The notes under the pieces: generated by a model
Seen by the model: the letters and a program-made list of their open reading frames with translations, nothing else
Told to the model about the DNA's origin: nothing
Databases searched by the model: none
In this document: one piece after another, positions 1-64,000 of the stretch
How positions within the stretch are numbered: position 1 is the stretch's first letter
Layout of the letters: every line of letters begins with the position of its first letter
NCBI GenBank assembly: GCA_003221695.1
Contig: QHSX01000041.1
Coordinates: 1 to 64,000 of the forward strand
DNA length: 64,000 nt
Reading direction: 5' to 3'
Source of the DNA: Candidatus Rokuibacteriota bacterium
Lineage (GTDB): Bacteria > Methylomirabilota > Methylomirabilia > Rokubacteriales > CSP1-6
Translations under genes and position numbers: made by a program

Positions 1-484
1 CGACGCGCCCCTGCTGATCCGGACGGCGCGCGAGCTCAACTACAAGGGCCTGCTGAGCACCGAGACGGCGCAGGACGCCAAGATCCTCGCCGAGGTCGCG
101 GGCAAGGCGGCGAACGGCTTCATCTCGGTGGGCGGCGCCAGCACCCCGCAGATCCGAAGCGCGGAGATGGAGAGCTTCGTCAAGCGGTACGTCAAGGTGG
201 CCGGTGAGTGGAACGACGAGGCCGGCACCAAGGTGTACGCGCTCGAGATGATCCTCCGCACCCTGAAGGTCGCCGGCAAGAAGGCCGTCACCGACGTCGA
301 GGAGTTCAAGAAGGCCCTCCCGAAGTTCCAGGTGACCAACCCGTTCCTGAAGGAGCCGAAGCGGCTCAAGTACGTCGGCGCCGCCTACTTCAAGCAGCCG
401 CGCCAGATCGGCGTGCCGATGGTCGTCAACGTCTTCGAGGACGGCCAGTTCAAGACCCTCTTCATCGGCAGCGTGGAGGATTGA
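1..484 (+). CDS. Branched-chain amino acid-type ABC substrate-binding protein, C-terminal fragment
   Basis: The frame is open from the window edge to TGA at 482-484, so the N-terminus and signal peptide lie outside. The roughly 160 visible residues look like the C-terminal lobe of a periplasmic Leu/Ile/Val-type binding protein (Peripla_BP_6): a stretch ending ARELNYKGLL, an EMILRTLKVAG helix typical of the hinge-proximal end, and a closing VFEDGQFKTLF strand. It lies directly upstream of livHMGF on the same strand, so it is very likely the cognate binding protein that delivers the substrate to that membrane complex. The ligand cannot be read from this fragment. Confidence 0.8.
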   Translation, partial: DAPLLIRTARELNYKGLLSTETAQDAKILAEVAGKAANGFISVGGASTPQIRSAEMESFVKRYVKVAGEWNDEAGTKVYALEMILRTLKVAGKKAVTDVEEFKKALPKFQVTNPFLKEPKRLKYVGAAYFKQPRQIGVPMVVNVFEDGQFKTLFIGSVED

Positions 485-527
485 GACACCCATAGAGCAG
501 GTCGTCGTCAACGGGCTCATCCTCGGG

Positions 528-1352
528 ATGAACTACGCCCTGATCGCGCTCGGCATCACGCTGATCTTCGCGATCATGGGCGTCCTGAACTTCGCCCACG
601 GACAGATGTACGTCCTGGGCGGATTCGTCACCTACTACGTCTACGGCGTCTTCGGGCTCAACTACTTCGTCGCGCTGGCCGCGTCGGCCGTCACCGTCGC
701 GTGCGTCGGGCTCGTCTTCGAGCGATTCCTGTTCCGGCGCGTCCTGCGCATCACCACCCGCGAGGAGAGCACGATGCTGCTGGCGGCCGGCACGGCGCTG
801 CTGCTCGACAGCCTCGGCCTCGCCCTCTTCGGCGAGAAGCAGCGGGGTGTCGCCCCGGTCGTCGCCGGTGTCTACGAGATCTTCGGCGCCTTCGTGCCGG
901 CCTCGCGGGCGCTGATCTTCGTCCTCGCCGGGGGGCTCGTCGGGGCCCTGCTGCTCTTCATCCAGTACACGCGCCCGGGGCGCGCGCTCCGGGCCATCGC
1001 CCAGGACAAGGAGACCGCGGCCCTCCAGGGCGTCGACATCGACCGCTACTCGGCGCTCGGCTTCGCCCTCGGGGCGGCGCTCGCCGGGCTGGCGGGCGGC
1101 CTCCTCGTCACCGTGTTCGCCGTGAACGCGGGCGCCGGCACACCGATCTCGATCAAGGCGTTCATCATGATCATGATCGGCGGCGCGGGCGTTGTCTCCG
1201 GCGCCATCCTGGGCGCGTTCGTGCTCGGCTTCAGCGAGGCGCTCGGCTACTTCTTCATTCCGGGCTCGACGACCTACCTCATGATCCTGGTGGGCCTCAT
1301 CGTCTTCCTGATCTTCCGGCCGCAGGGGATCATGGGGAAACCGTGGGGTTGA
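528..1352 (+). CDS. livH: Branched-chain amino acid ABC transporter permease (LivH type)
   Basis: Inner-membrane permease of the BPD_transp_2 family with about eight hydrophobic segments. The LNFAHGQMYVLGGF motif near the N-terminus and the cytoplasmic loop GRALRAIAQDKETAALQG are typical of LivH. The first ATG is at 528, but the family-conserved N-terminal helix continues upstream in frame (EQVVVNGLILG encoded at 495-527) with no ATG, GTG or TTG. True initiation is therefore probably at ATA 492 or ATT 480, the latter overlapping the preceding stop. The annotated start is the first canonical one and probably removes about 12 residues. It pairs with the next gene, livM. Confidence 0.88.
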   Translation: MNYALIALGITLIFAIMGVLNFAHGQMYVLGGFVTYYVYGVFGLNYFVALAASAVTVACVGLVFERFLFRRVLRITTREESTMLLAAGTALLLDSLGLALFGEKQRGVAPVVAGVYEIFGAFVPASRALIFVLAGGLVGALLLFIQYTRPGRALRAIAQDKETAALQGVDIDRYSALGFALGAALAGLAGGLLVTVFAVNAGAGTPISIKAFIMIMIGGAGVVSGAILGAFVLGFSEALGYFFIPGSTTYLMILVGLIVFLIFRPQGIMGKPWG

Positions 1353-1368
1353 GCCGCGCCCCGGCGCC

Positions 1369-2343
1369 ATGAGGCTCAGGGTCGCCGCCGCCCTCGTGGG
1401 GCTCGCGCTCTATCTCGTGGTGGTCCCCTTCGTGTTCCGAGAGTCGCGCTACCTGCTCGGTATCCTGACGACCGCCTCCGTGCTCAGCCTCATCAGCCTC
1501 GGCGTCTGGCTCACGTTCGCGATCGGACGCATCAACATCGGCCAGGCCGCCTTCGCGCTCGTCGGAGGCTACACCACGGCGATCCTGTCGGTGAAGCTCG
1601 GGGTCTCGTTCTGGCTCTGCCTTCCGGCCTCCGGTCTGGCGGCGGCCCTCGTCGGGGCGGTGATCGGCTGGCCCATCCTCAGGCTGAAGGGCGTGTACTT
1701 CGCGATGATCACCCTGACCCTGAGCGAGGCGGCTCGACTGGCCGCCCTGAACGGCGGGACCATCACGCAGGGCGCCACCGGCATCCTGAACATCCCGTTG
1801 CCGGGTGAGGTGACGTTCGCCGGGGTCGTGCTCGTCCCCGCCTTCCGCGCGCTGAACGTGCACCTCGCGTTCTACTACCTGGCGGCGATCCTGCTCGTCC
1901 TCGGGCTGTTCACGGTCACGCGCATCGCCAGCTGCCGCCTGGGATGGATCTTCCGCTCTCTCAGGCAGGATGAGGCGCTCGCCGCCAGCATCGGCGTCAA
2001 CGTGGCGAAGTACCGGGTGCTCGCCTTCGCCCTCGGCTGCTTCTTCGCCGGCATCGCGGGGGCGTTCTTCACGGTGTCCCAGCAGAGCATCTATCCGTCG
2101 AGCTTCGGCGTGCCGGATTCCGTCTACTTCATGCTCTACTGCTTCCTCGGCGGGCTCTCGTACGTGTCCGGCCCCGTGGTCGGCGCCTTCGTCCTGTTCC
2201 TCGGCTTCGAGCTCCTCCACGGCCTGCGCGAGTACCAGATGCTGACGTACGCCGCGATCATGATCACGATGATGCTCTGGCTGCCCAACGGGCTCCTGAG
2301 CCTGCGGCTCCCCGCGCGACCAGGCATGAAGGCCGACGCATGA
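1369..2343 (+). CDS. livM: Branched-chain amino acid ABC transporter permease (LivM type)
   Basis: A 324-residue polytopic inner-membrane protein and the second permease of the Liv-type importer. INIGQAAFALVGGYTTAIL in the first third and the loop FRSLRQDEALAASIGVNVAK in the second half are the usual LivM signatures and contact sites for the ATPases. It starts 16 bp after livH, and its TGA overlaps the ATG of livG in an ATGA arrangement, which indicates translational coupling. Length and topology are normal for the family. Substrate is not deducible beyond an amino acid or a related small compound. Confidence 0.9.
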   Translation: MRLRVAAALVGLALYLVVVPFVFRESRYLLGILTTASVLSLISLGVWLTFAIGRINIGQAAFALVGGYTTAILSVKLGVSFWLCLPASGLAAALVGAVIGWPILRLKGVYFAMITLTLSEAARLAALNGGTITQGATGILNIPLPGEVTFAGVVLVPAFRALNVHLAFYYLAAILLVLGLFTVTRIASCRLGWIFRSLRQDEALAASIGVNVAKYRVLAFALGCFFAGIAGAFFTVSQQSIYPSSFGVPDSVYFMLYCFLGGLSYVSGPVVGAFVLFLGFELLHGLREYQMLTYAAIMITMMLWLPNGLLSLRLPARPGMKADA

Positions 2344-3116
2344 TCGTCATGGAGGTCCGAGACCTGACGAAGCGGTTCGGCGGCCTGGTGGCGGTCGACC
2401 ACGTGACGTTCGAGGCGAACGAGGGCGAGGTGCTCAGCATCATCGGGCCGAACGGCGCCGGCAAGAGCACCCTCTTCAAGCTGATCACCTCGTTCCTCCC
2501 GCGGACGGCCGGCCGCGTGATCTTCCAGGGCGAGGAGATCACGGGCCTCTCCGCCCACCTGGTGGCCCGCAAGGGGGTGGTCCGCACGTTCCAGGAGACG
2601 ACGATCTTCAAGGAGATGAGCGCCCTGGAGAACGTCGTCATCGCCCACCACCTGCGCGGGCGGGCGACCCCCGTCGGCCTCTTCCTCAATACCCGCGTGG
2701 CGCGCCAGGACGAGGCGACCTTCCGCGACAGCGCCGACGAGATCCTCGACTACCTCGGGCTCTCGCGGGTGAAGCACGAAGAGGCACGGCACCTGCCGCA
2801 CGGCCACCTGCGCGCCCTCGGCATCGCCATCGCGATGGCGTGCGACCCGAAGGTGCTCCTCCTCGACGAGCCCTTCTCGGGCATGAACCCGGAGGAGACG
2901 GACCGGATGGTGGAGATGGTGCGAGGCATCCGCGATCGGGGCGTCACCATCCTGCTCGTCGAGCACGACATGCGCGCCGTGATGCGCCTCAGCGATCGCA
3001 TCATCGTGCTCAACTTCGGCAGGAAGATCGCCGACGGCACACCGAGGGAGATCCAGAACGACGAGGCGGTGATCGAGGCCTACATCGGGCGCGAGGACGA
3101 CGAGCTCGGGATCTAG
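2340..3116 (+). CDS. livG: Branched-chain amino acid ABC transporter ATP-binding protein (LivG type)
   Basis: A 258-residue cytoplasmic ATPase that powers the LivHM permease. Walker A is GPNGAGKST at residues 36-44, Walker B is VLLLDEP followed by FSGMNPEE, and the H-loop is VEHDM. The ABC signature reads LPHGHLRALGIA, which departs from LSGGQ and also from the usual LivG form LPYGxQRRLEIA. ATG 2340 overlaps the livM stop; a second in-frame ATG at 2349 is an alternative start. LivG and LivF normally form a heterodimer, and livF follows after one base. Confidence 0.92.
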   Translation: MIVMEVRDLTKRFGGLVAVDHVTFEANEGEVLSIIGPNGAGKSTLFKLITSFLPRTAGRVIFQGEEITGLSAHLVARKGVVRTFQETTIFKEMSALENVVIAHHLRGRATPVGLFLNTRVARQDEATFRDSADEILDYLGLSRVKHEEARHLPHGHLRALGIAIAMACDPKVLLLDEPFSGMNPEETDRMVEMVRGIRDRGVTILLVEHDMRAVMRLSDRIIVLNFGRKIADGTPREIQNDEAVIEAYIGREDDELGI

Positions 3117-3117
3117 C

Positions 3118-3828
3118 ATGTACTTCGCCGTGCGCCACGTGAGCGTCTACTACGACAAGGTCCGGGCCGTCTCCGACATCTCGCTCGTCATGGACGCCGG
3201 CGACGTGATCGCGATCATCGGCGCCAACGGCGCGGGCAAGACGACCACGCTGCGCGCCGTGACCGGGCTCGCCCCGGTCGCCTCCGGCGAGATCTGGTTC
3301 GACGGCCATCGGATCGACCGCCTGCGCCCCGACCGGATCGTCGGCCTCGGCATCTCGATGGTTCCGGAGGGGCGCCATGTCTTTCCCTTCATGAGCGTCG
3401 GGGACAATCTCCTGATGGGCGCGTTCGCGCGGCGGGACCGACGCGCGATCGAGCAGGACGTCGAACGGGTCTTCGCGCGCTTTCCGCGCCTGAAGGAGCG
3501 CCGACGCCAGCAGGCAGGCACGCTGAGCGGCGGCGAGCAGCAGATGCTCGCCATCGGCCGCGCGCTCATGGCGCGCCCCAAGCTCTTGCTGATGGACGAG
3601 CCGTCCCTCGGGCTCGCGCCGCACCTGGTGCGCGAGATCGCCCGCGCGATCCTCGCCGTCAACCGGGAGGAGAAGGTGGCCGTCGTCCTCGTCGAGCAGA
3701 ACTCGCGGATGGCGCTCAAGGTCTCGACCCGCGCGTACGTCCTCGAAACGGGGCAGGTGGCGCTCGAGGGGCGCTCCGCAGACCTCCTGAACAACGAACA
3801 GGTCCGGAGACTCTATCTGGGCGGATAG
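3118..3828 (+). CDS. livF: Branched-chain amino acid ABC transporter ATP-binding protein (LivF type)
   Basis: A 236-residue ATPase, partner of LivG. Walker A is GANGAGKTT (residues 35-43), the signature is a canonical LSGGEQQML, and Walker B is LLLMDEPSLGLAP. VLVEQN has Gln in place of the switch His, as is usual in LivF. It starts one base after the livG stop. The strong LivF signature and the weakened LivG signature suggest two non-equivalent ATP sites. It completes an SBP-H-M-G-F importer. Confidence 0.93.
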   Translation: MYFAVRHVSVYYDKVRAVSDISLVMDAGDVIAIIGANGAGKTTTLRAVTGLAPVASGEIWFDGHRIDRLRPDRIVGLGISMVPEGRHVFPFMSVGDNLLMGAFARRDRRAIEQDVERVFARFPRLKERRRQQAGTLSGGEQQMLAIGRALMARPKLLLMDEPSLGLAPHLVREIARAILAVNREEKVAVVLVEQNSRMALKVSTRAYVLETGQVALEGRSADLLNNEQVRRLYLGG

Positions 3829-3831
3829 CTC

Positions 3832-4605
3832 ATGCCCGACGCTTTTTACGTCCCCGACGGCGACGCGTTTGTCGCCACCGTGCACACGCGCGGCCCGTGG
3901 AGCGCCACGCACCAGCACGGCGGGCCGCCCGCCGCGCTGTTGGCGCGTGCGCTCGAGGCGCAGGCCCCCGGCTTCGTGATCGCGCGGATCACCGTGGACT
4001 TCCTGCTGCCCGTGCCGATCGACCGGCTCGCCGTGCGCGTCGAGACCCTGCGCGCGGGCAGCAAGGTGCAGCGTCTCCTCGCGCGCCTGCTCCACGGCGA
4101 GCGCGTGATGGCCCAGGCCCTCGCCGCGCTCGTGCGCCCGGGCGCGGTCGCGATCGCGTCGCCGGCCAGTGACCCGGCCCTGCCACCGCCCGAGCACGGG
4201 CGCCCGTTCCAGTTTCCTTTCTTCCACGAGCCCGTCAGCTATCACGAGGCGATGGAGACGCGGCTCGTGCGCGGCGACTGGGGCAGCGGCCGCGTGGCCG
4301 CCTGGATGCGGCAGCGCGTGCCGCTCGTGGCCGGCACGCCGACCTCGCCGCTCGAGCGCGTGCTGGTCGCCGCCGACTCCGGCAGTGGCGTGAGCGCGGC
4401 CATCGAGCACAAGCGCTTCACCGCGATCAACGCCGACCTCACCGTGAGCGTGCACCGCCCGCTGGAAGGCGAGTGGGTCGGGATGGACTGCCTGTCGATC
4501 TACGAGCCGCACGGCGTCGGCCTCGCCGACACCCGCCTGCACGACGTGCGTGGTCCGATCGGCCGCGCGCTCCAGAGCCTCGTGGTGGAGGCGCGGTCTT
4601 CGTAA
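3832..4605 (+). CDS. Thioesterase family protein (double hotdog, acyl-CoA thioesterase-like)
   Basis: A 257-residue protein resembling the thioesterase-like superfamily (TesB-type double hotdog). The N-terminal hotdog holds THQHGGPPAALLARAL, the central helix with its HGG turn, followed by ITVDFLLPVPIDRL, the strand that usually follows. The C-terminal half has NADLTVSVHRPLEGEW and a final VVEARSS strand, consistent with a second hotdog. It begins 3 bp after livF, so it is probably co-transcribed. Known relatives hydrolyse acyl-CoA thioesters in the cytoplasm. Placement at the end of a liv operon suggests a role in degrading the imported compound through CoA esters, which is inference. Confidence 0.75.
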   Translation: MPDAFYVPDGDAFVATVHTRGPWSATHQHGGPPAALLARALEAQAPGFVIARITVDFLLPVPIDRLAVRVETLRAGSKVQRLLARLLHGERVMAQALAALVRPGAVAIASPASDPALPPPEHGRPFQFPFFHEPVSYHEAMETRLVRGDWGSGRVAAWMRQRVPLVAGTPTSPLERVLVAADSGSGVSAAIEHKRFTAINADLTVSVHRPLEGEWVGMDCLSIYEPHGVGLADTRLHDVRGPIGRALQSLVVEARSS

Positions 4606-4619
4606 GGCAGATCGCCGTC

Positions 4620-4648
4620 TTGCCAAGCAGATCCCCGCGTGCTAGATA
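4620..4648 (+). promoter_or_regulatory. Candidate sigma70-type promoter for the amide importer operon
   Basis: TTGCCA (4620-4625) and TAGATA (4643-4648) are separated by 17 bp in the 100-bp gap before the binding-protein gene. The -35 box matches consensus at five of six positions and the -10 box at three. Two near-identical 11-mers, GCAGATCGCCG and GCAGATCCCCG, flank the -35 region and could be regulator sites. This is pattern evidence only. Confidence 0.35.
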
Positions 4649-4705
4649 TGGCCGGTCATTCGGACCGCCGCACTTAACCGACCGTATGCGATCCGGGAGC
4701 GAGCC

Positions 4706-5935
4706 ATGGAGATGAATCGGCGGGAGGCGCTGAAGGCGCTCGGGGCGGCGGTGGGAGCGGCGTTCGTCCCCGGCCGCGCCAGCGCCCAGAATGGTGAGAT
4801 TTCGGTCGGGAGTCTCCTCGACGGGACCGGCCCCATCAACATCTACGGGCTCCCTATGATCGACAGCACGAAGTTCGCCATCGACGACATCAACGCCCAG
4901 GGCGGCGTGCTCGGCCGCAAGCTGAGACTCGTCCAGCTCGACGCCCAGTCGAACAACCAGATCTACGCGGAGTACGCGACCAAGCTGCTCGTCGAGGATA
5001 AGGTCGCGGTGCTGATGGGCGGCATCACGAGCGCGTCCCGCGAAGCCGTCCGCCCGGTCGTGGGCAAGTACAAGCACGTCTACTTCTACAACGAGCAATA
5101 CGAGGGCGGCGTCTGCGACAAGCTCGTGTTCTGCACCGGCGTCACACCGGCCCAGCAGCTCGGCACGTTGATCCCCTGGGCGGTGAAGGAGTACGGCAAA
5201 AAGGTCTACACGCTCGCGGCCGACTATAACTACGGTCACATCTCAGCCGACTGGGTGAAGGTCTTCCTGAGAAAGGCCGGCGGCACGCTCGTGAACCAGG
5301 AGTTCATCCCGCTCGACGTCGTCAACTTCGACTCGGTGATCAAGCGGGTGGAAGGGGCGAAGCCCGACGTCGTGATGTCGCTCCTGGTCGGCGGCAATCA
5401 CATCGCGTTCTACCGGCAGTTCGCCGCCACCGGGCTGAAGGGAAAGATCCCGATCGTTTCGGCGACGTTCGGGCTCGGCAACGAGCAAGTGGTCCTCACC
5501 CCGGAGGAGGTCGAGGGGCTGGTGGTGATCTATCCCTACTTTCAGGAGCTCGAGAACGCCGTCAACCGGGAGTGGGTGCACCGCTGGCACCAGCGGTTCG
5601 GCGCGAACTACGCCTACATCACCGACTCGGCCTGCACCGTCTGGAACGGCTGGCACCTCTGGGCCACGGCGGTGAAGAAGGCAGGGTCGCTCGAGCGGGA
5701 CGCGGTCATCAAGGCGCTCGAGAGCGGCCTCACCTTCAAGTCGCCGGAGGGCGAGATCACGCTCAACCCCGAGAGCCATCACGTCGTGCACACGGTGCAC
5801 CTCGCCAAGGTGAACAAGCAGCGCGGCTTCTCGATTATCAAGACGTTCCCGAACGTCGCGCCCACGGACACGATGGAGGTGTGCGATCTGATCAAGAACC
5901 CGAATCAGGCAAAGCAGTACACGCCGAAGTTCTAG
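4706..5935 (+). CDS. Urea/short-chain amide-type ABC transporter substrate-binding protein
   Basis: A 409-residue Peripla_BP_5/6 protein of the UrtA/FmdD/AmiC group. The N-terminus carries a twin-arginine-like signal (NRREALKALG, then a hydrophobic stretch ending ASAQ). The motif GGITSASREAVRPVV followed by YFYNEQYEGG is typical of amide and urea binders, as are ADYNYGH and the hinge at VVMSLLVGGN. GGGAG precedes the ATG by about seven bases. It heads an operon of two permeases, UrtD- and UrtE-like ATPases, a GatC-like protein and an amidase, so an amide or ureido compound is the likely ligand. The exact substrate is unknown. Confidence 0.88.
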   Translation: MEMNRREALKALGAAVGAAFVPGRASAQNGEISVGSLLDGTGPINIYGLPMIDSTKFAIDDINAQGGVLGRKLRLVQLDAQSNNQIYAEYATKLLVEDKVAVLMGGITSASREAVRPVVGKYKHVYFYNEQYEGGVCDKLVFCTGVTPAQQLGTLIPWAVKEYGKKVYTLAADYNYGHISADWVKVFLRKAGGTLVNQEFIPLDVVNFDSVIKRVEGAKPDVVMSLLVGGNHIAFYRQFAATGLKGKIPIVSATFGLGNEQVVLTPEEVEGLVVIYPYFQELENAVNREWVHRWHQRFGANYAYITDSACTVWNGWHLWATAVKKAGSLERDAVIKALESGLTFKSPEGEITLNPESHHVVHTVHLAKVNKQRGFSIIKTFPNVAPTDTMEVCDLIKNPNQAKQYTPKF

Positions 5936-5940
5936 CGTCG

Positions 5941-5983
5941 GCGTCGCGTCTCCCGCTCTGGAGCCGCCCAGGGCCGGCGACGC
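5941..5983 (+). other. Intercistronic stem-loop between binding-protein and permease genes
   Basis: GCGTCGC (5941-5947) pairs with GCGACGC (5977-5983) across a 29-base loop that itself contains a short GCTC/GAGC pairing. There is no following T-run. It sits between the binding-protein stop and the permease start, where a hairpin could stabilise the upstream mRNA or lower downstream expression. Confidence 0.35.
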
Positions 5984-5991
5984 GCAAGACG

Positions 5992-6852
5992 ATGGATTTC
6001 GTCGCAGTCACCGCGTTTGGCATCGTGTACACGATCGCCACGCTCATCCTCCTGGCCCTCGGTCTCGCCGTGATCTTCGGGATGATGGGCGTCATCAACC
6101 TGGCGCAGGCCGAGTTCCTCATGGTCGGCGCCTACACGGTGTTGATCGTGACGGCCCACGGCGCGAGCGTCTGGGTCGGGATCGCGGTGGCGCCGGTCGT
6201 CGTGGGCCTCCTGGGCCTCGTGATCGAGCGGACGATCATCCGCTTCCTCTATGGCCGCATCCTCGATACGATGCTCGCGACCTGGGGGCTCAGCCTGGGT
6301 CTGGTCGGGCTCGTCACCCTCGTGTTCGGGCCGACGACCGAGGGGATCGCCACGCCGTTGGGCCACGTCACCGTCGGCGAGTACCGACTCTCCGTCTACA
6401 GCGTCTTCGTCATCCTGATGGCGTTCGCGGTTCTCGGGCTGACGTATGGCCTGTTCAACTACACGCGCTTCGGCCTGGTGGCGCGCGCGACCATGCAGAA
6501 CCCCAACATGGTCTCCGCGCTCGGCGTGAACCCCGCGCGGGTGTACATGGGGACCTTTGCGTTCGGCGCCGCCCTGGCCGGCCTCGGCGGTGGAGTGATG
6601 GCGCCCCTCACGGGCGTCGTGCCGACGCTCGGCCTGGCCTTCATCGCCAAGATCTTCATCACGGTGATCGTCGGCGGGCCCGTGATCCTCCTGGGCACGA
6701 CGACGGCGGGCGTGGTGCTCGGCCTCGTCGAGAGCCTCGTCTCCTACGGTTCGACGCCCATCTACGGTCAGGTCGCCATGCTCGCCTTCGCGATCATCCT
6801 TCTCCGGCTCCTCCCCCAGGGCATCTCCGGCTTCTGGCGCCGAGGCGTCTAG
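5992..6852 (+). CDS. Urea/amide-type ABC transporter permease (UrtB/LivH family)
   Basis: A 286-residue BPD_transp_2 permease with about eight membrane segments. MMGVINLAQAEFLMVGAY matches the conserved N-terminal motif, and the loop RFGLVARATMQNPNMVSALG matches the cytoplasmic coupling loop. The frame is open further upstream, but ATG 5992 (MDFVAVTAFG) gives a family-like N-terminus and follows the binding-protein gene by 56 bp. The stop overlaps the GTG of the next permease by one base. Role: one half of the inner-membrane channel for the compound captured by the preceding binding protein. Confidence 0.87.
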   Translation: MDFVAVTAFGIVYTIATLILLALGLAVIFGMMGVINLAQAEFLMVGAYTVLIVTAHGASVWVGIAVAPVVVGLLGLVIERTIIRFLYGRILDTMLATWGLSLGLVGLVTLVFGPTTEGIATPLGHVTVGEYRLSVYSVFVILMAFAVLGLTYGLFNYTRFGLVARATMQNPNMVSALGVNPARVYMGTFAFGAALAGLGGGVMAPLTGVVPTLGLAFIAKIFITVIVGGPVILLGTTTAGVVLGLVESLVSYGSTPIYGQVAMLAFAIILLRLLPQGISGFWRRGV

Positions 6853-7853
6853 TGACAGCGTGGGCGCTGTGGGCCGTCGCGGTCGCTGTGGTGGCGGCGC
6901 TGCCGGCCGTGCTCTCGCCCTTCCAGATCGTTCAGCTCACCGTGTTCATGATCTACAGTCTGCTCGCGCTGAGCCTCGACCTGATCTGGGGCTTTGGCGG
7001 GATCCTTTCGTTTGGACAGGCGGCGTTCTTCGGCGTGGGCGGCTACGTCTACGGGATCGTGGGCATCAACTCGGGCAGCACGACGTTGGCGCTCATAGCG
7101 GGTGTCGCTGGCGCCGCCGGGCTCGCGGCACTGCTCGGCTACTTCACGTTCTACGGCCGGGTCGGCTCGATGTATTTTGCCGTCATCACGCTGACGGTGA
7201 CGCTGATCCTGCATCAGGTGATGGGCACGACCGCCGACCCCAGGTATGCCGTGGGCCAGGCCCGCCTCGGTGGCTACAACGGGATGACGAATATCCCGTC
7301 GCTGGCGCTGGAGGTGCCCGGCCGCGCTCCACTCACGCTCGACCCCGTCCAATTGTTCTACGTCGTGGGCGGCCTGCTTCTTCTGGTCCTCGCCCTGACC
7401 CGCGCCCTCGTTCGGGGGTCCTTCGGTCGCGTGCTCGCCGCGATTCGGGAGGACGAGCTGCGGACGGAGCTGCTCGGGTACGATCCCCGCTGGCGTAAGC
7501 TCGTGACGTTCGCGATCTCCGGCTCCATCGCCGGCCTCGCCGGGGGCCTCTTCGCGGGCTGGGGCAATTTTATGAACCCGCAGGTCTTCAGCATGTTCCA
7601 GTCGGCGCTGGTGGTCATCTGGGTGATGGTCGGCGGCCGGTCCACGCTGTACGGGGCCGTGGTGGGCACGCTCGTCGTCCAGTCCCTCACGAATTACCTG
7701 GGCACCGCGTCGGTCACCTACACGACCGTCGCGCTCGGCACGGCGCTGGTGGTGATCGTCCTGCTCTTTCCGCGGGGCCTGGTGCCGGCCATCGAGGGCG
7801 CCGTCCGGCGAGTCAGCGGGCGGCGGCCCCCAGCCCCGGAATTCGCGCGATGA
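6852..7853 (+). CDS. Urea/amide-type ABC transporter permease (UrtC/LivM family)
   Basis: A 333-residue LivM/UrtC-like inner-membrane protein starting with GTG that shares one base with the previous stop. GGILSFGQAAFFGVGGYVYG is the conserved N-terminal motif, and the loop VLAAIREDELRTELLGYDPR is the conserved cytoplasmic coupling segment. The last codons overlap the ATG of the UrtD-like gene by four bases, indicating translational coupling. It forms the channel together with the upstream permease. Confidence 0.88.
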   Translation: MTAWALWAVAVAVVAALPAVLSPFQIVQLTVFMIYSLLALSLDLIWGFGGILSFGQAAFFGVGGYVYGIVGINSGSTTLALIAGVAGAAGLAALLGYFTFYGRVGSMYFAVITLTVTLILHQVMGTTADPRYAVGQARLGGYNGMTNIPSLALEVPGRAPLTLDPVQLFYVVGGLLLLVLALTRALVRGSFGRVLAAIREDELRTELLGYDPRWRKLVTFAISGSIAGLAGGLFAGWGNFMNPQVFSMFQSALVVIWVMVGGRSTLYGAVVGTLVVQSLTNYLGTASVTYTTVALGTALVVIVLLFPRGLVPAIEGAVRRVSGRRPPAPEFAR

Positions 7854-8575
7854 ATGACGTCGTGCTTCAGACGCGGGGTCTCGTGAAGGAGTTCGGTGGG
7901 CTGCGGGCCGTCAACTCCCTCGACTTCACCCTGAGGCGCGGCGAACTGCGCTGCGTGATCGGCCCCAACGGCGCCGGCAAGAGCACGCTCTTCAAACTCC
8001 TCACCGGCCAACTCAAACCTACCGCGGGGACGATCCACTTCAAGGGTCTCGACGTCACTCGTCTCCTGCCCCACGAGATCGCGCGAGCCGGGATCGGGAT
8101 CAAGTTCCAGGTGCCGCGCGTCTACGATAGCCTGTCGGTGACCGAGAACCTCTGGCTCTCCGCGCGATCCCGCCATGGGGCCGCCGCCGGCGCGATCGTC
8201 GACCGGGTCCTCGCCGAGGTCGGCCTCGTCGAGCGCCGGACCAGCCCGGTGGGGCACCTCTCGCACGGCGATCGACAGTGGGTGGAAATCGGCATGGTGC
8301 TGACGTCCGACCCCGACCTGGTTCTCCTCGACGAGCCCACCGCCGGCATGACCCATGCCGAGGCGCGACGCACAGCCGACCTCGTGCGCGAGATCAACCG
8401 GCGGGCGACGCTGATCGTGGTCGAGCACGACATGGACTTCGTGCGAAGCATCGCGGGATACGTCACCGTGCTCCACAGAGGCGCCGTGCTTGCCGAAGGA
8501 ACCATGGACGAGATCCGAGCGAACGACGTCGTCCGCGACATCTATCTGGGGAAGCGGCCGCGTGCTCGACGTTGA
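7850..8575 (+). CDS. urtD: Urea/amide ABC transporter ATP-binding protein, UrtD-like
   Basis: A 241-residue ATPase with Walker A GPNGAGKST, signature region LSHGDRQWVEIGM, Walker B LVLLDEPTAGM and H-loop VVEHDM. The LSHGxxQWxEIGM form is characteristic of UrtD rather than LivG, which points to a urea or short-chain amide importer. Its 3' end overlaps the start of the UrtE-like gene by 14 bp. Cytoplasmic, working as a heterodimer with the next gene product. No urease genes are in view, so urea itself is not proven. Confidence 0.88.
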   Translation: MNDVVLQTRGLVKEFGGLRAVNSLDFTLRRGELRCVIGPNGAGKSTLFKLLTGQLKPTAGTIHFKGLDVTRLLPHEIARAGIGIKFQVPRVYDSLSVTENLWLSARSRHGAAAGAIVDRVLAEVGLVERRTSPVGHLSHGDRQWVEIGMVLTSDPDLVLLDEPTAGMTHAEARRTADLVREINRRATLIVVEHDMDFVRSIAGYVTVLHRGAVLAEGTMDEIRANDVVRDIYLGKRPRARR

Positions 8576-9251
8576 GGGCCTCCACGCGCGGTATGGGCAG
8601 GTGCCGGTGCTGAACGGCGTCTCGCTCCGGGTGGGGGCGGCCGAGCGCGTCGTGATTATCGGACGAAACGGCGCGGGCAAGACGACCCTGCTGCGCGCGC
8701 TCATGGGTTTCCTCCGCTCCCGCGAGGGGCACATCCGCTGGCGAGACGTCGACATCACGCACCTGCCACCCTACCGACGGGCCCGGCTCGGCCTCGGGTA
8801 CGTTCCCCAGGGGCGTGAGATCTTTCCCGCCCTCACCGTCCGCGAAAACCTCCGGATGGGGGCCCTCTCCGGCGACGGATCGCGCTTCGACGAGCTGCTG
8901 CAGATCTTCCCGCGCCTGGGCGAGCGCCTCGGCCAGCGCGGCGGTAGCCTCTCGGGGGGTGAACAGCAGATCCTCGCCATCGCGCGCGCCCTCATGGGCG
9001 ACCCGAAGCTCCTGCTGCTCGACGAGCCGACCGAGGGGATCCAACCCTCGATCGTCGACGAGATCCTCGAGCAGCTTCTCGGGATCAACGCACGATTCGG
9101 GGTGACGATGATCCTCGTCGAGCAGAATGTGGACTTCGCCTCCGCGTTCGCGCAGCGCGCCTATACGATGCTGAAGGGAGAGATCACCGAGGAGTTGAGG
9201 CCGGAGGCCCTTTACGACCCGCGCGTCATCGCCGACTATCTTGGCGTCTGA
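8562..9251 (+). CDS. urtE: Urea/amide ABC transporter ATP-binding protein, UrtE-like
   Basis: A 229-residue ATPase read from GTG 8562 (VLDVEGLHARYG), which overlaps the preceding gene and matches the family N-terminus; the frame is open further upstream but that stretch is not family-like. Walker A is GRNGAGKTT, YVPQGREIFP follows, the signature is LSGGEQQILAIARAL, and Walker B runs into LLLLDEPTEGIQPS. The DEPTEGIQPS string is typical of UrtE. It is the last transporter gene before the GatC-like/amidase pair, 33 bp downstream. Confidence 0.9.
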   Translation: MLDVEGLHARYGQVPVLNGVSLRVGAAERVVIIGRNGAGKTTLLRALMGFLRSREGHIRWRDVDITHLPPYRRARLGLGYVPQGREIFPALTVRENLRMGALSGDGSRFDELLQIFPRLGERLGQRGGSLSGGEQQILAIARALMGDPKLLLLDEPTEGIQPSIVDEILEQLLGINARFGVTMILVEQNVDFASAFAQRAYTMLKGEITEELRPEALYDPRVIADYLGV

Positions 9252-9284
9252 GGGCGGCCCGATACCCGCCGGGAGGGGAGGACC

Positions 9285-9485
9285 ATGAAGAGCGACGACC
9301 CCGTCACCAGGGAAACCGTCGAGCGCCTCTGCGCGCTGGCCGACCTGCCGCTCGCACCAGAACGTCGCGCCAGGCTGGTGCCCATGCTTTCCGGCCTCAT
9401 CGCGGCCGCCAACGAGCTGAACCGCAAGATGGCGGCCGCGGCGTACCGGTCGATCTTGCCGATCCTGCGATTCCCCGAGCGATAG
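9285..9485 (+). CDS. AtzG/GatC-like small amidase partner protein
   Basis: A 66-residue protein behind a strong ribosome-binding site (GGGAGGGGAGG). The segment VERLCALADLPLAPERRARL, then a helix ending AANELNRKM, resembles the AtzG (DUF4089) and GatC small subunits, which wrap around and stabilise amidase-signature enzymes. Ten bases separate it from the amidase gene, whose own start has AGGAGGT. AtzG is known to be needed for AtzE activity, and the same pairing is likely here. Assignment rests on pattern, size and position, as the sequence is too short for certainty. Confidence 0.65.
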   Translation: MKSDDPVTRETVERLCALADLPLAPERRARLVPMLSGLIAAANELNRKMAAAAYRSILPILRFPER

Positions 9486-9495
9486 GAGGTACGTC

Positions 9496-10911
9496 ATGGC
9501 ACAGGGAAACCTGCTGGACCTGACGATCATCGAGGCCGCGGCACAGCTCGAGGGGCGCCGGCTCTCCCCGGTGGAGCTCACGGAGGCGATGCTTCAGCGG
9601 ATCGCCAGCGTCGACAAGCAGATCCGAGCGTACATCACCGTCTGTGATGCGCAGGCGCGTGAGGTGGCGCGGGCCGCCGAGCGCATGATCCAGGCGGGGT
9701 ACTACCTCGGCCCCCTCCACGGGATTCCGGTCGCGCTCAAGGACAACATCTACACGCGCGACGTCCGCACGACGGCCGGGTCGAAAATCCTGGCGGACTT
9801 TGTTCCGGCCGAGGACGCGACCGTGGCGGCGCGGCTGAAGCGCGCCGGCGCCATCATCATCGGCAAGACGAACATGCACGAATTCGCCTGGGGTGGCACG
9901 ACCGACAACCCGCACCATGGCACCTGCCGCAACCCCTGGAACCCCGAGCGCTTCCCCGCCGGCTCGAGCGGCGGCTCGGGCGCGGCGGTGGCGGCGCGCA
10001 CCTGCCTCGGCGCGCTCGGGACGGATACGGGCGGCTCGATCCGGTTGCCGTCGTCGGTGAACGGAATCGTCGGAATCCGCCCGACTATCGGCCGCGTGAG
10101 CAACTACAACGTCGTGCCCCTGGCGTGGACGATGGACACCGTCTCGCCGATGACGCGCACGGTCGAGGATTGCGTGGTCATGTTCGAGATCATTGCGGGC
10201 TACGACCCCTTCGACGACCATTCTGCGCAAGTTCCCCTGGCGGACTACCGGGCGGAGCTTGCCCGCCCGGTGCGCGGCCTCCGCGTCGGGCTCATCCGGG
10301 ACTACTCGCTGAGCCACCTACAGAAGGCGGTCGGCGACGCGGTCCGGGGCGCGCTGAAGACGCTCGAAGGGCTCGGCGCCCAGGTCGAGGAGATCGCGAT
10401 GCCGTCGATCCACGGCAACATCTCCGCTCAGCTCACGATCGAGTCCTGCGAGCCGAGCGCCTACCACCAAGAGTGGCTCCGCACGCGCGCCGCCGACTAC
10501 GGTGAGGACGTGCGGACGTTGCTGGAGTCGGGCGAGATGTATCTGGCCACCCACTACATCCAGGCCCAGCGGTATCGGAGCCTGCTGCGGAAGGAGTTCC
10601 TCGAGGGGTTCAAGCGGGTCGACGTCTTCGTCACGCCGACGCTCCCGTTTACCGCCACACCCTGCGGCGCCACCGAGGTCGTGATCGAGGGGAACCGCAA
10701 AGAGGACATGCTGTCGGCCATCATGCAGTTCACCGGGGTGCCGAGTCTCGCGGGGCTGCCCGCTCTGTCGCTTCCAGTGGGCTTCGACCCCGATGGCCTG
10801 CCCGTCGGAATGCAGGTGATCGGACGGCCCTTCGACGAGGGCCTCCTGTTCGGGGTCGGTCACGCCTATCAGCGGGTCACCGACTGGCACACGAGGTCGC
10901 CGCGACTCTAG
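9496..10911 (+). CDS. Amidase-signature hydrolase (AtzE/GatA-like)
   Basis: A 471-residue amidase-signature enzyme. The Ser-cisSer-Lys triad is intact: Lys82 in VALKDN, Ser157/158 in PAGSSGGSGAA, and nucleophile Ser181 in GTDTGGSIR. Such enzymes hydrolyse linear amides, biuret-type compounds or, in GatA, glutamine. The AtzG-like neighbour and the urea/amide importer upstream favour a small amide or carboxybiuret-like substrate over tRNA amidation, and no gatB is present. It is the last gene of the operon, and its TAG lies within the CTAG that also holds the stop of the converging ureohydrolase gene. Confidence 0.9.
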   Translation: MAQGNLLDLTIIEAAAQLEGRRLSPVELTEAMLQRIASVDKQIRAYITVCDAQAREVARAAERMIQAGYYLGPLHGIPVALKDNIYTRDVRTTAGSKILADFVPAEDATVAARLKRAGAIIIGKTNMHEFAWGGTTDNPHHGTCRNPWNPERFPAGSSGGSGAAVAARTCLGALGTDTGGSIRLPSSVNGIVGIRPTIGRVSNYNVVPLAWTMDTVSPMTRTVEDCVVMFEIIAGYDPFDDHSAQVPLADYRAELARPVRGLRVGLIRDYSLSHLQKAVGDAVRGALKTLEGLGAQVEEIAMPSIHGNISAQLTIESCEPSAYHQEWLRTRAADYGEDVRTLLESGEMYLATHYIQAQRYRSLLRKEFLEGFKRVDVFVTPTLPFTATPCGATEVVIEGNRKEDMLSAIMQFTGVPSLAGLPALSLPVGFDPDGLPVGMQVIGRPFDEGLLFGVGHAYQRVTDWHTRSPRL

Positions 10912-11801
10912 CGTCCTCCCTCATTTCTTCCTGCGGCGGCGACCACGAACTGGAAAACGAGATTCGCGGCGAGAATCGTCGTCTTCGGTCCCGCGTCGGT
11001 CAGCGGATTGACTTCGTTCAACGCAAAGCCGCCCACGCGCGGCGCGAGCGCGACGAGCAGATCGAGCAGTTCACCACTCGTCAGCCCGCCGGGCTCGTGC
11101 CACCCGACGCCAGGCGCGTGTGCAGGATCGAGCACGTCGATGTCGACGCTGAGGAAGATGTGATCCGCGCCGCTGGTGACCTCTCCGATCCGGGCGAGTG
11201 TCCACTCTGTTCCGCAACGGCGCACCGCGCGCGCCGGCAGCTCGGCGAGTCCGATCTCGTCGATGAACCGCTTCGATGACGGAAAGTTGAAGCTCCGCGT
11301 ACCGACCTGCACGCAGCGTCGTTGGTCGACGCGTGGCAACTCGAGCGCGCGCCGCATGCCGCTCGAATGGCTGTAACGCCCTTGAGCGGGTGACTCGTCC
11401 ATCAGGTCGAGGTGCGCGTCGAAATGCACGATCGCGACCGTGCCGGCCACCGCATCGTGAAAGCCTGCCACGGCGGGAAACAGGATCGAGTCATCGCCGC
11501 CAACCACGACGGGGATGCGTCCGGCGCGCGTCTCCTCTGCGGTCTTGGCGCGGGCGGCGGCGAGCGTCGCCATCAGGTCGTGGGGGACAACGGCCGCGTC
11601 GCCCGCATCGTGCAGTTGCGCGGGGTCGAACGGGACAATGCGGTCCTCGTCCACCCAGTAGATCTGCCCGCCCTGGACGCGGTTCAGCATCCACGTCAGA
11701 TGCTTGCGAACCTCCGCCGGCGCGTAGCGCGCACCCGGCCAGCCCAGCGTGGCCGCACCGTCGTACGGCACGCCTATAAATGCGAGGGTCGGATGGGCCA
11801 T
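10908..11801 (-). CDS. Agmatinase/arginase-family ureohydrolase
   Basis: A 297-residue ureohydrolase-fold protein that would release urea from a guanidino compound. The metal-site motifs are GGDDS (101-105), DAHLD (128-132) and SVDIDVLDPAHAPG (219 on, Asp220 and Asp222). In most arginases and agmatinases the first is GGDHS with His as a manganese ligand; here it is Asp104. EVNP near residue 263 also fits the fold. ATG 11801 gives the family N-terminus LAFIGVPYDGA. It lies 65 bp downstream of a Pot-type permease gene and is probably the last gene of the hyuBA-pot operon. The substrate could be agmatine, guanidinobutyrate or another guanidine. Confidence 0.85.
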   Translation of the reverse strand: MAHPTLAFIGVPYDGAATLGWPGARYAPAEVRKHLTWMLNRVQGGQIYWVDEDRIVPFDPAQLHDAGDAAVVPHDLMATLAAARAKTAEETRAGRIPVVVGGDDSILFPAVAGFHDAVAGTVAIVHFDAHLDLMDESPAQGRYSHSSGMRRALELPRVDQRRCVQVGTRSFNFPSSKRFIDEIGLAELPARAVRRCGTEWTLARIGEVTSGADHIFLSVDIDVLDPAHAPGVGWHEPGGLTSGELLDLLVALAPRVGGFALNEVNPLTDAGPKTTILAANLVFQFVVAAAGRNEGGR

Positions 11802-11866
11802 CGGGACGATTCCTCCGCCGGCGATCTTAACCGGTTCTTCGAGGGGAAGGCGGCCAGGCCGATCTC

Positions 11867-12706
11867 TCAGGAGGACTGCACCGCTCGGTGAGCCCAGCCC
11901 CGCCGCGTCTTCAACAGGGTCAATCCCACGAGCGCGAGCCCGAAGCCGAGGGCAGACAGGAGCAAGGTGCTCCCCGCGAGCGAGTAGATCGTGGGCGAGG
12001 TGCCCGCATTCATCGCGCCGAACATGTAGATCGGCAGCGTGTCCTGCCCCCCGACCAGGAAGAAGGCGCGGATGAATTCGTTGAACGACAGCAGGAGCGC
12101 GAACGACGCTCCGCTGATGATCCCGGGCCGGATGAGCGGGAAGGTGATGTCCCAGAACACCCGCCACTCGCTGGCCCCGAGGTCCTGCGCGGCTTCAGCC
12201 AGGCTGCCGCGGAGGACGGAGAAACTCGTCAGCAAGACGATGAACACGACGGGCAACGACCAGAGCAGATGCCCGGCCACGACCGTCCAGCCGGAGAACG
12301 TGACGCCGAGAACGCGGAGGATGACCGAGAGCGCCAGCCCCTGGATGACGCCGGGGACGAACATCGGAAAGACGACGAAGACGAAAAAGCCGACCTGGGC
12401 GTTCGCCGCCATCCGCCGGTAGGCGAGCCCCCCGAGCAGCGCGAGCACCGTCGTGACCACGGCGGTCACCACCGCCACCATCACCGAGGCCTGCAGCGCA
12501 TCCAGCATCCGCGCCTCGTCCAGGAGAGCCCGGTACCACTTGAGACTCAGGTTGCTCAGCGTCGGCACGCTGGGCAGCAACCCCGGGTTGAAGGAGAGCA
12601 GGAGCAGGTACACCGGCGGCAGGTAGATGAACAGGACCACGATCCACGTATAGCCCGCCAGGCCGGCGCGGAGCCAGCGTCGGGAGGGGCCGATCATCGC
12701 GCTCAT
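11867..12706 (-). CDS. Spermidine/putrescine-type ABC transporter permease (PotC-like)
   Basis: A 279-residue BPD_transp_1 permease with six membrane segments and the cytoplasmic EAA loop EAAQDLGASEWRVFWDITFP. ATG 12704-12706 overlaps the TGA of the preceding permease gene (ATGA). The extracytoplasmic N-terminal region after the first helix (LLPSVPTLSNLSLKWYRALL) is typical of PotC, where a target residue often ends this loop. It acts with the next permease and a Pot-type ATPase in the inner membrane. It could carry polyamines or another cationic or guanidino compound. Confidence 0.87.
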   Translation of the reverse strand: MSAMIGPSRRWLRAGLAGYTWIVVLFIYLPPVYLLLLSFNPGLLPSVPTLSNLSLKWYRALLDEARMLDALQASVMVAVVTAVVTTVLALLGGLAYRRMAANAQVGFFVFVVFPMFVPGVIQGLALSVILRVLGVTFSGWTVVAGHLLWSLPVVFIVLLTSFSVLRGSLAEAAQDLGASEWRVFWDITFPLIRPGIISGASFALLLSFNEFIRAFFLVGGQDTLPIYMFGAMNAGTSPTIYSLAGSTLLLSALGFGLALVGLTLLKTRRGWAHRAVQSS

Positions 12707-13566
12707 CTGGCAACGCTCGCGAACAGTCGGGCGAGTCCCAGGAACCGGGATCCCACGATGAGCAGCAGGATGAGGAAGAGCACGACGCTGGTAGAGATCG
12801 CGAAGGCCAGGGGAAAGTTCAGGACCCGGATCACATCCTGGATCATGATGGCGATCATCGACGCGGCGGCCCCGCCGAGAAACTGAACCTCCACTGAGGA
12901 CCCGAGGGCCATCACGAACACGAAGAGAGAGCCCGCGAACATCCCGGGCGCGGTGAGCGGGAGAATGACGTGTCGCAGCGTCTGGCCGAACGTGCCGCCG
13001 AGGTCCTCGCTGGCCTCGATCAGCGAGCGGTCGATCCGGCCGAACGCGAGCAGCAGGGGGAAGATCATGAAGGGGAGGTAGGAGGCGAGCAAGCCGACGT
13101 GCACGGCGAAATCGCTGAAGAGGAGCCACTCCAGCGGCTCCTCCCGGAGTCCCGCCCGGACCAGGAAGCTGTTGATGAGCCCGGTCCTGCCGAGGACCAG
13201 CCGCCAGGCGAAGGTGCGGATGATGTAGCTGGTGAAAAACGGCACCAGGAAGAGGAGCATCAGGATGGTGCGCTCGCGCGCCGTGGCGAACCGGTCCATG
13301 AAGAGCGCCACTGGATAGCCCAGCAGCAGGGCCAGCGCGGCGGTGATGAGAGCGATGCGCGCCGTCCGCACGATCACGATCAACCGATCGGTCCCGACCA
13401 CGCTCTGGTAGGCGTCGAGCACGAAAGCGGGGCGCATCCAGTAGATCGCCGGATCCCATTGCCAGAAGCTCCAGAGGAGCACCAGCGCGAGCGGCGCGAC
13501 CGACAGCGCGAGCAGGACCGCGACCACGGGGGAGGCGAGCAGGACGGAGCGTCGGTGCCCGGTCAC
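12703..13566 (-). CDS. Spermidine/putrescine-type ABC transporter permease (PotB-like)
   Basis: A 287-residue PotB-like permease with six predicted helices. The EAA loop is EASEDLGGTFGQTLRHVILP. The FVLDAYQSVVG segment after the first helix and FFTSYIIRTFAW in the second helix region are characteristic of PotB. It starts 67 bp after the binding-protein gene, beyond a stem-loop, and its stop overlaps the PotC-like start. Function: one half of the translocation pore for the ligand of the Pot-type binding protein. Confidence 0.88.
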   Translation of the reverse strand: MTGHRRSVLLASPVVAVLLALSVAPLALVLLWSFWQWDPAIYWMRPAFVLDAYQSVVGTDRLIVIVRTARIALITAALALLLGYPVALFMDRFATARERTILMLLFLVPFFTSYIIRTFAWRLVLGRTGLINSFLVRAGLREEPLEWLLFSDFAVHVGLLASYLPFMIFPLLLAFGRIDRSLIEASEDLGGTFGQTLRHVILPLTAPGMFAGSLFVFVMALGSSVEVQFLGGAAASMIAIMIQDVIRVLNFPLAFAISTSVVLFLILLLIVGSRFLGLARLFASVAR

Positions 13567-13585
13567 CGGTCTGCCCCGGGATGAG

Positions 13586-13627
13586 GCCGGGAGGGGAGGC
13601 GGGCGGACACCGGACTCCCTTCCCGGC
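13586..13627 (-). other. Long stem-loop between binding-protein and permease genes
   Basis: The arms at 13586-13598 and 13615-13627 are complementary at 12 of 13 positions (GCCGGGAGGGGAG against CTCCCTTCCCGGC), with a 16-base loop. No T-run follows on the coding strand. It lies in the 67-bp gap between the binding-protein stop and the permease start, a usual place for an mRNA-stabilising or attenuating hairpin. Confidence 0.5.
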
Positions 13628-13633
13628 GGGCCC

Positions 13634-14830
13634 TCACGCGTTGCGCAGCTTCTGCCACCACTCCTCGTAGAGCTGGAAGTGAGTGGGTCGGACGTTCTGC
13701 CAGTGCGTCGCGCCCTTCTTGCTGAAGAACTTGTTCTTCACGTGCTGGTTGAGGTCGGCCTGGACCTTGGCGTCGAACTCCCCGCCGGACTTCGCCGCGG
13801 CCATCGCGGAGTGGTCCGTCGGCACCACGTAGCCGCGCAGCTTGCTCAGCGCGGCGCCGTAGTACCCGCCCAGGATCCAGTTGGCCATCCGGTGGGCGGC
13901 CTCGGAGAGCTTCCGGTCCACCGCGCCGCGGTGCAGGAGCAGGTCATTGGACCACCCCTCGTAGCCTTCCTTGGGCACGGCGTAGTCTGCCTGGACGCCC
14001 GCCCGGCGCGCCGCGTACACGATCGGCTCCCAGCCTGTCATCACCCACACCTCCTGGCTCGTGACGAGCTGGACGCCCTGCTCCCAGCCGTTCCAGAAGG
14101 TGCGGAACTGTCCGTCCTTCTTCTTCTTGATCAGAAACTCCATGACACCCTGGAGCTCGTCTTTCTCCAGGTTGCCCGGGTCTTTGATCTTCAACAGATT
14201 GTTCTCCTTCAGGTAGATGGCCGTGAAGATGGCGCTGTTGATCCAGGCATCCTCCATGGCCGTCTTGCCCTTGAGCTTCGGGTCGAAGACGGTGTGGTAG
14301 GAGTCGACCTTCCCGACCTTTTGGGGCAGGTAGATCATCGAATCGGCGTTCACGACGGCGGGGATCCCGTACTGCTTGCCGTTCACCTGGGTGTAGGGAA
14401 TCTCCTTGGCCCAGCTCCAGACGTCGTTCCAATTCGGGATCTTGCTCAGGTCCCAGGGGGCGATCGCGTTGCGCAGGGCGAGCTCCTTTTCGGCGCCGCC
14501 CTGCAGCCCGCCGACGTCGTAGAGGTCGTTGGCGTTGCCGAAGACCATCCGGCTGACCACCGGCCCCGGATCGTTGCCGTTGTCACTGAAGACGACCTTG
14601 ATCCCCTCGTCCCGTTCGAGCTGGGCCCAGAATTTCTCGATCGTCATCGTGCCGCTGGCCCAGTACCGGACCGTCGCTTTCGACGGCTGGGCGAATCCGC
14701 GCCGGGCCAGCGGCACCGTGGCCAGGCCCAGGGCCGACCCGCCCATCCCGAGGATGCTGAGCAGTCGGCGCCGCGAGATGTTCGAAGCGTGATCGCGAGT
14801 CACGGTCCCTTCGTTTTCACGGTCCACCAC
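13634..14830 (-). CDS. Spermidine/putrescine-type ABC transporter substrate-binding protein (PotD-like)
   Basis: About 398 residues from GTG 14830, which has a GGGAGGGAG ribosome-binding site a few bases upstream. The frame extends to 14956, so an earlier start is possible. A twin-arginine signal (ISRRRLLSILGMGGSAL) precedes the mature start RGFAQPSKATVRYW. The body is an SBP_bac_8/PotD-like type II fold with RDEGIKVVFSDNGNDP, PAVVNADSMIYLP and WEPIVYAARR. It lies between the ATPase gene and the permease genes of the same importer. The ligand is unknown, and the ureohydrolase and hydantoinase neighbours suggest a nitrogen-rich small molecule. Confidence 0.87.
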   Translation of the reverse strand: MVDRENEGTVTRDHASNISRRRLLSILGMGGSALGLATVPLARRGFAQPSKATVRYWASGTMTIEKFWAQLERDEGIKVVFSDNGNDPGPVVSRMVFGNANDLYDVGGLQGGAEKELALRNAIAPWDLSKIPNWNDVWSWAKEIPYTQVNGKQYGIPAVVNADSMIYLPQKVGKVDSYHTVFDPKLKGKTAMEDAWINSAIFTAIYLKENNLLKIKDPGNLEKDELQGVMEFLIKKKKDGQFRTFWNGWEQGVQLVTSQEVWVMTGWEPIVYAARRAGVQADYAVPKEGYEGWSNDLLLHRGAVDRKLSEAAHRMANWILGGYYGAALSKLRGYVVPTDHSAMAAAKSGGEFDAKVQADLNQHVKNKFFSKKGATHWQNVRPTHFQLYEEWWQKLRNA

Positions 14831-14939
14831 GCGTCTCCCTCCCTTTCGATCCACCGAACGCTCAGCCATCGACCACATGTCAGGGCGAACCGTACCCGCG
14901 AGTGGTGAGCCGGCCCGCCGGACCACGACTCGAGATCTC

Positions 14940-16031
14940 TCACCCCCCTCCGTCACCCCGACCGCCCGGCAGCACGATGGTGTCCCTCAGGTCCCAGCCT
15001 GCCTCCGTTCGCGTGCCGACCCGGACATCCCGGCCCGCGTCCTGCCCCATCACCTGGGCCCGCAACGGCTGGCCCTGGGAGAGGCGCAGCCCGTACTCGA
15101 GCACCGCACCCTTGTACACGAGGGACACCACCTCGACCGGCACGCGGTTGTCCCGTGCGCGGGAGTCAGCACCCAGCCGCACGCGCTCCGGGCGGATCAC
15201 CATCACCGCCGGTTCGCCCGGGGCGATGGGCGGCGGGCTGGGCAGCCGGAGGGCCTCACCCCCCAGGAGCAGGACGGCGTGGCCGTCGCGCGACTCGACG
15301 GTCCCGCGCAGGAGGTTGGCCGCGCCGACGAAGCTCGCCACGAATTGCGTCCGCGGTCGCTCGTAGAGCTCGACAGGGCCGCCGACTTGTTCGAGGTGGC
15401 CGTCGCGCAGGACCGCGATCCGGTGGCTCATGGACAGGGCGCCGTCCTGGTGATGGGTGACGGCGACAAACGTCGTGCCGAGCTTATGCTGAAGGTTCCG
15501 CAGCTCCTCCTGCATCTGCTCGCGCAGCTTCTCGTCGAGACCCGTCAGCGGCTCGTCGAGTAGCAGCACGGTCGGCTCGACGACGAGCGCCCGGGCCAGG
15601 GCCACCCGCTGCCGCTGGCCGCCGGACAGGGTGTTCGGGTCCCGGTCGTAGAACCCGTCGAGGTCGGTCAGCCGCAGCATGGCCTGCGCTCGGGCCTGGC
15701 GGGCCGCCGGACTCACCCCGCGCAACCGGAGGCCGTACTCGACGTTCTGACCAACGCTCATGTGCGGGAACAGAGCGAGGTCCTGGAAGACGGTACTGGT
15801 CGGGCGCCGGTTCGGAGGAAGATCGGTGGCGTCGATGCCGCCGATGAACACCCGGCCCGACGAGGGGCCCTCGAGTCCAGCGATGATCCGCAGGAGGGTC
15901 GTCTTGCCGCTTCCGCTCGGGCCCAGCAGCGTGAAGAATTCGCCTCTCTGGATTTCCAGTGTGACGCCGGCGACGGCCGTGATCGCGCCGAAGACCTTCG
16001 TCACGTGCTCGACGCGAACCTCGACCGGCAT
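14940..16031 (-). CDS. Spermidine/putrescine-type ABC transporter ATP-binding protein (PotA-like)
   Basis: A 363-residue ATPase with Walker A GPSGSGKTT (37-45), Q-loop STVFQDLALFPHM, signature LSGGQRQRVALARAL and Walker B LLLDEPLTGLD. The H-loop reads VTHHQD in place of VTHDQ, a small departure. The C-terminal third is a TOBE/OB-type domain (VMVIRPERVRLGA) as in PotA and MalK, often regulatory. It starts nine bases after hyuA in the same operon. Cytoplasmic, energising the PotBC-like pair. Confidence 0.9.
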   Translation of the reverse strand: MPVEVRVEHVTKVFGAITAVAGVTLEIQRGEFFTLLGPSGSGKTTLLRIIAGLEGPSSGRVFIGGIDATDLPPNRRPTSTVFQDLALFPHMSVGQNVEYGLRLRGVSPAARQARAQAMLRLTDLDGFYDRDPNTLSGGQRQRVALARALVVEPTVLLLDEPLTGLDEKLREQMQEELRNLQHKLGTTFVAVTHHQDGALSMSHRIAVLRDGHLEQVGGPVELYERPRTQFVASFVGAANLLRGTVESRDGHAVLLLGGEALRLPSPPPIAPGEPAVMVIRPERVRLGADSRARDNRVPVEVVSLVYKGAVLEYGLRLSQGQPLRAQVMGQDAGRDVRVGTRTEAGWDLRDTIVLPGGRGDGGG

Positions 16032-16039
16032 CGTCGAGG

Positions 16040-18085
16040 TCAGGGTTCACGCTCGAGGCGAATGTGTAGCTGGCCCCACTCGTCGACCTCGAACCAGCCT
16101 CCGGGAGGGACGACGGTGGTCGACGACGCCTCCTCCACGATTGCCGGCCCGGAACGCTGAAACCCCGCCGGGAGCGTGTCGCGCTCCAGCACGATCGCCT
16201 CGGCCACGCCGGCGTCGCCGAAGTCCACGACCCGCCGTCCCTTGAGGGGAGGGTCGCCAGGCCGGCGCTCGATCTTGCGGAGATCGGGCCGCCTGGCGAG
16301 GTGATACCCGGTCAGCCGGTAGTTGACGACCTCCACCGGCGTATCCGGCAAGTCGAAGGTGTAGGCCTTCTTGTGCGCCGCGTGGAACAGTTCCGCGATC
16401 CGGTCCACGTCCGCCAGCGCGCCGTCCAGCGCGACGGGCACCGTGTGGTCCTGTCCGTGGTAACGGGCATCCAGGCTGCGGACGAATCGCACGTCAGCGG
16501 CTGCGACCCGGTCGGCGGCGTACTGAGCGAGGATCTCTCGCGCCATCTCGGCAAAGACGCCTTCGACCTCGTGGAGGGTGACCTCGGCCGTCCGCCGCAA
16601 CTGGGTCCTGATGAGGTCGATCCGGGGTTCGGTCATCAGCATGCCCCAGGCCGAGAAGCACCCGGGGTAATTCGGCACGATGGCGGCCTTCACACCCAGT
16701 TCCTGCGCCAGGGCGGCCACGTGCATGGGACCGCCGCCGCCCGAGGCGACCAGGACGAAGTCGCGCGGATCGTGCCCGCGCTGGACGCTGACCAGCTTGA
16801 GCGCGTTGATCATGTTCGCGTTGACGAGGCGAACGACCGAGACCGCGGCCGCTTCGACCGAGATCCCGAGCCCGCGGGCGATCTTGGCCATGGCGCCGTG
16901 GGCCTGGTCACGATCGAGGCGCAGCCGGCCCCCCAGGAAGTAGTCGGGGTTGAGGACGTTCGTCAGGAGCATGGCGTCGGTGACGGTGGGCTCGGTCCCG
17001 CCGCGTCCGTACGAGGCCGGTCCCGGGTCGGCCCCCGCGCTGACCGGTCCCACCTGCAGCGCGCCGCTGGGATCGAACCTCGCGATGGAGCCGCCGCCGG
17101 CGCCGATCTCGACGATGTCGACCACGGGGACTTTCACCGGGTACCCCGGGAAGGTGCGGGTCTGGAACAGCTTGTACTCCGTGGTGACCTTCGGCGTGCT
17201 GGCCTCGACCAGCGAGCACTTCGCGGTGGTGCCGCCGATGTCGAGGGAGATCACGTTGGGCTCCCCGACGAGCCGCCCGACGGCCGCGGCGCCGATCACC
17301 CCGGCGACCGGCCCCGACTCGATGAGCTGGATCGGGCGTCGTTTGGCCAGGGCGAAGGTGGTCGTGCCGCCGTTGGACTGCATCACGTGGGGCTGGAGGT
17401 CACCCCTCGTCGAGACGGCGCGCTCGAGGTTGTCCAGATAGGCCTCCGCGATCGGCTGGACGTAGGCGTTCAGCACGGCGGTGGTCGAGCGCTCGTACTC
17501 CCGCCACTCCCGCGTCACGTCCGAGGAGACGGTGACGGCGACGCGGGGCAGCTGCCGCCGCAAGTGCTGGGCGGTCCGCAGCTCGTGGTCGGGGTTGGCG
17601 TAGGCGTGGAGGTAGCAGACGGCAATGGCCTGCACCTGCGCGTCGCGACACCGCCGCACCACCTCCTCGACGTCTTCCATTCGCAACGGCTTGAGCACCG
17701 TGCCGTGCTGGTCCACCCGCTCCTCCACCTCGAACCGGAGGTGGCGGGGCACGAACGGGCGCGGCTTCTCGAACCTCATGTTGTAGAGATCGGGACGGTT
17801 GCCCCGGCCGATCTCGAGCACGTCCCGGAACCCGCTGGTGGTGACGAGCGCCGTCTTCACACCCTTCCGCTCGGTGATCGCGTTGATGACCACGGTGCAG
17901 CCATGGATGAAGTATCGAAACGCGTCCGTCGAGAGATTCGCCAGCGTGATCGTGTCGAGCACCCCTTGCGCCAGGTCGCCGGGCCTGGTCAGCGCCTTGG
18001 CCAGGCCGGTGGCGGTCGCGTCCTCGTCGAAGAAGACGAGATCGGTGAACGTCCCCCCGATGTCGGTTGCGACCCGGAGGCTCAT
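16040..18085 (-). CDS. hyuA: Hydantoinase/oxoprolinase subunit A (ATP-dependent)
   Basis: A 681-residue HyuA-family protein. The N-terminal Hydant_A_N domain begins RVATDIGGTFTDLVFFDE, the phosphate-binding loop, and the actin-like ATPase domain contains SLDIGGTTAKCSLVE and EIGAGGGSIA. A C-terminal small domain closes with VVPPGGWFEVDEWG. Such proteins with HyuB form N-methylhydantoinase, hydantoinase or 5-oxoprolinase enzymes that open a cyclic amide or ureide using ATP. Its ATG overlaps the hyuB stop, so the subunits are co-translated. The exact ring substrate is not readable; hydantoins fit best beside a ureohydrolase and a Pot-type importer. Confidence 0.9.
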   Translation of the reverse strand: MSLRVATDIGGTFTDLVFFDEDATATGLAKALTRPGDLAQGVLDTITLANLSTDAFRYFIHGCTVVINAITERKGVKTALVTTSGFRDVLEIGRGNRPDLYNMRFEKPRPFVPRHLRFEVEERVDQHGTVLKPLRMEDVEEVVRRCRDAQVQAIAVCYLHAYANPDHELRTAQHLRRQLPRVAVTVSSDVTREWREYERSTTAVLNAYVQPIAEAYLDNLERAVSTRGDLQPHVMQSNGGTTTFALAKRRPIQLIESGPVAGVIGAAAVGRLVGEPNVISLDIGGTTAKCSLVEASTPKVTTEYKLFQTRTFPGYPVKVPVVDIVEIGAGGGSIARFDPSGALQVGPVSAGADPGPASYGRGGTEPTVTDAMLLTNVLNPDYFLGGRLRLDRDQAHGAMAKIARGLGISVEAAAVSVVRLVNANMINALKLVSVQRGHDPRDFVLVASGGGGPMHVAALAQELGVKAAIVPNYPGCFSAWGMLMTEPRIDLIRTQLRRTAEVTLHEVEGVFAEMAREILAQYAADRVAAADVRFVRSLDARYHGQDHTVPVALDGALADVDRIAELFHAAHKKAYTFDLPDTPVEVVNYRLTGYHLARRPDLRKIERRPGDPPLKGRRVVDFGDAGVAEAIVLERDTLPAGFQRSGPAIVEEASSTTVVPPGGWFEVDEWGQLHIRLEREP

Positions 18086-19824
18086 GCCGCCGGGCGACGT
18101 CGCCCACGCCCGCCACGTTGCGCGGCGGTGCGTGCGTGGTCGATGGTGCGATCCTCCTTGAGGACCACCCCGTAGGTCTGGAGAGCTTGCTGGGGGGTCA
18201 GCAGGCCGCCGCGGACGTCCTGGCCGACGAGCTCGGGATCGCGCTCGCGGGGCGGGCCGTACCCGCCCCCGCCGCCGGTCACGATGCGGATCTGATCGCC
18301 CTTCTTGAGTGTCGTGTGCGGCAGGCGCGCGCCCCGAAACCGCCGGCGGCCGGAGATGATCTCGAGATAATTGGTCGTCCCCGGCTCCCCACCGGCCACG
18401 CCCCAGGGACGCGCGATGGACCGGCCGATGCTGGCATAGGAGAACGCGTCGTCAGTGAGGATGCGATAGACGCGCTCCAGGCCGAAGCCCCCGCGGAACC
18501 GACCGGCGCCGACGCCGCCCTCGGTGTGGAAGCGGTAGCGTTCCACCCGGAGCGGGAACTTGTTCTCTATGAGCTCCACCGGATAGTTGTACGTGTCGCC
18601 GTCGGTGGTGGCGATGAGCCCACTCTCGCCGTCCTTGTCGGGTCCGGCGCCCCAGCCGCCGTTGTGGGGCTCGATGTGGACGAACAGCTCGTTGGTGACG
18701 GGGTCGCGACCGCAGATATAGGTGGCGCACAGGCTCACGTACGAGCCGGCGGTCAGCCGGTGCGGGGCCGCGAGGGCCAGCGCCTTCCACACGAGCTCGG
18801 ACACGTGCGCGGAACCCTCGTAGTACCACCCGACCGGTGCCGGCCGGACGGCGCTGAAGACCGTGCCCGGCGGAATGACGACGCGCAGCGGTCGGAACCA
18901 CCCGTCGTTCGAGGGTGCCGTCGGCTCGGTGACGGCCTTGAAGATCGTCTTGCAGGCCGACAGGGTCGCCGAGTACGTGCAGTTGATGGGCCCGGGCACC
19001 TGGGGGACGCACCCGGTTAAGTCGATGGCCATCGCTTCGTCTTCCACCGTCACGCGCACCCGGATCGGGAGCTGGAGGTCCCGGTTGCCGTCGCCATCGA
19101 TGAAGTCCTCGGCCTCGTAGACGCCGTTGGGAATCAGTCGCAGGGCCTGCCGGGCCAGCCGTTCTCCCTGCTCGAGGATCGCGCCGAAGGTCGCGGTCAG
19201 GCGCTCGGTGCCGTACCGGCGACAGATCTCGTGCAGCCGCCCTTCACAAACCCGGACCGCCGCCAGCTCGGCGTTGAGGTCGCCCAGCGAGTGCTTCGGC
19301 AGCCGCACGTTGGCCGCCACCAGGTCGATCACATCCTGGAGCACGGCGCCGTTGCGGCAGAGCCGGATGCCGGGGAACTGCACCCCCTCCTGGTAAATCT
19401 CGGTCGAGTCCGGCGACAGAGATCCGGCGACCTTCCCGCCCACCTCGCTCCAGTGCGCCACCGCGATCCCGAACGCGATCAGGCCTCCCTGCCAGAAAAT
19501 CGGCTTGATGAGGGCGACGTCCGTGGTGTGCGTTCCCCCGCCGTAGGGGTCGTTGGTCATGTACACGTCGCCGTCCGCGATGGTGCCGGCGAACTTTCGC
19601 AACATGCTCTGCACCTGGAGCCCGAAGGTGCCGGTGAAGAGCGTGATGCCGTTGTTCTGGGCGACGAGCTGGCCCTGGGCGTCGGTGACGCCGCAGGCGA
19701 AGTCCAGGACCTCGTAGATGACCGGGCTCATGCTGGTCCGGACGAGCACGATCCCCATCTCGTCGGCGGTTGCCAGGAGCTTGCCTTTGATGATCTCTGT
19801 GGTTACCGATTCGACGTCGGTCAT
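18082..19824 (-). CDS. hyuB: Hydantoinase/oxoprolinase subunit B
   Basis: A 580-residue HyuB-family protein from ATG 19824 (MTDVESVTTEIIKGKL), with a GGGAGGAGG ribosome-binding site upstream. The frame is open further 5' but that part is not family-like. Conserved blocks include MTNDPYGGGTHTTDV, HWSEVGGKVAGS and FRGGFGLERVYRI, together with a PGPINCTYSAT segment. It is the first gene of a minus-strand operon that continues hyuA, the Pot-type ATPase, binding protein and permeases, and the ureohydrolase. Partner of HyuA in the cytoplasm. Confidence 0.9.
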   Translation of the reverse strand: MTDVESVTTEIIKGKLLATADEMGIVLVRTSMSPVIYEVLDFACGVTDAQGQLVAQNNGITLFTGTFGLQVQSMLRKFAGTIADGDVYMTNDPYGGGTHTTDVALIKPIFWQGGLIAFGIAVAHWSEVGGKVAGSLSPDSTEIYQEGVQFPGIRLCRNGAVLQDVIDLVAANVRLPKHSLGDLNAELAAVRVCEGRLHEICRRYGTERLTATFGAILEQGERLARQALRLIPNGVYEAEDFIDGDGNRDLQLPIRVRVTVEDEAMAIDLTGCVPQVPGPINCTYSATLSACKTIFKAVTEPTAPSNDGWFRPLRVVIPPGTVFSAVRPAPVGWYYEGSAHVSELVWKALALAAPHRLTAGSYVSLCATYICGRDPVTNELFVHIEPHNGGWGAGPDKDGESGLIATTDGDTYNYPVELIENKFPLRVERYRFHTEGGVGAGRFRGGFGLERVYRILTDDAFSYASIGRSIARPWGVAGGEPGTTNYLEIISGRRRFRGARLPHTTLKKGDQIRIVTGGGGGYGPPRERDPELVGQDVRGGLLTPQQALQTYGVVLKEDRTIDHARTAAQRGGRGRRRPAA

Positions 19825-19896
19825 CCTCGGTCGCCTCCTCCCGCATACCGGGGCCGGCGCCCGATTCGGGTTCCCGCCGGTCCCTGGTCCGGTCTT

Positions 19897-19925
19897 TCTA
19901 TCGCATGTTCCCCCGGCCTGGGCAA
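19897..19925 (-). promoter_or_regulatory. Candidate promoter of the hyuBA-pot-ureohydrolase operon
   Basis: On the minus strand TTGCCC (19925-19920) and GATAGA (19902-19897) are spaced 17 bp apart, ending 72 bp upstream of hyuB. Both boxes are only partial matches to consensus. It falls in the 107-bp gap after the Asp-box protein gene, which reads the same way, so read-through from that gene is an alternative. Confidence 0.25.
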
Positions 19926-19931
19926 CTCCCG

Positions 19932-22076
19932 CTAGTCGACTTTCCCGTACCAGACACTCCCACCGAACGTGGTGATGAAGATCCTGGCCGGATCGCGCGG
20001 ATCGACGATCACGCGGTGACCCCACTTGAAGTCGAACCCGGCAATGCGCCTCCACGTCAGGCCGCGATCGGAGGACCGCCAGGCGGAGGCCTCGAAGCCC
20101 GCAGCGTAGAGCACACGGGGGTCGCGCGGGTGGACCGTCACGTCGTACACGTGCTGGTCTTGCGCGAGGACCCGGCGCCATGTTGCGCCGACATCGGTCG
20201 AGAGATAGATGCCGCCGTCCTCCGCGCCTTGCGGAGTGCTCCGGCCCCAGGCGGCCAGGTACAGACGGCCGGGGTCCTGTGGGTCGATGGCCAGGCCGCT
20301 CGGACCGTTGACGCCCCGGAGCAGCGGTATGCGGGTCCAGTGCTCTGCGCCGTCGGTCGAGCGGTAGAGGGCGCCGTCCCCGGCGTTTGCGAAGCTGCCG
20401 TCGTCGCTGCGGCGAGCAACCACCAGGTAGAGCGTGCCCTTCGTATCACGCGCGAGGCGCCAGGCAAGCGGCTGCGCGCCTTCGATGCCGGCGTTCTTGA
20501 GAGCCCAGCGCTCTCCCCCGTCGGTGGACTTGAACACGCCCCGGCCGAAGCCCGTGACGTACAGCGCGCCCGCCGGGTCGCGCAGGATGTGGGTGGCGGC
20601 TGTCTGCGGCATACCGGTGTTCTGCACGCGCCAGGTGCCTCCGCCGTCGTCGCTGCGCACGACACCACCGTCGTACGTCTCGGGTGATCGGCCTTGCCAC
20701 ATCTTGGGCCGTGGAAGGTCGTGCACGCCGCTCATGACTGCCCACATCCGGCCGCGCACGTGCGGGTCGAATTCCATCCAGTACGTGGTGTTGACCCACG
20801 GTCCCGGCACGCCGCTGCGGGTCGCGCTGTACCAGCTGGCCCCGTCGTTGTCGCTGGCAAAGAGACCGATATCCGTGTAGCTGATGAACATGTGGCGTGA
20901 GTCGAAGGGGTCGAAGTGCACGCCATAGCAGGTGGTGACGTCGAGGCCGTTGGTCGTCCAGCCGCCAGCGGGCGTGCGAGTGGAGTAGACCGCTTGCCAG
21001 GACGCGCCACCGTCGAGCGTACGGAGAGTACGCCCGTAGTCGGTGGCGTACACGACGTCGGGCGTGCCGGGCGCGACTCCGAATCCGACAGGGTTGCCGG
21101 CCCACCCGGCATTGAAACGCTCGCTGAGCCAGGCATCGCGGACGTTGTGCCAGACGGGTGTCCAATGACGACCGCCGTCGACGGTCTTGGCCACGCCGAA
21201 CGTCGCCCGGATTGGCGCGCGAAGCCCCGAATAGGAGACGTACGCGACGTCGGGCTGCTGGGGGCTGGCCGCGATAGCGGTGGCGCGTCCCCAGAAGCCC
21301 CACAGCGAAGAAGCGCTCCACGTCATGCCTCCATCTGCGGAAACGAAGATCTTGCCGGCCGAGGTCGCGTAGAAGCGCGGTGGAGTCCCCGTGACGTCGG
21401 TGAAGACGCCGGGGGACGCGCCGGTGCGCCAGCCCCCGGCCTGTCGGCGATACATGGCGTCGGGACCGGCAACGTACACGGTGCGGTCGGCCTTGCTCGA
21501 GCGCGGGTCGATCCACATCCAGCGCGCTCGGCCGGGCAGGTCGGCGGATTTCCGCCATCTGGCGCCGCCGTCGGGGGACGTCCACAGGGCGGAGTCGATC
21601 GCGAGGTACAGGACGCGGGAATCTCCAGGATCGATGGCCATCGCGCCGACATCACCGCGCGGCCCGCTGGCGACGTGAAGCCTGAGGCCCGCGTGGTCGT
21701 CGCCCATCGTGATCTTCGCGACGGCGCTCGGGAAGAATCGGGCCCAGGTCCTGCCACCGTCGGAGCTGCGGAAGAGCGCGCCGGCCTGGGCGTAGATCAC
21801 GCCTGGGTCGATCGGGTCGAAGAGAAAGAACTGGACGGGACCGCCCAAATTGAAGTGGCGCCAGCGCCCTCCGGCGTCGGTCGTGATGTAGTTGCCGGTC
21901 ATGTCGCTGGCGACGAGAGCGGTGCGCGGGTCATGCGGGCTGACCGTCGGGTGGAACAGCGCGCCCCCGCCGCCAGGCCCGATGATGCGCCAGCTGTCCT
22001 CGCGCGTAGCGAATGCGGTCAGGGCGAGGGCGGCGGCCAGCACGAGCGTCGCGCGTTTCAGCAGGGTCCGATTCAT
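19932..22076 (-). CDS. Secreted Asp-box (BNR) repeat beta-propeller protein
   Basis: A 714-residue protein with an N-terminal signal peptide (LLKRATLVLAAALALTAFAT). About twelve Asp-box motifs (S-x-D-x-G-x-T-W) are spread along its length, including SSDGGRTW, SADGGMTW, TVDGGRHW, STDGGERW and SSDRGLTW. This pattern is typical of sialidase/Vps10/YCF48-like propellers that bind or cleave glycans, or act as surface scaffolds. No sialidase arginine triad can be confidently placed, so enzymatic activity is uncertain. It stands alone, divergent from the LigD polymerase gene across 83 bp. Confidence 0.75.
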   Translation of the reverse strand: MNRTLLKRATLVLAAALALTAFATREDSWRIIGPGGGGALFHPTVSPHDPRTALVASDMTGNYITTDAGGRWRHFNLGGPVQFFLFDPIDPGVIYAQAGALFRSSDGGRTWARFFPSAVAKITMGDDHAGLRLHVASGPRGDVGAMAIDPGDSRVLYLAIDSALWTSPDGGARWRKSADLPGRARWMWIDPRSSKADRTVYVAGPDAMYRRQAGGWRTGASPGVFTDVTGTPPRFYATSAGKIFVSADGGMTWSASSLWGFWGRATAIAASPQQPDVAYVSYSGLRAPIRATFGVAKTVDGGRHWTPVWHNVRDAWLSERFNAGWAGNPVGFGVAPGTPDVVYATDYGRTLRTLDGGASWQAVYSTRTPAGGWTTNGLDVTTCYGVHFDPFDSRHMFISYTDIGLFASDNDGASWYSATRSGVPGPWVNTTYWMEFDPHVRGRMWAVMSGVHDLPRPKMWQGRSPETYDGGVVRSDDGGGTWRVQNTGMPQTAATHILRDPAGALYVTGFGRGVFKSTDGGERWALKNAGIEGAQPLAWRLARDTKGTLYLVVARRSDDGSFANAGDGALYRSTDGAEHWTRIPLLRGVNGPSGLAIDPQDPGRLYLAAWGRSTPQGAEDGGIYLSTDVGATWRRVLAQDQHVYDVTVHPRDPRVLYAAGFEASAWRSSDRGLTWRRIAGFDFKWGHRVIVDPRDPARIFITTFGGSVWYGKVD

Positions 22077-22159
22077 AGGGCTCTACAGTCGCACGAGGGC
22101 AAGCCAATTGCAGGGGCTCGAGGACTTGCGCCGACGGTCAATTCGGCAACACTGTTTCC

Positions 22160-23500
22160 ATGAGCAAGGCGCGGCAGACCGTCCTGGAAGTCGCGGGTCG
22201 CGAGGTGGTGATCACCAACCCGGATAAGGTGTTCTTTCCGCAGGCCGGTCACACGAAGCTAGACCTGGCGAACTACTACGTGGCGGTCGCCGAAGGGGCG
22301 CTGCGCGGAATCGCGGGGCGGCCGATCGTGCTCAAACGCTACGTGGACGGCGCGGAGGGCGAGCCGTTCTTCCAGAAGCGGGCCCCCGCGCAGCACCCCG
22401 GGTGGGTCGAGACGGTGGAGCTGCGCTTTCCATCGGGCCGGACGGCGCGAGAGATCGTGGTACGCGACGCGGCGCAGCTGCTGTGGATTGTGAATCTGGG
22501 ATCCATCGACCTGAACCCGCACCCGGTACGCGCCGACGACCTCGAGCATCCCGACGAGCTGCGCGTTGATCTCGACCCCGGCCCGGGTACCAGCTGGGAC
22601 GACGCGAGGCGCGTGGCCCTGATCGTACGTGACGTGCTCGACGAACACGGCCTGCGCGGCTGGCCGAAGACGTCGGGATCCCGCGGCATGCACGTCAACG
22701 TGCGGATCGAGCGGCGCTGGAGCTTCGACCAGGTGCGGCGCGCGGCGCTGGCCCTTGCGCGGGAAGTGGAGCGGCGCGCGCCCGAGCGGGCGACCAGCCA
22801 ATGGTGGAAGGAGGAGCGGCACGGCGTCTTCCTCGACTACAACCAGAACGCCAAGGACCGTACGGTGGCGTCGGCCTGGTCGGTGCGCCCGACCCCTGAC
22901 GCGCGCGTCTCGATGCCGCTCGCATGGGACGAGGTCGCCCACTGCGATCCGGCGGCATTCACGCTGGTCACCGCTCCAGCGCGTCTGACCGAACGCGGCG
23001 ACGCGTCGGCAGGAATCGACACCGCGGCGGGATCGCTCGACAGCCTGCTCGAGCTGTCTGCCGCCCAGGAAGCCGCGGGCCTCGGCGACGCGCCCTGGCC
23101 GCCGCACTACAAGAAGCAAGCCGCCGAGCCGCCGCGCGTCGCACCGTCGAGACGGAAGCACGCAGCGAGCGCCCGAGAGAAAGGCCGCGGCGGCCGCCAG
23201 TCGGTGCAACCGCTCGTCACTGTCGCGAAGGCGGAGCATACGGAGGACGCGCTCGCGGGGCTGGAGCGCTGGAAGGCTCGCCATCGGGAGGCCGCGGCGT
23301 GGCTGCGGGTGGACGACGTCCTCGTCGACTCGATGCGTGGCCGCTCGAGCACGTGGACGCGCATCCGGGTCAACCTGCGTCACGTTCCCGAGGGTGAACG
23401 CCCCGCCGAGGAACCGCCCGATCCCGACTACGATCCCTGGGGTGGCCCGGGAGTCGCGCGGCGCGGATCGCGCACGCCGAAGACGCGCTCCAGCTCGTAG
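22160..23500 (+). CDS. ligD: LigD-type polymerase/primase domain protein (non-homologous end joining)
   Basis: A 446-residue archaeo-eukaryotic primase-like polymerase. The catalytic metal motif is VDLDPGPG (Asp137, Asp139), the nucleotide-binding motif is KTSGSRGMHVNV (170-181), and VASAWSVRPTPDARVSMPL matches the conserved strand before the third carboxylate region. RPIVLKRYVDG and FFQKRAP are typical of LigD polymerase N-termini. About 150 extra, basic, poorly conserved residues follow the catalytic domain. No ligase or nuclease domain is fused, and no Ku gene is visible. The 3' end overlaps a converging DNA ligase gene. Known LigD polymerases add nucleotides at broken ends. Confidence 0.88.
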   Translation: MSKARQTVLEVAGREVVITNPDKVFFPQAGHTKLDLANYYVAVAEGALRGIAGRPIVLKRYVDGAEGEPFFQKRAPAQHPGWVETVELRFPSGRTAREIVVRDAAQLLWIVNLGSIDLNPHPVRADDLEHPDELRVDLDPGPGTSWDDARRVALIVRDVLDEHGLRGWPKTSGSRGMHVNVRIERRWSFDQVRRAALALAREVERRAPERATSQWWKEERHGVFLDYNQNAKDRTVASAWSVRPTPDARVSMPLAWDEVAHCDPAAFTLVTAPARLTERGDASAGIDTAAGSLDSLLELSAAQEAAGLGDAPWPPHYKKQAAEPPRVAPSRRKHAASAREKGRGGRQSVQPLVTVAKAEHTEDALAGLERWKARHREAAAWLRVDDVLVDSMRGRSSTWTRIRVNLRHVPEGERPAEEPPDPDYDPWGGPGVARRGSRTPKTRSSS

Positions 23501-24552
23501 GCTGGCGTGACCTCCAGCTGATCGTAACGGCAGTCTTGCGGGCGCTTGTCGGGGCGCCAGCGCACGAACTGAGCGGCATGCCGGAAGCGAGTCCCCTGCA
23601 TGTGGTCGTACTCGACCTCCAGGACGCGTTCGGGTCGGAGCGGCTCCCAGCTCAGGTCCTTGCCGCGGTTCCAGCGGCTGGTCGCGCCGGGCAGGCGTTG
23701 CCCTGTTGCGTTCGCGTCTTCCTGCGCCTCGGCCCAGTGACGCCAGGGATGGCCCTCGAGCGCGTTCTCCCGGAGGGGCGCCAGGTCGGCGACGAGCTGC
23801 TTGCGGGCCGCGTTGGTGAACGCCGCGGTGACGCCGACGTGGTGCAGCGTACCATCCGCGTCGTAGAGGCCGAGCAGGAGCGAGCCGACCATCGAGCCGG
23901 TGCTGTTCTTGTGCCAGCGGAAGCCGGCGACCACGCAGTCGGCGGAGCGCGCGTGTTTGACCTTGATCATCGTGCGCTCGCCGGCGCGGTAGGGCGCGTC
24001 CAGGCGCTTCGCCATGACGCCGTCGAGCCCGGCTCCCTCGAAGCGACGGAACCAGTCCTCCGCGAGGGTACGATCACGCGTGGCCGGCGAGAGGTGCACG
24101 GGCGGTGGAGCGTCGGCCAGCACCTGCTCGAGCCGGTCGCGCCGCACCGCGAGCGTGACCTCGCGCAGGTCCTCGTTGCCGAGCGCGAGCAGGTCCCAGA
24201 CCACGAACGAAGCCGGCGCCTCCGCGGCCAGGAGCTTCACCCGCGATGCGGCCGGATGGATGCGGAGGAGCAGCGCCTCGAAGTCGAGCCCGCCCGCGCC
24301 GACGATGACGATCTCGCCGTCGACGACACAGCCCTCGGGCAGCGTCGCAGTGAGGGGTGCGACGAGCTCGGGGAAGTACCGGTTCATCGGCTTCTCGTCG
24401 CGGCTCTGCAGCACGACCTCGTCGCCGTCGCGAAACACCAATGTTCGAAAGCCGTCCCACTTGGGCTCGAACTGCCAGCCGTCGCCGGTCGGCAAGGCGT
24501 CCGCGGCCTTGGACAGCATGGGCACGAGCGGCGGAACGAAGGGCAGGCGCAT
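23428..24552 (-). CDS. ATP-dependent DNA ligase (LigD/LigC-like)
   Basis: A 374-residue ATP-dependent ligase. Motif I is EPKWDGFR with nucleophile Lys31, motif III-like VVDGEIVIVG, motif IV GLDGVMAKR and motif V MIKVKH. A C-terminal OB-fold half ends near LEVTPAYELERVFG. It resembles the ligase domain of LigD or a stand-alone LigC. It converges on the LigD-type polymerase gene, and their last 73 bp overlap antisense. The two likely act together in double-strand break repair, although they cannot share a transcript. Confidence 0.88.
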   Translation of the reverse strand: MRLPFVPPLVPMLSKAADALPTGDGWQFEPKWDGFRTLVFRDGDEVVLQSRDEKPMNRYFPELVAPLTATLPEGCVVDGEIVIVGAGGLDFEALLLRIHPAASRVKLLAAEAPASFVVWDLLALGNEDLREVTLAVRRDRLEQVLADAPPPVHLSPATRDRTLAEDWFRRFEGAGLDGVMAKRLDAPYRAGERTMIKVKHARSADCVVAGFRWHKNSTGSMVGSLLLGLYDADGTLHHVGVTAAFTNAARKQLVADLAPLRENALEGHPWRHWAEAQEDANATGQRLPGATSRWNRGKDLSWEPLRPERVLEVEYDHMQGTRFRHAAQFVRWRPDKRPQDCRYDQLEVTPAYELERVFGVRDPRRATPGPPQGS

Positions 24553-24677
24553 GGTCCAATCCTAGCGCTTCGGGCTACCCGAGCGAGAGTCTCCGACGAG
24601 GCCGTGGACGTTTTGCCGGAACGGAATCCGATGGTGGCGAGAGCCGCTCGCGGGCCCGTCGGCGGCGCGCCCCTCGC

Positions 24678-25346
24678 CTACGCGCTGGGCAGCGGCCGGC
24701 CGCCCCAGCGCTCCAGCGTCGCGAACTCCGCCACCGTCTTGCGCTTGAGCTTCGTGAGCGCCCGCAGCGGGCGCCCGAACGGCATGACGGCGGCCACGGC
24801 GATGTGGCGCGGGAGGCTGAGCAGCTCCTGGACTTTCGGTTCCTGGGCCACGGCCAGCGTTGTGATCGTCCCGCCGTAGCCTTCGTGACGCGCGGCCATG
24901 AGGATGTTCCAGGCGAACGGGTAGATCGAGGCGCCGCTGATCACGCCGACGCGAGTGAGCAACTGGTCCATCGACGCCACGACCTTGAGGTCGACGCAGA
25001 CGACGAGGACGACCGGCGCCTTCACGAACGGCTCGGTGAGCCGGGCCGGCGGTGACGTGCGCTCGATGGTCACGGCGTCCACAATGGTGGGGTCGATCGT
25101 GTTCCAGGGGTTCTCGCCGGCCTGGACCTGCGCGGCGTAGCGCTTGGCAGCGGGCGCGGAGCAATCGGAGAGCGCCTTGCGGGTCGCGGGATCACGGACG
25201 ACGATGACGCGCCAGCCCTGGCGGTTGCCGCCGCTGGGCGCGAAGCGCGCGTGGTCCAGGATCTTGAACAGCACCGCGTCGGGCACCGGCTCGTCGGTAA
25301 ACTCGCGCGCGGCGAACGTCGTCCGCATCACCTCGTAGAGCTCCAT
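24678..25346 (-). CDS. Nitroreductase family protein
   Basis: A 222-residue FMN-dependent nitroreductase-fold protein starting at ATG 25346 behind GAGGAGG. The frame is open 40 codons further but those residues are not family-like. The N-terminal motif FAAREFTDEPVP and ARFAPSGGNRQGWRVIVVRD are the usual FMN and NAD(P)H site elements. A late GGTITT and FGRPLRALTKLKRK complete the fold. It likely reduces nitroaromatics, quinones or similar electrophiles in the cytoplasm. It lies upstream of the ligase gene on the same strand with a 125-bp gap. Confidence 0.85.
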   Translation of the reverse strand: MELYEVMRTTFAAREFTDEPVPDAVLFKILDHARFAPSGGNRQGWRVIVVRDPATRKALSDCSAPAAKRYAAQVQAGENPWNTIDPTIVDAVTIERTSPPARLTEPFVKAPVVLVVCVDLKVVASMDQLLTRVGVISGASIYPFAWNILMAARHEGYGGTITTLAVAQEPKVQELLSLPRHIAVAAVMPFGRPLRALTKLKRKTVAEFATLERWGGRPLPSA

Positions 25347-25628
25347 GACCGCCTCCTCACTGGTGCGGAATGGTCGCTCATTGCAGGTCTCACTGGCAAG
25401 CAGGGAGGAAGCGTCCACTACTTCGCCTTCCGCCGCGCGTCGCCCGTCGCTCGCCAGAGATACCACGCGGCCACCTACAGCGAGGTGTGTCCGTCATCAG
25501 GTGCCCAGTGTGAAGCGGAAGGGAGCGGTGATCCCTGGCTCAGGCACCGAGCGCTCGCGAAATTTGCCCTGATCCCCTTCAAGCCGGGATGGCGTAGTGG
25601 AGGTTGGCCGCGATCCAGCCCGTATAGG

Positions 25629-26573
25629 CTACGACGTCTGGATCGCGGAGAGGCGCCAGGGAGTGGGGCCGACCGGGCGCGTGAAGGTCCAGTACTCCTC
25701 GACGTCCTGTGGCGTTCTGGACCCGTCGACGAGATTCCTGGTCGTGTCGTCGAGCGTGTAATCGACGAGGGACGCGGCAACGTACACCGTCGCCCAGTCC
25801 TGGCCGCTCTCCTGCCACGCCTCCGTCACGTCGGCGCGCTTGAACTGGATCTGCTCGACCCGGTTCGTCTGGCGCGCGCTCCGGAGCCGGTCGCACTGAG
25901 CCTGGAGCCGCGCGTACTCCTGCGGCGTGAGCCGGTCGTTGAGGGTGCTCATGTCGCGCCGCCCGACACCCTCTTGGACGTCGACGAACACGCGCTGTAC
26001 CCACCGGGCGAAGGCCGTGGGGTCGAAGCCAGGGTCCATCTGGCGAATGTGGGCGATCCCGCGCTCAAGGTCGGAGGACGCGGCCGGCGCCTCCACCGCG
26101 GTCGCCCCGCTCGACCATCTCTCACTCCCGTCGCCGGCGCCGTAGGCGCTCGCCCCGGCGCCCGCGTACGCCGGCTCGGGCGCGGTGTGGCGCCCGCGGA
26201 AGGCGCGCAGTAGGAGGAAGATGCCGCCGCCGATGAGCAGGATCTCGAGGAGACCGACGCCCCCGCCGAAGCCCTGGCCCATGCCGCCGAACAGGAGCGA
26301 ACCGATGAGGCCGCCGAGCGCGAACCCGGCGATGCCGCCCATGAGGCCGCCGAAGATACCCGGCCGCTGCGGCGCGGGCTGGGCGGACGGACGCGCGGGG
26401 CTCATCGGGTTCGCGGGCGCGACAGGCGAGGGGGCCGGCCGCGCCGGGGCCGAGTAGGACCGCGAACCGCGGCTTCCACCGCCTCCCGCGCGCGCCCACA
26501 ATGTCCCCGTGTCGACGAGCAGCAGCGAAACGAGCGTCAGGCCAAGCAGTGTCAGAAGGGCTCGAGACTTCAT
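25629..26573 (-). CDS. Tim44-like domain membrane protein
   Basis: A 314-residue protein. An N-terminal signal or anchor (LLTLLGLTLVSLLLV) is followed by a low-complexity GGGGSRGSRS and Pro/Ala-rich linker, a glycine-rich membrane segment (residues ~75-125, GLIGSLLFGG and ILLIGGGIFLLL), then a C-terminal Tim44-like domain (residues ~170-314) with FDPTAFARWVQRVFVDVQ and VEEYWTFTRP. This domain order is typical of bacterial Tim44-like proteins of unknown role, possibly in membrane-protein quality control. It is monocistronic, with 282 bp of unassigned sequence downstream (25347-25628). Confidence 0.82.
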   Translation of the reverse strand: MKSRALLTLLGLTLVSLLLVDTGTLWARAGGGGSRGSRSYSAPARPAPSPVAPANPMSPARPSAQPAPQRPGIFGGLMGGIAGFALGGLIGSLLFGGMGQGFGGGVGLLEILLIGGGIFLLLRAFRGRHTAPEPAYAGAGASAYGAGDGSERWSSGATAVEAPAASSDLERGIAHIRQMDPGFDPTAFARWVQRVFVDVQEGVGRRDMSTLNDRLTPQEYARLQAQCDRLRSARQTNRVEQIQFKRADVTEAWQESGQDWATVYVAASLVDYTLDDTTRNLVDGSRTPQDVEEYWTFTRPVGPTPWRLSAIQTS

Positions 26574-26932
26574 GGGCGCACCTCCGCCCCCATTCTACGC
26601 TTATGCGGTCGCACCGACCCGCCGCCTGAAGAAGAGCGATCTCCCCCCCGTTTCCCTTCGAACGACGTTTTTCGGAACCAGCGTGGGGGCGAGCAGAGTT
26701 AATTGCCCGTCGTCCGCGTGCCAGCAGGGACTAAACCCACGAGGTGAGCCGAGGTACAGGCTCGGCGGGAGGGGACGAGTTCAACGCTCTGCTCGTTTCT
26801 CTCCACTCTCGCTGGAGACCATCGGCCACCCATCGTCGCGCGACGAGCCCTCGTACCTCAGGGTCGAGGCCAGTGAGATCAATTCGGTGGAATTCGTTGG
26901 TACGCGCGTGAATCCCTCCGCCGGGCGCACGC

Positions 26933-26961
26933 TTGACTCGTCCCGTAATCAACCATATGTT
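26933..26961 (+). promoter_or_regulatory. Sigma70-type promoter of the tetR-efflux operon
   Basis: TTGACT (26933-26938) and TATGTT (26956-26961) are separated by exactly 17 bp, 50 bp upstream of the TetR start. They match the -35 consensus at five positions and the -10 consensus at four. This is among the clearest promoter patterns in the window. Confidence 0.6.
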
Positions 26962-26971
26962 TAGTTAACAT
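26957..26971 (+). promoter_or_regulatory. Candidate TetR operator
   Basis: The 15-bp sequence ATGTTTAGTTAACAT is a near-perfect palindrome (six of seven pairs) overlapping the -10 box and the expected transcription start. TetR-family regulators commonly repress their own operon by binding such sites. Confidence 0.5.
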
Positions 26972-27011
26972 CGCCGATGGAAAGACAATCGATCGCGAGG
27001 AGAGACGCCGA

Positions 27012-27689
27012 ATGACGTCTGCCGCTCGAATTGGAAGCCACCGCGCCCGCCGCCGCGATGCCGCCGCCACGCGCGAGGCGCTGCTCGCCGCCGGCACCGA
27101 GCTCTTCGCCGAGCGCGGCTACGACGGCGTGCCGGTCGCGGCGATCGCCCAGAAGGCTGCCGTCAACAAGGCGATGATCAACTATCACTTCGGTGGCAAG
27201 CGAAACCTCTACCTGGCCATCGTGAGCGCGACGTTCGGCGAGATGGTCGCGAGCGTGGAGCGGCTCGCGGCGTCGCCACGGCCGGCGCCGGAGGTGCTGC
27301 GCGAGCTGATCGCGGTCGTGGGCGAGATCGCCACGCGGCGCCACCCGCACTTCTGCTCGATGATGCTGCGCGAGGTCCTTGCGGGCGGCAAGCACCTGGA
27401 CCCGGCGCTGATCGACAAGCCGGCGCGGATCCTCGGCGCCGTGCAGCGCATCGTGGCGCGCGGCGTGAGCGACGGTGATTTCCGCCCCGTCGATCCGCTG
27501 CTGACGCATCTGAGCCTCGTCGGCAGCCTCGTGTTCTTCTTCGCCACGGCGCGGTTCCGCGAGCGTGTGCTCGCCAAGCGGCGCCCGGCGATCAAGCCGC
27601 CGGACGCCGCGGCGTACGTGAAGCACATCCAGGACCTGCTCACGCACGGGCTCGCGGCCGAGCGTCGGGGCGCGAGGCGCGGCGCATGA
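27012..27689 (+). CDS. cecR: TetR-family regulator (CecR-like)
   Basis: A 225-residue TetR-family protein. The N-terminal helix-turn-helix is clear: TREALLAAGTELFAERGYDG, then VPVAAIAQKAAVNKAMINYHF ending with the typical NYHFGGK. The ligand-binding C-terminal domain (residues ~80-210) contains HPHFCSMMLREVLAGG and FFFATARFRE, like CecR/YbiH. ATGA overlap with the next gene couples it to an HlyD-type adaptor, and the order tetR-MFP-ABC-permease-permease equals E. coli cecR-ybhGFSR. It probably represses this operon through the palindrome at 26957-26971. Confidence 0.85.
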   Translation: MTSAARIGSHRARRRDAAATREALLAAGTELFAERGYDGVPVAAIAQKAAVNKAMINYHFGGKRNLYLAIVSATFGEMVASVERLAASPRPAPEVLRELIAVVGEIATRRHPHFCSMMLREVLAGGKHLDPALIDKPARILGAVQRIVARGVSDGDFRPVDPLLTHLSLVGSLVFFFATARFRERVLAKRRPAIKPPDAAAYVKHIQDLLTHGLAAERRGARRGA

Positions 27690-28876
27690 GCGCGCGCCAG
27701 CGCCGGGTCGCGATCGTTGGCGTGCTCGTGCTCGGCCTCCCCGGGTTCGCCGTGTGGCGCCTCGTCTTGGCACCGCCCGCCGTGCCGCCGGGCGTGATCG
27801 CGGTGAGCGGGCGCATCGAGGGCGACGATGCCGCCGTGGCGGCGAAGACGTCAGGACGGATCCGCGAGATCACCGTGCGGGAGGGTGATCCGGTCGAGGC
27901 CGGGCAGGTCATCGCCGTGCTCGACGACGAGCAGATTCGCGCCCGCGAGGAGCAGGCGTCGGCGGCCGTCCGTCAGGCCGACGCGCGAGTGCGCCTGGCG
28001 CAACACCAGATCGCGGTGCTGAACGAGCAGTTGCAGCAGAACCGGTTTGGCGTGGATCAGGCGCGCGCCGACGCGCAGGGCCGCGTCAGCGAGGCCGAGG
28101 GGAAGCTGGCCGCAGCCGAGGCCCAGCTGGCGCAGGCCGAGGCCTCGCACACCCAGGCGAAGTGGGACCGGGAAGCCATGGGCCGGCTCTTCAAGCGCGA
28201 GCTGGTCGCGGAGCAGGAAGCGCGACGAGCCGAGAGCGCCGAGGAGGCGCAGGCGGCGGTGGTAGCGGCCGCCCGACGTCAAGTCGAAGCGGCACGCGGC
28301 TCGCTCACGGCGGCGCAGGCGAATCTGCTCAACCCGGCGATTCGCTCCTCCCAGGTCGCCGCGGTCCAGGGGCAGATCTTACAGGCGCAGGCGGACATTG
28401 CCGCCGCGCAAGCCGAGGCCGAGCGCGCGCGAGCCTCGCTCCAGGAGGCGCGGGCCAACCAAAAGGATCTCCGCGTCGTCGCGCCGTTCACCGGTACGGT
28501 GGCGACGCGCACGGCCGAGCCGGGCGAGGTGATCACGGCGGGCACCCCGGTCATCACGCTCGTGAACCTGGCCGAGGTCTATCTGCGAGCGTTCGTGCCC
28601 GAGGGACAGATCGGGCGCGTCCGGTTGAGCCAGCCGGCGCGCGTCTACCTCGACTCCGATCCGGCGAAGCCGATCGACGCGTACGTGCTGCGCATCGACC
28701 CGCAAGCGTCGTTCACGCCGGAAAACACCTACTTCCGTGAGGACCGGGTGAAGCAAGTGGTCGGCGTGAAGCTCCGGCTGCGCGGCGCCGTCGGCTTCGC
28801 AAAGCCGGGTATGCCGGCGGACGGCGAGATCCTCGTCGAGGGTCTCCAGTGGCCCCCGCGGCCGACGCACCGATGA
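27686..28876 (+). CDS. ybhG: HlyD-family membrane fusion protein (YbhG-like)
   Basis: A 396-residue periplasmic adaptor. An N-terminal anchor (RRVAIVGVLVLGLPGFAVW) is followed by a biotinyl-lipoyl half (SGRIREITVREGDPVEAG), a long Ala/Gln/Glu-rich coiled-coil hairpin (residues ~95-260), the second lipoyl half (RVVAPFTGTVATRTAEPG) and a beta-barrel region. It would link the inner-membrane ABC exporter to an outer-membrane channel. It starts at ATG overlapping the TetR stop and itself overlaps the ATPase start by four bases. The presence of this adaptor implies a diderm envelope. Confidence 0.88.
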   Translation: MSARQRRVAIVGVLVLGLPGFAVWRLVLAPPAVPPGVIAVSGRIEGDDAAVAAKTSGRIREITVREGDPVEAGQVIAVLDDEQIRAREEQASAAVRQADARVRLAQHQIAVLNEQLQQNRFGVDQARADAQGRVSEAEGKLAAAEAQLAQAEASHTQAKWDREAMGRLFKRELVAEQEARRAESAEEAQAAVVAAARRQVEAARGSLTAAQANLLNPAIRSSQVAAVQGQILQAQADIAAAQAEAERARASLQEARANQKDLRVVAPFTGTVATRTAEPGEVITAGTPVITLVNLAEVYLRAFVPEGQIGRVRLSQPARVYLDSDPAKPIDAYVLRIDPQASFTPENTYFREDRVKQVVGVKLRLRGAVGFAKPGMPADGEILVEGLQWPPRPTHR

Positions 28877-30771
28877 GCGAGCCCGACGTCGCCATCCGCA
28901 CCCGGGCGCTGACGAAGCGGTATGGCGCGCTCGAAGCGGTCCGCTCCATTGACCTCGACGTGCGAGCCGGCGAGATCTTCGGGCTGATCGGGCCGGACGG
29001 CGCCGGGAAGACCTCGACGTTCCAGATCCTCGGCGGCGTGATGGAGGCGACGTCCGGCGCCGCCGAGCTGCTCGGTCAGCCGGCGCGACGGGCGCGGGCG
29101 TACGTCGGCTACCTCACGCAGGTGTTCAGCCTCTACCCGGACCTGAGCGTGGCGGAGAACCTCCGCTACGTCGGGGAGCTGCGGCGCGTGCCGGTGCACC
29201 AGATCGAGCAGCGCGGGAATCGCTATCTCACGATGTTCGGGATGGAACGCTTCACCGAGCGGCTCGCGGGACGGCTCAGCGGCGGCATGAAGCAGAAGCT
29301 GGCACTCGCCTGCGCGCTCGTGACCGAGCCCCGCATTCTCCTGCTCGACGAGCCGACGACGGGCGTCGATCCGGTCTCTCGCCGCGAGTTCTGGGACGCG
29401 CTCGCGCAGCTCTCGAGCCAGGGCATGACGATTCTCCTGGCGACTCCGTATCTCGACGAGGCGGAGCGGTGCCATCGCGTGGCCCTCATGCACGACGGAC
29501 GCCTGCATCGGACCGGCACGCCGGCCGAGCTGCGCCAGTCCCTGGGGCTGCAGCGTCTGGAGGTGCGCGCGCGCGACCTGCGCGGGGCGGAGACCGCCCT
29601 GGCGCAGCGCGACGGGATCGTTGACGTCCAGCGGTTCGGCGACCGCCTCGACGTGCTGGTACACGAGGTGCAGGCCGGAGAGCATGCGGTGCGCGACGCG
29701 CTGGGCCACGCCGTGGAGAGCGTGCGCGCGGCATCACCGACGCTCGAGAACACCTTCGTCGCGATCCTGCGCGGCCTCGAGGGCGACAGGCGCGTGGAGC
29801 CGTTCCCGGACCGCCGCGACGCCGAGCCGGCCGACGATCCGATCGCCATCGGCGCGCGCGGCCTGCGCAAGACGTTCGGCGAGTTCGTCGCGGTCCAGGG
29901 CATCGACCTCGAGGTGCGCTACGGCGAGGTCTACGGCCTGCTCGGCGCCAACGGGGCGGGGAAGACCACGACCATCAAGATGCTCTGCGGCCTGGTGGAG
30001 CCGAGCGAGGGCGAGGTGCGGCTCGCGGGCGAGGTCGGAGCGCTCCGCTCGGAGGGCGTGCGGCAGCAGGTCGGCTACATGTCGCAGAAGTTCTCGCTCT
30101 ACGACGACCTCACCATCAACGAGAACCTCGACTTCTTCGCCGGCGTCTACGGCGTGTCGCCGGGTCGGCGGGCGGCCCGCAAGCGCTGGGTGCTCGAGTT
30201 CGCGGGCCTCGAGGGCCAGGGCGGTCAGCTGACGGGCAGCCTGCCGGGCGGGTGGAAGCAGCGCGTGGCGTTTGGCGCGGCGATCATGCACGAGCCGCGC
30301 GTCCTCTTCCTCGACGAGCCGACGTCCGGCGTGGATCCGATCGCCCGCCGCGCGTTCTGGGCCATGATCAATCAGCTCGCGGACCAGGGCACCGCGATCC
30401 TCGTCACCACGCACTATCTGGAAGAGGCCGAGCAGTGCAACCGTCTGGGGTTCATGGTCGCCGGCGAGCTGGTCGCGGAGGGTACGCCGAGCGGCGTGAA
30501 GGCCACACAAGGCGGCCGCCTGCTCGAGATCCGCGCCGACGAGCCGCTGCGTGCCGTCGCGCTGCTCAAGACGGGGATGGAGCCGTGGCGCGTGTCGCTC
30601 TTCGGCGATCGGATCCACGTCATCGTCGACGGCGATGCGCAGGCGGCGGCTCGTGAGCTCACGGCCAGGCTCGCGCGCGATGGCATCCGCGTGCTCGACG
30701 CGAGGGAGGAGGACTACTCGCTGGAGGACGTCTTCCTCGTCATCGCGGCGAAGGGCGCCGTCGCCGCCTGA
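28873..30771 (+). CDS. ybhF: Tandem ABC exporter ATPase (YbhF-like)
   Basis: A 632-residue protein made of two ATP-binding domains in tandem. Domain 1 has GPDGAGKTS (40-48), signature LSGGMKQKLALACAL and Walker B ILLLDEPTTGVDP; domain 2 (from about residue 330) has GANGAGKTT, LPGGWKQRVAFGAAI and VLFLDEPTSGVDP. The second signature carries Pro in place of Ser. ATG 28873 overlaps the adaptor stop and is preferred to an upstream in-frame start at 28849. It drives the two ABC-2 permeases that follow, in a drug or cation efflux complex like E. coli YbhFSR. Confidence 0.9.
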   Translation: MSEPDVAIRTRALTKRYGALEAVRSIDLDVRAGEIFGLIGPDGAGKTSTFQILGGVMEATSGAAELLGQPARRARAYVGYLTQVFSLYPDLSVAENLRYVGELRRVPVHQIEQRGNRYLTMFGMERFTERLAGRLSGGMKQKLALACALVTEPRILLLDEPTTGVDPVSRREFWDALAQLSSQGMTILLATPYLDEAERCHRVALMHDGRLHRTGTPAELRQSLGLQRLEVRARDLRGAETALAQRDGIVDVQRFGDRLDVLVHEVQAGEHAVRDALGHAVESVRAASPTLENTFVAILRGLEGDRRVEPFPDRRDAEPADDPIAIGARGLRKTFGEFVAVQGIDLEVRYGEVYGLLGANGAGKTTTIKMLCGLVEPSEGEVRLAGEVGALRSEGVRQQVGYMSQKFSLYDDLTINENLDFFAGVYGVSPGRRAARKRWVLEFAGLEGQGGQLTGSLPGGWKQRVAFGAAIMHEPRVLFLDEPTSGVDPIARRAFWAMINQLADQGTAILVTTHYLEEAEQCNRLGFMVAGELVAEGTPSGVKATQGGRLLEIRADEPLRAVALLKTGMEPWRVSLFGDRIHVIVDGDAQAAARELTARLARDGIRVLDAREEDYSLEDVFLVIAAKGAVAA

Positions 30772-30782
30772 CGGCTGGCAGT

Positions 30783-31889
30783 ATGCGACGCATCCTCGCG
30801 CAGACCCGCAAGGAGCTGACCCAGCTCGTGCGCGACCGTCTGGCGCTGGGGCTCGTGCTCGTGTTGCCGGTGTGTCTCACCGCGCTGCTCGGGACGTCGA
30901 TCTCGCTGACCGTGACCGACATCCCGATCGTCATCCAGGATCTCGACCAGACGCCGCTGTCGCGACGCTACGCGGACATGTTCCGTAGCTCGCTCACCTT
31001 CCGCGTCGTCACGCTGCCGCCGGCGACGTCGCCGGCGGCCATGCTGGACCGCGGCACGACGCGCGCGGCGATCATCATCCCGGAGCATTTCGAGCGCCAG
31101 ATCCGCCGCGCGCGGCCAGCCGAAGCGCAGGCGCTCGTCGACGCCACCGATGGCAACACCGCGCGCCTCACGCGGGGCAACGCCGGCCAGATCACCAGCG
31201 CCTTCGCGCAGCAGTTCGCCCGGACGGGCACCCGCGCCACCATCCAGACGGCCACCCGGCTCTGGTTCAATCCCGGCCGCGATCCCGGCAAGTTCTACGG
31301 TCCGGGATTCCTCGTCCTCGGCCTGTCCATCTTCCCGACGGTGATCGCAGCGCTCGCAATGTCGCGCGAGGGCGAGCAGAAGACGATCCTCCAGGTGTAC
31401 GTCTCGAGCATCTCGGCGCACGAGTTCCTGCTCGGAAAGATCCTGGCCGGCATGGCGATCGGGCTCGCGCAGTGCCTGCTGGGCGTGGGCCTCATGTTCA
31501 CGCTCTTCGGCCTTCAGTTCGCCGGCGATCCCACGCCGTTCGTCGCCGGCAGCGTGCTGTACGTCTTCTGCATGGCGGCCTTCGCGTCGCTCGTGGGCGC
31601 GGCCATCCCGAACCAGGCGGCTGCCGTCCAGGCCGTGGCGCTGGGAGGCTTCCTCCTCTCGTTCCTCCTCTCCGGGCTGATCTTCCCGATCGAGAACATT
31701 CCCGACGGCCTGCGGTGGGTCTCGAATCTCGTCCAGGCGCGCTACTACATCGTGATCGTGCGCGACGCCTTTCTGCAGGGCGGCGGCTGGCCCGCCGTGT
31801 GGTGGGCGGTGCTGGCGGTCGGCGCGATCGGCCTCGTGTTCTACGCGCTCGCCTGGCGAACGATGCGCCGGATGCAGGTGAAGGCGTGA
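30783..31889 (+). CDS. ybhS: ABC-2 type exporter permease (YbhS-like)
   Basis: A 368-residue ABC-2 permease. A cytoplasmic N-terminus (RRILAQTRKELTQLVRD) leads into helix 1, then a large periplasmic domain (residues ~45-180), then five helices from about 185 on. The motif ILQVYVSSISAHEFLLGKI and the later LSGLIFPIENIPDGLRWVSN are characteristic of this family. It starts 11 bp after the ATPase and its stop overlaps the GTG of its partner permease. Functions as one half of the export pore. Confidence 0.88.
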   Translation: MRRILAQTRKELTQLVRDRLALGLVLVLPVCLTALLGTSISLTVTDIPIVIQDLDQTPLSRRYADMFRSSLTFRVVTLPPATSPAAMLDRGTTRAAIIIPEHFERQIRRARPAEAQALVDATDGNTARLTRGNAGQITSAFAQQFARTGTRATIQTATRLWFNPGRDPGKFYGPGFLVLGLSIFPTVIAALAMSREGEQKTILQVYVSSISAHEFLLGKILAGMAIGLAQCLLGVGLMFTLFGLQFAGDPTPFVAGSVLYVFCMAAFASLVGAAIPNQAAAVQAVALGGFLLSFLLSGLIFPIENIPDGLRWVSNLVQARYYIVIVRDAFLQGGGWPAVWWAVLAVGAIGLVFYALAWRTMRRMQVKA

Positions 31890-33010
31890 GACGCGTCTGG
31901 AGCGCGCTCTTCGGCGGGCGCTTCTGGGCGCTCGCCCTGAAGGAGCTGCGGCAGATCCGACGGGACCGCCGGCTCACGATCTCGCTCATCGTGCCGCCGA
32001 CGCTGCAAGTGCTGCTGTTCGGCTTCGCGCTGGACTCCGACGTCCGGAACCTCAAGCTCGGCATCGTCGACGAGAGCCGCACGCTCGAGAGCCGTGAGCT
32101 GATCTCCGTGCTGACGCAGAATCGCACGTTCCGGCTGGCCGGCTCCTACCAAACGGCGGCGACGCTCGGCGAGGCGCTCGGCACCGGGCGGCTGGATGTC
32201 GGCGTCGTGGTGCCCTACGACTTCGCCCGGCGGCGCATGCGCGGGCGCCCCGCCACCGTCCAGGTGCTGCTGAACGCGGCGAACGCGAACACCGCGCAGA
32301 TCGCGCAGGGCTACGTCGAGGGCGCCGTCGCCTTCCTCAACCGCGAGGTCAACGGAGGCCGGGCGGCGCCCGTCGAGCTGCGCACGGCCTTCCTGTACAA
32401 CCCCGGGCTGGTCAACGCCTGGTTCGTCGTGACGGGCGTGTTCGGGACGCTGATCATCCTCAACGGCTCGCTCGTCTCCGCGGCCACGATGATCCGCGAG
32501 AAGGAGCGCGGCACGGTCGAGCAGCTGCTGATGACGCCGGCGAGCGCGCTCGAGGTCGTGACCGCGAAGATCGTGCCGCTCTTCGTCCTGCTCATGGCCA
32601 TGGTGGCCCTGGTGCTGGCGGTGGCCCGGCTGGTGTTCGGCGTTCCGCTCCGCGGCAATCCGGCGCTCGTGCTCGCCGCCTGCGCGTGCTGCGTGCTGAC
32701 CGGGATCGGCCTGGGCACGCTCATCTCGACGTTCGTCCGCTCGGCCAACCAGACGCAGCTCATCAGCTTCTTCATCAACCCGCCGCTCGCGATGCTGTCC
32801 GGCGGGCTGACGCCGATCGAGGCGATGCCGAAGTGGGTGCAACCCCTGACGCTCTTCAACCCCATCGCGCACTTCGCCACGATCGCACGCAGCGTGCTGA
32901 TCAAGGGCGCCGGCCTCGATGTCGTCTATCCGAACCTCCTCGCGCTGATCGGCCTCGCGAGCCTCTTCGTTGGCATCAGCGCCTGGCGGTTCCGCCGTCA
33001 GCTCTCTTGA
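31886..33010 (+). CDS. ybhR: ABC-2 type exporter permease (YbhR-like)
   Basis: A 374-residue ABC-2 permease from GTG 31886 overlapping the previous stop (GTGA). The frame is open upstream but only shadows the previous gene. Topology matches its partner: ALALKELRQIRRDRRLTISL before helix 1, a large periplasmic domain, then REKERGTVEQLLMTPASALE, a highly conserved cytoplasmic segment, and LSGGLTPIEAMPKWVQPLT near the end. It completes the cecR-ybhGFSR-like operon. Confidence 0.88.
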   Translation: MRRVWSALFGGRFWALALKELRQIRRDRRLTISLIVPPTLQVLLFGFALDSDVRNLKLGIVDESRTLESRELISVLTQNRTFRLAGSYQTAATLGEALGTGRLDVGVVVPYDFARRRMRGRPATVQVLLNAANANTAQIAQGYVEGAVAFLNREVNGGRAAPVELRTAFLYNPGLVNAWFVVTGVFGTLIILNGSLVSAATMIREKERGTVEQLLMTPASALEVVTAKIVPLFVLLMAMVALVLAVARLVFGVPLRGNPALVLAACACCVLTGIGLGTLISTFVRSANQTQLISFFINPPLAMLSGGLTPIEAMPKWVQPLTLFNPIAHFATIARSVLIKGAGLDVVYPNLLALIGLASLFVGISAWRFRRQLS

Positions 33011-33052
33011 TCAGCAGGAGATCCTTTGCGACACGGTTCAGAGGAGGCATCA

Positions 33053-33547
33053 ATGCGAAAAACGATGCAAAGAATCACCCCGTTCTTGTGGTTCGATACC
33101 CAGGCCGAAGAAGCTGTGAACTTCTATGTGTCGATCTTTAAAAACTCCAGGATCGGAAGCATCGCCCACTATGAAGAAGAGGCGGCAAAGGCCTCCGGAA
33201 GACCAAAGGGATCGGTCATGACGGTGGCATTTGAGCTCGATGGGCAAGAATTCATAGCGTTAAACGGCGGGCCGCTATTCAAATTCACCGAGGCGATCTC
33301 CCTTGTCGTGAACTGCGAGACGCAGGAAGAAGTGGACCACTTTTGGAAGAGGCTCACCGCGGGCGGCCAGGAAGTGCAATGCGGCTGGCTCAAGGACAGA
33401 TTCGGTGTTTCGTGGCAAATCGTTCCCACGGTCTTGGGCGAGATGCTGCAGGACAAGGACCCCGGAAAATCGAGACGGGTCATGGCGGCGATGCTGAAGA
33501 TGAAAAAAATCAACATCGAAGCATTGAAGAAAGCGCACGGGGCGTGA
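33053..33547 (+). CDS. VOC/PhnB-like (glyoxalase superfamily) protein
   Basis: A 164-residue protein starting at ATG 33053 behind AGAGGAGG. QRITPFLWFDTQAEEAVNFY, FELDGQEFIALNGGP and GWLKDRFGVSWQIVP are signatures of the PhnB / 3-demethylubiquinone methyltransferase-like branch of the VOC fold. Members are often of unknown function; some confer resistance or act as isomerases. Codon use is visibly richer in A and T (AAA, GAA, ATT) than the neighbouring operons, suggesting later acquisition. It lies 42 bp after the exporter operon and ends at a palindrome shared with the converging gene. Confidence 0.85.
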   Translation: MRKTMQRITPFLWFDTQAEEAVNFYVSIFKNSRIGSIAHYEEEAAKASGRPKGSVMTVAFELDGQEFIALNGGPLFKFTEAISLVVNCETQEEVDHFWKRLTAGGQEVQCGWLKDRFGVSWQIVPTVLGEMLQDKDPGKSRRVMAAMLKMKKINIEALKKAHGA

Positions 33548-33559
33548 CGTCGGCCGACG
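33548..33559. other. Perfect 12-bp palindrome in a convergent junction
   Basis: CGTCGGCCGACG is perfectly self-complementary and starts right after the VOC stop codon, inside the 23-bp gap to the converging NRDE gene. No T-run follows on either strand. It may mark transcription ends in both directions. Confidence 0.3.
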
Positions 33560-33570
33560 ACAGAATCGGG

Positions 33571-34359
33571 CTAGCGGTCCCAGAGGTGCGACGCGTCCGT
33601 GAGCGGAGTGGTACACGGCGGTCCGTCGGCGTAGTGAACCTGCGGCACGCTCTCGGGCTCGAACGGGACGATGATCAGCGTGGCCGAGCGGGTCCCGTAG
33701 TCGGTCGTGTGAACGCACGCCGCGTGAACTTGAACCGGCCTCGCGCTCGTGTCTGCGTCGCCTTCCTCTTGCCGGTCGGTGGCGGGGACATCGTGGCTCC
33801 GCAGCACGCCGTGGAGTTCACTGAGGAGCGTGGGCCCCAGCCACACGCGCGCGGGGAGGAGCGCCCGCCGGATCATCTCGGCTTTCGCGGAGACCGGGTC
33901 GAGCGGTCGATTCTCGAGCACATGGACGCCTGGTGAGAGCTCCTCGATCTCCGGTGTCTCGTGGGAGCCAATCACGACGTAGAAGAGCGCGTCGCGATCG
34001 CCGACCAGGAGCCAGCACGGGTTGTACTCCGAGCCGCGGATCGTTTTCTGGAACGCCACGACCGCGTCTCGGGCCCGAGTATGGTCGGCCAGCGTCAACG
34101 GAAGCTCGCCGCGCGAGCGGCGGGACGGGTCACGGCCGGTCGGGGCAGGCCGATTGGTCACTCCTGCGTAGACGCCGTGCTCGTTGACCGCGAGCCACGT
34201 GCCGCCGGCGAGCACGTCGCGACCGCCGAGAATTCGTGGGGCGCTCGCGCGGAGCACCTGCATGGCCTCGGCAGCGCGCGCGTACCGCTCGTCCCGGTTC
34301 GCGGCGATCACCACCGGTGCCTCGGGATGGGCGTGAAAGAACACGGCTAGCAGGCACAT
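33571..34359 (-). CDS. NRDE/TANGO2-family protein
   Basis: A 262-residue protein beginning MCLLAVFF, with Cys2 as in the N-terminal nucleophile-like TANGO2 family, and carrying the defining NRDER motif at residues 21-25. GGRDVLAGGTWLAVNEHGVYAGVTNR is spread through residues 44-70 as expected, and RSATLIIV lies near the end. Biochemical function of bacterial members is not established; eukaryotic TANGO2 is linked to lipid/haem handling. It lies 13 bp downstream of an amidase gene and is probably co-transcribed. Confidence 0.85.
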   Translation of the reverse strand: MCLLAVFFHAHPEAPVVIAANRDERYARAAEAMQVLRASAPRILGGRDVLAGGTWLAVNEHGVYAGVTNRPAPTGRDPSRRSRGELPLTLADHTRARDAVVAFQKTIRGSEYNPCWLLVGDRDALFYVVIGSHETPEIEELSPGVHVLENRPLDPVSAKAEMIRRALLPARVWLGPTLLSELHGVLRSHDVPATDRQEEGDADTSARPVQVHAACVHTTDYGTRSATLIIVPFEPESVPQVHYADGPPCTTPLTDASHLWDR

Positions 34360-34372
34360 CGCGAAATAGACG

Positions 34373-35965
34373 TCAGGTCTTTGGGCCGCCTCTGGCGGGC
34401 GTGCTGATCAGCGCGGCCCAGTCCACCGACTGCTGGTAGGTGTGGGCGGCGCGGAACAGCACGTCCTCCCTGAAGTGCGGCGCCACGAGCATCAGGCCGA
34501 TGGGCAACCCGTCCGACTTCCCGCAAGGGATGCTGATGGCGGGATGCCCCGTGTAGTTGAAGGGGCAGGTGTTGGCGATGACCGGCGCTAGGTCCATGCC
34601 GAGCTTGCCACCGAACAGGGTGTGCTCGAGCGCCTCCTCGTAGTTCATGGGTTCGCGCCAGCGGGGAGCACGCAGGGGCACGGTGGGCATGGCCAGGAGA
34701 TCGACGCTGGCCAGGACGCGGTCGTACTGCGCGACGAACGTGGGACGGACGTTCTGCGCCCTGGCGTAGAGCCGCCCGCCGTAGTGCTGCTGCAAGAAGT
34801 GGCCCTGCATCAGGTTGAGCTTGAGATTTGGCGAGAACTCTCGCCCGTGGCTCTGCTTGAGGCGACCGAAGATCGAGATGAACGAGGCCGGGTAGTACGT
34901 CCTGGCGAACGAGCCTCCGAAGTTCGTGTCGTACATCCGCTTGCCGCCTTCCAGGTAAATGGGCAGGAGGGCGAGGGGCGCCCGCGTGTGGAGCGGCACG
35001 GAGACGCTCTCGGTCCGCGCGCCCTTCCGCTCGAGCACGTGGATCGCTTCGCGCACGCACTCGTCCACGCTCCGGTCGCCGCCCTCGACGCCGAACCCTT
35101 CCGCCAGGATCCCGATCCTGAGCCCGCCGGCGCCGCGGGACAGGGCGTCGGTGTACGCGGGGACGCTCGCCGGGACGTGAGCCTGGCGCGGGTCGTCCCC
35201 ATCGCTCCCGGCGACGCACGCGAGCGCCGTCGCCACGTCTTCCACCGTTCGGGCCATGGGCCCCACGTAGTCGATGGTCGGCTCCAGGCCGAACACCCCG
35301 GAGTGGGGTACGAGGCCGTGCGTGGGCATGAGACCCACGATCCCGCACCAGGCGGCGGGGATGCGGATGGAGCCGCCCTGATCGCCGCCGAACGCGACGT
35401 CCACTTCTCCACCGGCGACGGCCGCGGCGGAGCCCGAGGACGACCCGCCCGTCACATGCTCTCTGTTGTGGGGGTTCAAGGGGCGCCCGTAGTCGCCGAC
35501 ACCGGAGAGCCCCGGCCCGCCCCAGGAGAACTCCTCCATCTTGAGCTTGCCGACGATCGTGCCGCCGGCGTCGAGAAGCCGCGTCACGATCGTGGCGTCG
35601 AAGTCCGGCACGTAGCCGTCCATGAGATGCGAGCCGAACGTCAGGGGCACACCGGCGACGCTGATGTGGTCCTTGAGCCCGATGGTCTTGCCCCGCAGCG
35701 GGCCCTGGTCCGCGCCCGCGACCCGGCACTTCCTGATGAAAACGTTCAAGGGGTCCTCGTGCTCCGTCGGCCGGTAGCCCGGATCACGATCCGTGAAGCG
35801 GAGCGGCGGGCGATGCTCCTCGACGCGCAGCTCGTTGAACACGTCGAGCGCGTCGATGGTGGCCATCATCCGCGAGTGCATGATCCGCGCCTCGGTGGAC
35901 GTGAGATCGAGGCCGAGGGCCTCGCCGTACGCCTTCACCTCGTCGACGTCGGGTCGCCTGAGCAT
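34373..35965 (-). CDS. Amidase-signature hydrolase
   Basis: A 530-residue amidase-signature enzyme, longer than the other two in the window because of an N-terminal helical extension (residues 1-85). The triad is intact: Lys98 in IGLKDH, Ser175/176 in GGSSSGSA and nucleophile Ser199 in GGDQGGSIR. GGGAGGACACGA precedes the ATG. Unlike the other two it has no GatC-like partner gene. It is divergent from a peptide-type importer operon across 82 bp and is followed by the NRDE gene. Substrate unknown. Confidence 0.88.
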   Translation of the reverse strand: MLRRPDVDEVKAYGEALGLDLTSTEARIMHSRMMATIDALDVFNELRVEEHRPPLRFTDRDPGYRPTEHEDPLNVFIRKCRVAGADQGPLRGKTIGLKDHISVAGVPLTFGSHLMDGYVPDFDATIVTRLLDAGGTIVGKLKMEEFSWGGPGLSGVGDYGRPLNPHNREHVTGGSSSGSAAAVAGGEVDVAFGGDQGGSIRIPAAWCGIVGLMPTHGLVPHSGVFGLEPTIDYVGPMARTVEDVATALACVAGSDGDDPRQAHVPASVPAYTDALSRGAGGLRIGILAEGFGVEGGDRSVDECVREAIHVLERKGARTESVSVPLHTRAPLALLPIYLEGGKRMYDTNFGGSFARTYYPASFISIFGRLKQSHGREFSPNLKLNLMQGHFLQQHYGGRLYARAQNVRPTFVAQYDRVLASVDLLAMPTVPLRAPRWREPMNYEEALEHTLFGGKLGMDLAPVIANTCPFNYTGHPAISIPCGKSDGLPIGLMLVAPHFREDVLFRAAHTYQQSVDWAALISTPARGGPKT

Positions 35966-36004
35966 TCGTGTCCTCCCGTCACAATCCTAGTCCCCTTTCG
36001 CGGG

Positions 36005-36034
36005 TTGCGCGTGTTCGACGCGGTGGACTATAGT
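36005..36034 (+). promoter_or_regulatory. Candidate promoter of the dpp-like operon
   Basis: TTGCGC (36005-36010) and TATAGT (36029-36034) are separated by 18 bp. The -10 matches consensus at five of six positions and the -35 at four. The expected transcription start is within about 7 bases of ATG 36048, so the first gene may be translated from a nearly leaderless mRNA. Confidence 0.45.
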
Positions 36035-36047
36035 CGGCCGGCGAGCC

Positions 36048-36560
36048 ATGGTGAGCGTGAGCGCGCAGACCCCACTGTCGGCCGTCCTGGACGACGCGCG
36101 GACGGCGCTCGGCCGGCGGGTATCCTACCTCTGCTTTCCCGGGCTCTCGCGCGGCGCCGATGCAAACGGGTCATCCAACCGTCGGGCATTGTGCCACGAC
36201 CTCGACTTGCCCATCGTCGGTCGTCGACGCCAGCGCGTGACGCTGTCGGTCGGTCGGGAAGGCCGTGGTGGGCGCCGGTTCACCGTGCGGGGCGCGCTGG
36301 TGTCGATCGCCGGGCACTGGCGCCTCGAGCCCTGCACGGCCGGCGTGCTGGCCCACCTGACGCTCGACTACGACGTCTGCGCGGCCCTCAAGGAGCAAGC
36401 GGTCAACGAGCTCCGCAGCCGGAGTCCGCTGCCGATCCGGACCGACGCCGACGCGATCCTCGGACGGGCGGTCGACGATTTCTTCGAGACGCGGTTCGCC
36501 GAGGACGCCGCCACGTACTGCGACCGCCTGCGGGCCCGGCTCGAGGGGCCTGCCTCGTGA
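36048..36560 (+). CDS. Protein of unknown function at the head of a peptide-importer operon
   Basis: A 170-residue protein I do not recognise. High GC at third codon positions through most of the frame supports it being real, and its TGA overlaps the GTG of the following permease gene. No signal peptide or membrane segment is seen. The C-terminal half (GHWRLEPCTAGVLAHLTLDY, then a long helix around residues 130-165) is vaguely like an SRPBCC/polyketide-cyclase lipid-binding fold, but that is weak. The N-terminal 55 residues are less convincing and an internal start cannot be excluded. Confidence 0.5.
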   Translation: MVSVSAQTPLSAVLDDARTALGRRVSYLCFPGLSRGADANGSSNRRALCHDLDLPIVGRRRQRVTLSVGREGRGGRRFTVRGALVSIAGHWRLEPCTAGVLAHLTLDYDVCAALKEQAVNELRSRSPLPIRTDADAILGRAVDDFFETRFAEDAATYCDRLRARLEGPAS

Positions 36561-37507
36561 CCTCCTACGTCGCCCAGCGGCTGTTCGGACTCGTGCCCGT
36601 GCTCTTCGGCATCTCGGTGGTGATCTTCCTCGGGATGACGCTCATCCCCGGCGACGTGGCGCGGGCGTTGCTCGGTCCGATGGCGACCGACCAGTCGCTG
36701 GCCCAGCTCCGCGGGGCGCTCGGACTCGATCAGCCCATGCACGTGCAGTACGCGAAGTGGCTCTGGCGCGCGCTGCACGGCGACCTCGGCCTCTCGCCCA
36801 TCGTGCACCAGCCGGTGGTCGAGCTGCTCCTGCCGAAGTTCGGCAACACGTTGATCCTCGCCGGCGCGAGCTTCGTCCTGGCGGCCACCGCCGGCATCGC
36901 CGTCGGCGTCCTGGCTGCGGCGCGGGAGAGGACCGCGATCGATCGGGCGACCATGGGCGCCTCGCTCGTCGTCGGCAACATGCCGCCCTTCTGGCTCGGC
37001 CTGGTCCTCATCATCGTCTTCGCCATCGACCTGCGCTGGCTTCCGAGCCTCGGGATGTACTCGACGCGTGGGGCCGGCGGCCTCGGCGATCTGCTCACCC
37101 ACCTGGTGCTGCCGGCGGTGACGACCGCGGCCGCCCCCGGGGCCATCATCGCGCGGATGACGCGGGCGTCGGTGCTCGAGATCCTCGGGCACGAGTACAT
37201 CATGGTGGCGCGCGCCAAGGGGCTGGCCGAGCGGGTCGTCATCAGCGCCCACGCGTTGCGGGTGGCGTGGCCGCCGATCGTCACGATCGCCGGGCTGCAG
37301 CTCGGTTATCTGCTCGGCGGCGTGGTGTTCACCGAGGAGGTCTTCGGCTGGCCCGGGCTCGGCCGCCAGCTCGTCAGCTCGGTCATCGCGCGCGACGTGC
37401 TGGTGGTGCAGGGGGCCGCCCTCTTCATCGCGCTCTCGTTCGTCGTCGTCAACCTCGTGGTCGACCTGCTGAACCTGTACCTCGACCCGCGGGCCCGGCC
37501 CGCGTAG
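36557..37507 (+). CDS. Dipeptide/oligopeptide-type ABC transporter permease (DppB-like)
   Basis: A 316-residue DppB/OppB-like permease starting with GTG overlapping the previous stop. The N-terminal motif VAQRLFGLVPVLFGISVVIF, the periplasmic loop after helix 1 (LGLDQPMHVQYAKWL) and the EAA loop HEYIMVARAKGLAERVVISA are canonical. The frame is open far upstream, antisense to the amidase gene, which is a GC artefact. Inner-membrane pore half for peptides or similar substrates, with the DppC-like protein 10 bp downstream. Confidence 0.9.
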   Translation: MTSYVAQRLFGLVPVLFGISVVIFLGMTLIPGDVARALLGPMATDQSLAQLRGALGLDQPMHVQYAKWLWRALHGDLGLSPIVHQPVVELLLPKFGNTLILAGASFVLAATAGIAVGVLAAARERTAIDRATMGASLVVGNMPPFWLGLVLIIVFAIDLRWLPSLGMYSTRGAGGLGDLLTHLVLPAVTTAAAPGAIIARMTRASVLEILGHEYIMVARAKGLAERVVISAHALRVAWPPIVTIAGLQLGYLLGGVVFTEEVFGWPGLGRQLVSSVIARDVLVVQGAALFIALSFVVVNLVVDLLNLYLDPRARPA

Positions 37508-37517
37508 GCCCGGCGCG

Positions 37518-38411
37518 ATGGCGACCGTCCTGGCGATGGAAGAGACCCGGCCGCGTCCTCGGCGCGGCGCCGGACGCTTCACCGCGTTCCTGCGCGCGTT
37601 CATCCGGGACCGCCAGGCCCTCGCCGGCCTCGTGATCGTCGCGATCGCCGGCGGCGCGGCCGCCGCCGCGCCGCTCGTCAGCCCGTGGGATCCGCTCAAG
37701 TCCGTGGAGGTCGACCGACTCTCCCCGCCGGGCACGCCCGGGCACCTCCTCGGGACGGACGAGCAGGGACGGGACATCCTGAGCCGCCTGATCTGGGGCG
37801 GGCGGATCTCGCTCCTCGTCGGCATCGTGCCCACCGTGGCCGCGGGCATCGTCGCCCTGCTCCTCGGGCTCGTGGCCGGCTACCGCGAGGGCCTGCTCGA
37901 TCACCTGATCATGCGCGTGCTCGACGTGTTCTTCGCGTTCCCGCTCGTGCTCCTGGCCATCGCCATCGTGGGCGTCATCGGCCCGGGCGTGGGCAACCAG
38001 ATGTTCGCCCTCGCCGTCGTGCTCGCGCCCTACAGCACGCGCGTCGTGCGCACCGCGACGCTCTCCGTCAAGCCGCTGGAGTTCGTCGAGGCCGTTCGCG
38101 CCCTCGGCGCGGGGAGCGGCCGCGTGCTCTGGCGGCACCTCGTGCCGAACGTCCTGCCGCCGCTGCTCGTCTACACGAGCACGCTCGTCGGCCTGATGAT
38201 CGTGGCCTCATCCGGCCTGAGCTTTCTCGGCCTCGGGGTCCAGCCGCCCACGCCCGACTGGGGCGTGATGGTCGGCAGCGGCCGCCTCGTGATCTACCGC
38301 GCCGCCCACGTGGCCACGATTCCGGGCGTCATCATCGTCGTCGTCGCACTCGGGTTCAATTTCATCGGGGACGGCCTGCGCGAGGCGCTCGACCCTCGCG
38401 CGCGCCAGTGA
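37518..38411 (+). CDS. Dipeptide/oligopeptide-type ABC transporter permease (DppC-like)
   Basis: A 297-residue DppC/OppC-like permease. A cytoplasmic N-terminus of about 30 residues precedes helix 1; HLLGTDEQGRDILSRLIWGG is the DppC hallmark, and the EAA loop is EFVEAVRALGAGSGRVLWRH. SFLGLGVQPPTPDWGVM and a terminal DGLREALDPR are typical. It acts with the DppB-like protein. No ATP-binding subunits are encoded in this operon, so they must be shared with another locus. Confidence 0.9.
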   Translation: MATVLAMEETRPRPRRGAGRFTAFLRAFIRDRQALAGLVIVAIAGGAAAAAPLVSPWDPLKSVEVDRLSPPGTPGHLLGTDEQGRDILSRLIWGGRISLLVGIVPTVAAGIVALLLGLVAGYREGLLDHLIMRVLDVFFAFPLVLLAIAIVGVIGPGVGNQMFALAVVLAPYSTRVVRTATLSVKPLEFVEAVRALGAGSGRVLWRHLVPNVLPPLLVYTSTLVGLMIVASSGLSFLGLGVQPPTPDWGVMVGSGRLVIYRAAHVATIPGVIIVVVALGFNFIGDGLREALDPRARQ

Positions 38412-38436
38412 AGCAAGGATCGACAAGGAGGAGCGT

Positions 38437-40086
38437 ATGGACGCTGAGAAGATCGGTCGCATGTTGCGGATGCTCGGGCCCGGGGTCAGCCGTCGCGACT
38501 TCATCCGGACGACGGCCGTGGGGGCGGCGGGCACGCTCGCCGCGCCCCGCGCCGCGCGGGCCCAGGGCGCGCCGAAGAAGGGCGGGACGCTCGTGTACGG
38601 CATGGAGGGCCCGTCGGACATCCTCGATCCCCAGGCCACAGGCTGCTGGCTCACCTACCGGGTGACGTTCCAGATGTTCGAAGGTCTTCTGGCCGAGGAC
38701 CTGACGAAGGCGGACGTCGCCGTGCCTCCGCTCGTTCCCAGGCTCGCCGAGTCCTGGCAGGTCTCGAAGGACGGGCTCACGCGCACCTTCAAGCTCCGCA
38801 AGGGCGTCAAGTTCCACGACGGGACGCCGTTCAACGCCCAGGCCGCGGTCTTCAGCTGGGAGCGCATGTTCAAGAAGGACGCGCCCCACTTCTATCCGCG
38901 GGCCAACAGCTACACGTCCTACGTCGTGGAGTTCATCACGGGCGCCGAGGCGGTCGACGAGTACACGCTCAAGCTGACCTTCAGCAAGCCCTACGCCGAG
39001 TGGGAGCGGATGACGCTCCAGAGCTGGGGCGAGCCGATGATGGTGAGCCCGACCCAGGTGAAGAAGCTCGGCAACGAGAAGTTCGCGAACGGCCCGGTCG
39101 GCACGGGGCCGTTCAAGTTCGTGGAGAACGTCCCGGGCGACCGGATCGTCCTCGAGCGCTTCACGGGCTACTGGGGCGCGCAGGCCAACGTCGACAAGCT
39201 CGTCTTCCGACGCCTCGACGATCCTGCGGCGCGCGTGGCGGCGCTGCGCACGGGCGAGGTCGACTTCATCCTGGCGCCGCCGCCCGACGAGGTCGAGGCG
39301 CTGCGGAAGGACAGGTTCACCGTGCTGCAGAGCAACGCGCCCCACATCTGGTACTGGCACCTCAACATGAGGGACGAGTATTTCAAGGACGTCCGCGTGC
39401 GCAAGGCCGTCCAGATGGCCATCGACAAGGAGAAGATGTGCAAGGACCTGCTCCGCGGAACGGCCACGCCCGCCTGGAGCATGGTGCCGCCGGCGACCAT
39501 CGCCTACGATCCGAAATACAAGGCGTACTCCTACAATCCCGAGCGCGCCAAGCAGCTCCTCAAGGACGCGGGGCACGCCAACGGGTTCGAGACCGTGTTC
39601 TGGACCTCGACCTCGGGCTCGGGTCAGATGATCCCGGTGGCGATGGCGGAGTGGATCCAGCGCGACCTCGCCAAGGTGGGTATCCGGGTGAAGCTCGAGA
39701 CGTTCGACTGGATCACGTATCTGTCGAAGATGTTCCAGGGGCTCCGCCCGGGCCACGGGGCCTACCAGCTCTCCTGGGGTATGACGACCAACTTCTGGAT
39801 CGACATCGTCGCCCGCTCCACGCGGCAGCCGGACAAGGGCGTGAACGTCGGCTGGTACGCGAACCCCAGGGTGGACGCGCTCCTCGACACCGCGCGCGGC
39901 GAGCTGGACGAGAGCAAGCGGGTCGCGGTCTATCGGCAGATCGACCGTATCCTCATGGAAGACGACGCGTCGTTCCTGCCCATCTGCAACGACCTCAACC
40001 TCGTGGTCCTGAACCCGAAGGTGAAGGGGTTCGTGAACCCTCCCGAGGAGTGGTTCCAGCTCTGGACGCCGTGGGTGGAGGCGTAA
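38437..40086 (+). CDS. Peptide-type ABC transporter substrate-binding protein (SBP_bac_5, Tat-exported)
   Basis: A 549-residue type II binding protein of the DppA/OppA family. The twin-arginine signal is SRRDFIRTTAVG with a cleavage site near AARAQG. Conserved blocks include FKLRKGVKFHDGTPFNAQ, the classical SBP_bac_5 signature, plus GTGPFKFVE and KAVQMAIDKEKM. AAGGAGGAGC precedes the ATG. It follows the two permease genes and is probably the ligand receptor. Homologues bind peptides, nickel, glutathione or opines, and the sequence alone does not distinguish these. Confidence 0.9.
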   Translation: MDAEKIGRMLRMLGPGVSRRDFIRTTAVGAAGTLAAPRAARAQGAPKKGGTLVYGMEGPSDILDPQATGCWLTYRVTFQMFEGLLAEDLTKADVAVPPLVPRLAESWQVSKDGLTRTFKLRKGVKFHDGTPFNAQAAVFSWERMFKKDAPHFYPRANSYTSYVVEFITGAEAVDEYTLKLTFSKPYAEWERMTLQSWGEPMMVSPTQVKKLGNEKFANGPVGTGPFKFVENVPGDRIVLERFTGYWGAQANVDKLVFRRLDDPAARVAALRTGEVDFILAPPPDEVEALRKDRFTVLQSNAPHIWYWHLNMRDEYFKDVRVRKAVQMAIDKEKMCKDLLRGTATPAWSMVPPATIAYDPKYKAYSYNPERAKQLLKDAGHANGFETVFWTSTSGSGQMIPVAMAEWIQRDLAKVGIRVKLETFDWITYLSKMFQGLRPGHGAYQLSWGMTTNFWIDIVARSTRQPDKGVNVGWYANPRVDALLDTARGELDESKRVAVYRQIDRILMEDDASFLPICNDLNLVVLNPKVKGFVNPPEEWFQLWTPWVEA

Positions 40087-40122
40087 CGTCGACGACCGAA
40101 GGCATGTCGAAAGGAGAATGGG

Positions 40123-41913
40123 ATGATGGGACGCAGACGATTCGGAGGGCTCGCCGTGCTGATTGCGTGTCTGCTCACGGTGGCGGCGGTTTCTGCCGAC
40201 GCACAGACTCCGAAGGGCGCAGGCACCGAGCATCGACAGTGGGTCGAGGGCCCACGGCCGTCGCCAGCATCGCCGCCGATCTACCAGATCACCGAGCAGG
40301 AGCGGTTGGTCCCCGTGCGCGACGGCATCAGGCTCCAGACGAAGACGTGGCTTCCCGTCCTCCCGGGGGGCTCACGAACACCGCCATGCGTGGTGGAAAC
40401 GGACGGCTACGACGTCGTGCTGGACGCGTTCTTCATTCCGGCGCTTCAGGATCTCGCCAGGCGCGGCTACGCTGTGACGTTCGCCAGGCTGCGGGGAACG
40501 CCTCCATCGGAAGGCGTACGCGATCTCTACAACAAGTTCGGAGAAGACGGCTACGACATCGTCGAATGGGTCGCCGCGCAGCCGTGGTGCAACGGTGACG
40601 TAGGGATGGTAGGAGGTTCGCTGCTCGGCATCAGTCAATGGCTCGCTGCAAAGCAGGCACCGCCCCATCTCAGGACCTTCATCCCCGACGTGTCGTGCGG
40701 TGACTGCTACACGTATCTCTGGTACGTCGGGGGAATGCTGCCCGGACCCGGCCGAAAGGCTCGTCCCGTTCCCGAATACCAGACCGCCATTCTCCACCGC
40801 AACTTCGACGACTGGTGGCGCGAGCGGAGCACCATGCCGGAGGACGTTGAAGCGATCGCCCGGCGCGGGATCCCCGTCCTGGTCCGGGACGCCTGGGGCG
40901 ACTATCTGCTCGGTGGCGACGTCACGAACTACGAACATCTGCGCGGCCTTGGACACAAGAGAAAGATCATCCTCGGCTCCGTGTCCCACGCTCCCGCTCC
41001 GGATTCCCTCCCGTATAGCAACGTCGAGTACCAGGTGATGTGGCTGGACCGGTGGCTGAAGGGGATTCACAACGGCGTCGACACCGAGCCCCGCGCGCTG
41101 ATCTACGTGCAAGGTCCGAATCAATGGCGTTTCGAGGACGACTGGCCGATCCCTGATACGCATCGCGCACATCTATATCTGCGCGCGGCCGTCAGCGGGA
41201 CGGGTGTCAGTCTCAACGACGGATCGCTCAGCGAAGAGACCCCGAGCGCCCATGAAGCCGTGGCGAGTGTGACCTATTCGCCGACGGGCCCGTTCAATTA
41301 CGCCGGCGCAAACGGGCCGATCCTGGCGACTGATCAGCGGCCGGACGAGACTCACAGCCTGACCTGGACCGGCGAGGCACTGAAGGCGCCGACGGAGACG
41401 ACGGGGTGGTGGTACCTGAACTTCTGGGCGTCAGCGACGGCGGCCGACACGGATTTCGTGGTCGAGATCACCGACGTGGCTCCCGACGGAACATCGAAGC
41501 AGGTGGGGCGCGGCTGGCTCAACGCTCCGCGTTACTTCTCCAGGTCCCATCCCCAGCCGCTCGTCCCTGGACGGATCTACCGCTTCAGTGTTCAGATCTG
41601 GCCGACGTCCTACGTGTTTCAGGTGGGGCACCGAATTCGCGTGGATCTGTCCGGGTCGGACTGCTGTGCGCCGGTCGGAGAGGACCCGAATCCCGACCCC
41701 GCCCAGGTGACCGTGTACCAGGACGCTCGGCATCCTTCGCACATCGACATCCCCGTCATCGGCGTCACCGCCTGGCGGAATCTGCACGGGCGCTCCGCGG
41801 AGGGAGACGACGAGGGCAGGGGAGACGACGAGCGCAAGAGAGACGACGAGCGCAAGAACGACGACGACGAGGGGAAGGGAGACGACGCCGGCCACCCGGG
41901 GAGGATCGACTAG
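40123..41913 (+). CDS. Exported CocE/X-Pro dipeptidyl-peptidase (S15) family hydrolase
   Basis: A 596-residue secreted alpha/beta-hydrolase with a signal peptide (GGLAVLIACLLTVAAVSADA). QPWCNGDVGMVGGSLLGIS places the nucleophile at Ser166, RDAWGDYLLGG likely gives the acid, and LGSVSHAP the His. A C-terminal jelly-roll domain (residues ~375-550, with FRVEITDVAPDG-like strands) is typical of S15/CocE. The last 40 residues are an unusual highly charged tail of repeated DDE, RK and DDEGKGDD units. It lies 36 bp after a peptide-binding protein gene, suggesting it releases peptides or acids for import. Confidence 0.82.
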   Translation: MMGRRRFGGLAVLIACLLTVAAVSADAQTPKGAGTEHRQWVEGPRPSPASPPIYQITEQERLVPVRDGIRLQTKTWLPVLPGGSRTPPCVVETDGYDVVLDAFFIPALQDLARRGYAVTFARLRGTPPSEGVRDLYNKFGEDGYDIVEWVAAQPWCNGDVGMVGGSLLGISQWLAAKQAPPHLRTFIPDVSCGDCYTYLWYVGGMLPGPGRKARPVPEYQTAILHRNFDDWWRERSTMPEDVEAIARRGIPVLVRDAWGDYLLGGDVTNYEHLRGLGHKRKIILGSVSHAPAPDSLPYSNVEYQVMWLDRWLKGIHNGVDTEPRALIYVQGPNQWRFEDDWPIPDTHRAHLYLRAAVSGTGVSLNDGSLSEETPSAHEAVASVTYSPTGPFNYAGANGPILATDQRPDETHSLTWTGEALKAPTETTGWWYLNFWASATAADTDFVVEITDVAPDGTSKQVGRGWLNAPRYFSRSHPQPLVPGRIYRFSVQIWPTSYVFQVGHRIRVDLSGSDCCAPVGEDPNPDPAQVTVYQDARHPSHIDIPVIGVTAWRNLHGRSAEGDDEGRGDDERKRDDERKNDDDEGKGDDAGHPGRID

Positions 41914-41987
41914 CGCGAACTCGGACCTGGCACGAACCTCGCCTATCGGGATCGGCGGTTCATGAGACGTTCGCACGGCTCTTTGGA

Positions 41988-42017
41988 GGGGGTTCGCCGG
42001 CAGGGAGCGAACACCCC
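41988..42017 (+). other. Stem-loop in the gap upstream of ftsK
   Basis: GGGGTTCGC (41989-41997) pairs with GCGAAC-A-CCCC (42007-42017), giving a ten-pair stem with one bulged A and a nine-base loop. There is no T-run. It sits in the 187-bp gap between the S15 hydrolase and ftsK and may end transcription of the former or fold in the leader of the latter. Confidence 0.35.
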
Positions 42018-42100
42018 GGAAACTCAGGACAAGAGCGTGGTGCCGTGACGCCGTTGAGTCGAGCCCGGGGGGATCCCTGTGTCAACGAGGAGGACATCGC

Positions 42101-44002
42101 TTGCCAGGCCGGCACGAGGCGCTGCTTCCCAAGCTGAGGACCCTCTTTGAGTTGTTCGGGCTCGTGGTGCTCGCCGCAGGTATCTTTTGCGGCCTTGCTC
42201 TCCTGACCTACGACCCTACCGACTCGACACAGGTCGCCAATTCGAGCGAAACCTACCGAAATATGGGCGGACCCGTGGGCGCCTGGCTCGCCAACCTTTT
42301 GCTCAGAACCTTCGGGATCGTCAGCTTGCTGATCGCGCCCGTCCTCTTCCTTTGGGGCGGGCTGATGGCCCTCGGCTTCATCCGCTGGCCGAAACCCAAA
42401 CGGTTTGTAGGCTTCGCGGCGATCCTGATGGTTTCTTCTGGGCTCGTTCATATCGAACACCCGGACCTGGGCATGACGCATCTACCCGATGGTCTTGGCG
42501 GTGTGATCGGCACCTTCCTCGGCAACAAACTCCTCAAGAGTATTGGTTACGGTGGTGCCGTCATCGCGATGACTCTGACGGGCATCGCCAGCCTGGTGAT
42601 GAGCGGTAACTTGACGGTTTCCAATACGGCGAAATTTGTCGAGTACCTGCTCTTTCTCCTGCGACGCCTGGCCAGCCAGCCTACGAGCAGAGACGGCAAG
42701 AGACGGATCCCATCGCTTGCCAGCCCGCTGACGAGCGAGACGACGGCCCAGGTCAATGGCGAAAATGGCAGGCGTACAGCCCCGTCGATGACGGCGGACC
42801 AGGATGAAGATGAAATTGACATTCCGCTCGACCTCACCTCCTCAGTGCCCAAAAATGGGGAACCCGACCTCGACATGTTTCAGACGAGCAAGGTCAATTC
42901 CTCGCGAAAGCCCGACTTCAGCGCGCTGGTTCAGCAGCTCGAAGGTCAGCTGCGTGAGTTCAAGATCGAAGGCAAGGTCACCAATACGACCGAGGGGCCC
43001 GTCGTCACGACGCTGGAGTATGAGCCGGGCGCAGGAACGAAAGCCGCGCGAATCGTCAGCATCGCAAACGATATTGCCCGGATGTTGCGCGCCCAGAGTG
43101 TGCGGGTCATTCCAGCGCTCCCCGGCAAGAATACCGTCGGCATCGAGATCCCCAGTGAACAGCGGAGCATCATTCGGTTCGGTGATGTGGTGAGGAGTGC
43201 CAGGTTCCGCACCGAAGCGCTCACCCTGCCAGTGGCTCTTGGAGTCGACACCTTTGGGAACCCGGTGATCGAAGATCTGGTGCACATGCCACACCTGTTG
43301 GTCGCCGGGACGACCGGCTCAGGCAAAAGCGTTTTCATCCACAACCTCATCGCCGGACTCGTCTGCAAGAAGAGCGCGAAGGGAATGCGGTTCGTCTTCA
43401 TCGACCCCAAGATGGTCGAATTGGCGGCCTACAAGAACTTGCCCCACCTTGCCTGCCCGGTGATCAGCGACGTGAAGACCCAGGCCAAAGCCGTCCTCCA
43501 CCGTTTGGTGGCGGAGATGGAGAATCGCTACGAGATGATGCTCGCCCTCGAGGCGCGAAATATTCAAGAGTTCAACGCGACCATCCGCACACGACGTCGC
43601 AGCGAATTTGCGGACTTCAACGGCAAGTGGCAGGCCCTGCCCTATGTGGTCTTTCTCATCGATGAATTTGCCGACTTGATCCTGATGCTTGGCCGGCCGG
43701 CTGAAGAGCTCATCACTCGCTTGGCCCAAAAGGCTCGGGCGGCGGGGATTCACCTGGTCATCGCCACCCAGCGCCCTTCCGTGAATGTCGTCACCGGATT
43801 GATCAAGGCAAACTTTCCTACCCGCATCGCCTTCCGTGTCCAGAGTGGCGTCGATTCACGCACCATCCTCGATCAGACCGGCGCCGAGACCTTGCTCGGC
43901 AAGGGCGATCTGCTCTACCAATCGGCCGGCAAGATCCAGCGACTACACGCGGCGTTGCTCGAAGACAGCGAAGTCAGGAAGCTGGTCAAAGCCTGCGCCT
44001 GA
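42101..44002 (+). CDS. ftsK: FtsK/SpoIIIE-family DNA translocase lacking the gamma domain
   Basis: A 633-residue DNA translocase starting at TTG with GAGGAGG seven bases upstream. Four membrane helices lie in residues 15-170, a linker with an acidic DQDEDEIDIP stretch at 233-242, then the alpha/beta motor domain: DNA-contact region EGPVVTTLEYEPGAG, Walker A GTTGSGKS (403-410), FVFIDPKMVELAAYKNLPHL and Walker B VVFLIDEFADL. It ends at QRLHAALLEDSEVRKLVKA, so the winged-helix gamma domain that reads KOPS/SRS and activates XerCD is absent. Codon use is less GC-rich than neighbours. Topoisomerase VI genes follow 46 bp downstream. Confidence 0.92.
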   Translation: MPGRHEALLPKLRTLFELFGLVVLAAGIFCGLALLTYDPTDSTQVANSSETYRNMGGPVGAWLANLLLRTFGIVSLLIAPVLFLWGGLMALGFIRWPKPKRFVGFAAILMVSSGLVHIEHPDLGMTHLPDGLGGVIGTFLGNKLLKSIGYGGAVIAMTLTGIASLVMSGNLTVSNTAKFVEYLLFLLRRLASQPTSRDGKRRIPSLASPLTSETTAQVNGENGRRTAPSMTADQDEDEIDIPLDLTSSVPKNGEPDLDMFQTSKVNSSRKPDFSALVQQLEGQLREFKIEGKVTNTTEGPVVTTLEYEPGAGTKAARIVSIANDIARMLRAQSVRVIPALPGKNTVGIEIPSEQRSIIRFGDVVRSARFRTEALTLPVALGVDTFGNPVIEDLVHMPHLLVAGTTGSGKSVFIHNLIAGLVCKKSAKGMRFVFIDPKMVELAAYKNLPHLACPVISDVKTQAKAVLHRLVAEMENRYEMMLALEARNIQEFNATIRTRRRSEFADFNGKWQALPYVVFLIDEFADLILMLGRPAEELITRLAQKARAAGIHLVIATQRPSVNVVTGLIKANFPTRIAFRVQSGVDSRTILDQTGAETLLGKGDLLYQSAGKIQRLHAALLEDSEVRKLVKACA

Positions 44003-44022
44003 AGCCCCGCTCGGGAAAACTT

Positions 44023-44041
44023 GAGTCCCTGCCTCGGACTC
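44023..44041 (+). terminator. Weak stem-loop between ftsK and top6B
   Basis: GAGTCC (44023-44028) pairs with GGACTC (44036-44041) over a seven-base loop and is followed by TGTTTGT. It could be a weak terminator or attenuator. It lies directly before the top6B start and could lower or delay translation there. Confidence 0.35.
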
Positions 44042-44048
44042 TGTTTGT

Positions 44049-46010
44049 ATGGGAGGTATGCGAAAGTCGCCGAGAACGCAGCCGACCCCCCCGCCGCCGA
44101 AGCCGGCCGTGTCCGCCGTCGAGATGGGGGCTCGCCAGCGGGAGATCTCCGTCTCCGAGTTCTTCACCAAGAACCGACATCTCCTGGGATTCGACAATCC
44201 GCGAAAGGCGCTGCTCACGTGTGTGAAGGAAGCCGTCGACAACGCCCTCGACGCCTGCGAGGAAGCCGGGATCCTCCCCGACGTGGTCGTCAAGGTGGAG
44301 GCCGTCGCCAACGGTGACGCGCCGCCCCCGGCGAGCCAGGCGAGCCGCTTCCGGATCACGGTCACCGACAATGGCCCTGGCATCATCCGCCAGCAGATCC
44401 CACCGATCTTCGCGAAGCTCCTGTATGGGTCCAAGTTCCACCGGCTGCGCATGAGCCGAGGACAGCAGGGAATCGGCATCTCGGCGGCCGGCATGTATGG
44501 ACAGCTCACCACCGGCAAGCCCGTCCAGATCACCTCGCGCACCAGTGCGAGAGCGCCCGCCCATTACTTCGAGGTCCAGATCGACACCAAGAAGAACGAG
44601 CCGCAGATTCTAGAGAAGAAGCAGATCGCCTGGGAGTCCCCCCGCGGGACCCAGGTGACCATGGAAGTCGAGGGGCGTTACCAGAAGGGCCGGGCCTCGG
44701 TGGACGAGTACATCGAGCAAACCATCATCGCCAATCCGCACGTCAAGCTGACGTACCTCAGTCCGGAGGGAGAAACGAAAGAGCATCCCAGGACGTACCA
44801 CGAGCTCCCTCCCTCACCACGCGAGATCAAGCCGCACCCCTATGGCATCGAGCTCGGGATGCTGCTCAAGATGCTCCAGGACACCAAGAGCCATTCCCTC
44901 GCAGGGTTCCTGGCCAGTGATTTCAGCCGGGTGTCGCCTCGCCTTGCCGAGGACATCTGCAAGACCGCGCGCCTCTCGCCCCGCGCGCGTCCCCGGGACA
45001 CGCACGGGCCGGCCCCGGAGACCCTCTACAAGGCCATCCAATCGACCAAGATCATGGCGCCACCGACCAACTGCCTGTCGCCGATCGGTGAGAAGGCGCT
45101 CCTCGCCGGCCTGTATCGGCAGATCAAAGGGGACTTCTACACGGCGGTGAGCCGGCCGCCCGCCGTGTACCGCGGCAACCCCTTTGTGATCGAGGCGGGC
45201 CTGGCCTACGGGCGGGGGCCTTCGCCGGAAGCGGAGAGCCAGGAGAAAAAGCCGATCCCGCTGGCGGAGGGGGAGACGCAGCAGGACGACGCTGAGCTCG
45301 CCCGCGTCATCCGCTACGCGAACCGCGTGCCGCTCCTCTATCAGCAGTCCGCGTGCGTGATCTACAAGGCGGTGCTCGACACCACCTGGCGCAACTACGG
45401 CGTGGCCCAGTCCAGGGGGGCGCTCCCGACTGGCCCCATGGTGATCTTCGTCCACATGGCCTCGGTCTGGGTTCCGTTTACCAGCGAATCCAAGGAGGCG
45501 ATCGCCGATTACGACGAGATCCGCAAAGAGGTCACCCTGGCGCTGCGCGAATGCGGCCGGCGGCTCGGAGCCTTCCTCAGACGACTCGAGCGCGCCGACA
45601 GCGAGCACCGTCGGCGCAACATCTTCGAGCTCTACATCGAGGAGGTCGTCGAGTCGTGTAACCGCCTCAAGGGGGGCCGGTTGCCCACGGCGAAGCTGAA
45701 AGAGCAGCTCCAGAAGATGGCCCTGAAGCGGACCGGAGGCGAAAAGACCGACGAGCTCCTGGGGAAGAACGGAAGTGGCCCGGAAGGGCTCCCGCATTCG
45801 ATCATCGTCACGCCGGAGGGTATTGAAGGGGAGGTGCCGGTGCTGGTCGGCGAAGCGTCGGGAGGGGCCGTGTCCCCGAACGGAGCTCCCAAAGAAGACG
45901 AGGAGGCCGGCGAGCCGTCACGGCGCAGCGGAAAGACCCGGCATCGGGCGAAGGGCAAACGCGAGGCCGCCAGATCGCCGGCGCGCGCCCGGCCACGCGG
46001 GAAGGCCTAG
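44049..46010 (+). CDS. top6B: DNA topoisomerase VI subunit B
   Basis: A 653-residue GHKL ATPase subunit of type IIB topoisomerase VI. REISVSEFFTKNRHLLGFDN opens the conserved region; the N box is KEAVDNALDACEEAG (Glu61, Asn65), DNGPGI follows at 107-112, and the ATP lid GQQGIGISAAGMYGQLT begins at 138. A transducer region (SPIGEKALLAGL) and an H2TH-like middle follow. The C-terminal ~70 residues are basic and low-complexity (KTRHRAKGKREAARS). The start could be ATG 44049 or a later Met, as no good ribosome-binding site precedes 44049. The enzyme relaxes and decatenates DNA by double-strand passage. Topo VI is widespread in archaea and rare in bacteria. Confidence 0.95.
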   Translation: MGGMRKSPRTQPTPPPPKPAVSAVEMGARQREISVSEFFTKNRHLLGFDNPRKALLTCVKEAVDNALDACEEAGILPDVVVKVEAVANGDAPPPASQASRFRITVTDNGPGIIRQQIPPIFAKLLYGSKFHRLRMSRGQQGIGISAAGMYGQLTTGKPVQITSRTSARAPAHYFEVQIDTKKNEPQILEKKQIAWESPRGTQVTMEVEGRYQKGRASVDEYIEQTIIANPHVKLTYLSPEGETKEHPRTYHELPPSPREIKPHPYGIELGMLLKMLQDTKSHSLAGFLASDFSRVSPRLAEDICKTARLSPRARPRDTHGPAPETLYKAIQSTKIMAPPTNCLSPIGEKALLAGLYRQIKGDFYTAVSRPPAVYRGNPFVIEAGLAYGRGPSPEAESQEKKPIPLAEGETQQDDAELARVIRYANRVPLLYQQSACVIYKAVLDTTWRNYGVAQSRGALPTGPMVIFVHMASVWVPFTSESKEAIADYDEIRKEVTLALRECGRRLGAFLRRLERADSEHRRRNIFELYIEEVVESCNRLKGGRLPTAKLKEQLQKMALKRTGGEKTDELLGKNGSGPEGLPHSIIVTPEGIEGEVPVLVGEASGGAVSPNGAPKEDEEAGEPSRRSGKTRHRAKGKREAARSPARARPRGKA

Positions 46011-46019
46011 GACGCACCG

Positions 46020-47123
46020 ATGGCCCGAAAGCCCCGAAGGACGAGCGCGGTCGAGAAGAAACTCGTCGGTGTGGCCGACGTGGTGATCACCGCCGCCCAA
46101 CGGTACCGGGATCCCACCCTGGCGATCCCCGTCCGCTCCCTGTCGAACGTCACCTTCAACGAGCGCAAGGGCCTGCTCGAGATGGGCAAGCGGAGGCAGG
46201 CCCGGTCGTTCTTCAACGTCGGGATGGCCAAGAAGTTCATGCAGACCGTCCTCGTGGCGGATGCCCTCTGCGAGCTCCAGCGGGCGGACCTCACGACCTC
46301 GCTCCGGGAGATCTACTACCGAACCAAGCACACGATCAAGAACTCGCACGAGAACACCCTCGACACCCAGGACGAGTCCGATCCGCTCATCGAAGACCTG
46401 GAGGTGACGCTCGAGACCCTGCGGGAGGAGCTGCACGTGCGGGCCGAGAACGCCGGCTCAGTCGTCGGGCCCCTGGTGCTGGTGGACGACGGCGACCGGG
46501 TGGACTGCGCGAGGCTCGGGAAGGGGGGCTATTCCGTACCCTCCATCGTCGAGCCGGAGTACCTCCAGATCAAGAAGTGCACGGCGGATTTCGTCCTCCT
46601 GGTCGAGAAGGGCACGCAATGGAACCGGCTCTCCGAAGACAAGTTCTGGCGGAAGTACAACTGCATTCTCCTGACCGGAAACGGCCAGCCGCCCCGCGGC
46701 GTCCGACGTCTGGCGCGGCGGCTGCACGAGGAGAAGCGGCTGCCCGTCTATGTCCTCGTGGACAACGACCCGTGGGGCTACTACATCTACTCGGTCATCA
46801 AGCAGGGCTCGATCAATCTCGCCTTCGAGAGCCAGCGCATGGCCATTCCCAAGGCCAAGTTCATCGGGCTCTCGAGCGGGGATCCCGAATCGTACGGGCT
46901 CCCGCGTAACGTGGGAATCAAGCTGAACGACAAGGACATCGCCCGCGCCCGCGAGCTCTTGAGCTACACGTGGTTCCAGAAGAAGAGCTGGCAGGAGGAG
47001 ATCAAGCGGATGCTCTCGAGCGGGCTCAAATACGAGCTGGACGCCCTCGCCAACAAGGACTTCCAGTACCTCACCAAGAAGTATCTTCCCCGCAAACTCA
47101 AGGAGAAGGATTGGTTGGACTAG
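46020..47123 (+). CDS. top6A: DNA topoisomerase VI subunit A (Spo11-like)
   Basis: A 367-residue Spo11/Top6A protein, complete. The catalytic-tyrosine motif is SLREIYYRTKH (Tyr99/Tyr100; by family convention one of the pair, normally the second, attacks DNA). The Toprim domain has VEKGTQWNRL (Glu196) and VLVDNDPWGYYIYSVIK (Asp248, Asp250), the magnesium ligands. LSSGDPESYGLP and a C-terminal KRMLSSGLKYELDALA are also conserved. It starts ten bases after top6B, so the A2B2 enzyme is made from one transcript. All key residues appear present. Confidence 0.95.
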   Translation: MARKPRRTSAVEKKLVGVADVVITAAQRYRDPTLAIPVRSLSNVTFNERKGLLEMGKRRQARSFFNVGMAKKFMQTVLVADALCELQRADLTTSLREIYYRTKHTIKNSHENTLDTQDESDPLIEDLEVTLETLREELHVRAENAGSVVGPLVLVDDGDRVDCARLGKGGYSVPSIVEPEYLQIKKCTADFVLLVEKGTQWNRLSEDKFWRKYNCILLTGNGQPPRGVRRLARRLHEEKRLPVYVLVDNDPWGYYIYSVIKQGSINLAFESQRMAIPKAKFIGLSSGDPESYGLPRNVGIKLNDKDIARARELLSYTWFQKKSWQEEIKRMLSSGLKYELDALANKDFQYLTKKYLPRKLKEKDWLD

Positions 47124-47193
47124 CTGGAAATCCCGGCTACAACCTCTCGGGCGGCCGCGCGACGTACTGACGTCCGCTGCCAGAGGAGACCTG

Positions 47194-48261
47194 GTGGCTG
47201 TCGTCCGTCGGCGATCGTTCTTGAAGTGGGCTGGACTTGGCGCGGGCGCGCTTCTCGCTCCGACGCTGAGACTGAGAGCAGGCGGTGCCGAGCCCGCCGT
47301 GCTCCCGATCAAGCGTGTCGTCGTGATCCTCCGGGAGAATCACAGCTACGACAACTACTTCGGCACCTTCCCTCAAGGCAACGGAAAAACCACCGGTGGG
47401 CGCTGTGAGGACGAGCGCCCTGATCCGCCGCACTTGAGAGAGCACGCGCTTCGGCGCTCCTATGTCGACATCCGTGGCTACTGCCATTATCGCGAGGCGG
47501 ACATCCCGAATTACTGGACCTACGCTAGGGCGTTTGTCCTCTGCGACAACTACTTCGCCGACGTCCTCGGCCCGTCCTATCCCAATTACTTCATGCTCAT
47601 GGCCGCGCAGACACCGACGCTGGATCACATTCGCGGCCAGACGCGAGGTAAGTACGATCTGCCCGCGATCACCGACCGACTCACCGAGAAGGGGGTGACG
47701 TGGAGGAACTACGACGGTGGCCTTCCGCTCGTCTCGATGTTCAAGAGCGCGTTGGCGAGCGGTAATGTCGTTCCGCTCCACACCTTCGCCGACGACGCCG
47801 CCGGGGGCAGGATCCCCTCCGTCTCATGGCTCACCCCGGCCCTGGTCGATAGCGAGCATCCGCCGGCGAGCGTCAAGCGTGGCGAGAACTGGACCGTGGG
47901 CCAGGTCAACGCCGTCATGCGAAGTCCAGTCTGGCCGGAATGCGCCATCGTCATCGTCTGGGATGAGTGGGGTGGGTTCTGGGACCACGTGAAGCCGCCC
48001 GTTGTGGAAAGGGAGGCGGGCTTTTTCGGACAGGTGATGCGGTACGGTTATCGCATCCCCTGTTTGGTCATCAGCCCCTACGCCAAGAAGGGGTACGTCT
48101 CCCACACGCTCTACTCCCACATGAGTGTCCTACGTACGATCGAGCGACTCTTTGACGTTTCACCCCTGAGCGAACGCGACGCCGCCGCGAACGACCTCCT
48201 CGACTGCTTCGACTTTAGCCAGACGCCGCGCCCGCCACTTGTCTTGACGGAGCGTGCGTGA
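47194..48261 (+). CDS. Tat-exported phosphoesterase (AcpA/phospholipase C family)
   Basis: A 355-residue protein starting with GTG behind AGAGGAG. The twin-arginine signal is RRRSFLKWAGLGAGALL. VVVILRENHSYDNYFGTFP matches the metal/phosphate-site motif of the PF04185 phosphoesterase family, and IVIVWDEWGGFWDHVKPP and CLVISPYAKKGYVSHTLYSH match later conserved blocks. Relatives cleave phospholipids or phosphate monoesters outside the cytoplasm. It lies 70 bp downstream of top6A, but its role appears unrelated. Two perfect palindromes follow the stop. Confidence 0.88.
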   Translation: MAVVRRRSFLKWAGLGAGALLAPTLRLRAGGAEPAVLPIKRVVVILRENHSYDNYFGTFPQGNGKTTGGRCEDERPDPPHLREHALRRSYVDIRGYCHYREADIPNYWTYARAFVLCDNYFADVLGPSYPNYFMLMAAQTPTLDHIRGQTRGKYDLPAITDRLTEKGVTWRNYDGGLPLVSMFKSALASGNVVPLHTFADDAAGGRIPSVSWLTPALVDSEHPPASVKRGENWTVGQVNAVMRSPVWPECAIVIVWDEWGGFWDHVKPPVVEREAGFFGQVMRYGYRIPCLVISPYAKKGYVSHTLYSHMSVLRTIERLFDVSPLSERDAAANDLLDCFDFSQTPRPPLVLTERA

Positions 48262-48311
48262 GCTCCCGCGGGAGCGGGTCCGCCCTGAGCGCGTCCCCAG
48301 GCCGGCCTGGG
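48262..48311. terminator. Two perfect GC-rich palindromes in a convergent junction
   Basis: GCTCCCGCGGGAGC (48262-48275, starting right after the phosphoesterase stop) and CCCAGGCCGGCCTGGG (48296-48311) are each perfectly self-complementary. They lie in the 80-bp gap between converging genes. No U-tract follows, so they are candidate bidirectional 3'-end structures and not classical terminators. Confidence 0.4.
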
Positions 48312-48341
48312 TGAACAGCCGCTTGCTTCGTCACAACGAGA

Positions 48342-48647
48342 TCACGGCCGCTCGCCCTCTCGCCTAGGCAACCCGGCGGCAACACGGGCGACCGCGTGCC
48401 GCCACCGCTGCGTGCCGTCGAGCTTGGCAAGGTTCTCCGAGCGCAGCAGATGGTCGACCTTTTCTCGTGACAAGCCGATCTTCGTCGCGCCGGTCACGAT
48501 GATAACGCGGTCGATCACCGGATAGCGCTCGAAGACGCGAATGGCCGTGGCCGCAGTGAGTGTCCGCGCGTCGACCGGGAGCGTCGACGCGAGGGTCACC
48601 GTGAGCGCGGTCCCCTCAAGCGCGAGAGACTCGATCAGACCTTTCAT
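48342..48647 (-). CDS. Small protein of unknown function downstream of an HD-GYP gene
   Basis: A 101-residue protein from ATG 48647, which overlaps the end of the HD-GYP gene by 32 bp and has a G-rich upstream stretch (GAGGGGGG). I do not recognise it. It begins MKGLIESLALEG, has VTLASTLPVDARTLTAATAI, a YPVIDRVIIVTGATKIGLSR strand-turn segment and a basic C-terminus (GLPRREGERP). No signal or membrane segment is apparent. Overlap with the HD-GYP gene suggests co-translation and a shared signalling role, which is inference. Confidence 0.5.
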   Translation of the reverse strand: MKGLIESLALEGTALTVTLASTLPVDARTLTAATAIRVFERYPVIDRVIIVTGATKIGLSREKVDHLLRSENLAKLDGTQRWRHAVARVAAGLPRREGERP

Positions 48648-49803
48648 TGAGTCCCCCCTCGGGCGCCTGCGCCTCCAGCTGTCCGAGCATGAGATCCAGG
48701 ACGCGAACGAGTCGGGGATCGAAGGTTCGCCCAGCTTCGTCGCGGACAAAGCCGCGCACGTCCGTGTTCGGGATGGCCTTCTTGTAGGCTCGGCGCGAGG
48801 ACATCGCGTCGAACACGTCGGCCACGCAAGCCAGGCGGCTGACCGGATGCTGCGCCCAACCGGTGGCCACCGATGGATAGCCGCGTAAGTCGAAGCGTAG
48901 GTGGTGCTCGAAGGCGACGATCATCGGCAGACGGTTCGAGCCCGGCAGGCGGCTCAGGAGATCCGCACCAAGGACGGGGTGACGTCGCATGATCTGCCAT
49001 TCCTCTTCGTCGAGTGGGCCGGGCTTCCGTAGGATCTCGAGCGGGATGGCGATCTTGCCGACGTCGTGGAGCATGCCGGCCATCGCGATCTCCCGGAGGA
49101 GAGTCTCGGGCAGACCGATCACGAGCCCGAGGCCGATCGAGATGACGGCCACGTTTACCGAGTGATACAGGGTGTACTCGTCGTAGGACTTGATGCTCGC
49201 GAGACGGAGCACCAGCGCCGGGCTCTGGAGGATCTGCTCCAACAGCGTCGAGGTGAAGACGCGGAGCGTTCCCAGTTGCTCGACGGCGAGGGGAGAACGG
49301 GCGCGGACGGTTGCCTGGATGTCGCGGAGTGCGTCGATGGAGCCGTAGTAGGCTCGCTTGGCCGTCGTTTCCCCGCCCCCTTGCTCGGGCTGGACCGGTG
49401 GACCCAGCAGCACGTGAGACAACCCTTTGCGAGAAGTCCACGCCGACGGCTCGCCGCCCACTCCCTCGGTGACTGCCTCGAGGAGCGCGTCCACTTCTCG
49501 CGGCTCCACGCCCGCGATGAACGAGATGCTCCCGATCTGCCGCTCGTTCTGGCAGACCGCGAGGAACTGGCGGTAGAGGAGGCTTTCTCGAGGGAGGATC
49601 CGATCGTCGGCGACAAGAACGTCGCCCAGGAAGCGATACACGAGCCTCCCGTGCGTACTCAGGTAGGCGGTCAATGCATCGTGCAGGGTCTGCTTGGCTT
49701 TGACCGTCAGCGCGTGCATCCGTGGATAGAGCGCGGCCGTCCGGACCATGCCGTGCAAGCAGCCGAAGACGTGCGACGCCTGATCGGTCGCACTATCTGT
49801 CAT
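48616..49803 (-). CDS. HD-GYP domain protein (cyclic-di-GMP phosphodiesterase-like)
   Basis: A 395-residue protein. The C-terminal HD-GYP domain (residues ~200-370) has the metal-binding AGMLHDVGKIAIP, the RRHPVLGADLLSRLPG block, AFEHHLRFDLRGYPS (HH and GYP motifs) and LACVADVFDAMSSRRAYKK. HD-GYP proteins hydrolyse cyclic-di-GMP. The N-terminal ~115 residues form a separate domain starting near AALYPRMHALTVKAKQTLHD that resembles the start of the adjacent HEAT-repeat protein. ATG 49803 is preferred to an adjoining TTG, overlapping the HEAT gene by 11 bp. Confidence 0.88.
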   Translation of the reverse strand: MTDSATDQASHVFGCLHGMVRTAALYPRMHALTVKAKQTLHDALTAYLSTHGRLVYRFLGDVLVADDRILPRESLLYRQFLAVCQNERQIGSISFIAGVEPREVDALLEAVTEGVGGEPSAWTSRKGLSHVLLGPPVQPEQGGGETTAKRAYYGSIDALRDIQATVRARSPLAVEQLGTLRVFTSTLLEQILQSPALVLRLASIKSYDEYTLYHSVNVAVISIGLGLVIGLPETLLREIAMAGMLHDVGKIAIPLEILRKPGPLDEEEWQIMRRHPVLGADLLSRLPGSNRLPMIVAFEHHLRFDLRGYPSVATGWAQHPVSRLACVADVFDAMSSRRAYKKAIPNTDVRGFVRDEAGRTFDPRLVRVLDLMLGQLEAQAPEGGLNERSDRVSRA

Positions 49804-51808
49804 CAACAGCCTCGGGGGAGACGCGCGTCCGCGGCTTCCGGCCGCTCAGCGTCTCTGCGGCCAGATCCCGGACGCGGCGGTCGGCGCGCTTCCAGAACCA
49901 GGTGCGTCGGCTGACGGTCGCCTCGAGCACCTCCAGCGCGGCCGAGGTGCCGATCGAGGCGAGCGCGCGGATCGTCTCCAGCTGGACCTCCGCGTCGTCC
50001 TCGCTCCGGGCGCCTGAGCCCAGCAGCACCTTTCGCAGCTCCGGGACGGCGGTGTCGTTCCCTGGGACGCCGACTGCGCTGATCGCCGCCCGTCGCACCG
50101 ATGTGTCTGGATCGTGCACGCGGCGGAGAAGTGGGGCTCTCGCGCCTGCCCCGCCGACGTGGAAGGCGACACGTACGGCCTCCACCCGGACCCGCGGGTG
50201 GGGATGCTCCAGCACGGGGACGATCGCCGGGAACGCGGACGCGTGCCCGATTTTCCGGAGCGTATAGAGGGCGTTCCTCACCACGAACCACCGCTTGTCA
50301 TTGAGCCGCGACAGCAACGAGGGGATCGCCGGCACTCCCACGCGGGCCAGCACTTCGCACATCCGTATCCGGATCCGGCGGTGTGGCTCCTCCGCGAGGA
50401 GCGCCGTGAACGCCTCCGCTCCCTCTGGGCCGGCGAGACGCAGATATTCGCTCGCGACGTCCATCGGGCCCGTCGGAGGGTCCCGACGGAGGAGATCCAC
50501 GAGGAGCGAGACGTGGCTGTGCCCGGCGAGCTTGCCGCGGATCAGCGCGGTCGAGGTCGGCGGGTCGGCCGCAACGCTGCGCAGGACGCGTAGGGCCAGA
50601 TCGGGCTGGCCGCCCGCCAGCGCCTCGCGAGCGATCTCCGCCAGCGAATCGACTGCGAACCCCGGAGAGTCGGCGGGTTGGACGCTCCCGATCAGCGCCA
50701 GGAGCACGTCCGCGCTTCGCGCGAGGAGCATGTCGGGACGGCAGGCGTCCATGATCTCCTGCCGCAGTTCGAGTAACAGGGGGTCCTTGTGCGAGAGCAG
50801 GGCGGGTCCTGCTGGAGGCGCCCCGAGCTCGGTGCCACGCTCGAGCGTCAACGTGATCGCCTCCAGCAAGCGCAGTCGCTTGCCTTCCTCCCACGGGTAC
50901 TCGAGCAGCTCCGTCGTCAGCGCGACCAGCCGCTCCCGCGGGACGTGGCGGGCGATCTGTCGCAGTTCGTCCTCGGTGACCTGCGTGAGGAGGTTGAACG
51001 CGGTGAGATCGGTCCCCGCACCGGGAAGGAGGTAGTCACCGAAGAGGGGCGTCTGGGTCGCGTCGGGGAGGAGCATGAGTGCCTCGAGCGTCGTTCGCGC
51101 GCGAACCTCGCGGTCGCCACTGCCTTGCGCCATCGCGCCGAGCGTTTTGATCGCCGCGTAGAGGAGATCGAACCGCCCACCGCGCGAGACGGTCTCGAAC
51201 CACTCGAGCAACCCGGTACGCTCATACGTCAGGTTCTCGAATCGCTCGTCGACCACCTTGAGGATGGACTCGACGAGCCGATCCAGGGTGTCCGCACCCG
51301 TCCCACGGAGTATCGGCCCAGAGCCCGACTCCTCCGTGCCGGTGGACCAGCCGACGTCCAGATTACCGGGGGGCGCCGGGAGGCCGGCGAGACCTGGCGC
51401 ACCGACGCTCACGCGGACGACGGCTCGATCGCGGAGGTAGTTGCGTGCGGCAGTGATGGAGGCGAACTGTTTGACCGGCTTGTTGAGGACCTCCAGCATT
51501 GCCTGGAGCTCCCAGTTCTCGACCGACGGCTCGATACTGAGCTCGGCGATCCCCCGAGACTGCATCTCGAACCGGAGACCCTTGAGCGCCGGATCCGTGG
51601 TGGGGAGCTCTCCGCCCGCCCAGGTGAAGCGGTCCCGCCCCACTCGGATCGGGAAGATCAGCCCCTGGCGGAAGGCGTCGTCCAACGAGCGCCGTAGGCG
51701 CTCGATCCACGCTGTCGCTGCCTCGCTGGTCGGGGGGTAGAGCGCCAGCGACTTCTTGGCGGCCAGGAGGGCGCGCAAGAACACAAGGAGCGCCTGCTGA
51801 TTGGACAT
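49793..51808 (-). CDS. HEAT-repeat protein paired with an HD-GYP protein
   Basis: About 671 residues from ATG 51808; a TTG-led extension to 51859 is possible but less likely. The N-terminal ~115 residues (LLAAKKSLALYPPTSEA, then RVGRDRFTWAGGELP and ELSIEPSVENWELQAMLEVL) match in layout the N-terminal domain of the neighbouring HD-GYP protein. The middle is helical. The C-terminal ~170 residues contain clear HEAT repeats (VGVPAIPSLLSRLNDKRWFV, HASAFPAIVPVLEHPHPRVR, DPDTSVRRAAISAVGVPG). No enzymatic motif is seen. It probably scaffolds or senses for the overlapping HD-GYP gene. Confidence 0.75.
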   Translation of the reverse strand: MSNQQALLVFLRALLAAKKSLALYPPTSEAATAWIERLRRSLDDAFRQGLIFPIRVGRDRFTWAGGELPTTDPALKGLRFEMQSRGIAELSIEPSVENWELQAMLEVLNKPVKQFASITAARNYLRDRAVVRVSVGAPGLAGLPAPPGNLDVGWSTGTEESGSGPILRGTGADTLDRLVESILKVVDERFENLTYERTGLLEWFETVSRGGRFDLLYAAIKTLGAMAQGSGDREVRARTTLEALMLLPDATQTPLFGDYLLPGAGTDLTAFNLLTQVTEDELRQIARHVPRERLVALTTELLEYPWEEGKRLRLLEAITLTLERGTELGAPPAGPALLSHKDPLLLELRQEIMDACRPDMLLARSADVLLALIGSVQPADSPGFAVDSLAEIAREALAGGQPDLALRVLRSVAADPPTSTALIRGKLAGHSHVSLLVDLLRRDPPTGPMDVASEYLRLAGPEGAEAFTALLAEEPHRRIRIRMCEVLARVGVPAIPSLLSRLNDKRWFVVRNALYTLRKIGHASAFPAIVPVLEHPHPRVRVEAVRVAFHVGGAGARAPLLRRVHDPDTSVRRAAISAVGVPGNDTAVPELRKVLLGSGARSEDDAEVQLETIRALASIGTSAALEVLEATVSRRTWFWKRADRRVRDLAAETLSGRKPRTRVSPEAVDDR

Positions 51809-51817
51809 TGCCCGGAA

Positions 51818-51867
51818 AGCCTTCTCGTCCCAGTGTACTGAAGCCCACGCGGCGGTCAAAGAAGGCT
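51818..51867 (-). promoter_or_regulatory. Inverted repeat in the HEAT-gene leader
   Basis: AGCCTTCT (51818-51825) and AGAAGGCT (51860-51867) form a perfect eight-base inverted repeat 34 bp apart, just upstream of the HEAT-gene start on the minus strand. It could be a pair of operator half-sites or a leader fold. Evidence is weak. Confidence 0.25.
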
Positions 51868-51897
51868 GATCACCGGTGGCTTGGCGCGCGGTCGCCG

Positions 51898-52596
51898 CTA
51901 CGGCCCGAAGCGCACCTCGAGGCGCACGGGCGGGAAGCCGACCGCGCGCTCTCTGTCCCTGACCCGGATCAGCGTCGTGCGATCGTCGGCGAGATAGAAC
52001 GCGTCGTCCTCGTCGTCGCTCTCGCCGACCAGGCCGAGTGCGTCGATCCCGAAGGGGAGCCGGAACGTGCCCGTGAAGGGCAGAGGGACGGGCGTCACGG
52101 GCATCAGGGTGCCGCTCGCATCCGCCATCTGCGTGATCGTGAAGTTGCCTGCGATCGAACCGAGCGGCACCCCGGAGTGCACGGCGAGCGAGAGATCGAC
52201 GATACCGTCGAAGGTCCCGGTGATCACGGGCAGATTGGGGACGTGGACCTTGCTGTTACCCGGCGCATTGATGAGGACGTAGAACCTTCCATAGACCGGC
52301 CCGATGCCCGTGACCATAGAGAGGTCGCTCGTCCCGGTCGCGCTGACCGTGCATTTCCTGAGTCGTGGAACAGCGATCAGTAACTCGGACGGACACAAGG
52401 GAGTGCCGAGGTTGGCGACTCCGAGGAGCGGGGACCTCGCATTCCGGACGATGACGCTGCCGTCCAGACTCTCGGGAAGGAACGTGACCCTCTCGCTGAT
52501 TTCGTACAGCGTGACATCCGAGGCCGTGTCGCCGGCAGTCGGGAGCACCGGCAGCAACAGGGCGAGTCCGGCGAAGATCAGAACGCGTTTTAACAT
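51898..52596 (-). CDS. Secreted protein of unknown function
   Basis: A 232-residue protein from ATG 52596 behind AAAGGAG, six bases upstream. A clear signal peptide (RVLIFAGLALLLPVLPTAG) is followed by a beta-rich mature part with LLGVANLGTPLCPSEL, a likely disulfide Cys pair (in LCPSE and LRKCTVSA), GTFDGIVDLSLAVHSGVP and an acidic ESDDEDDAFYLADD. I do not recognise the family. It is divergent from hyuA2 and lies 89 bp upstream of the HEAT gene on the same strand. Its frame runs far upstream antisense to hyuA2, which is an artefact. Confidence 0.6.
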   Translation of the reverse strand: MLKRVLIFAGLALLLPVLPTAGDTASDVTLYEISERVTFLPESLDGSVIVRNARSPLLGVANLGTPLCPSELLIAVPRLRKCTVSATGTSDLSMVTGIGPVYGRFYVLINAPGNSKVHVPNLPVITGTFDGIVDLSLAVHSGVPLGSIAGNFTITQMADASGTLMPVTPVPLPFTGTFRLPFGIDALGLVGESDDEDDAFYLADDRTTLIRVRDRERAVGFPPVRLEVRFGP

Positions 52597-52716
52597 GTCT
52601 TGCTCCTTTTCGCTTGGCTCGAGCTCATCAGCCGTGACCGCCCGCAGCGTGGGCAGACTCGTCGGGGTCAATCCAGTACATGCATGGAGGAGTAGGTACG
52701 CGCGGGGCCGAGCACA

Positions 52717-52771
52717 ATGCGGAGAAACCCGTAGAGGAGCATGCGGAAATCCCGCAGGCTGGGAGTATGAT
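52717..52771 (+). promoter_or_regulatory. Direct repeats and -10-like box upstream of hyuA2
   Basis: ATGCGGAGAAACCCG (52717-52731) and ATGCGGAAATCCCG (52741-52754) are two similar direct repeats 24 bp apart, followed by TATGAT (52766-52771), a strong -10-like hexamer with no good -35 at standard spacing. The pattern suits an activator-dependent promoter for the hyuAB operon, which starts at 52801. Confidence 0.35.
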
Positions 52772-52800
52772 CTGAGGCTGACGCAGGGGAGGCGCTCGGC

Positions 52801-54897
52801 ATGACTCGGTTCCGGGTCGGCGTCGACATCGGGGGGACGTTCACGGACATCGTCCTGCTCGATGCGGACGGGCGCCTGCACACCAAGAAGGTGTCCTCGA
52901 GCGTCGACGACTACGCGCGCGCCATCGTCGAGGGGGTCGGCGAGGTGTTCCGCGAGACCGGCCTGGTGGGCGCCGACGTCGCCGAGGTGCTCCACGGGAC
53001 CACCGTCGCCTCCAACGCGATCCTCGAGCTCAGGGGCGCGAAGACCGGGCTCATCACGACCAAGGGGTTCCGTGACATCCTCGAGATCCGTCGGTTGCGC
53101 ATGCCCCGTCTCTACGACCTCACATGGGAGAAGCCGGCGCCGCTGGTCGAACGTTACCTCCGGGTCGAGGTCCAGGAGCGGATCAACGCGCGTGGCGAGG
53201 TCCAGGCGCCGCTCGATCCCGTCGACGTCGAGCGTGTCCTCGACCGGCTGCTGGGGGAAGGGATCGAGGCGCTCGCCGTCTGCCTCCTCAACTCGTACGC
53301 CAACCCCGTGCACGAGGAGCGCATCAAGGAGATCGTCGCGCGCCGCGCGCCCGGCCTGGTCACCTGCATCAGCGCGGAGGTGCTGCCGGAGATCCGGGAG
53401 TACGAGCGGACCTCGACGACCGTCATCAATGCCTACGTGATGCCGATCGTGCGCAGCTATCTCGCGACGCTCAGGAGTGGTCTCGACGACATCGGGGTGA
53501 AGGCGCCGCTCCTCATCATGCAGTCGAACGGCGGCCTCATGACCGACGCGGCGGCGGCGCAGAAGCCCATCCACGTCATCGAGTCTGGCCCGGCTGCCGG
53601 CGTCGTGGGCGCCCAGGTGCTGGCACAACGGCTCGATCTGGGCAAGCTCATTACCTTCGACATGGGCGGGACGACCGCCAAGGCCGCGCTCGTAGAGGAC
53701 GGCGACGTCAGCCGGGCCGCGGAGTACCAGGTCGGCGGCGGTATCGTGCACGGCTCGCGGCTCCTCACCGGCGCCGGCTACCTGCTGCGAGTGCCCGCGA
53801 TCGACCTGGCCGAGGTGGGCGCGGGCGGGGGCTCGCTGGTGTGGATCGATGCCGGCGGCGCGCTCCAGGTCGGCCCTCGGAGCGCGGGCGCCTCCCCGGG
53901 GCCGCTCTGCTACGACCTTGGCGGCACCGAGCCCACCATCACCGACGCGAACGTGATCCTCGGCTACCTGAACCCGACCCGCCTCGCCGGCGGCGCGGTG
54001 AAGCTCAACGCGGCGCGGGCCCACCAGGTGTTCGAGGAGAAGGTCGCGCGCCCCCTCGGGCTGCCGCTGGCCGAGGCCGCTCACGGGGCACACCTGATCG
54101 CCGCGTCGAACATGATGCGCGCCATCCGCGCGGTGTCGAGCGAGCGCGGCCGCGATCCCCGCGAGTACGCCCTGTTCGCGTTCGGCGGCAACGGACCAGT
54201 CTTCGCGACGGGAATGGCGCAGCAGCTCGAGATGCGACGGATCGTCGTGCCGCCGGCCCCGGGACTGTTCTCGTCGTTCGGGCTGCTCTACGCCGACGTC
54301 GAGCACCACTACGTACGGACCTGGCGACGCCTGGCAGCGGAGGCCGAGCCGGCCGCGCTCGGTCAGGTGTTCCACCGTATGGAGACCGAGGCGACCGAGC
54401 AGCTCGCCGCCGAGGGCTTCACCGGCCGCGCCGTGCGCATCCGGCGCTCGGCCGACTGCCGCTACCAGGGTCAGTCGTTCGAGCTGACTGTCCCGGTGAC
54501 CGGGGGCTCCGTCGACCGGAGCACCGTTGCCGCTCTGGCGGAGGCTTTCGGGCAGGAGCACGAGCGGACGTACGGGCACAGGGCCGGGCCCGACGAGCCC
54601 GTCGAGATCGTGAGCCTCCGCGTCGTCGCCCAGGGCCTCCCCGACCGGCCGAGGGTGCCGGAACGACTCAGGATCGACCGGCGAGGCGGCGGCGATCCTC
54701 CGACGCGGCGCGTGTACTTCGGTCCCGACCGCGGCTGGCAGGAGACGCCCATCCTCGACCGCCCGGACCTCGCCACACCGCGCGTCGGCCCGTGCATCAT
54801 CGAGGAGTACGACGCCACCTGCGTGGTGCCCCCTGGCGCCCGGGCCGCGCTGGACGCCTACGGCAACATCATGATCGAGCTGGGCCAGGAGATCTGA
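52801..54897 (+). CDS. hyuA: Hydantoinase/oxoprolinase subunit A (second copy)
   Basis: A 698-residue HyuA-family ATPase subunit. It opens RFRVGVDIGGTFTDIVLLDADG, has VLHGTTVASNAILE and KGFRDILEIRR in the N-terminal domain, LLIMQSNGGLMTDAAAA and ITFDMGGTTAKAALVE in the ATPase core, and EVGAGGGSLVWID. It is homologous to, but diverged from, the copy at 16040-18085. GGGGAGG lies upstream of the ATG. It forms an operon with hyuB 18 bp downstream. It opens a cyclic amide such as a hydantoin or 5-oxoproline using ATP. Confidence 0.9.
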   Translation: MTRFRVGVDIGGTFTDIVLLDADGRLHTKKVSSSVDDYARAIVEGVGEVFRETGLVGADVAEVLHGTTVASNAILELRGAKTGLITTKGFRDILEIRRLRMPRLYDLTWEKPAPLVERYLRVEVQERINARGEVQAPLDPVDVERVLDRLLGEGIEALAVCLLNSYANPVHEERIKEIVARRAPGLVTCISAEVLPEIREYERTSTTVINAYVMPIVRSYLATLRSGLDDIGVKAPLLIMQSNGGLMTDAAAAQKPIHVIESGPAAGVVGAQVLAQRLDLGKLITFDMGGTTAKAALVEDGDVSRAAEYQVGGGIVHGSRLLTGAGYLLRVPAIDLAEVGAGGGSLVWIDAGGALQVGPRSAGASPGPLCYDLGGTEPTITDANVILGYLNPTRLAGGAVKLNAARAHQVFEEKVARPLGLPLAEAAHGAHLIAASNMMRAIRAVSSERGRDPREYALFAFGGNGPVFATGMAQQLEMRRIVVPPAPGLFSSFGLLYADVEHHYVRTWRRLAAEAEPAALGQVFHRMETEATEQLAAEGFTGRAVRIRRSADCRYQGQSFELTVPVTGGSVDRSTVAALAEAFGQEHERTYGHRAGPDEPVEIVSLRVVAQGLPDRPRVPERLRIDRRGGGDPPTRRVYFGPDRGWQETPILDRPDLATPRVGPCIIEEYDATCVVPPGARAALDAYGNIMIELGQEI

Positions 54898-54915
54898 GCG
54901 GCGAGGAGATCGTAG

Positions 54916-56682
54916 ATGGCGACGGCGCTCCGCGATCCGATCGGCTTCGAGCTGTTCAAGAACACGCTCCTGTCGATCGCCGACGAGATGGCCCTGACCA
55001 TCCTGCGCACCGCGTACTCCGGCGTGCTCAAGGACAACATGGACTACTCGACCGCCTTCTGCGACGGCGCGGGACGGACCGTCACGCAGGGGCTCACGCT
55101 GCCCGCCCACCTCTCCTCGTTCCCCGACGCGTTGGCCGCCACCATCGGGCGCTTCGCCGACCGCATGCACCCGGGCGACGTGTACTGCCTGAACGATCCG
55201 TTCGAGGGCGGCATGCACATCCCCGACGTCTTCGTTCTCAAGCCCATCTTCCACGAGGGGAAGCGGCTGGCCTTCGCCGCGACCATCTGCCACCAGACCG
55301 ACATGGGGGGTCGGGTCGCTGGCTCCAACGCCTCGGACTCCACCGAGATCTACCAGGAGGGCCTGCGCATCCCGCCCGTGAAGATGTACGACAGGGGCGA
55401 GCCGAACGAGACGCTCTTTCGACTGATCGAGAAGAACGTCCGCCTGCCGGTGCGGGTCTTCGGCGACCTGCGCGCCCAGCTCGCCGCGTGTCACATCGCC
55501 GAGGCGGCGTTTCTCCGGCTCGTCGCGCGCCAGGGCGCCAAGCGGGTCAAGGTCTACATGGAGGAGATCCTGGACTACACCGAGCGCCTGACGCGGGCGG
55601 CGCTTCGCCAGCTACCCGACGGCGAGTGGTCGTTCGAGGACTGGATCGACGACGACGGCGTCGATTACGGCAAGCCCATCCGACTCTTCGTGACGTTGCG
55701 GAAGACGGGCGATCGCCTGGTGGCCGACTGGACCGGCACCTCGCCCCAGGTCAAGGGCGCCATCAACAACACGCTCTCCTTCACCAAGGCCGCCACGTTT
55801 ACGTGCCTCAAGTCCGTCCTCTCCCATGACGTCCTGTGTAACGCCGGGTTCTATCGGCCGATCGAGGTCATCGCCCCACCCGGGACGATCGCCAACGGCG
55901 TGCTGCCGGCCGCCTCCGCCGCCCGAGGCCTCACGGGCTTTCGTATGCTCGACACGTGCTTCGGGGCGCTGGCCCGCATGCTGCCAGAGCGGACGATCGC
56001 GTCGTCGGAGGGCGGCAACACGGGCGTGTCGATCGGCGGCTACTATCCGGACCGCCGGCCGTTCATTTTCGTGGAGTTCATCTGCTCAGCCTGGGGCGGC
56101 CGTGCCTGGGCCGACGGCCTCGACGGCAACGCCAACATGTTCGCCAACATGTCGCTGCCGCCGGTGGAGATCACGGAGGCCGAGCAGCCGCTCGAGATCC
56201 TCTGCACCGAGTTCCTTCAGGACGTGGGCGGGCCAGGCAAGCACCGCGGCGGAGCCTCGATCCGCCGTGACTACCGGCTCCTCGAAGAGGAAGCCGTCCT
56301 CCAGGTGCGCGCCGATCGCAACGTCTTTCGCCCCTGGGGCCTCTTCGGCGGTGGGCCCGGGCGCCCCTCGCTCAACGTGCTGAATCCGGGACGCGAGGAC
56401 CGTGTGCTGCCGGGCAAGTTCACGATGATCATGAAGCGCGGCGACGTCTTCCGTCACGACCAGCCAGGCCCCGGGGGCTGGGGCGACCCGCTCGAGCGAG
56501 CCCCGGACCGGGTGTTGCGCGATGTCCGCAATGAGCTCGTGAGCCTGCGGTCTGCGCGCGACGACTACGGAGTTGTCATCGACTCCCGTACCTGGACGGT
56601 GGACGGTACGGCGACGGCCGCCCTCCGGGCCGAGCTTCGCGCGCGCCGCGGCTGGCAGGAGGTGCCCGTCGTTTCGCGCTGA
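54916..56682 (+). CDS. hyuB: Hydantoinase/oxoprolinase subunit B (second copy)
   Basis: A 588-residue HyuB-family protein behind GAGGAGAT. FELFKNTLLSIADEMALTIL, VYCLNDPFEGGMHIPDV, ICHQTDMGGRVAGSNASDS and KHRGGASIRRDYRLL are the family blocks. Subunit B follows A here, whereas in the other hyu operon B precedes A, a different gene order that points to independent origins. Its TGA forms one end of a palindrome shared with the stop of the converging amidase gene. Confidence 0.9.
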   Translation: MATALRDPIGFELFKNTLLSIADEMALTILRTAYSGVLKDNMDYSTAFCDGAGRTVTQGLTLPAHLSSFPDALAATIGRFADRMHPGDVYCLNDPFEGGMHIPDVFVLKPIFHEGKRLAFAATICHQTDMGGRVAGSNASDSTEIYQEGLRIPPVKMYDRGEPNETLFRLIEKNVRLPVRVFGDLRAQLAACHIAEAAFLRLVARQGAKRVKVYMEEILDYTERLTRAALRQLPDGEWSFEDWIDDDGVDYGKPIRLFVTLRKTGDRLVADWTGTSPQVKGAINNTLSFTKAATFTCLKSVLSHDVLCNAGFYRPIEVIAPPGTIANGVLPAASAARGLTGFRMLDTCFGALARMLPERTIASSEGGNTGVSIGGYYPDRRPFIFVEFICSAWGGRAWADGLDGNANMFANMSLPPVEITEAEQPLEILCTEFLQDVGGPGKHRGGASIRRDYRLLEEEAVLQVRADRNVFRPWGLFGGGPGRPSLNVLNPGREDRVLPGKFTMIMKRGDVFRHDQPGPGGWGDPLERAPDRVLRDVRNELVSLRSARDDYGVVIDSRTWTVDGTATAALRAELRARRGWQEVPVVSR

Positions 56683-56693
56683 CCCTCGGGTCA
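56680..56693. other. Palindrome joining two convergent stop codons
   Basis: TGACCCTCGGGTCA contains the hyuB TGA at its left end and, on the other strand, the amidase TGA at its right end, with six complementary bases on each side of a TC centre. The genes are only eight bases apart. It could form a small hairpin in either transcript. Confidence 0.4.
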
Positions 56694-58106
56694 GAGACCT
56701 CCGGGGAGCCGGGCCGTCCATCCGCTCGCCTGTTCGTAGGCGTAGGCGACCCGCAGGACCTTCGCGTCTGCGAACGCCCGGCCGTGGACCATCAGGCCCA
56801 CGGGCAGCCCGGCCCGCGTGAAGCCGCAGGGGACGCTGCACGCGGGCTCGCCGGTCAGGTTGGCGACACACGTGAGGCGCGCGCCCACGTCGAGCACCGA
56901 GACCGTGCGGCTCTTCAGGGGAACCTCGAGTCGCCCGATCGGGGTCGCGGGGAGCGGCGTCGCCGGTGATACGAGGACGTCCACGCGGCGGAACACCTCG
57001 CTCAGCGAGTGACGGATGCGGGCGCGCACCCGCTGCGCCTGCAGGTAGTCCGTCGCCAAATAGAGGAGCGCGCCCTTCAGGAGCCCGCCGACGTCAGCCC
57101 CGTAGTCCTGTGGGCGCGTGAGGAGCCACTCGCGGTGGTAGTGCGCGGCCTCCGCCCACGCGACGACAAAGCAGGTGTCGAGCGCGGCCTCGACTCCGGG
57201 GATCTTGACCTCGACCACCGACGCGCCGAGCTTCCGGAGCTCGTCGATCGCCGCCCGCACCAGGCGCTCGACCTCGGGGTCGATCACGTCGAAGTAGTAG
57301 TGCGACGGCACGCCGACGCGGACGCCCTCGAGGTCGGGCCGGAGCGCCCGCTGGAGACGCGGGAGTCTGACGCGCGCCGACGAGGGATCGCGGGCGTCGT
57401 GGCCAGCGATCGCCTGGAGCACGACCGCGGCGTCGGCGACCGTGCGGGTCATGGGGCCACCGTGGTCGAGGGACCAGCTCTCCGGGAGGATCCCCGTGCG
57501 GGGAACGAGTCCGTAGGTCGGCTTGTGGCCGACGATGCCGCAGAAGGAGGCGGGGATCCTGATCGACCCGCCCGTGTCGCTGCCCAGCGACGCCAGGCCG
57601 AGGCCGGCCGCGACGGCTGCGGCCGATCCCCCCGACGACCCGCCCGGGATGTATCCGAGCTTCCACGGGTTCTGGCATGTTCCGAAGTGCGGGTTGTCGC
57701 TCGTCACGCCCGCGGCGAACTCGTGGAGGTTCGTCTTGCCGACGAGAACGGCGCCCGCCTCGGCCAGCCGCGCCGTTGCGGTGGCGTCGGCGCTCGGGAC
57801 GAAGTCGCCGAGGATCCGCGACCCCGCGGTCGTGCGGATGCCCCTGGTGCAGTAGATGTCCTTGAGCGTGACGGGGATGCCGTGGAGCGGGCCCCGGTAG
57901 GCGCGCTTTGCGATCTCGCGGTCCGCCCGGCGCGCCTGCGCCAGGGCGAGGTCGGCGGTCACGGTGATGAAGGCCTTCAGCGTGCCGTCGAGCTGCTGGA
58001 TCCGGTCGAGGCAGGCGCGCGTCAGCTCCATCGACGAGAGCTTCCGGGCGCGCAGCAGCCGCCCCGCGCCCGTGATCGTGAGGCTCCGCAGGTCGTCAGG
58101 ACTCAT
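56691..58106 (-). CDS. Amidase-signature hydrolase (AtzE/GatA-like)
   Basis: A 471-residue amidase-signature enzyme with the triad Lys82 (VTLKDI), Ser157/158 (GGSSGGSAAA) and nucleophile Ser181 (GSDTGGSIR). It has the same length and the same motif positions as the amidase at 9496-10911, so the two are probably paralogues of one subgroup. Its ATG overlaps the end of a GatC-like gene by 11 bp. It is the last gene of an operon with a complete Dpp/Opp-type importer. Substrate could be an imported amide or amidated peptide. Confidence 0.9.
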   Translation of the reverse strand: MSPDDLRSLTITGAGRLLRARKLSSMELTRACLDRIQQLDGTLKAFITVTADLALAQARRADREIAKRAYRGPLHGIPVTLKDIYCTRGIRTTAGSRILGDFVPSADATATARLAEAGAVLVGKTNLHEFAAGVTSDNPHFGTCQNPWKLGYIPGGSSGGSAAAVAAGLGLASLGSDTGGSIRIPASFCGIVGHKPTYGLVPRTGILPESWSLDHGGPMTRTVADAAVVLQAIAGHDARDPSSARVRLPRLQRALRPDLEGVRVGVPSHYYFDVIDPEVERLVRAAIDELRKLGASVVEVKIPGVEAALDTCFVVAWAEAAHYHREWLLTRPQDYGADVGGLLKGALLYLATDYLQAQRVRARIRHSLSEVFRRVDVLVSPATPLPATPIGRLEVPLKSRTVSVLDVGARLTCVANLTGEPACSVPCGFTRAGLPVGLMVHGRAFADAKVLRVAYAYEQASGWTARLPGGL

Positions 58107-58293
58107 GGCTCATGGGGTGGAGAAAGTCGAACTCGAATGACCCGACGTCCATCGCGTAAAGCCGCTCGACGCGCCGGCGAAAGGCCGCGAAGACCTCGGC
58201 GAGCTCGGTGTCCCGTGTCCTGTCGGCGCGGAGCTCCGACCACTCGGCGAGGACCCGCGCGACGTCGGGGGTGATCGGAGACGAGTCACTCAT
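58096..58293 (-). CDS. GatC/AtzG-like small amidase partner protein
   Basis: A 65-residue protein from ATG 58293, overlapping the end of the OppF-like gene by eight bases and the start of the amidase by 11. TPDVARVLAEWSEL, then AFRRRVERLYAMDVGSFEFD resembles the GatC pattern of a helical N-terminus followed by a segment around VExLxxxD and an extended tail. Despite little direct identity it mirrors the 66-residue protein that precedes the amidase at 9496. Probable stabilising subunit; tentative because of its size. Confidence 0.55.
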   Translation of the reverse strand: MSDSSPITPDVARVLAEWSELRADRTRDTELAEVFAAFRRRVERLYAMDVGSFEFDFLHPMSHES

Positions 58294-59293
58294 GGGGCAC
58301 TCCTGACCGGGCGTCGGCCCGGGGTTCGGCGATCCCGTTTTGCCGGCGGGCCAGGAAGCAGGCGACGCGGCGACCCGGGAGAAGCTCTTCGAGGGGTGGG
58401 TAATCACGGGCGCAGTCGTCGATGGCCCACGGGCAGCGGGGATGGAGGTGGCAGCCGGCCGGCACGTCGATCGGGCTCGGGATCTCTCCCGCCAGGAGGA
58501 AGCGGGACCGCTGGTCGACCGGGTCGGGGTAGAGCACCGAGGACAGCAGCGCTCGGCTGTAGGGATGGAGCGGGCGGGCGAAGATCTCGTCGGTCGGCCC
58601 CGTCTCCACGATCTTGCCCAGGTACATGATGGCCACCCGCTGGCAGACGCGGCGAACGGCCGTGAGGTCGTGGGAGATGAAGAGGTAGGCGAACCCCAGC
58701 CGCTGCTGGAGGTCGGTGAGGAGGTCGAGGATCTCGGCGCGCACCGAGACGTCGAGGGCGGAGGTCGGCTCGTCGAGGACCACCAGGTCCGGGTTGGTGG
58801 CGATGGCGCGCGCGATGCCGACGCGCTGCTGTTCGCCCCCGCTGAGTTGGTGGGGGTAGAGGGTGAGGAACGCGGCGCCGAGGCCGACCATGTCGAGGAG
58901 CTCGAGGACCCGCGCCCGCCGGCCGCCGGGTGTGGACCGATCCGCGAGCATGAGCGGCTCGTCGAGGATCCGGCCGATCCGCATGCGCGGGTTCAGGGAG
59001 TCGTACGGCTCCTGGAAGACGAGCTGGATCCGTCGCCGCCACGGGCGGAATTGCTCCTGGGTCATGGCCGTGACGTCGTCGCCGAGGAAGGTGATCCTTC
59101 CTTCCGTGGGCTCGATGAGGCGGAGGATGCAGCGTCCGACCGTCGTCTTGCCCGAGCCGCTCTCGCCCACCAGGGCCAGCGCCTCCCCGCGGTCGATGTG
59201 GAACGAGACGCCGTTCACGGCCTTGACCGTGCGCCGCCGACCCAGCGGGAAGAACTTGACGAGCCGGTCGACCTCGAGGGCGCGCTCGCCCAT
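58286..59293 (-). CDS. Oligopeptide-type ABC transporter ATP-binding protein (OppF/DppF-like)
   Basis: A 335-residue ATPase with Walker A GESGSGKTT, the QLVFQEPYDSLNPRM block, signature LSGGEQQRVGIARAI and Walker B LVVLDEPTSALD. A C-terminal oligo_HPY domain contains the cysteine-bearing HLHPRCPWAIDDC, often an iron-sulfur-type cluster site in this family. Its ATG shares one base with the stop of the OppD-like gene (TGATG). It pairs with that gene to power the two permeases. Confidence 0.92.
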   Translation of the reverse strand: MGERALEVDRLVKFFPLGRRRTVKAVNGVSFHIDRGEALALVGESGSGKTTVGRCILRLIEPTEGRITFLGDDVTAMTQEQFRPWRRRIQLVFQEPYDSLNPRMRIGRILDEPLMLADRSTPGGRRARVLELLDMVGLGAAFLTLYPHQLSGGEQQRVGIARAIATNPDLVVLDEPTSALDVSVRAEILDLLTDLQQRLGFAYLFISHDLTAVRRVCQRVAIMYLGKIVETGPTDEIFARPLHPYSRALLSSVLYPDPVDQRSRFLLAGEIPSPIDVPAGCHLHPRCPWAIDDCARDYPPLEELLPGRRVACFLARRQNGIAEPRADARSGVPHE

Positions 59294-60276
59294 CAGACGG
59301 TGACCCGCCCCGCTGCGATCTCGGCCCCCAGGAAGCAGCGCACCAGATGCCCGGCGGCCACCGGCTCGAGGGCGGGGGGCTCCGTCGCGCAGCGCTCGAC
59401 CCGCACCGGGCAGCGCGGCGTGTAAGCGCAGCCGACGACCGCGGCGGCGACGCGCGGGCCGGCCGACGTCGTCGCGCCGCGGCCCTCGTCCCGGGCGGCG
59501 GTGGCGGCGCGCAGGAGGCGGCGGCTGTAGGGATGCGTCGCCCGCTCGAAGAACGTCTGCACGCCCGCGCTCTCGACGATCCGCCCCTGGTACATCACGG
59601 CGACCCGCTGGCAGTAGTGCGCGACGACACCCAGGTCCCGCGAGACGAGGAGGAGGGACGAGTTGGCGTCGCGCACCAGGCCCCGCATGAGATCCAGCAC
59701 CTGAAGTGAGATCGTCACGTCGAGCCCGGCGGTGGGCTCATCCGCCATGAGGAGCTTCGGCGAGTGAGCGAGCGCCATGGCAATGATCACCCGCTGGCAC
59801 ATTCCCCCGCTCAGTTCGTGCGGATACGCGGTCAGGCGCGCCTCGGGGTCGGGGAAACCGACCCTCCCAAGCAGCTCCAGCACGCGCTCCCGGGCCTTGG
59901 CGTGCCCGACCGTGGCATGGGCCCGCACGACGTTGGCGATCTGCGCGCCGATCGTGGACACCGGGTTCAGGTGTTTGCGCGGCTCGTGAGTGGTGAGGGC
60001 GATCCCGCGACCGCGGATGGTGCGCAGCTCCTTCTCGGACTGCCTCAGCAGCTCGTCGCCCTCGTACAGGACCTGTCCACGCGTGACGCGCCACGGCGGC
60101 TGCAGCAGCCCGAGAATCGCCCGCACCAGCACCGTCTTGCCCACACCGGACTCGCCGACCACGCCCAGCGACTCGCCAGGGTAGACGGTGAGATCGACGC
60201 CGTTGAGGACCCGCACGGGGCCCGCGTCGCGGAGGTAGTCGACGTGGAGGTCTTTCACCTCGAGCAGCGCGTCCAC
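59293..60276 (-). CDS. Oligopeptide-type ABC transporter ATP-binding protein (OppD/DppD-like)
   Basis: About 327 residues from GTG 60276 (VDALLEVKDLHVDYL), one base after the permease stop; an in-frame ATG at 60333 would give 346 residues and overlap the permease. Walker A is GESGVGKTV with Val replacing the usual Thr/Ser after Lys-Thr, signature LSGGMCQRVIIAMAL, Walker B LLMADEPTAGLD, and the oligo_HPY end CAYTPRCPVRVERC. LLVSRDLGVV carries Arg in place of the switch His (usually THDLG), a departure that may weaken its ATP site. Confidence 0.9.
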   Translation of the reverse strand: MDALLEVKDLHVDYLRDAGPVRVLNGVDLTVYPGESLGVVGESGVGKTVLVRAILGLLQPPWRVTRGQVLYEGDELLRQSEKELRTIRGRGIALTTHEPRKHLNPVSTIGAQIANVVRAHATVGHAKARERVLELLGRVGFPDPEARLTAYPHELSGGMCQRVIIAMALAHSPKLLMADEPTAGLDVTISLQVLDLMRGLVRDANSSLLLVSRDLGVVAHYCQRVAVMYQGRIVESAGVQTFFERATHPYSRRLLRAATAARDEGRGATTSAGPRVAAAVVGCAYTPRCPVRVERCATEPPALEPVAAGHLVRCFLGAEIAAGRVTV

Positions 60277-60277
60277 G

Positions 60278-61141
60278 CTATTGCCGATGGGTAGGGTCGA
60301 GGTAGTCGCGGAGCCCGTCGCCCACGAGCGCATAGCCGAGGATCGTCACGCCGAGGGCGAGACCGGGGAAGAGCGCCGTCCACCACTGGCCGGTCATCAT
60401 GTTCGGTGCCCCGATGGCGATCATCGAGCCCCACTCGGGCGTCGGGATCGGCACCCCGGCGCCGACGAAGCTCAGCGCGGAGGTGAGCAGGATCGAAAAG
60501 CCGATCGTGGGCGAGAGGTTGGCGAGCGCCGGCGTGAGCGCGTTCGGCATGACGTGCACGAAGGCAATCCGGAGCCCCGAGCCCCCGACGCAGCGCGCGG
60601 CGTCCACGAAGGGGCGCTCGCGCACGTGCAGCACGGCGCCGCGCGTGACACGCAGGAAGAACGGGACGTTCAGGAAGGCGAGCGCGACGATGACGTTCTG
60701 GATGCTCGGGCCCCGGAACCCGACGAGCGCGAGCGCGAAGATGAAGAGCGGGAAGGCCTGAAAGATGTCCGCGCCACGCATGATCGCGTTGCTGACGAGC
60801 GCCCACAACCCCCGCGCGCCGGCGAAGAAGCCGGAGACGACGCCGAGGACGACGCCGCCCACGAAGGCGACGACCGTCGAGATCAGCGCGATCGTGAGGT
60901 CGATGCGGGGCGCCGCGATGACGCGGGAGAAAATGTCCATGCCCGAGATGTCGGTGCCCATCCAGTGGTCAACGTTGGGAGGCAGGACCGCCTGCCCGGG
61001 GAGCGCCTCCTCGGGGCGGTAGGGCGCGATCCACGGGCCCAAGAGGGCCAGGAACACCGTGACCATCACCACCACGAGTCCGAAGAGGAATCCTGGCTGC
61101 GTCCGCGCGAAGCGCCAGAAGTGCGCCGTCGGGATCGTCAC
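60278..61141 (-). CDS. Dipeptide/oligopeptide-type ABC transporter permease (DppC-like)
   Basis: A 287-residue DppC/OppC-like permease from GTG 61141 overlapping the previous stop (GTGA). The frame is open upstream but only shadows the DppB-like gene. Hallmarks are HWMGTDISGMDIFSRVIAAP, the EAA loop RPFVDAARCVGGSGLRIAFV and SFVGAGVPIPTPEWGSM, then DGLRDYLDP at the end. One half of the import pore with the DppB-like protein. Confidence 0.9.
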   Translation of the reverse strand: MTIPTAHFWRFARTQPGFLFGLVVVMVTVFLALLGPWIAPYRPEEALPGQAVLPPNVDHWMGTDISGMDIFSRVIAAPRIDLTIALISTVVAFVGGVVLGVVSGFFAGARGLWALVSNAIMRGADIFQAFPLFIFALALVGFRGPSIQNVIVALAFLNVPFFLRVTRGAVLHVRERPFVDAARCVGGSGLRIAFVHVMPNALTPALANLSPTIGFSILLTSALSFVGAGVPIPTPEWGSMIAIGAPNMMTGQWWTALFPGLALGVTILGYALVGDGLRDYLDPTHRQ

Positions 61142-62148
61142 GCCCGGATCCGCGGGTCCAGGAAGAAGTAGGCGAGGTCGACCAGGAGGAACACCACGCT
61201 GGTGAAGACGGCGGTGAGGAGCACGAAGGCCTGGAGCGGGGCGTAGTCGGAGTTGACGACGGACTGTACGGCGTACTGCCCGAGACCGCCCCACGCGAAG
61301 ACGGTCTCCACCAGCACCGCGCCCCCGAGCAGGAACCAGAAGAGGATGCCGACGATGGTGACCACCGAGGGGAGCGAGTTCCGCAGCGCGTACCGGAGCT
61401 GCATCAGGCGCGACAGCCCGGCCGCCCGCGCGTAGGTGACGAAGTCGGAGCCAAGCATGTCCTCCATCGTGGAGCGCGTGTTCTTCATCACCAGCGGCAT
61501 GTAGATAGCGGTCAGCGTCGCGACGGGCAGGACGAGGTGCGTGACGGCGGACCGGAGGGCCGGCCAGTCGGCGGTGAGCAGGGCGTCGAGCGCGTACATT
61601 CCCGTGACGTGGCGCGGCATGCTCACGGTGAGGTCGAGCTGTCCGACGGGGCCGGGGAACCAGCCGAGCTTGTAGAAGAACACGAAGATGACGATGAGCG
61701 CGAACCAGAAGTCCGGGAGCGCGCCCGCGAGAAGCCCGTAACCGAAGACGAGCCGATCCGCGATCCCGCGCTTGCGTACCGCCGTCAGCACGCCGAGCGG
61801 GATGCCGATGACGACGCAGAAGAAGACGGCGAGGAGGACCAGCTCCATGGTGGCGGGGAGGCGCTGAGCGATGTCGGCGAGGACCGGCCGCGAGGTGACC
61901 CAGGACGTCCCCAGCTCGCCCCGGGCGATGCTCAGGACGTAGCGCACGTACTGGACGTGGAGGGGCTGATTCAGACCCAGGCGCGTCCTCACCTCCTCGA
62001 CGCGCTCGACGGTGGCGAAGGGCCCGGCCAGAAGATACGAGGGATCACCGGGGAGGAGCCGCACCAGGAAGAAGACGATGACGGAGACGATGAACAGCTG
62101 GAGCGGCAGGAAGGCCAGCCGCTGAGCGGCGTATCGCCAGAACCTCAC
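61138..62148 (-). CDS. Dipeptide/oligopeptide-type ABC transporter permease (DppB-like)
   Basis: A 336-residue DppB/OppB-like permease. YAAQRLAFLPLQLFIVSVIV leads helix 1, the periplasmic loop carries LGLNQPLHVQYVRYV, the EAA loop is SDFVTYARAAGLSRLMQLRY, and VLVETVFAWGGLGQYAVQ is conserved. It begins 90 bp after the binding-protein gene, beyond a strong stem-loop, and its stop overlaps the start of its partner permease. Confidence 0.9.
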   Translation of the reverse strand: MRFWRYAAQRLAFLPLQLFIVSVIVFFLVRLLPGDPSYLLAGPFATVERVEEVRTRLGLNQPLHVQYVRYVLSIARGELGTSWVTSRPVLADIAQRLPATMELVLLAVFFCVVIGIPLGVLTAVRKRGIADRLVFGYGLLAGALPDFWFALIVIFVFFYKLGWFPGPVGQLDLTVSMPRHVTGMYALDALLTADWPALRSAVTHLVLPVATLTAIYMPLVMKNTRSTMEDMLGSDFVTYARAAGLSRLMQLRYALRNSLPSVVTIVGILFWFLLGGAVLVETVFAWGGLGQYAVQSVVNSDYAPLQAFVLLTAVFTSVVFLLVDLAYFFLDPRIRA

Positions 62149-62190
62149 CGCGACCGTCCCCCGTCGGTCACGTGCACGACATGGGGCCGG

Positions 62191-62226
62191 GCGAGGCGCC
62201 GTCGGGAGGGCTCGACGGCGCCTCGC
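62191..62226 (-). terminator. Strong stem-loop between binding-protein and permease genes
   Basis: GCGAGGCGCCGTC (62191-62203) and GACGGCGCCTCGC (62214-62226) are perfectly complementary over 13 bases with a ten-base loop. It directly follows the binding-protein stop on the minus strand. No T-run is present. It probably acts as an attenuator or 3'-stabilising hairpin that lets binding protein be made in excess over the permeases. Confidence 0.55.
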
Positions 62227-62238
62227 GCCAGCCGCCGG

Positions 62239-63900
62239 TCACTTCTTGTAGAGCCAGTCGAAGTGGACGTTGTTGTCCGGGTACCAGTGGAATCCCTTCC
62301 ACTCTTTCTTGAACGCCTCGCGCCAGCCGGGGTTGACGAGGAAGATCCAGGGGACCCGCTCGGCGGCGATCTGCTGGATGCGGAGGTCCATCTTCAGGCG
62401 CTCCGCGCCGTAGGAGGTCTGGAACATCTTCTCCGTGAGGTCGTTCAGCTCCGGGTCGTCGTTCCCCACGCCGTCCATCACGTTCGTCTTGGGGTGGGTG
62501 AGGTAGACCCAGGCCGTGTAGCCGGTGTCGGCGACCCAGGGCCACTGGAAGTTGTCGCAGTGGGCCATCTGCTTCCGGGTGAACTTCGTCTCGGAGTACA
62601 CGGCCGAGGGGAGTCCCTCCAGCCGGACCTTCAGGCCGACCTTCTCGAACGAGCTCTTGATGAGGATGCAGGTCTCCTCCATCTCGGCGATCGCCTTGTC
62701 GTACGCGATGTTGATGTCGAAGCCGTCGGGGTACCCGGCCTCCTTCAGCAGCGCCTTCGCCCGGGCCAGGTCGGTCTTGTAGACCCAGAACTTCGGCGTG
62801 TAGTTCGGGTAGATCTCGGGCGTGATGCTCCGGATCAGGCGCCCCTGTCCGAAGTAGACCTTCTGCTGGATCTCGGCGTAGGGGACGGCGTAGGCGAGGG
62901 CCTGCCGCACCTTCACGTTGGCCATGATCGGGTTCGTCTGGACCGAACCGAAGTACGGGATGAAGTTCGCGGTGTGGCGGACGACCTCGAGGTTCGGGTC
63001 CCTCATGATCTCCTGGTACTCGCGCTCCCGGAGCCGCATCGCGTAGTCGACCTCGCCCCGCTTGAGGAGCGCGAGCCGGGTGGCCGAGTCGGGGATGATC
63101 TTGATGAGGATCCGGCCCACGGCCGGCCGCGGCTGGTAGTGCGGGTTGCGGACCAGCTCGAGCTCCTGCCCGGGGACGTGCCGGAGGAGGTGGTACGGGC
63201 CGAAGCCGGCGGTGTTGGTCTTGAGCCACTCCTTGGCCCAGGGGTCGCCGGACGTGGCGTGCTTCTTCGCCTCCGTCGCGTCGAACGGCCCGCCGTAGTA
63301 GTTCATCGCCTGGAGCTTGAGGAAGAGCGGGTTGAGGGCCTTGATCTTGTACCGGACGGTGTGCCGGTCGGGGCACGTCACGTCCTCGTGGGTCGCCAGG
63401 CCGATCACCTGCGCGAAGAAGAACTTCACGCCCTTCATCTCGTAGGCGCGCGCCCACGACCAGCGGATGTCCTCACACGTCATCTCGTTGCCGGCGTAGC
63501 TCTTGACGCCCTTCTTGAGCCGGAACGTCCACGCGGTGCCGTCCGACGCGGAGCTCCAGCTCTCGGCCCAACGGCCCATGACGGCCTGGTCGCCGGGGAG
63601 GCTGACGCCCGCGCCGCAGACCTTGTGGTCCGGATACCAGATGGGCTTGTACTGGACGAGGTCGCCCCCGTAGGTGAGCGCCATCAGGTTCTCGGTCTCC
63701 ATCGTGAACGCCACTTCGTCGACCGCAGGCGGGCTCGCGGCGTAGGCGGCCACCAGCGTGAGATCCTGATTCTTGGGTGGCGGCGCGAGGCAGTCTTCGG
63801 CCGCCCCCTGCGCAAGGGCCGGGACCGGCGTGCCGACCGCCGTCGCGAGCACCACCGAACAGAACACCAGAACGGCGCCGAGCAGCGAACCCTGTCGCAT
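62239..63900 (-). CDS. Peptide-type ABC transporter substrate-binding protein (SBP_bac_5, Sec-exported)
   Basis: A 553-residue type II binding protein of the DppA/OppA family with a Sec-type signal peptide (SLLGAVLVFCSVVLATAVG, cleavage near ALAQG), unlike the Tat signal of the one at 38437. Conserved blocks include TFRLKKGVKSYAGNEMTCED, GFGPYHLLRHVPGQELELVR and VRQALAYAVPYAEI. The classical FHDGTPF is here SYAGNEM, a divergence in the ligand-proximal loop. A Cys in mature residue ~7 (AEDCLAPPP) is notable. It heads the operon of permeases, ATPases, GatC-like protein and amidase. Confidence 0.9.
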   Translation of the reverse strand: MRQGSLLGAVLVFCSVVLATAVGTPVPALAQGAAEDCLAPPPKNQDLTLVAAYAASPPAVDEVAFTMETENLMALTYGGDLVQYKPIWYPDHKVCGAGVSLPGDQAVMGRWAESWSSASDGTAWTFRLKKGVKSYAGNEMTCEDIRWSWARAYEMKGVKFFFAQVIGLATHEDVTCPDRHTVRYKIKALNPLFLKLQAMNYYGGPFDATEAKKHATSGDPWAKEWLKTNTAGFGPYHLLRHVPGQELELVRNPHYQPRPAVGRILIKIIPDSATRLALLKRGEVDYAMRLREREYQEIMRDPNLEVVRHTANFIPYFGSVQTNPIMANVKVRQALAYAVPYAEIQQKVYFGQGRLIRSITPEIYPNYTPKFWVYKTDLARAKALLKEAGYPDGFDINIAYDKAIAEMEETCILIKSSFEKVGLKVRLEGLPSAVYSETKFTRKQMAHCDNFQWPWVADTGYTAWVYLTHPKTNVMDGVGNDDPELNDLTEKMFQTSYGAERLKMDLRIQQIAAERVPWIFLVNPGWREAFKKEWKGFHWYPDNNVHFDWLYKK

Positions 63901-63968
63901 GGAGACCTCCCGGCCATTGTGACGGCCTCACCAAGGTGCGGGGACACCGAGCCAGATCCGGCCCTGGA

Positions 63969-63997
63969 ACCCTATGTCCAACGCGAGGCCGCGTCAA
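63969..63997 (-). promoter_or_regulatory. Candidate promoter of the dpp-gatC-amidase operon
   Basis: On the minus strand TTGACG (63997-63992) is followed after 17 bp by TAGGGT (63974-63969), 68 bp upstream of the start. The -35 is a five-of-six match and the -10 is poor. The remaining upstream region lies outside the window. Confidence 0.3.
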
Positions 63998-64000
63998 GCG

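Follow-up and report, generated by a model that had tools for sequence, protein, structure and literature searches.

Directly ahead of an amidase gene in a Candidatus Rokuibacteriota genome lies an open reading frame (ORF) of only 66 codons. The question raised by this locus is whether the small protein is a subunit of the amidase and, if so, to which families and which kind of pathway the pair belongs. The initial annotation had described the two proteins as AtzG-like and AtzE-like, and had suggested that the same two-subunit enzyme might be used here in a different amide pathway. We analyzed the window (64,000 nucleotides, part of contig C85 of its genome), together with the rest of the genome and related loci. 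Kinship and gene pairing lend good support to the core idea of a putative small helper that assists an amidase of some other amide pathway; the family names proved wrong in detail, the observation itself being real.

Gene order at the locus and recurrence of the pair

The small ORF and the amidase gene were confirmed at the positions given in Table 1, with the spacing of ten bases originally described, and an AGGAGG sequence precedes the amidase start. The gaps across the Urt-like genes, the small gene and the amidase gene are short or negative, consistent with transcription of the entire run as a single unit. The top NCBIfam match of each of the five Urt-like proteins was a urea-transporter model, and the mention of a urea/amide importer in the initial annotation holds to this extent; all five scored below the curated cut-offs (374.6 versus 494.8 for the UrtA-like protein and 256.3 versus 285.8 for the UrtE-like protein). 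Elsewhere in the genome, two strong matches to the urease alpha domain (PF00449) were recorded, at C15:114135-114497 (195.6 bits) and C1:17019-17369 (138.8 bits), and the organism may therefore use urea itself.

Table 1. Positions of the principal features of the window, with the basis of each assignment.
Feature	Position	Strand	Basis and remarks
UrtA-like substrate-binding protein	4706-5935	+	Pfam/NCBIfam; Tat-signal match below its cut-off
UrtB-like permease	5992-6852	+	Pfam/NCBIfam
UrtC-like permease	6852-7853	+	Pfam/NCBIfam
UrtD-like ATPase	7850-8575	+	Pfam/NCBIfam
UrtE-like ATPase	8565-9251	+	Pfam/NCBIfam; 33 bases from its end to the small gene
Predicted 66-aa small subunit of the GatC/AtzG superfamily, new family	9285-9485	+	ORF, profile, AF2 model
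Amidase-signature enzyme, 471 aa, GatA-like, own clade	9496-10911	+	ORF, Pfam, NCBIfam, tree
Amidase with N-terminal hairpin	34373-35965	-	GatC-like profile when pooled with seven similar proteins

A second ABC operon, LivHMGF-looking by eye, occupies positions 528-3825, just 5' of the Urt-like operon, and is followed by an acyl-CoA-thioesterase-like gene (3832-4605). On the 3' side of the amidase gene, the minus strand carries a member of the arginase/agmatinase family and a gene for a spermidine/putrescine-type permease (Pfam, NCBIfam). Of the 23 loci described below, only the two nearest also showed the arginase match: in L044 it lies at the contig end, and in L045 it flanks the operon on its opposite side. 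The permease match was seen at none of the 23.

The closest loci to the window come from Candidatus Rokuibacteriota MAGs, with 88-98% identity in the shared genes. A search for the small family in 95 genomes of the phylum gave strong matches (E < 1e-30) in 10 genomes and three weak matches (E > 0.001). An amidase search in 56 genomes of the bacterial family, the genome itself included, with E-values up to 1e-200, a cut-off that misses amidase fragments, gave nine positive genomes, all with the small gene; in the tenth genome with a small gene (G008), the contig ends within the amidase. Contigs were also scanned with two peptides (ANEL[SN]RKM and [IV][LV]PI[LTV]RFPE), and members lacking them are therefore missed, the conservation of these motifs being partly a product of selection. 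The 23 loci recovered comprise nine from Rokubacteria, which come from the same genomes as above and add no fresh evidence, one from Rubrobacter, one from Chloroflexi, five from Variovorax and seven from other Beta- and Gammaproteobacteria.

An amidase frame follows the small gene at all 23 loci and is intact (469-475 aa) at 20, the exceptions being L049 (cut by the contig end), L058 (broken) and L052 (split). The two genes overlap or are separated by no more than 11 nt at 21 of the 23 loci; the others are L052, with its split frame, and L065, where the spacing of 91 nt depends on the start chosen. In L058, from a Betaproteobacterial MAG, the amidase frame (2212-2529) breaks after about 106 aa, through either error or decay. 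Homologs 35-91% identical (range over the 23 homologs aligned) are present in several phyla, each directly 5' of a related amidase frame, and the small ORF is therefore a real gene. This co-occurrence makes it very probable that the small ORF encodes a subunit of the neighboring amidase. The distances between small proteins and those between amidases are correlated (r = 0.93, 21 loci), a value not counted as evidence because shared descent alone explains it. In codon comparisons, protein-altering changes were about as frequent as silent changes in the small gene, whose short length allows no firm conclusion, and changes lay mostly at third positions in the amidase gene, a result that carries no weight in the case.

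The link to the importer is also recurrent. Between two and five of the five Urt-like genes, recognized by similarity to those of the window, were present in the fetched stretch at 18 of the 23 loci, and none was present in that of L047, L049, L053, L058 and L062, two of these contigs being only 3 and 10 kb long. They lie upstream on the same strand at nine loci (L044-L046, L050, L057 and L063-L066), downstream on the opposite strand at three (L048, L051 and L052) and downstream on the same strand at six (L054-L056 and L059-L061). The occurrence of the same partners in differing arrangements argues for a functional association rather than descent alone. Other recurrent neighbors were grouped by blastp (at least 35% identity), and one representative per group was scanned with Pfam. 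They include a PF03069 acetamidase/formamidase-family gene (eight loci; the protein examined scored 81.4, far below the FmdA cut-off of 500), two groups of AraC-type regulators (six and two loci), an isochorismatase-like hydrolase (two loci), an amidase of the 3a1i type (four loci) and a second, adjoining amidase (six loci). To judge from these assignments, the neighbors are the gene company of amide or ureide use, from which no single substrate follows. AMP-binding acyl-CoA-ligase-like genes were also seen close to the pair in L053 (Rubrobacter) and L057 (Chloroflexi); L053 also has a NicO nickel-transporter-like gene.

Family membership of the small protein and of the amidase

The 66-residue protein did not match the AtzG-like model PF13318 (curated cut-off 24 bits), and neither did any of 10 homologs at E-values up to 10; searching the entire genome with this profile returned no match. 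The positive controls behaved as expected, with 36.2 bits for the AtzG of pADP-1 and matches for all five AtzG-like proteins of relatives. The GatC model PF02686 (cut-off 23 bits) also left the small protein unmatched, its one match in the genome being the canonical GatC on contig C52. Pfam otherwise gave only two meaningless sub-threshold matches for the small protein and nothing better than E = 0.09 for 10 members of its family, and NCBIfam gave none for the small protein. It was therefore ruled out that this protein is AtzG proper or GatC proper. The string LPLAPERRARL, put forward as an AtzG pattern, is indeed present, but it is not diagnostic of AtzG, because the AtzG of pADP-1 carries GIPLEPARARAV at that place.

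The AtzG identification thus failed the profile search, yet the protein is kin to AtzG and GatC by profile comparison and fold. A profile of the small family (24 sequences) was compared by hhalign, with 100 column shuffles per comparison, with alignments of AtzG (14 of 15 loci plus pADP-1) and GatC (21 of 30 loci, after a motif filter). It scored 41.1 against AtzG (best shuffle 16.6) and 26.1 against GatC (best shuffle 16.5), the accepted kinship between AtzG and GatC giving 21.1 (best shuffle 17.4) as a benchmark. These similarities beyond the shuffled controls place the family in the GatC/AtzG superfamily. The AF2 model (pLDDT 86) has helices at residues 9-18 and 25-50, followed by an extended tail that contains P59 and F63. 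In a Foldseek search of 350,542 PDB chains, the best eight matches were seven chains from GatCAB, GatCA or transamidosome entries, called GatC by chain and length, and the AtzG chain 6c62_C, with weak E-values of 0.08 to 1.8, none below 0.05. When 64 Foldseek chains were realigned with VIA-align, the top eight places still went to GatC and AtzG (Z 4.8-6.3), and histone folds reached at most 4.4; for a two-helix protein, Z values of 5-6 barely exceed histone folds, and the tool warns that such an arrangement may simply be common. The helix-helix-tail fold of GatC and AtzG was recovered, at weak E-values and modest Z. The additional C-terminal part of the canonical GatC of this genome (99 aa) is absent. 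On the basis of profile comparison and the predicted model, we place the small protein in the GatC/AtzG superfamily, within which it represents a distinct family that has no model.

The amidase belongs to the amidase signature family (PF01425, 424.6 bits for a cut-off of 27). K82, S157, S158 and S181 do not vary among the 21 orthologs aligned, and K82, S157 and S181 are the presumed catalytic residues. The description of the enzyme as AtzE-like did not stand: it scored 324.5 and 333.9 against the AtzE models TIGR02715 and PRK09201 (cut-offs 425.75 and 461), whereas a real AtzE reached 771.3 and 668.1. In a tree of 48 amidases, the 22 orthologs (including that of the window) formed one clade and three AtzE another, each with 100/100 support; the short amidase frames of L049 and L058 were left out, and two of the five AtzE-like Rokubacterial loci were used (L019 and L024). 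The topology uniting the amidase clade with AtzE was rejected (p-AU 0.0129), which is moderate evidence, because the tree has long branches. The cut-offs and the tree rule out AtzE proper, and the score of 361.7 against the GatA model TIGR00132, for a cut-off of 481.1, rules out GatA proper. The structural model of the amidase (pLDDT 68) carries no weight in the case.

Other genomes of this bacterial family do encode AtzG-like proteins: of 94 genomes surveyed in the phylum, 14 exceeded the PF13318 cut-off, the genome studied here being negative. An ORF directly follows the AtzG-like gene at the five such loci examined, and those of L019 and L024 group with AtzE in the tree. By manual comparison, there was no overlap between the 10 genomes with the small family and the 14 with AtzG.

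GatC-like partners of other amidases

With the window amidase as the query, 19 amidase frames were found in the genome. Six of the others are at least 39% identical to it, and each has a short ORF ending about 25 nt or less from the estimated start, some of these ORFs having been taken from a chosen internal start. One is the canonical GatC (C52), those on C104 and C50 are GatC/AtzG-like well beyond shuffles, that at C103 is marginal, and the profile of that at C35 was no better than shuffles. The remaining amidase, C85:58k (56691-58106, minus strand; 47% identical to the first), is preceded by an overlapping 65-aa ORF (58096-58293, minus strand), which beat shuffles only against AtzG, over 10 columns, and not against GatC. 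These two genes stand behind ABC transporter genes.

For the 12 amidases of lower identity, no separate GatC-like gene was seen by eye, and the one candidate tested by profile failed. Four of them have an N-terminal extension: C85:34-36k, in the window, C85:65k, C85:118k and C29. The profile of this hairpin, built from these four and four amidases of the other loci, scored 29.2 against GatC, 25.2 against AtzG and 20.0 against the family of the window, the best of 60 shuffles reaching 17.7, 15.1 and 14.7, respectively. The L048 amidase of the hairpin type matches the solved structures 3a1i and 3a1k from residue 9 onward. These belong to a Rhodococcus amidase (PRK07235 type in NCBIfam), presumably of strain N-771, which resembles the system studied here in its GatC-like hairpin but has it fused to the amidase, whereas the 66-residue protein is separate. 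Among plasmid loci, the short genes adjoining amidases in Aminobacter exceeded shuffles (L094, upstream; L093, downstream), the short ORF upstream from the amidase in Rhodococcus gordoniae (L095) did not, and no small gene was seen by eye in the stretch before the L092 amidase.

The presence of a small ORF, mapped as a label on the tree, required three changes, for a minimum of five in 200 shuffles (25 rows, with the orthologs and AtzE collapsed to one row each and the four fused rows scored as lacking it); this count is weak, because rows were marked by the position of the small ORF rather than by homology, doubtful ones included. We tentatively suggest, as a possibility that could well prove mistaken, that the GatC-like module is a general and mostly unannotated partner of one large amidase-signature clade, retained or taken up on several occasions outside translation, either as separate subunit families (AtzG, that of the 66-residue protein and two or more others in this genome) or as an N-terminal fusion of the 3a1i type. 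A mutant GatC-GatA fusion has been argued to be functional in Mycobacterium smegmatis (PMC7541841), and the descent of diverse enzymes from GatA has been called formally possible (PMC12283126). Neither the small family with its importer link nor GatC-like N-terminal domains of such amidases were found described in the literature searched, most subscription papers lying outside its scope.

Proposed role of the pair and competing explanations

Our favored reading, which we consider likely, is that a GatC-like scaffold and a GatA-like amidase act together on an imported amide. The 66-residue protein would be the non-catalytic small subunit of the adjoining amidase, a shortened scaffold of the GatC type, without the C-terminal part of GatC, with its two helices and extended tail packed on the amidase core in a physical complex, and the enzyme might need it for solubility or activity. 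The Ser-cisSer-Lys triad of the amidase would hydrolyze a small amide or ureido compound, with the release of ammonia, and the UrtABCDE-like transporter of the same gene run would bring in this substrate, importer and amidase thus presumably having it in common.

According to PMC6219798, AtzG is non-catalytic, AtzE is insoluble without it, and AtzEG is thought to have descended from GatCA; the same source describes more than 30 atzG-atzE-atzH clusters, only rarely accompanied by atzD or atzF and in some cases beside ABC transporters, so that AtzGE-type pairs serving other amide pathways have already been published. The pair shares with AtzG-AtzE of Pseudomonas sp. ADP (1-carboxybiuret hydrolase, PDB 6c62) a small GatC-like gene just 5' of an amidase-signature enzyme, and the small proteins of the two systems are related by profile and fold. 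The pair differs in that the small protein lies outside PF13318 and has a P-x3-F tail where AtzG has EPAPxF, the amidase falls in a separate clade, a Urt-like importer lies alongside, and no atzD, atzF or atzH was seen adjoining the pair. The proposal of a different pathway with the same two-subunit enzyme is thus sustained by the kinship of the small subunit and the co-occurrence of the genes, but not as regards identity with AtzEG, both proteins lying outside those families. With GatC-GatA of GatCAB, the pair shares a two-helix scaffold with an amidase and identical triad residues; it differs in the length of the small protein (66 versus 99 aa for the GatC of this genome), in its scores below the GatA and GatC cut-offs and in the presence of a canonical GatCA elsewhere in the genome. 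HpxX-HpxY, the oxalurate amidohydrolase of purine breakdown, is another AtzGE-type pair outside cyanuric acid breakdown, likened here by description. HpxY is named in PMC12625717, which reports a GatA-like amidohydrolase, distinct from AtzE, beside biuH in ammonia-oxidizing archaea, with allophanate as the proposed substrate. This archaeal enzyme is, similarly, a GatA-derived amidase close to organic-nitrogen genes; unlike the pair, it is presented without mention of a small partner in the accessible text of that paper.

Alternatively, the small protein might help the amidase to fold, or regulate it, without being a stoichiometric subunit, and the amidase would then work alone. A GatC-like part, separate or fused, was not found, or was weak or unsupported, for 11 of the 19 amidase frames of the genome, which favors such a role; the fold class that the protein shares with GatC and AtzG, both structural subunits, and the regularity of the pairing make it unlikely. 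Still less probable is a diverged AtzEG that works with an AtzD homolog from another part of the genome. The statement that there is no other atz gene is true for the neighborhood read, but contig C1 encodes an AtzD/TrzD-family protein (L151:3411-4574; 486.9 for an NCBIfam cyanuric acid amidohydrolase cut-off of 360), which could be a cyanuric acid hydrolase or a barbiturase, and Arg361 of the amidase is common to all three AtzE rows, although also to GatA and most others. Against this, the amidase lies outside the AtzE clade (p-AU 0.013 for a joint clade) and below the AtzE cut-offs, profile searches of the genome found no AtzG and AtzH only under its cut-off, and the AtzD gene is on a different contig, beside what looks by eye like a xanthine dehydrogenase frame.

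We give very little credence to a paralogous GatCA serving tRNA-dependent amidation, even though the top-scoring match of the amidase in the PDB is GatA (4wj3) and the small protein can be aligned with GatC. This genome has its canonical GatC and GatA on contig C52, the GatA cut-off was not reached, and the gene company of the amidase is an importer. The position of the glutamine-contact Asp in the GatA of this genome, presumed from the yeast residue, lies opposite Ala408 of the amidase in the phmmer alignment to solved GatA. It faces a gap when the amidase is aligned pairwise with the genome's own GatA by blastp or MAFFT, and it pairs with Asp404 in the multiple alignment. In yeast, this residue is D418 (PMC4027206). 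The alignments thus disagree, and the amidase probably lacks this Asp, a point on which our argument does not depend.

Under our preferred reading of a GatC-like scaffold with a GatA-like amidase, the helper in this soil bacterium is in all probability a constant component of an enzyme releasing nitrogen from amides, and similar pairs recur in distant bacteria. Small scaffold genes of this kind escape Pfam and NCBIfam models and are therefore easily missed, and they may decide the folding of the amidase. If GatC-like modules are as general as tentatively suggested above, some catabolic amidases found to be insoluble or inactive alone may merely be missing theirs. If the proposed role is correct, this would be a further GatC-derived subunit family for nitrogen scavenging, across several phyla, and orphan amidases could be screened for a short ORF just upstream.
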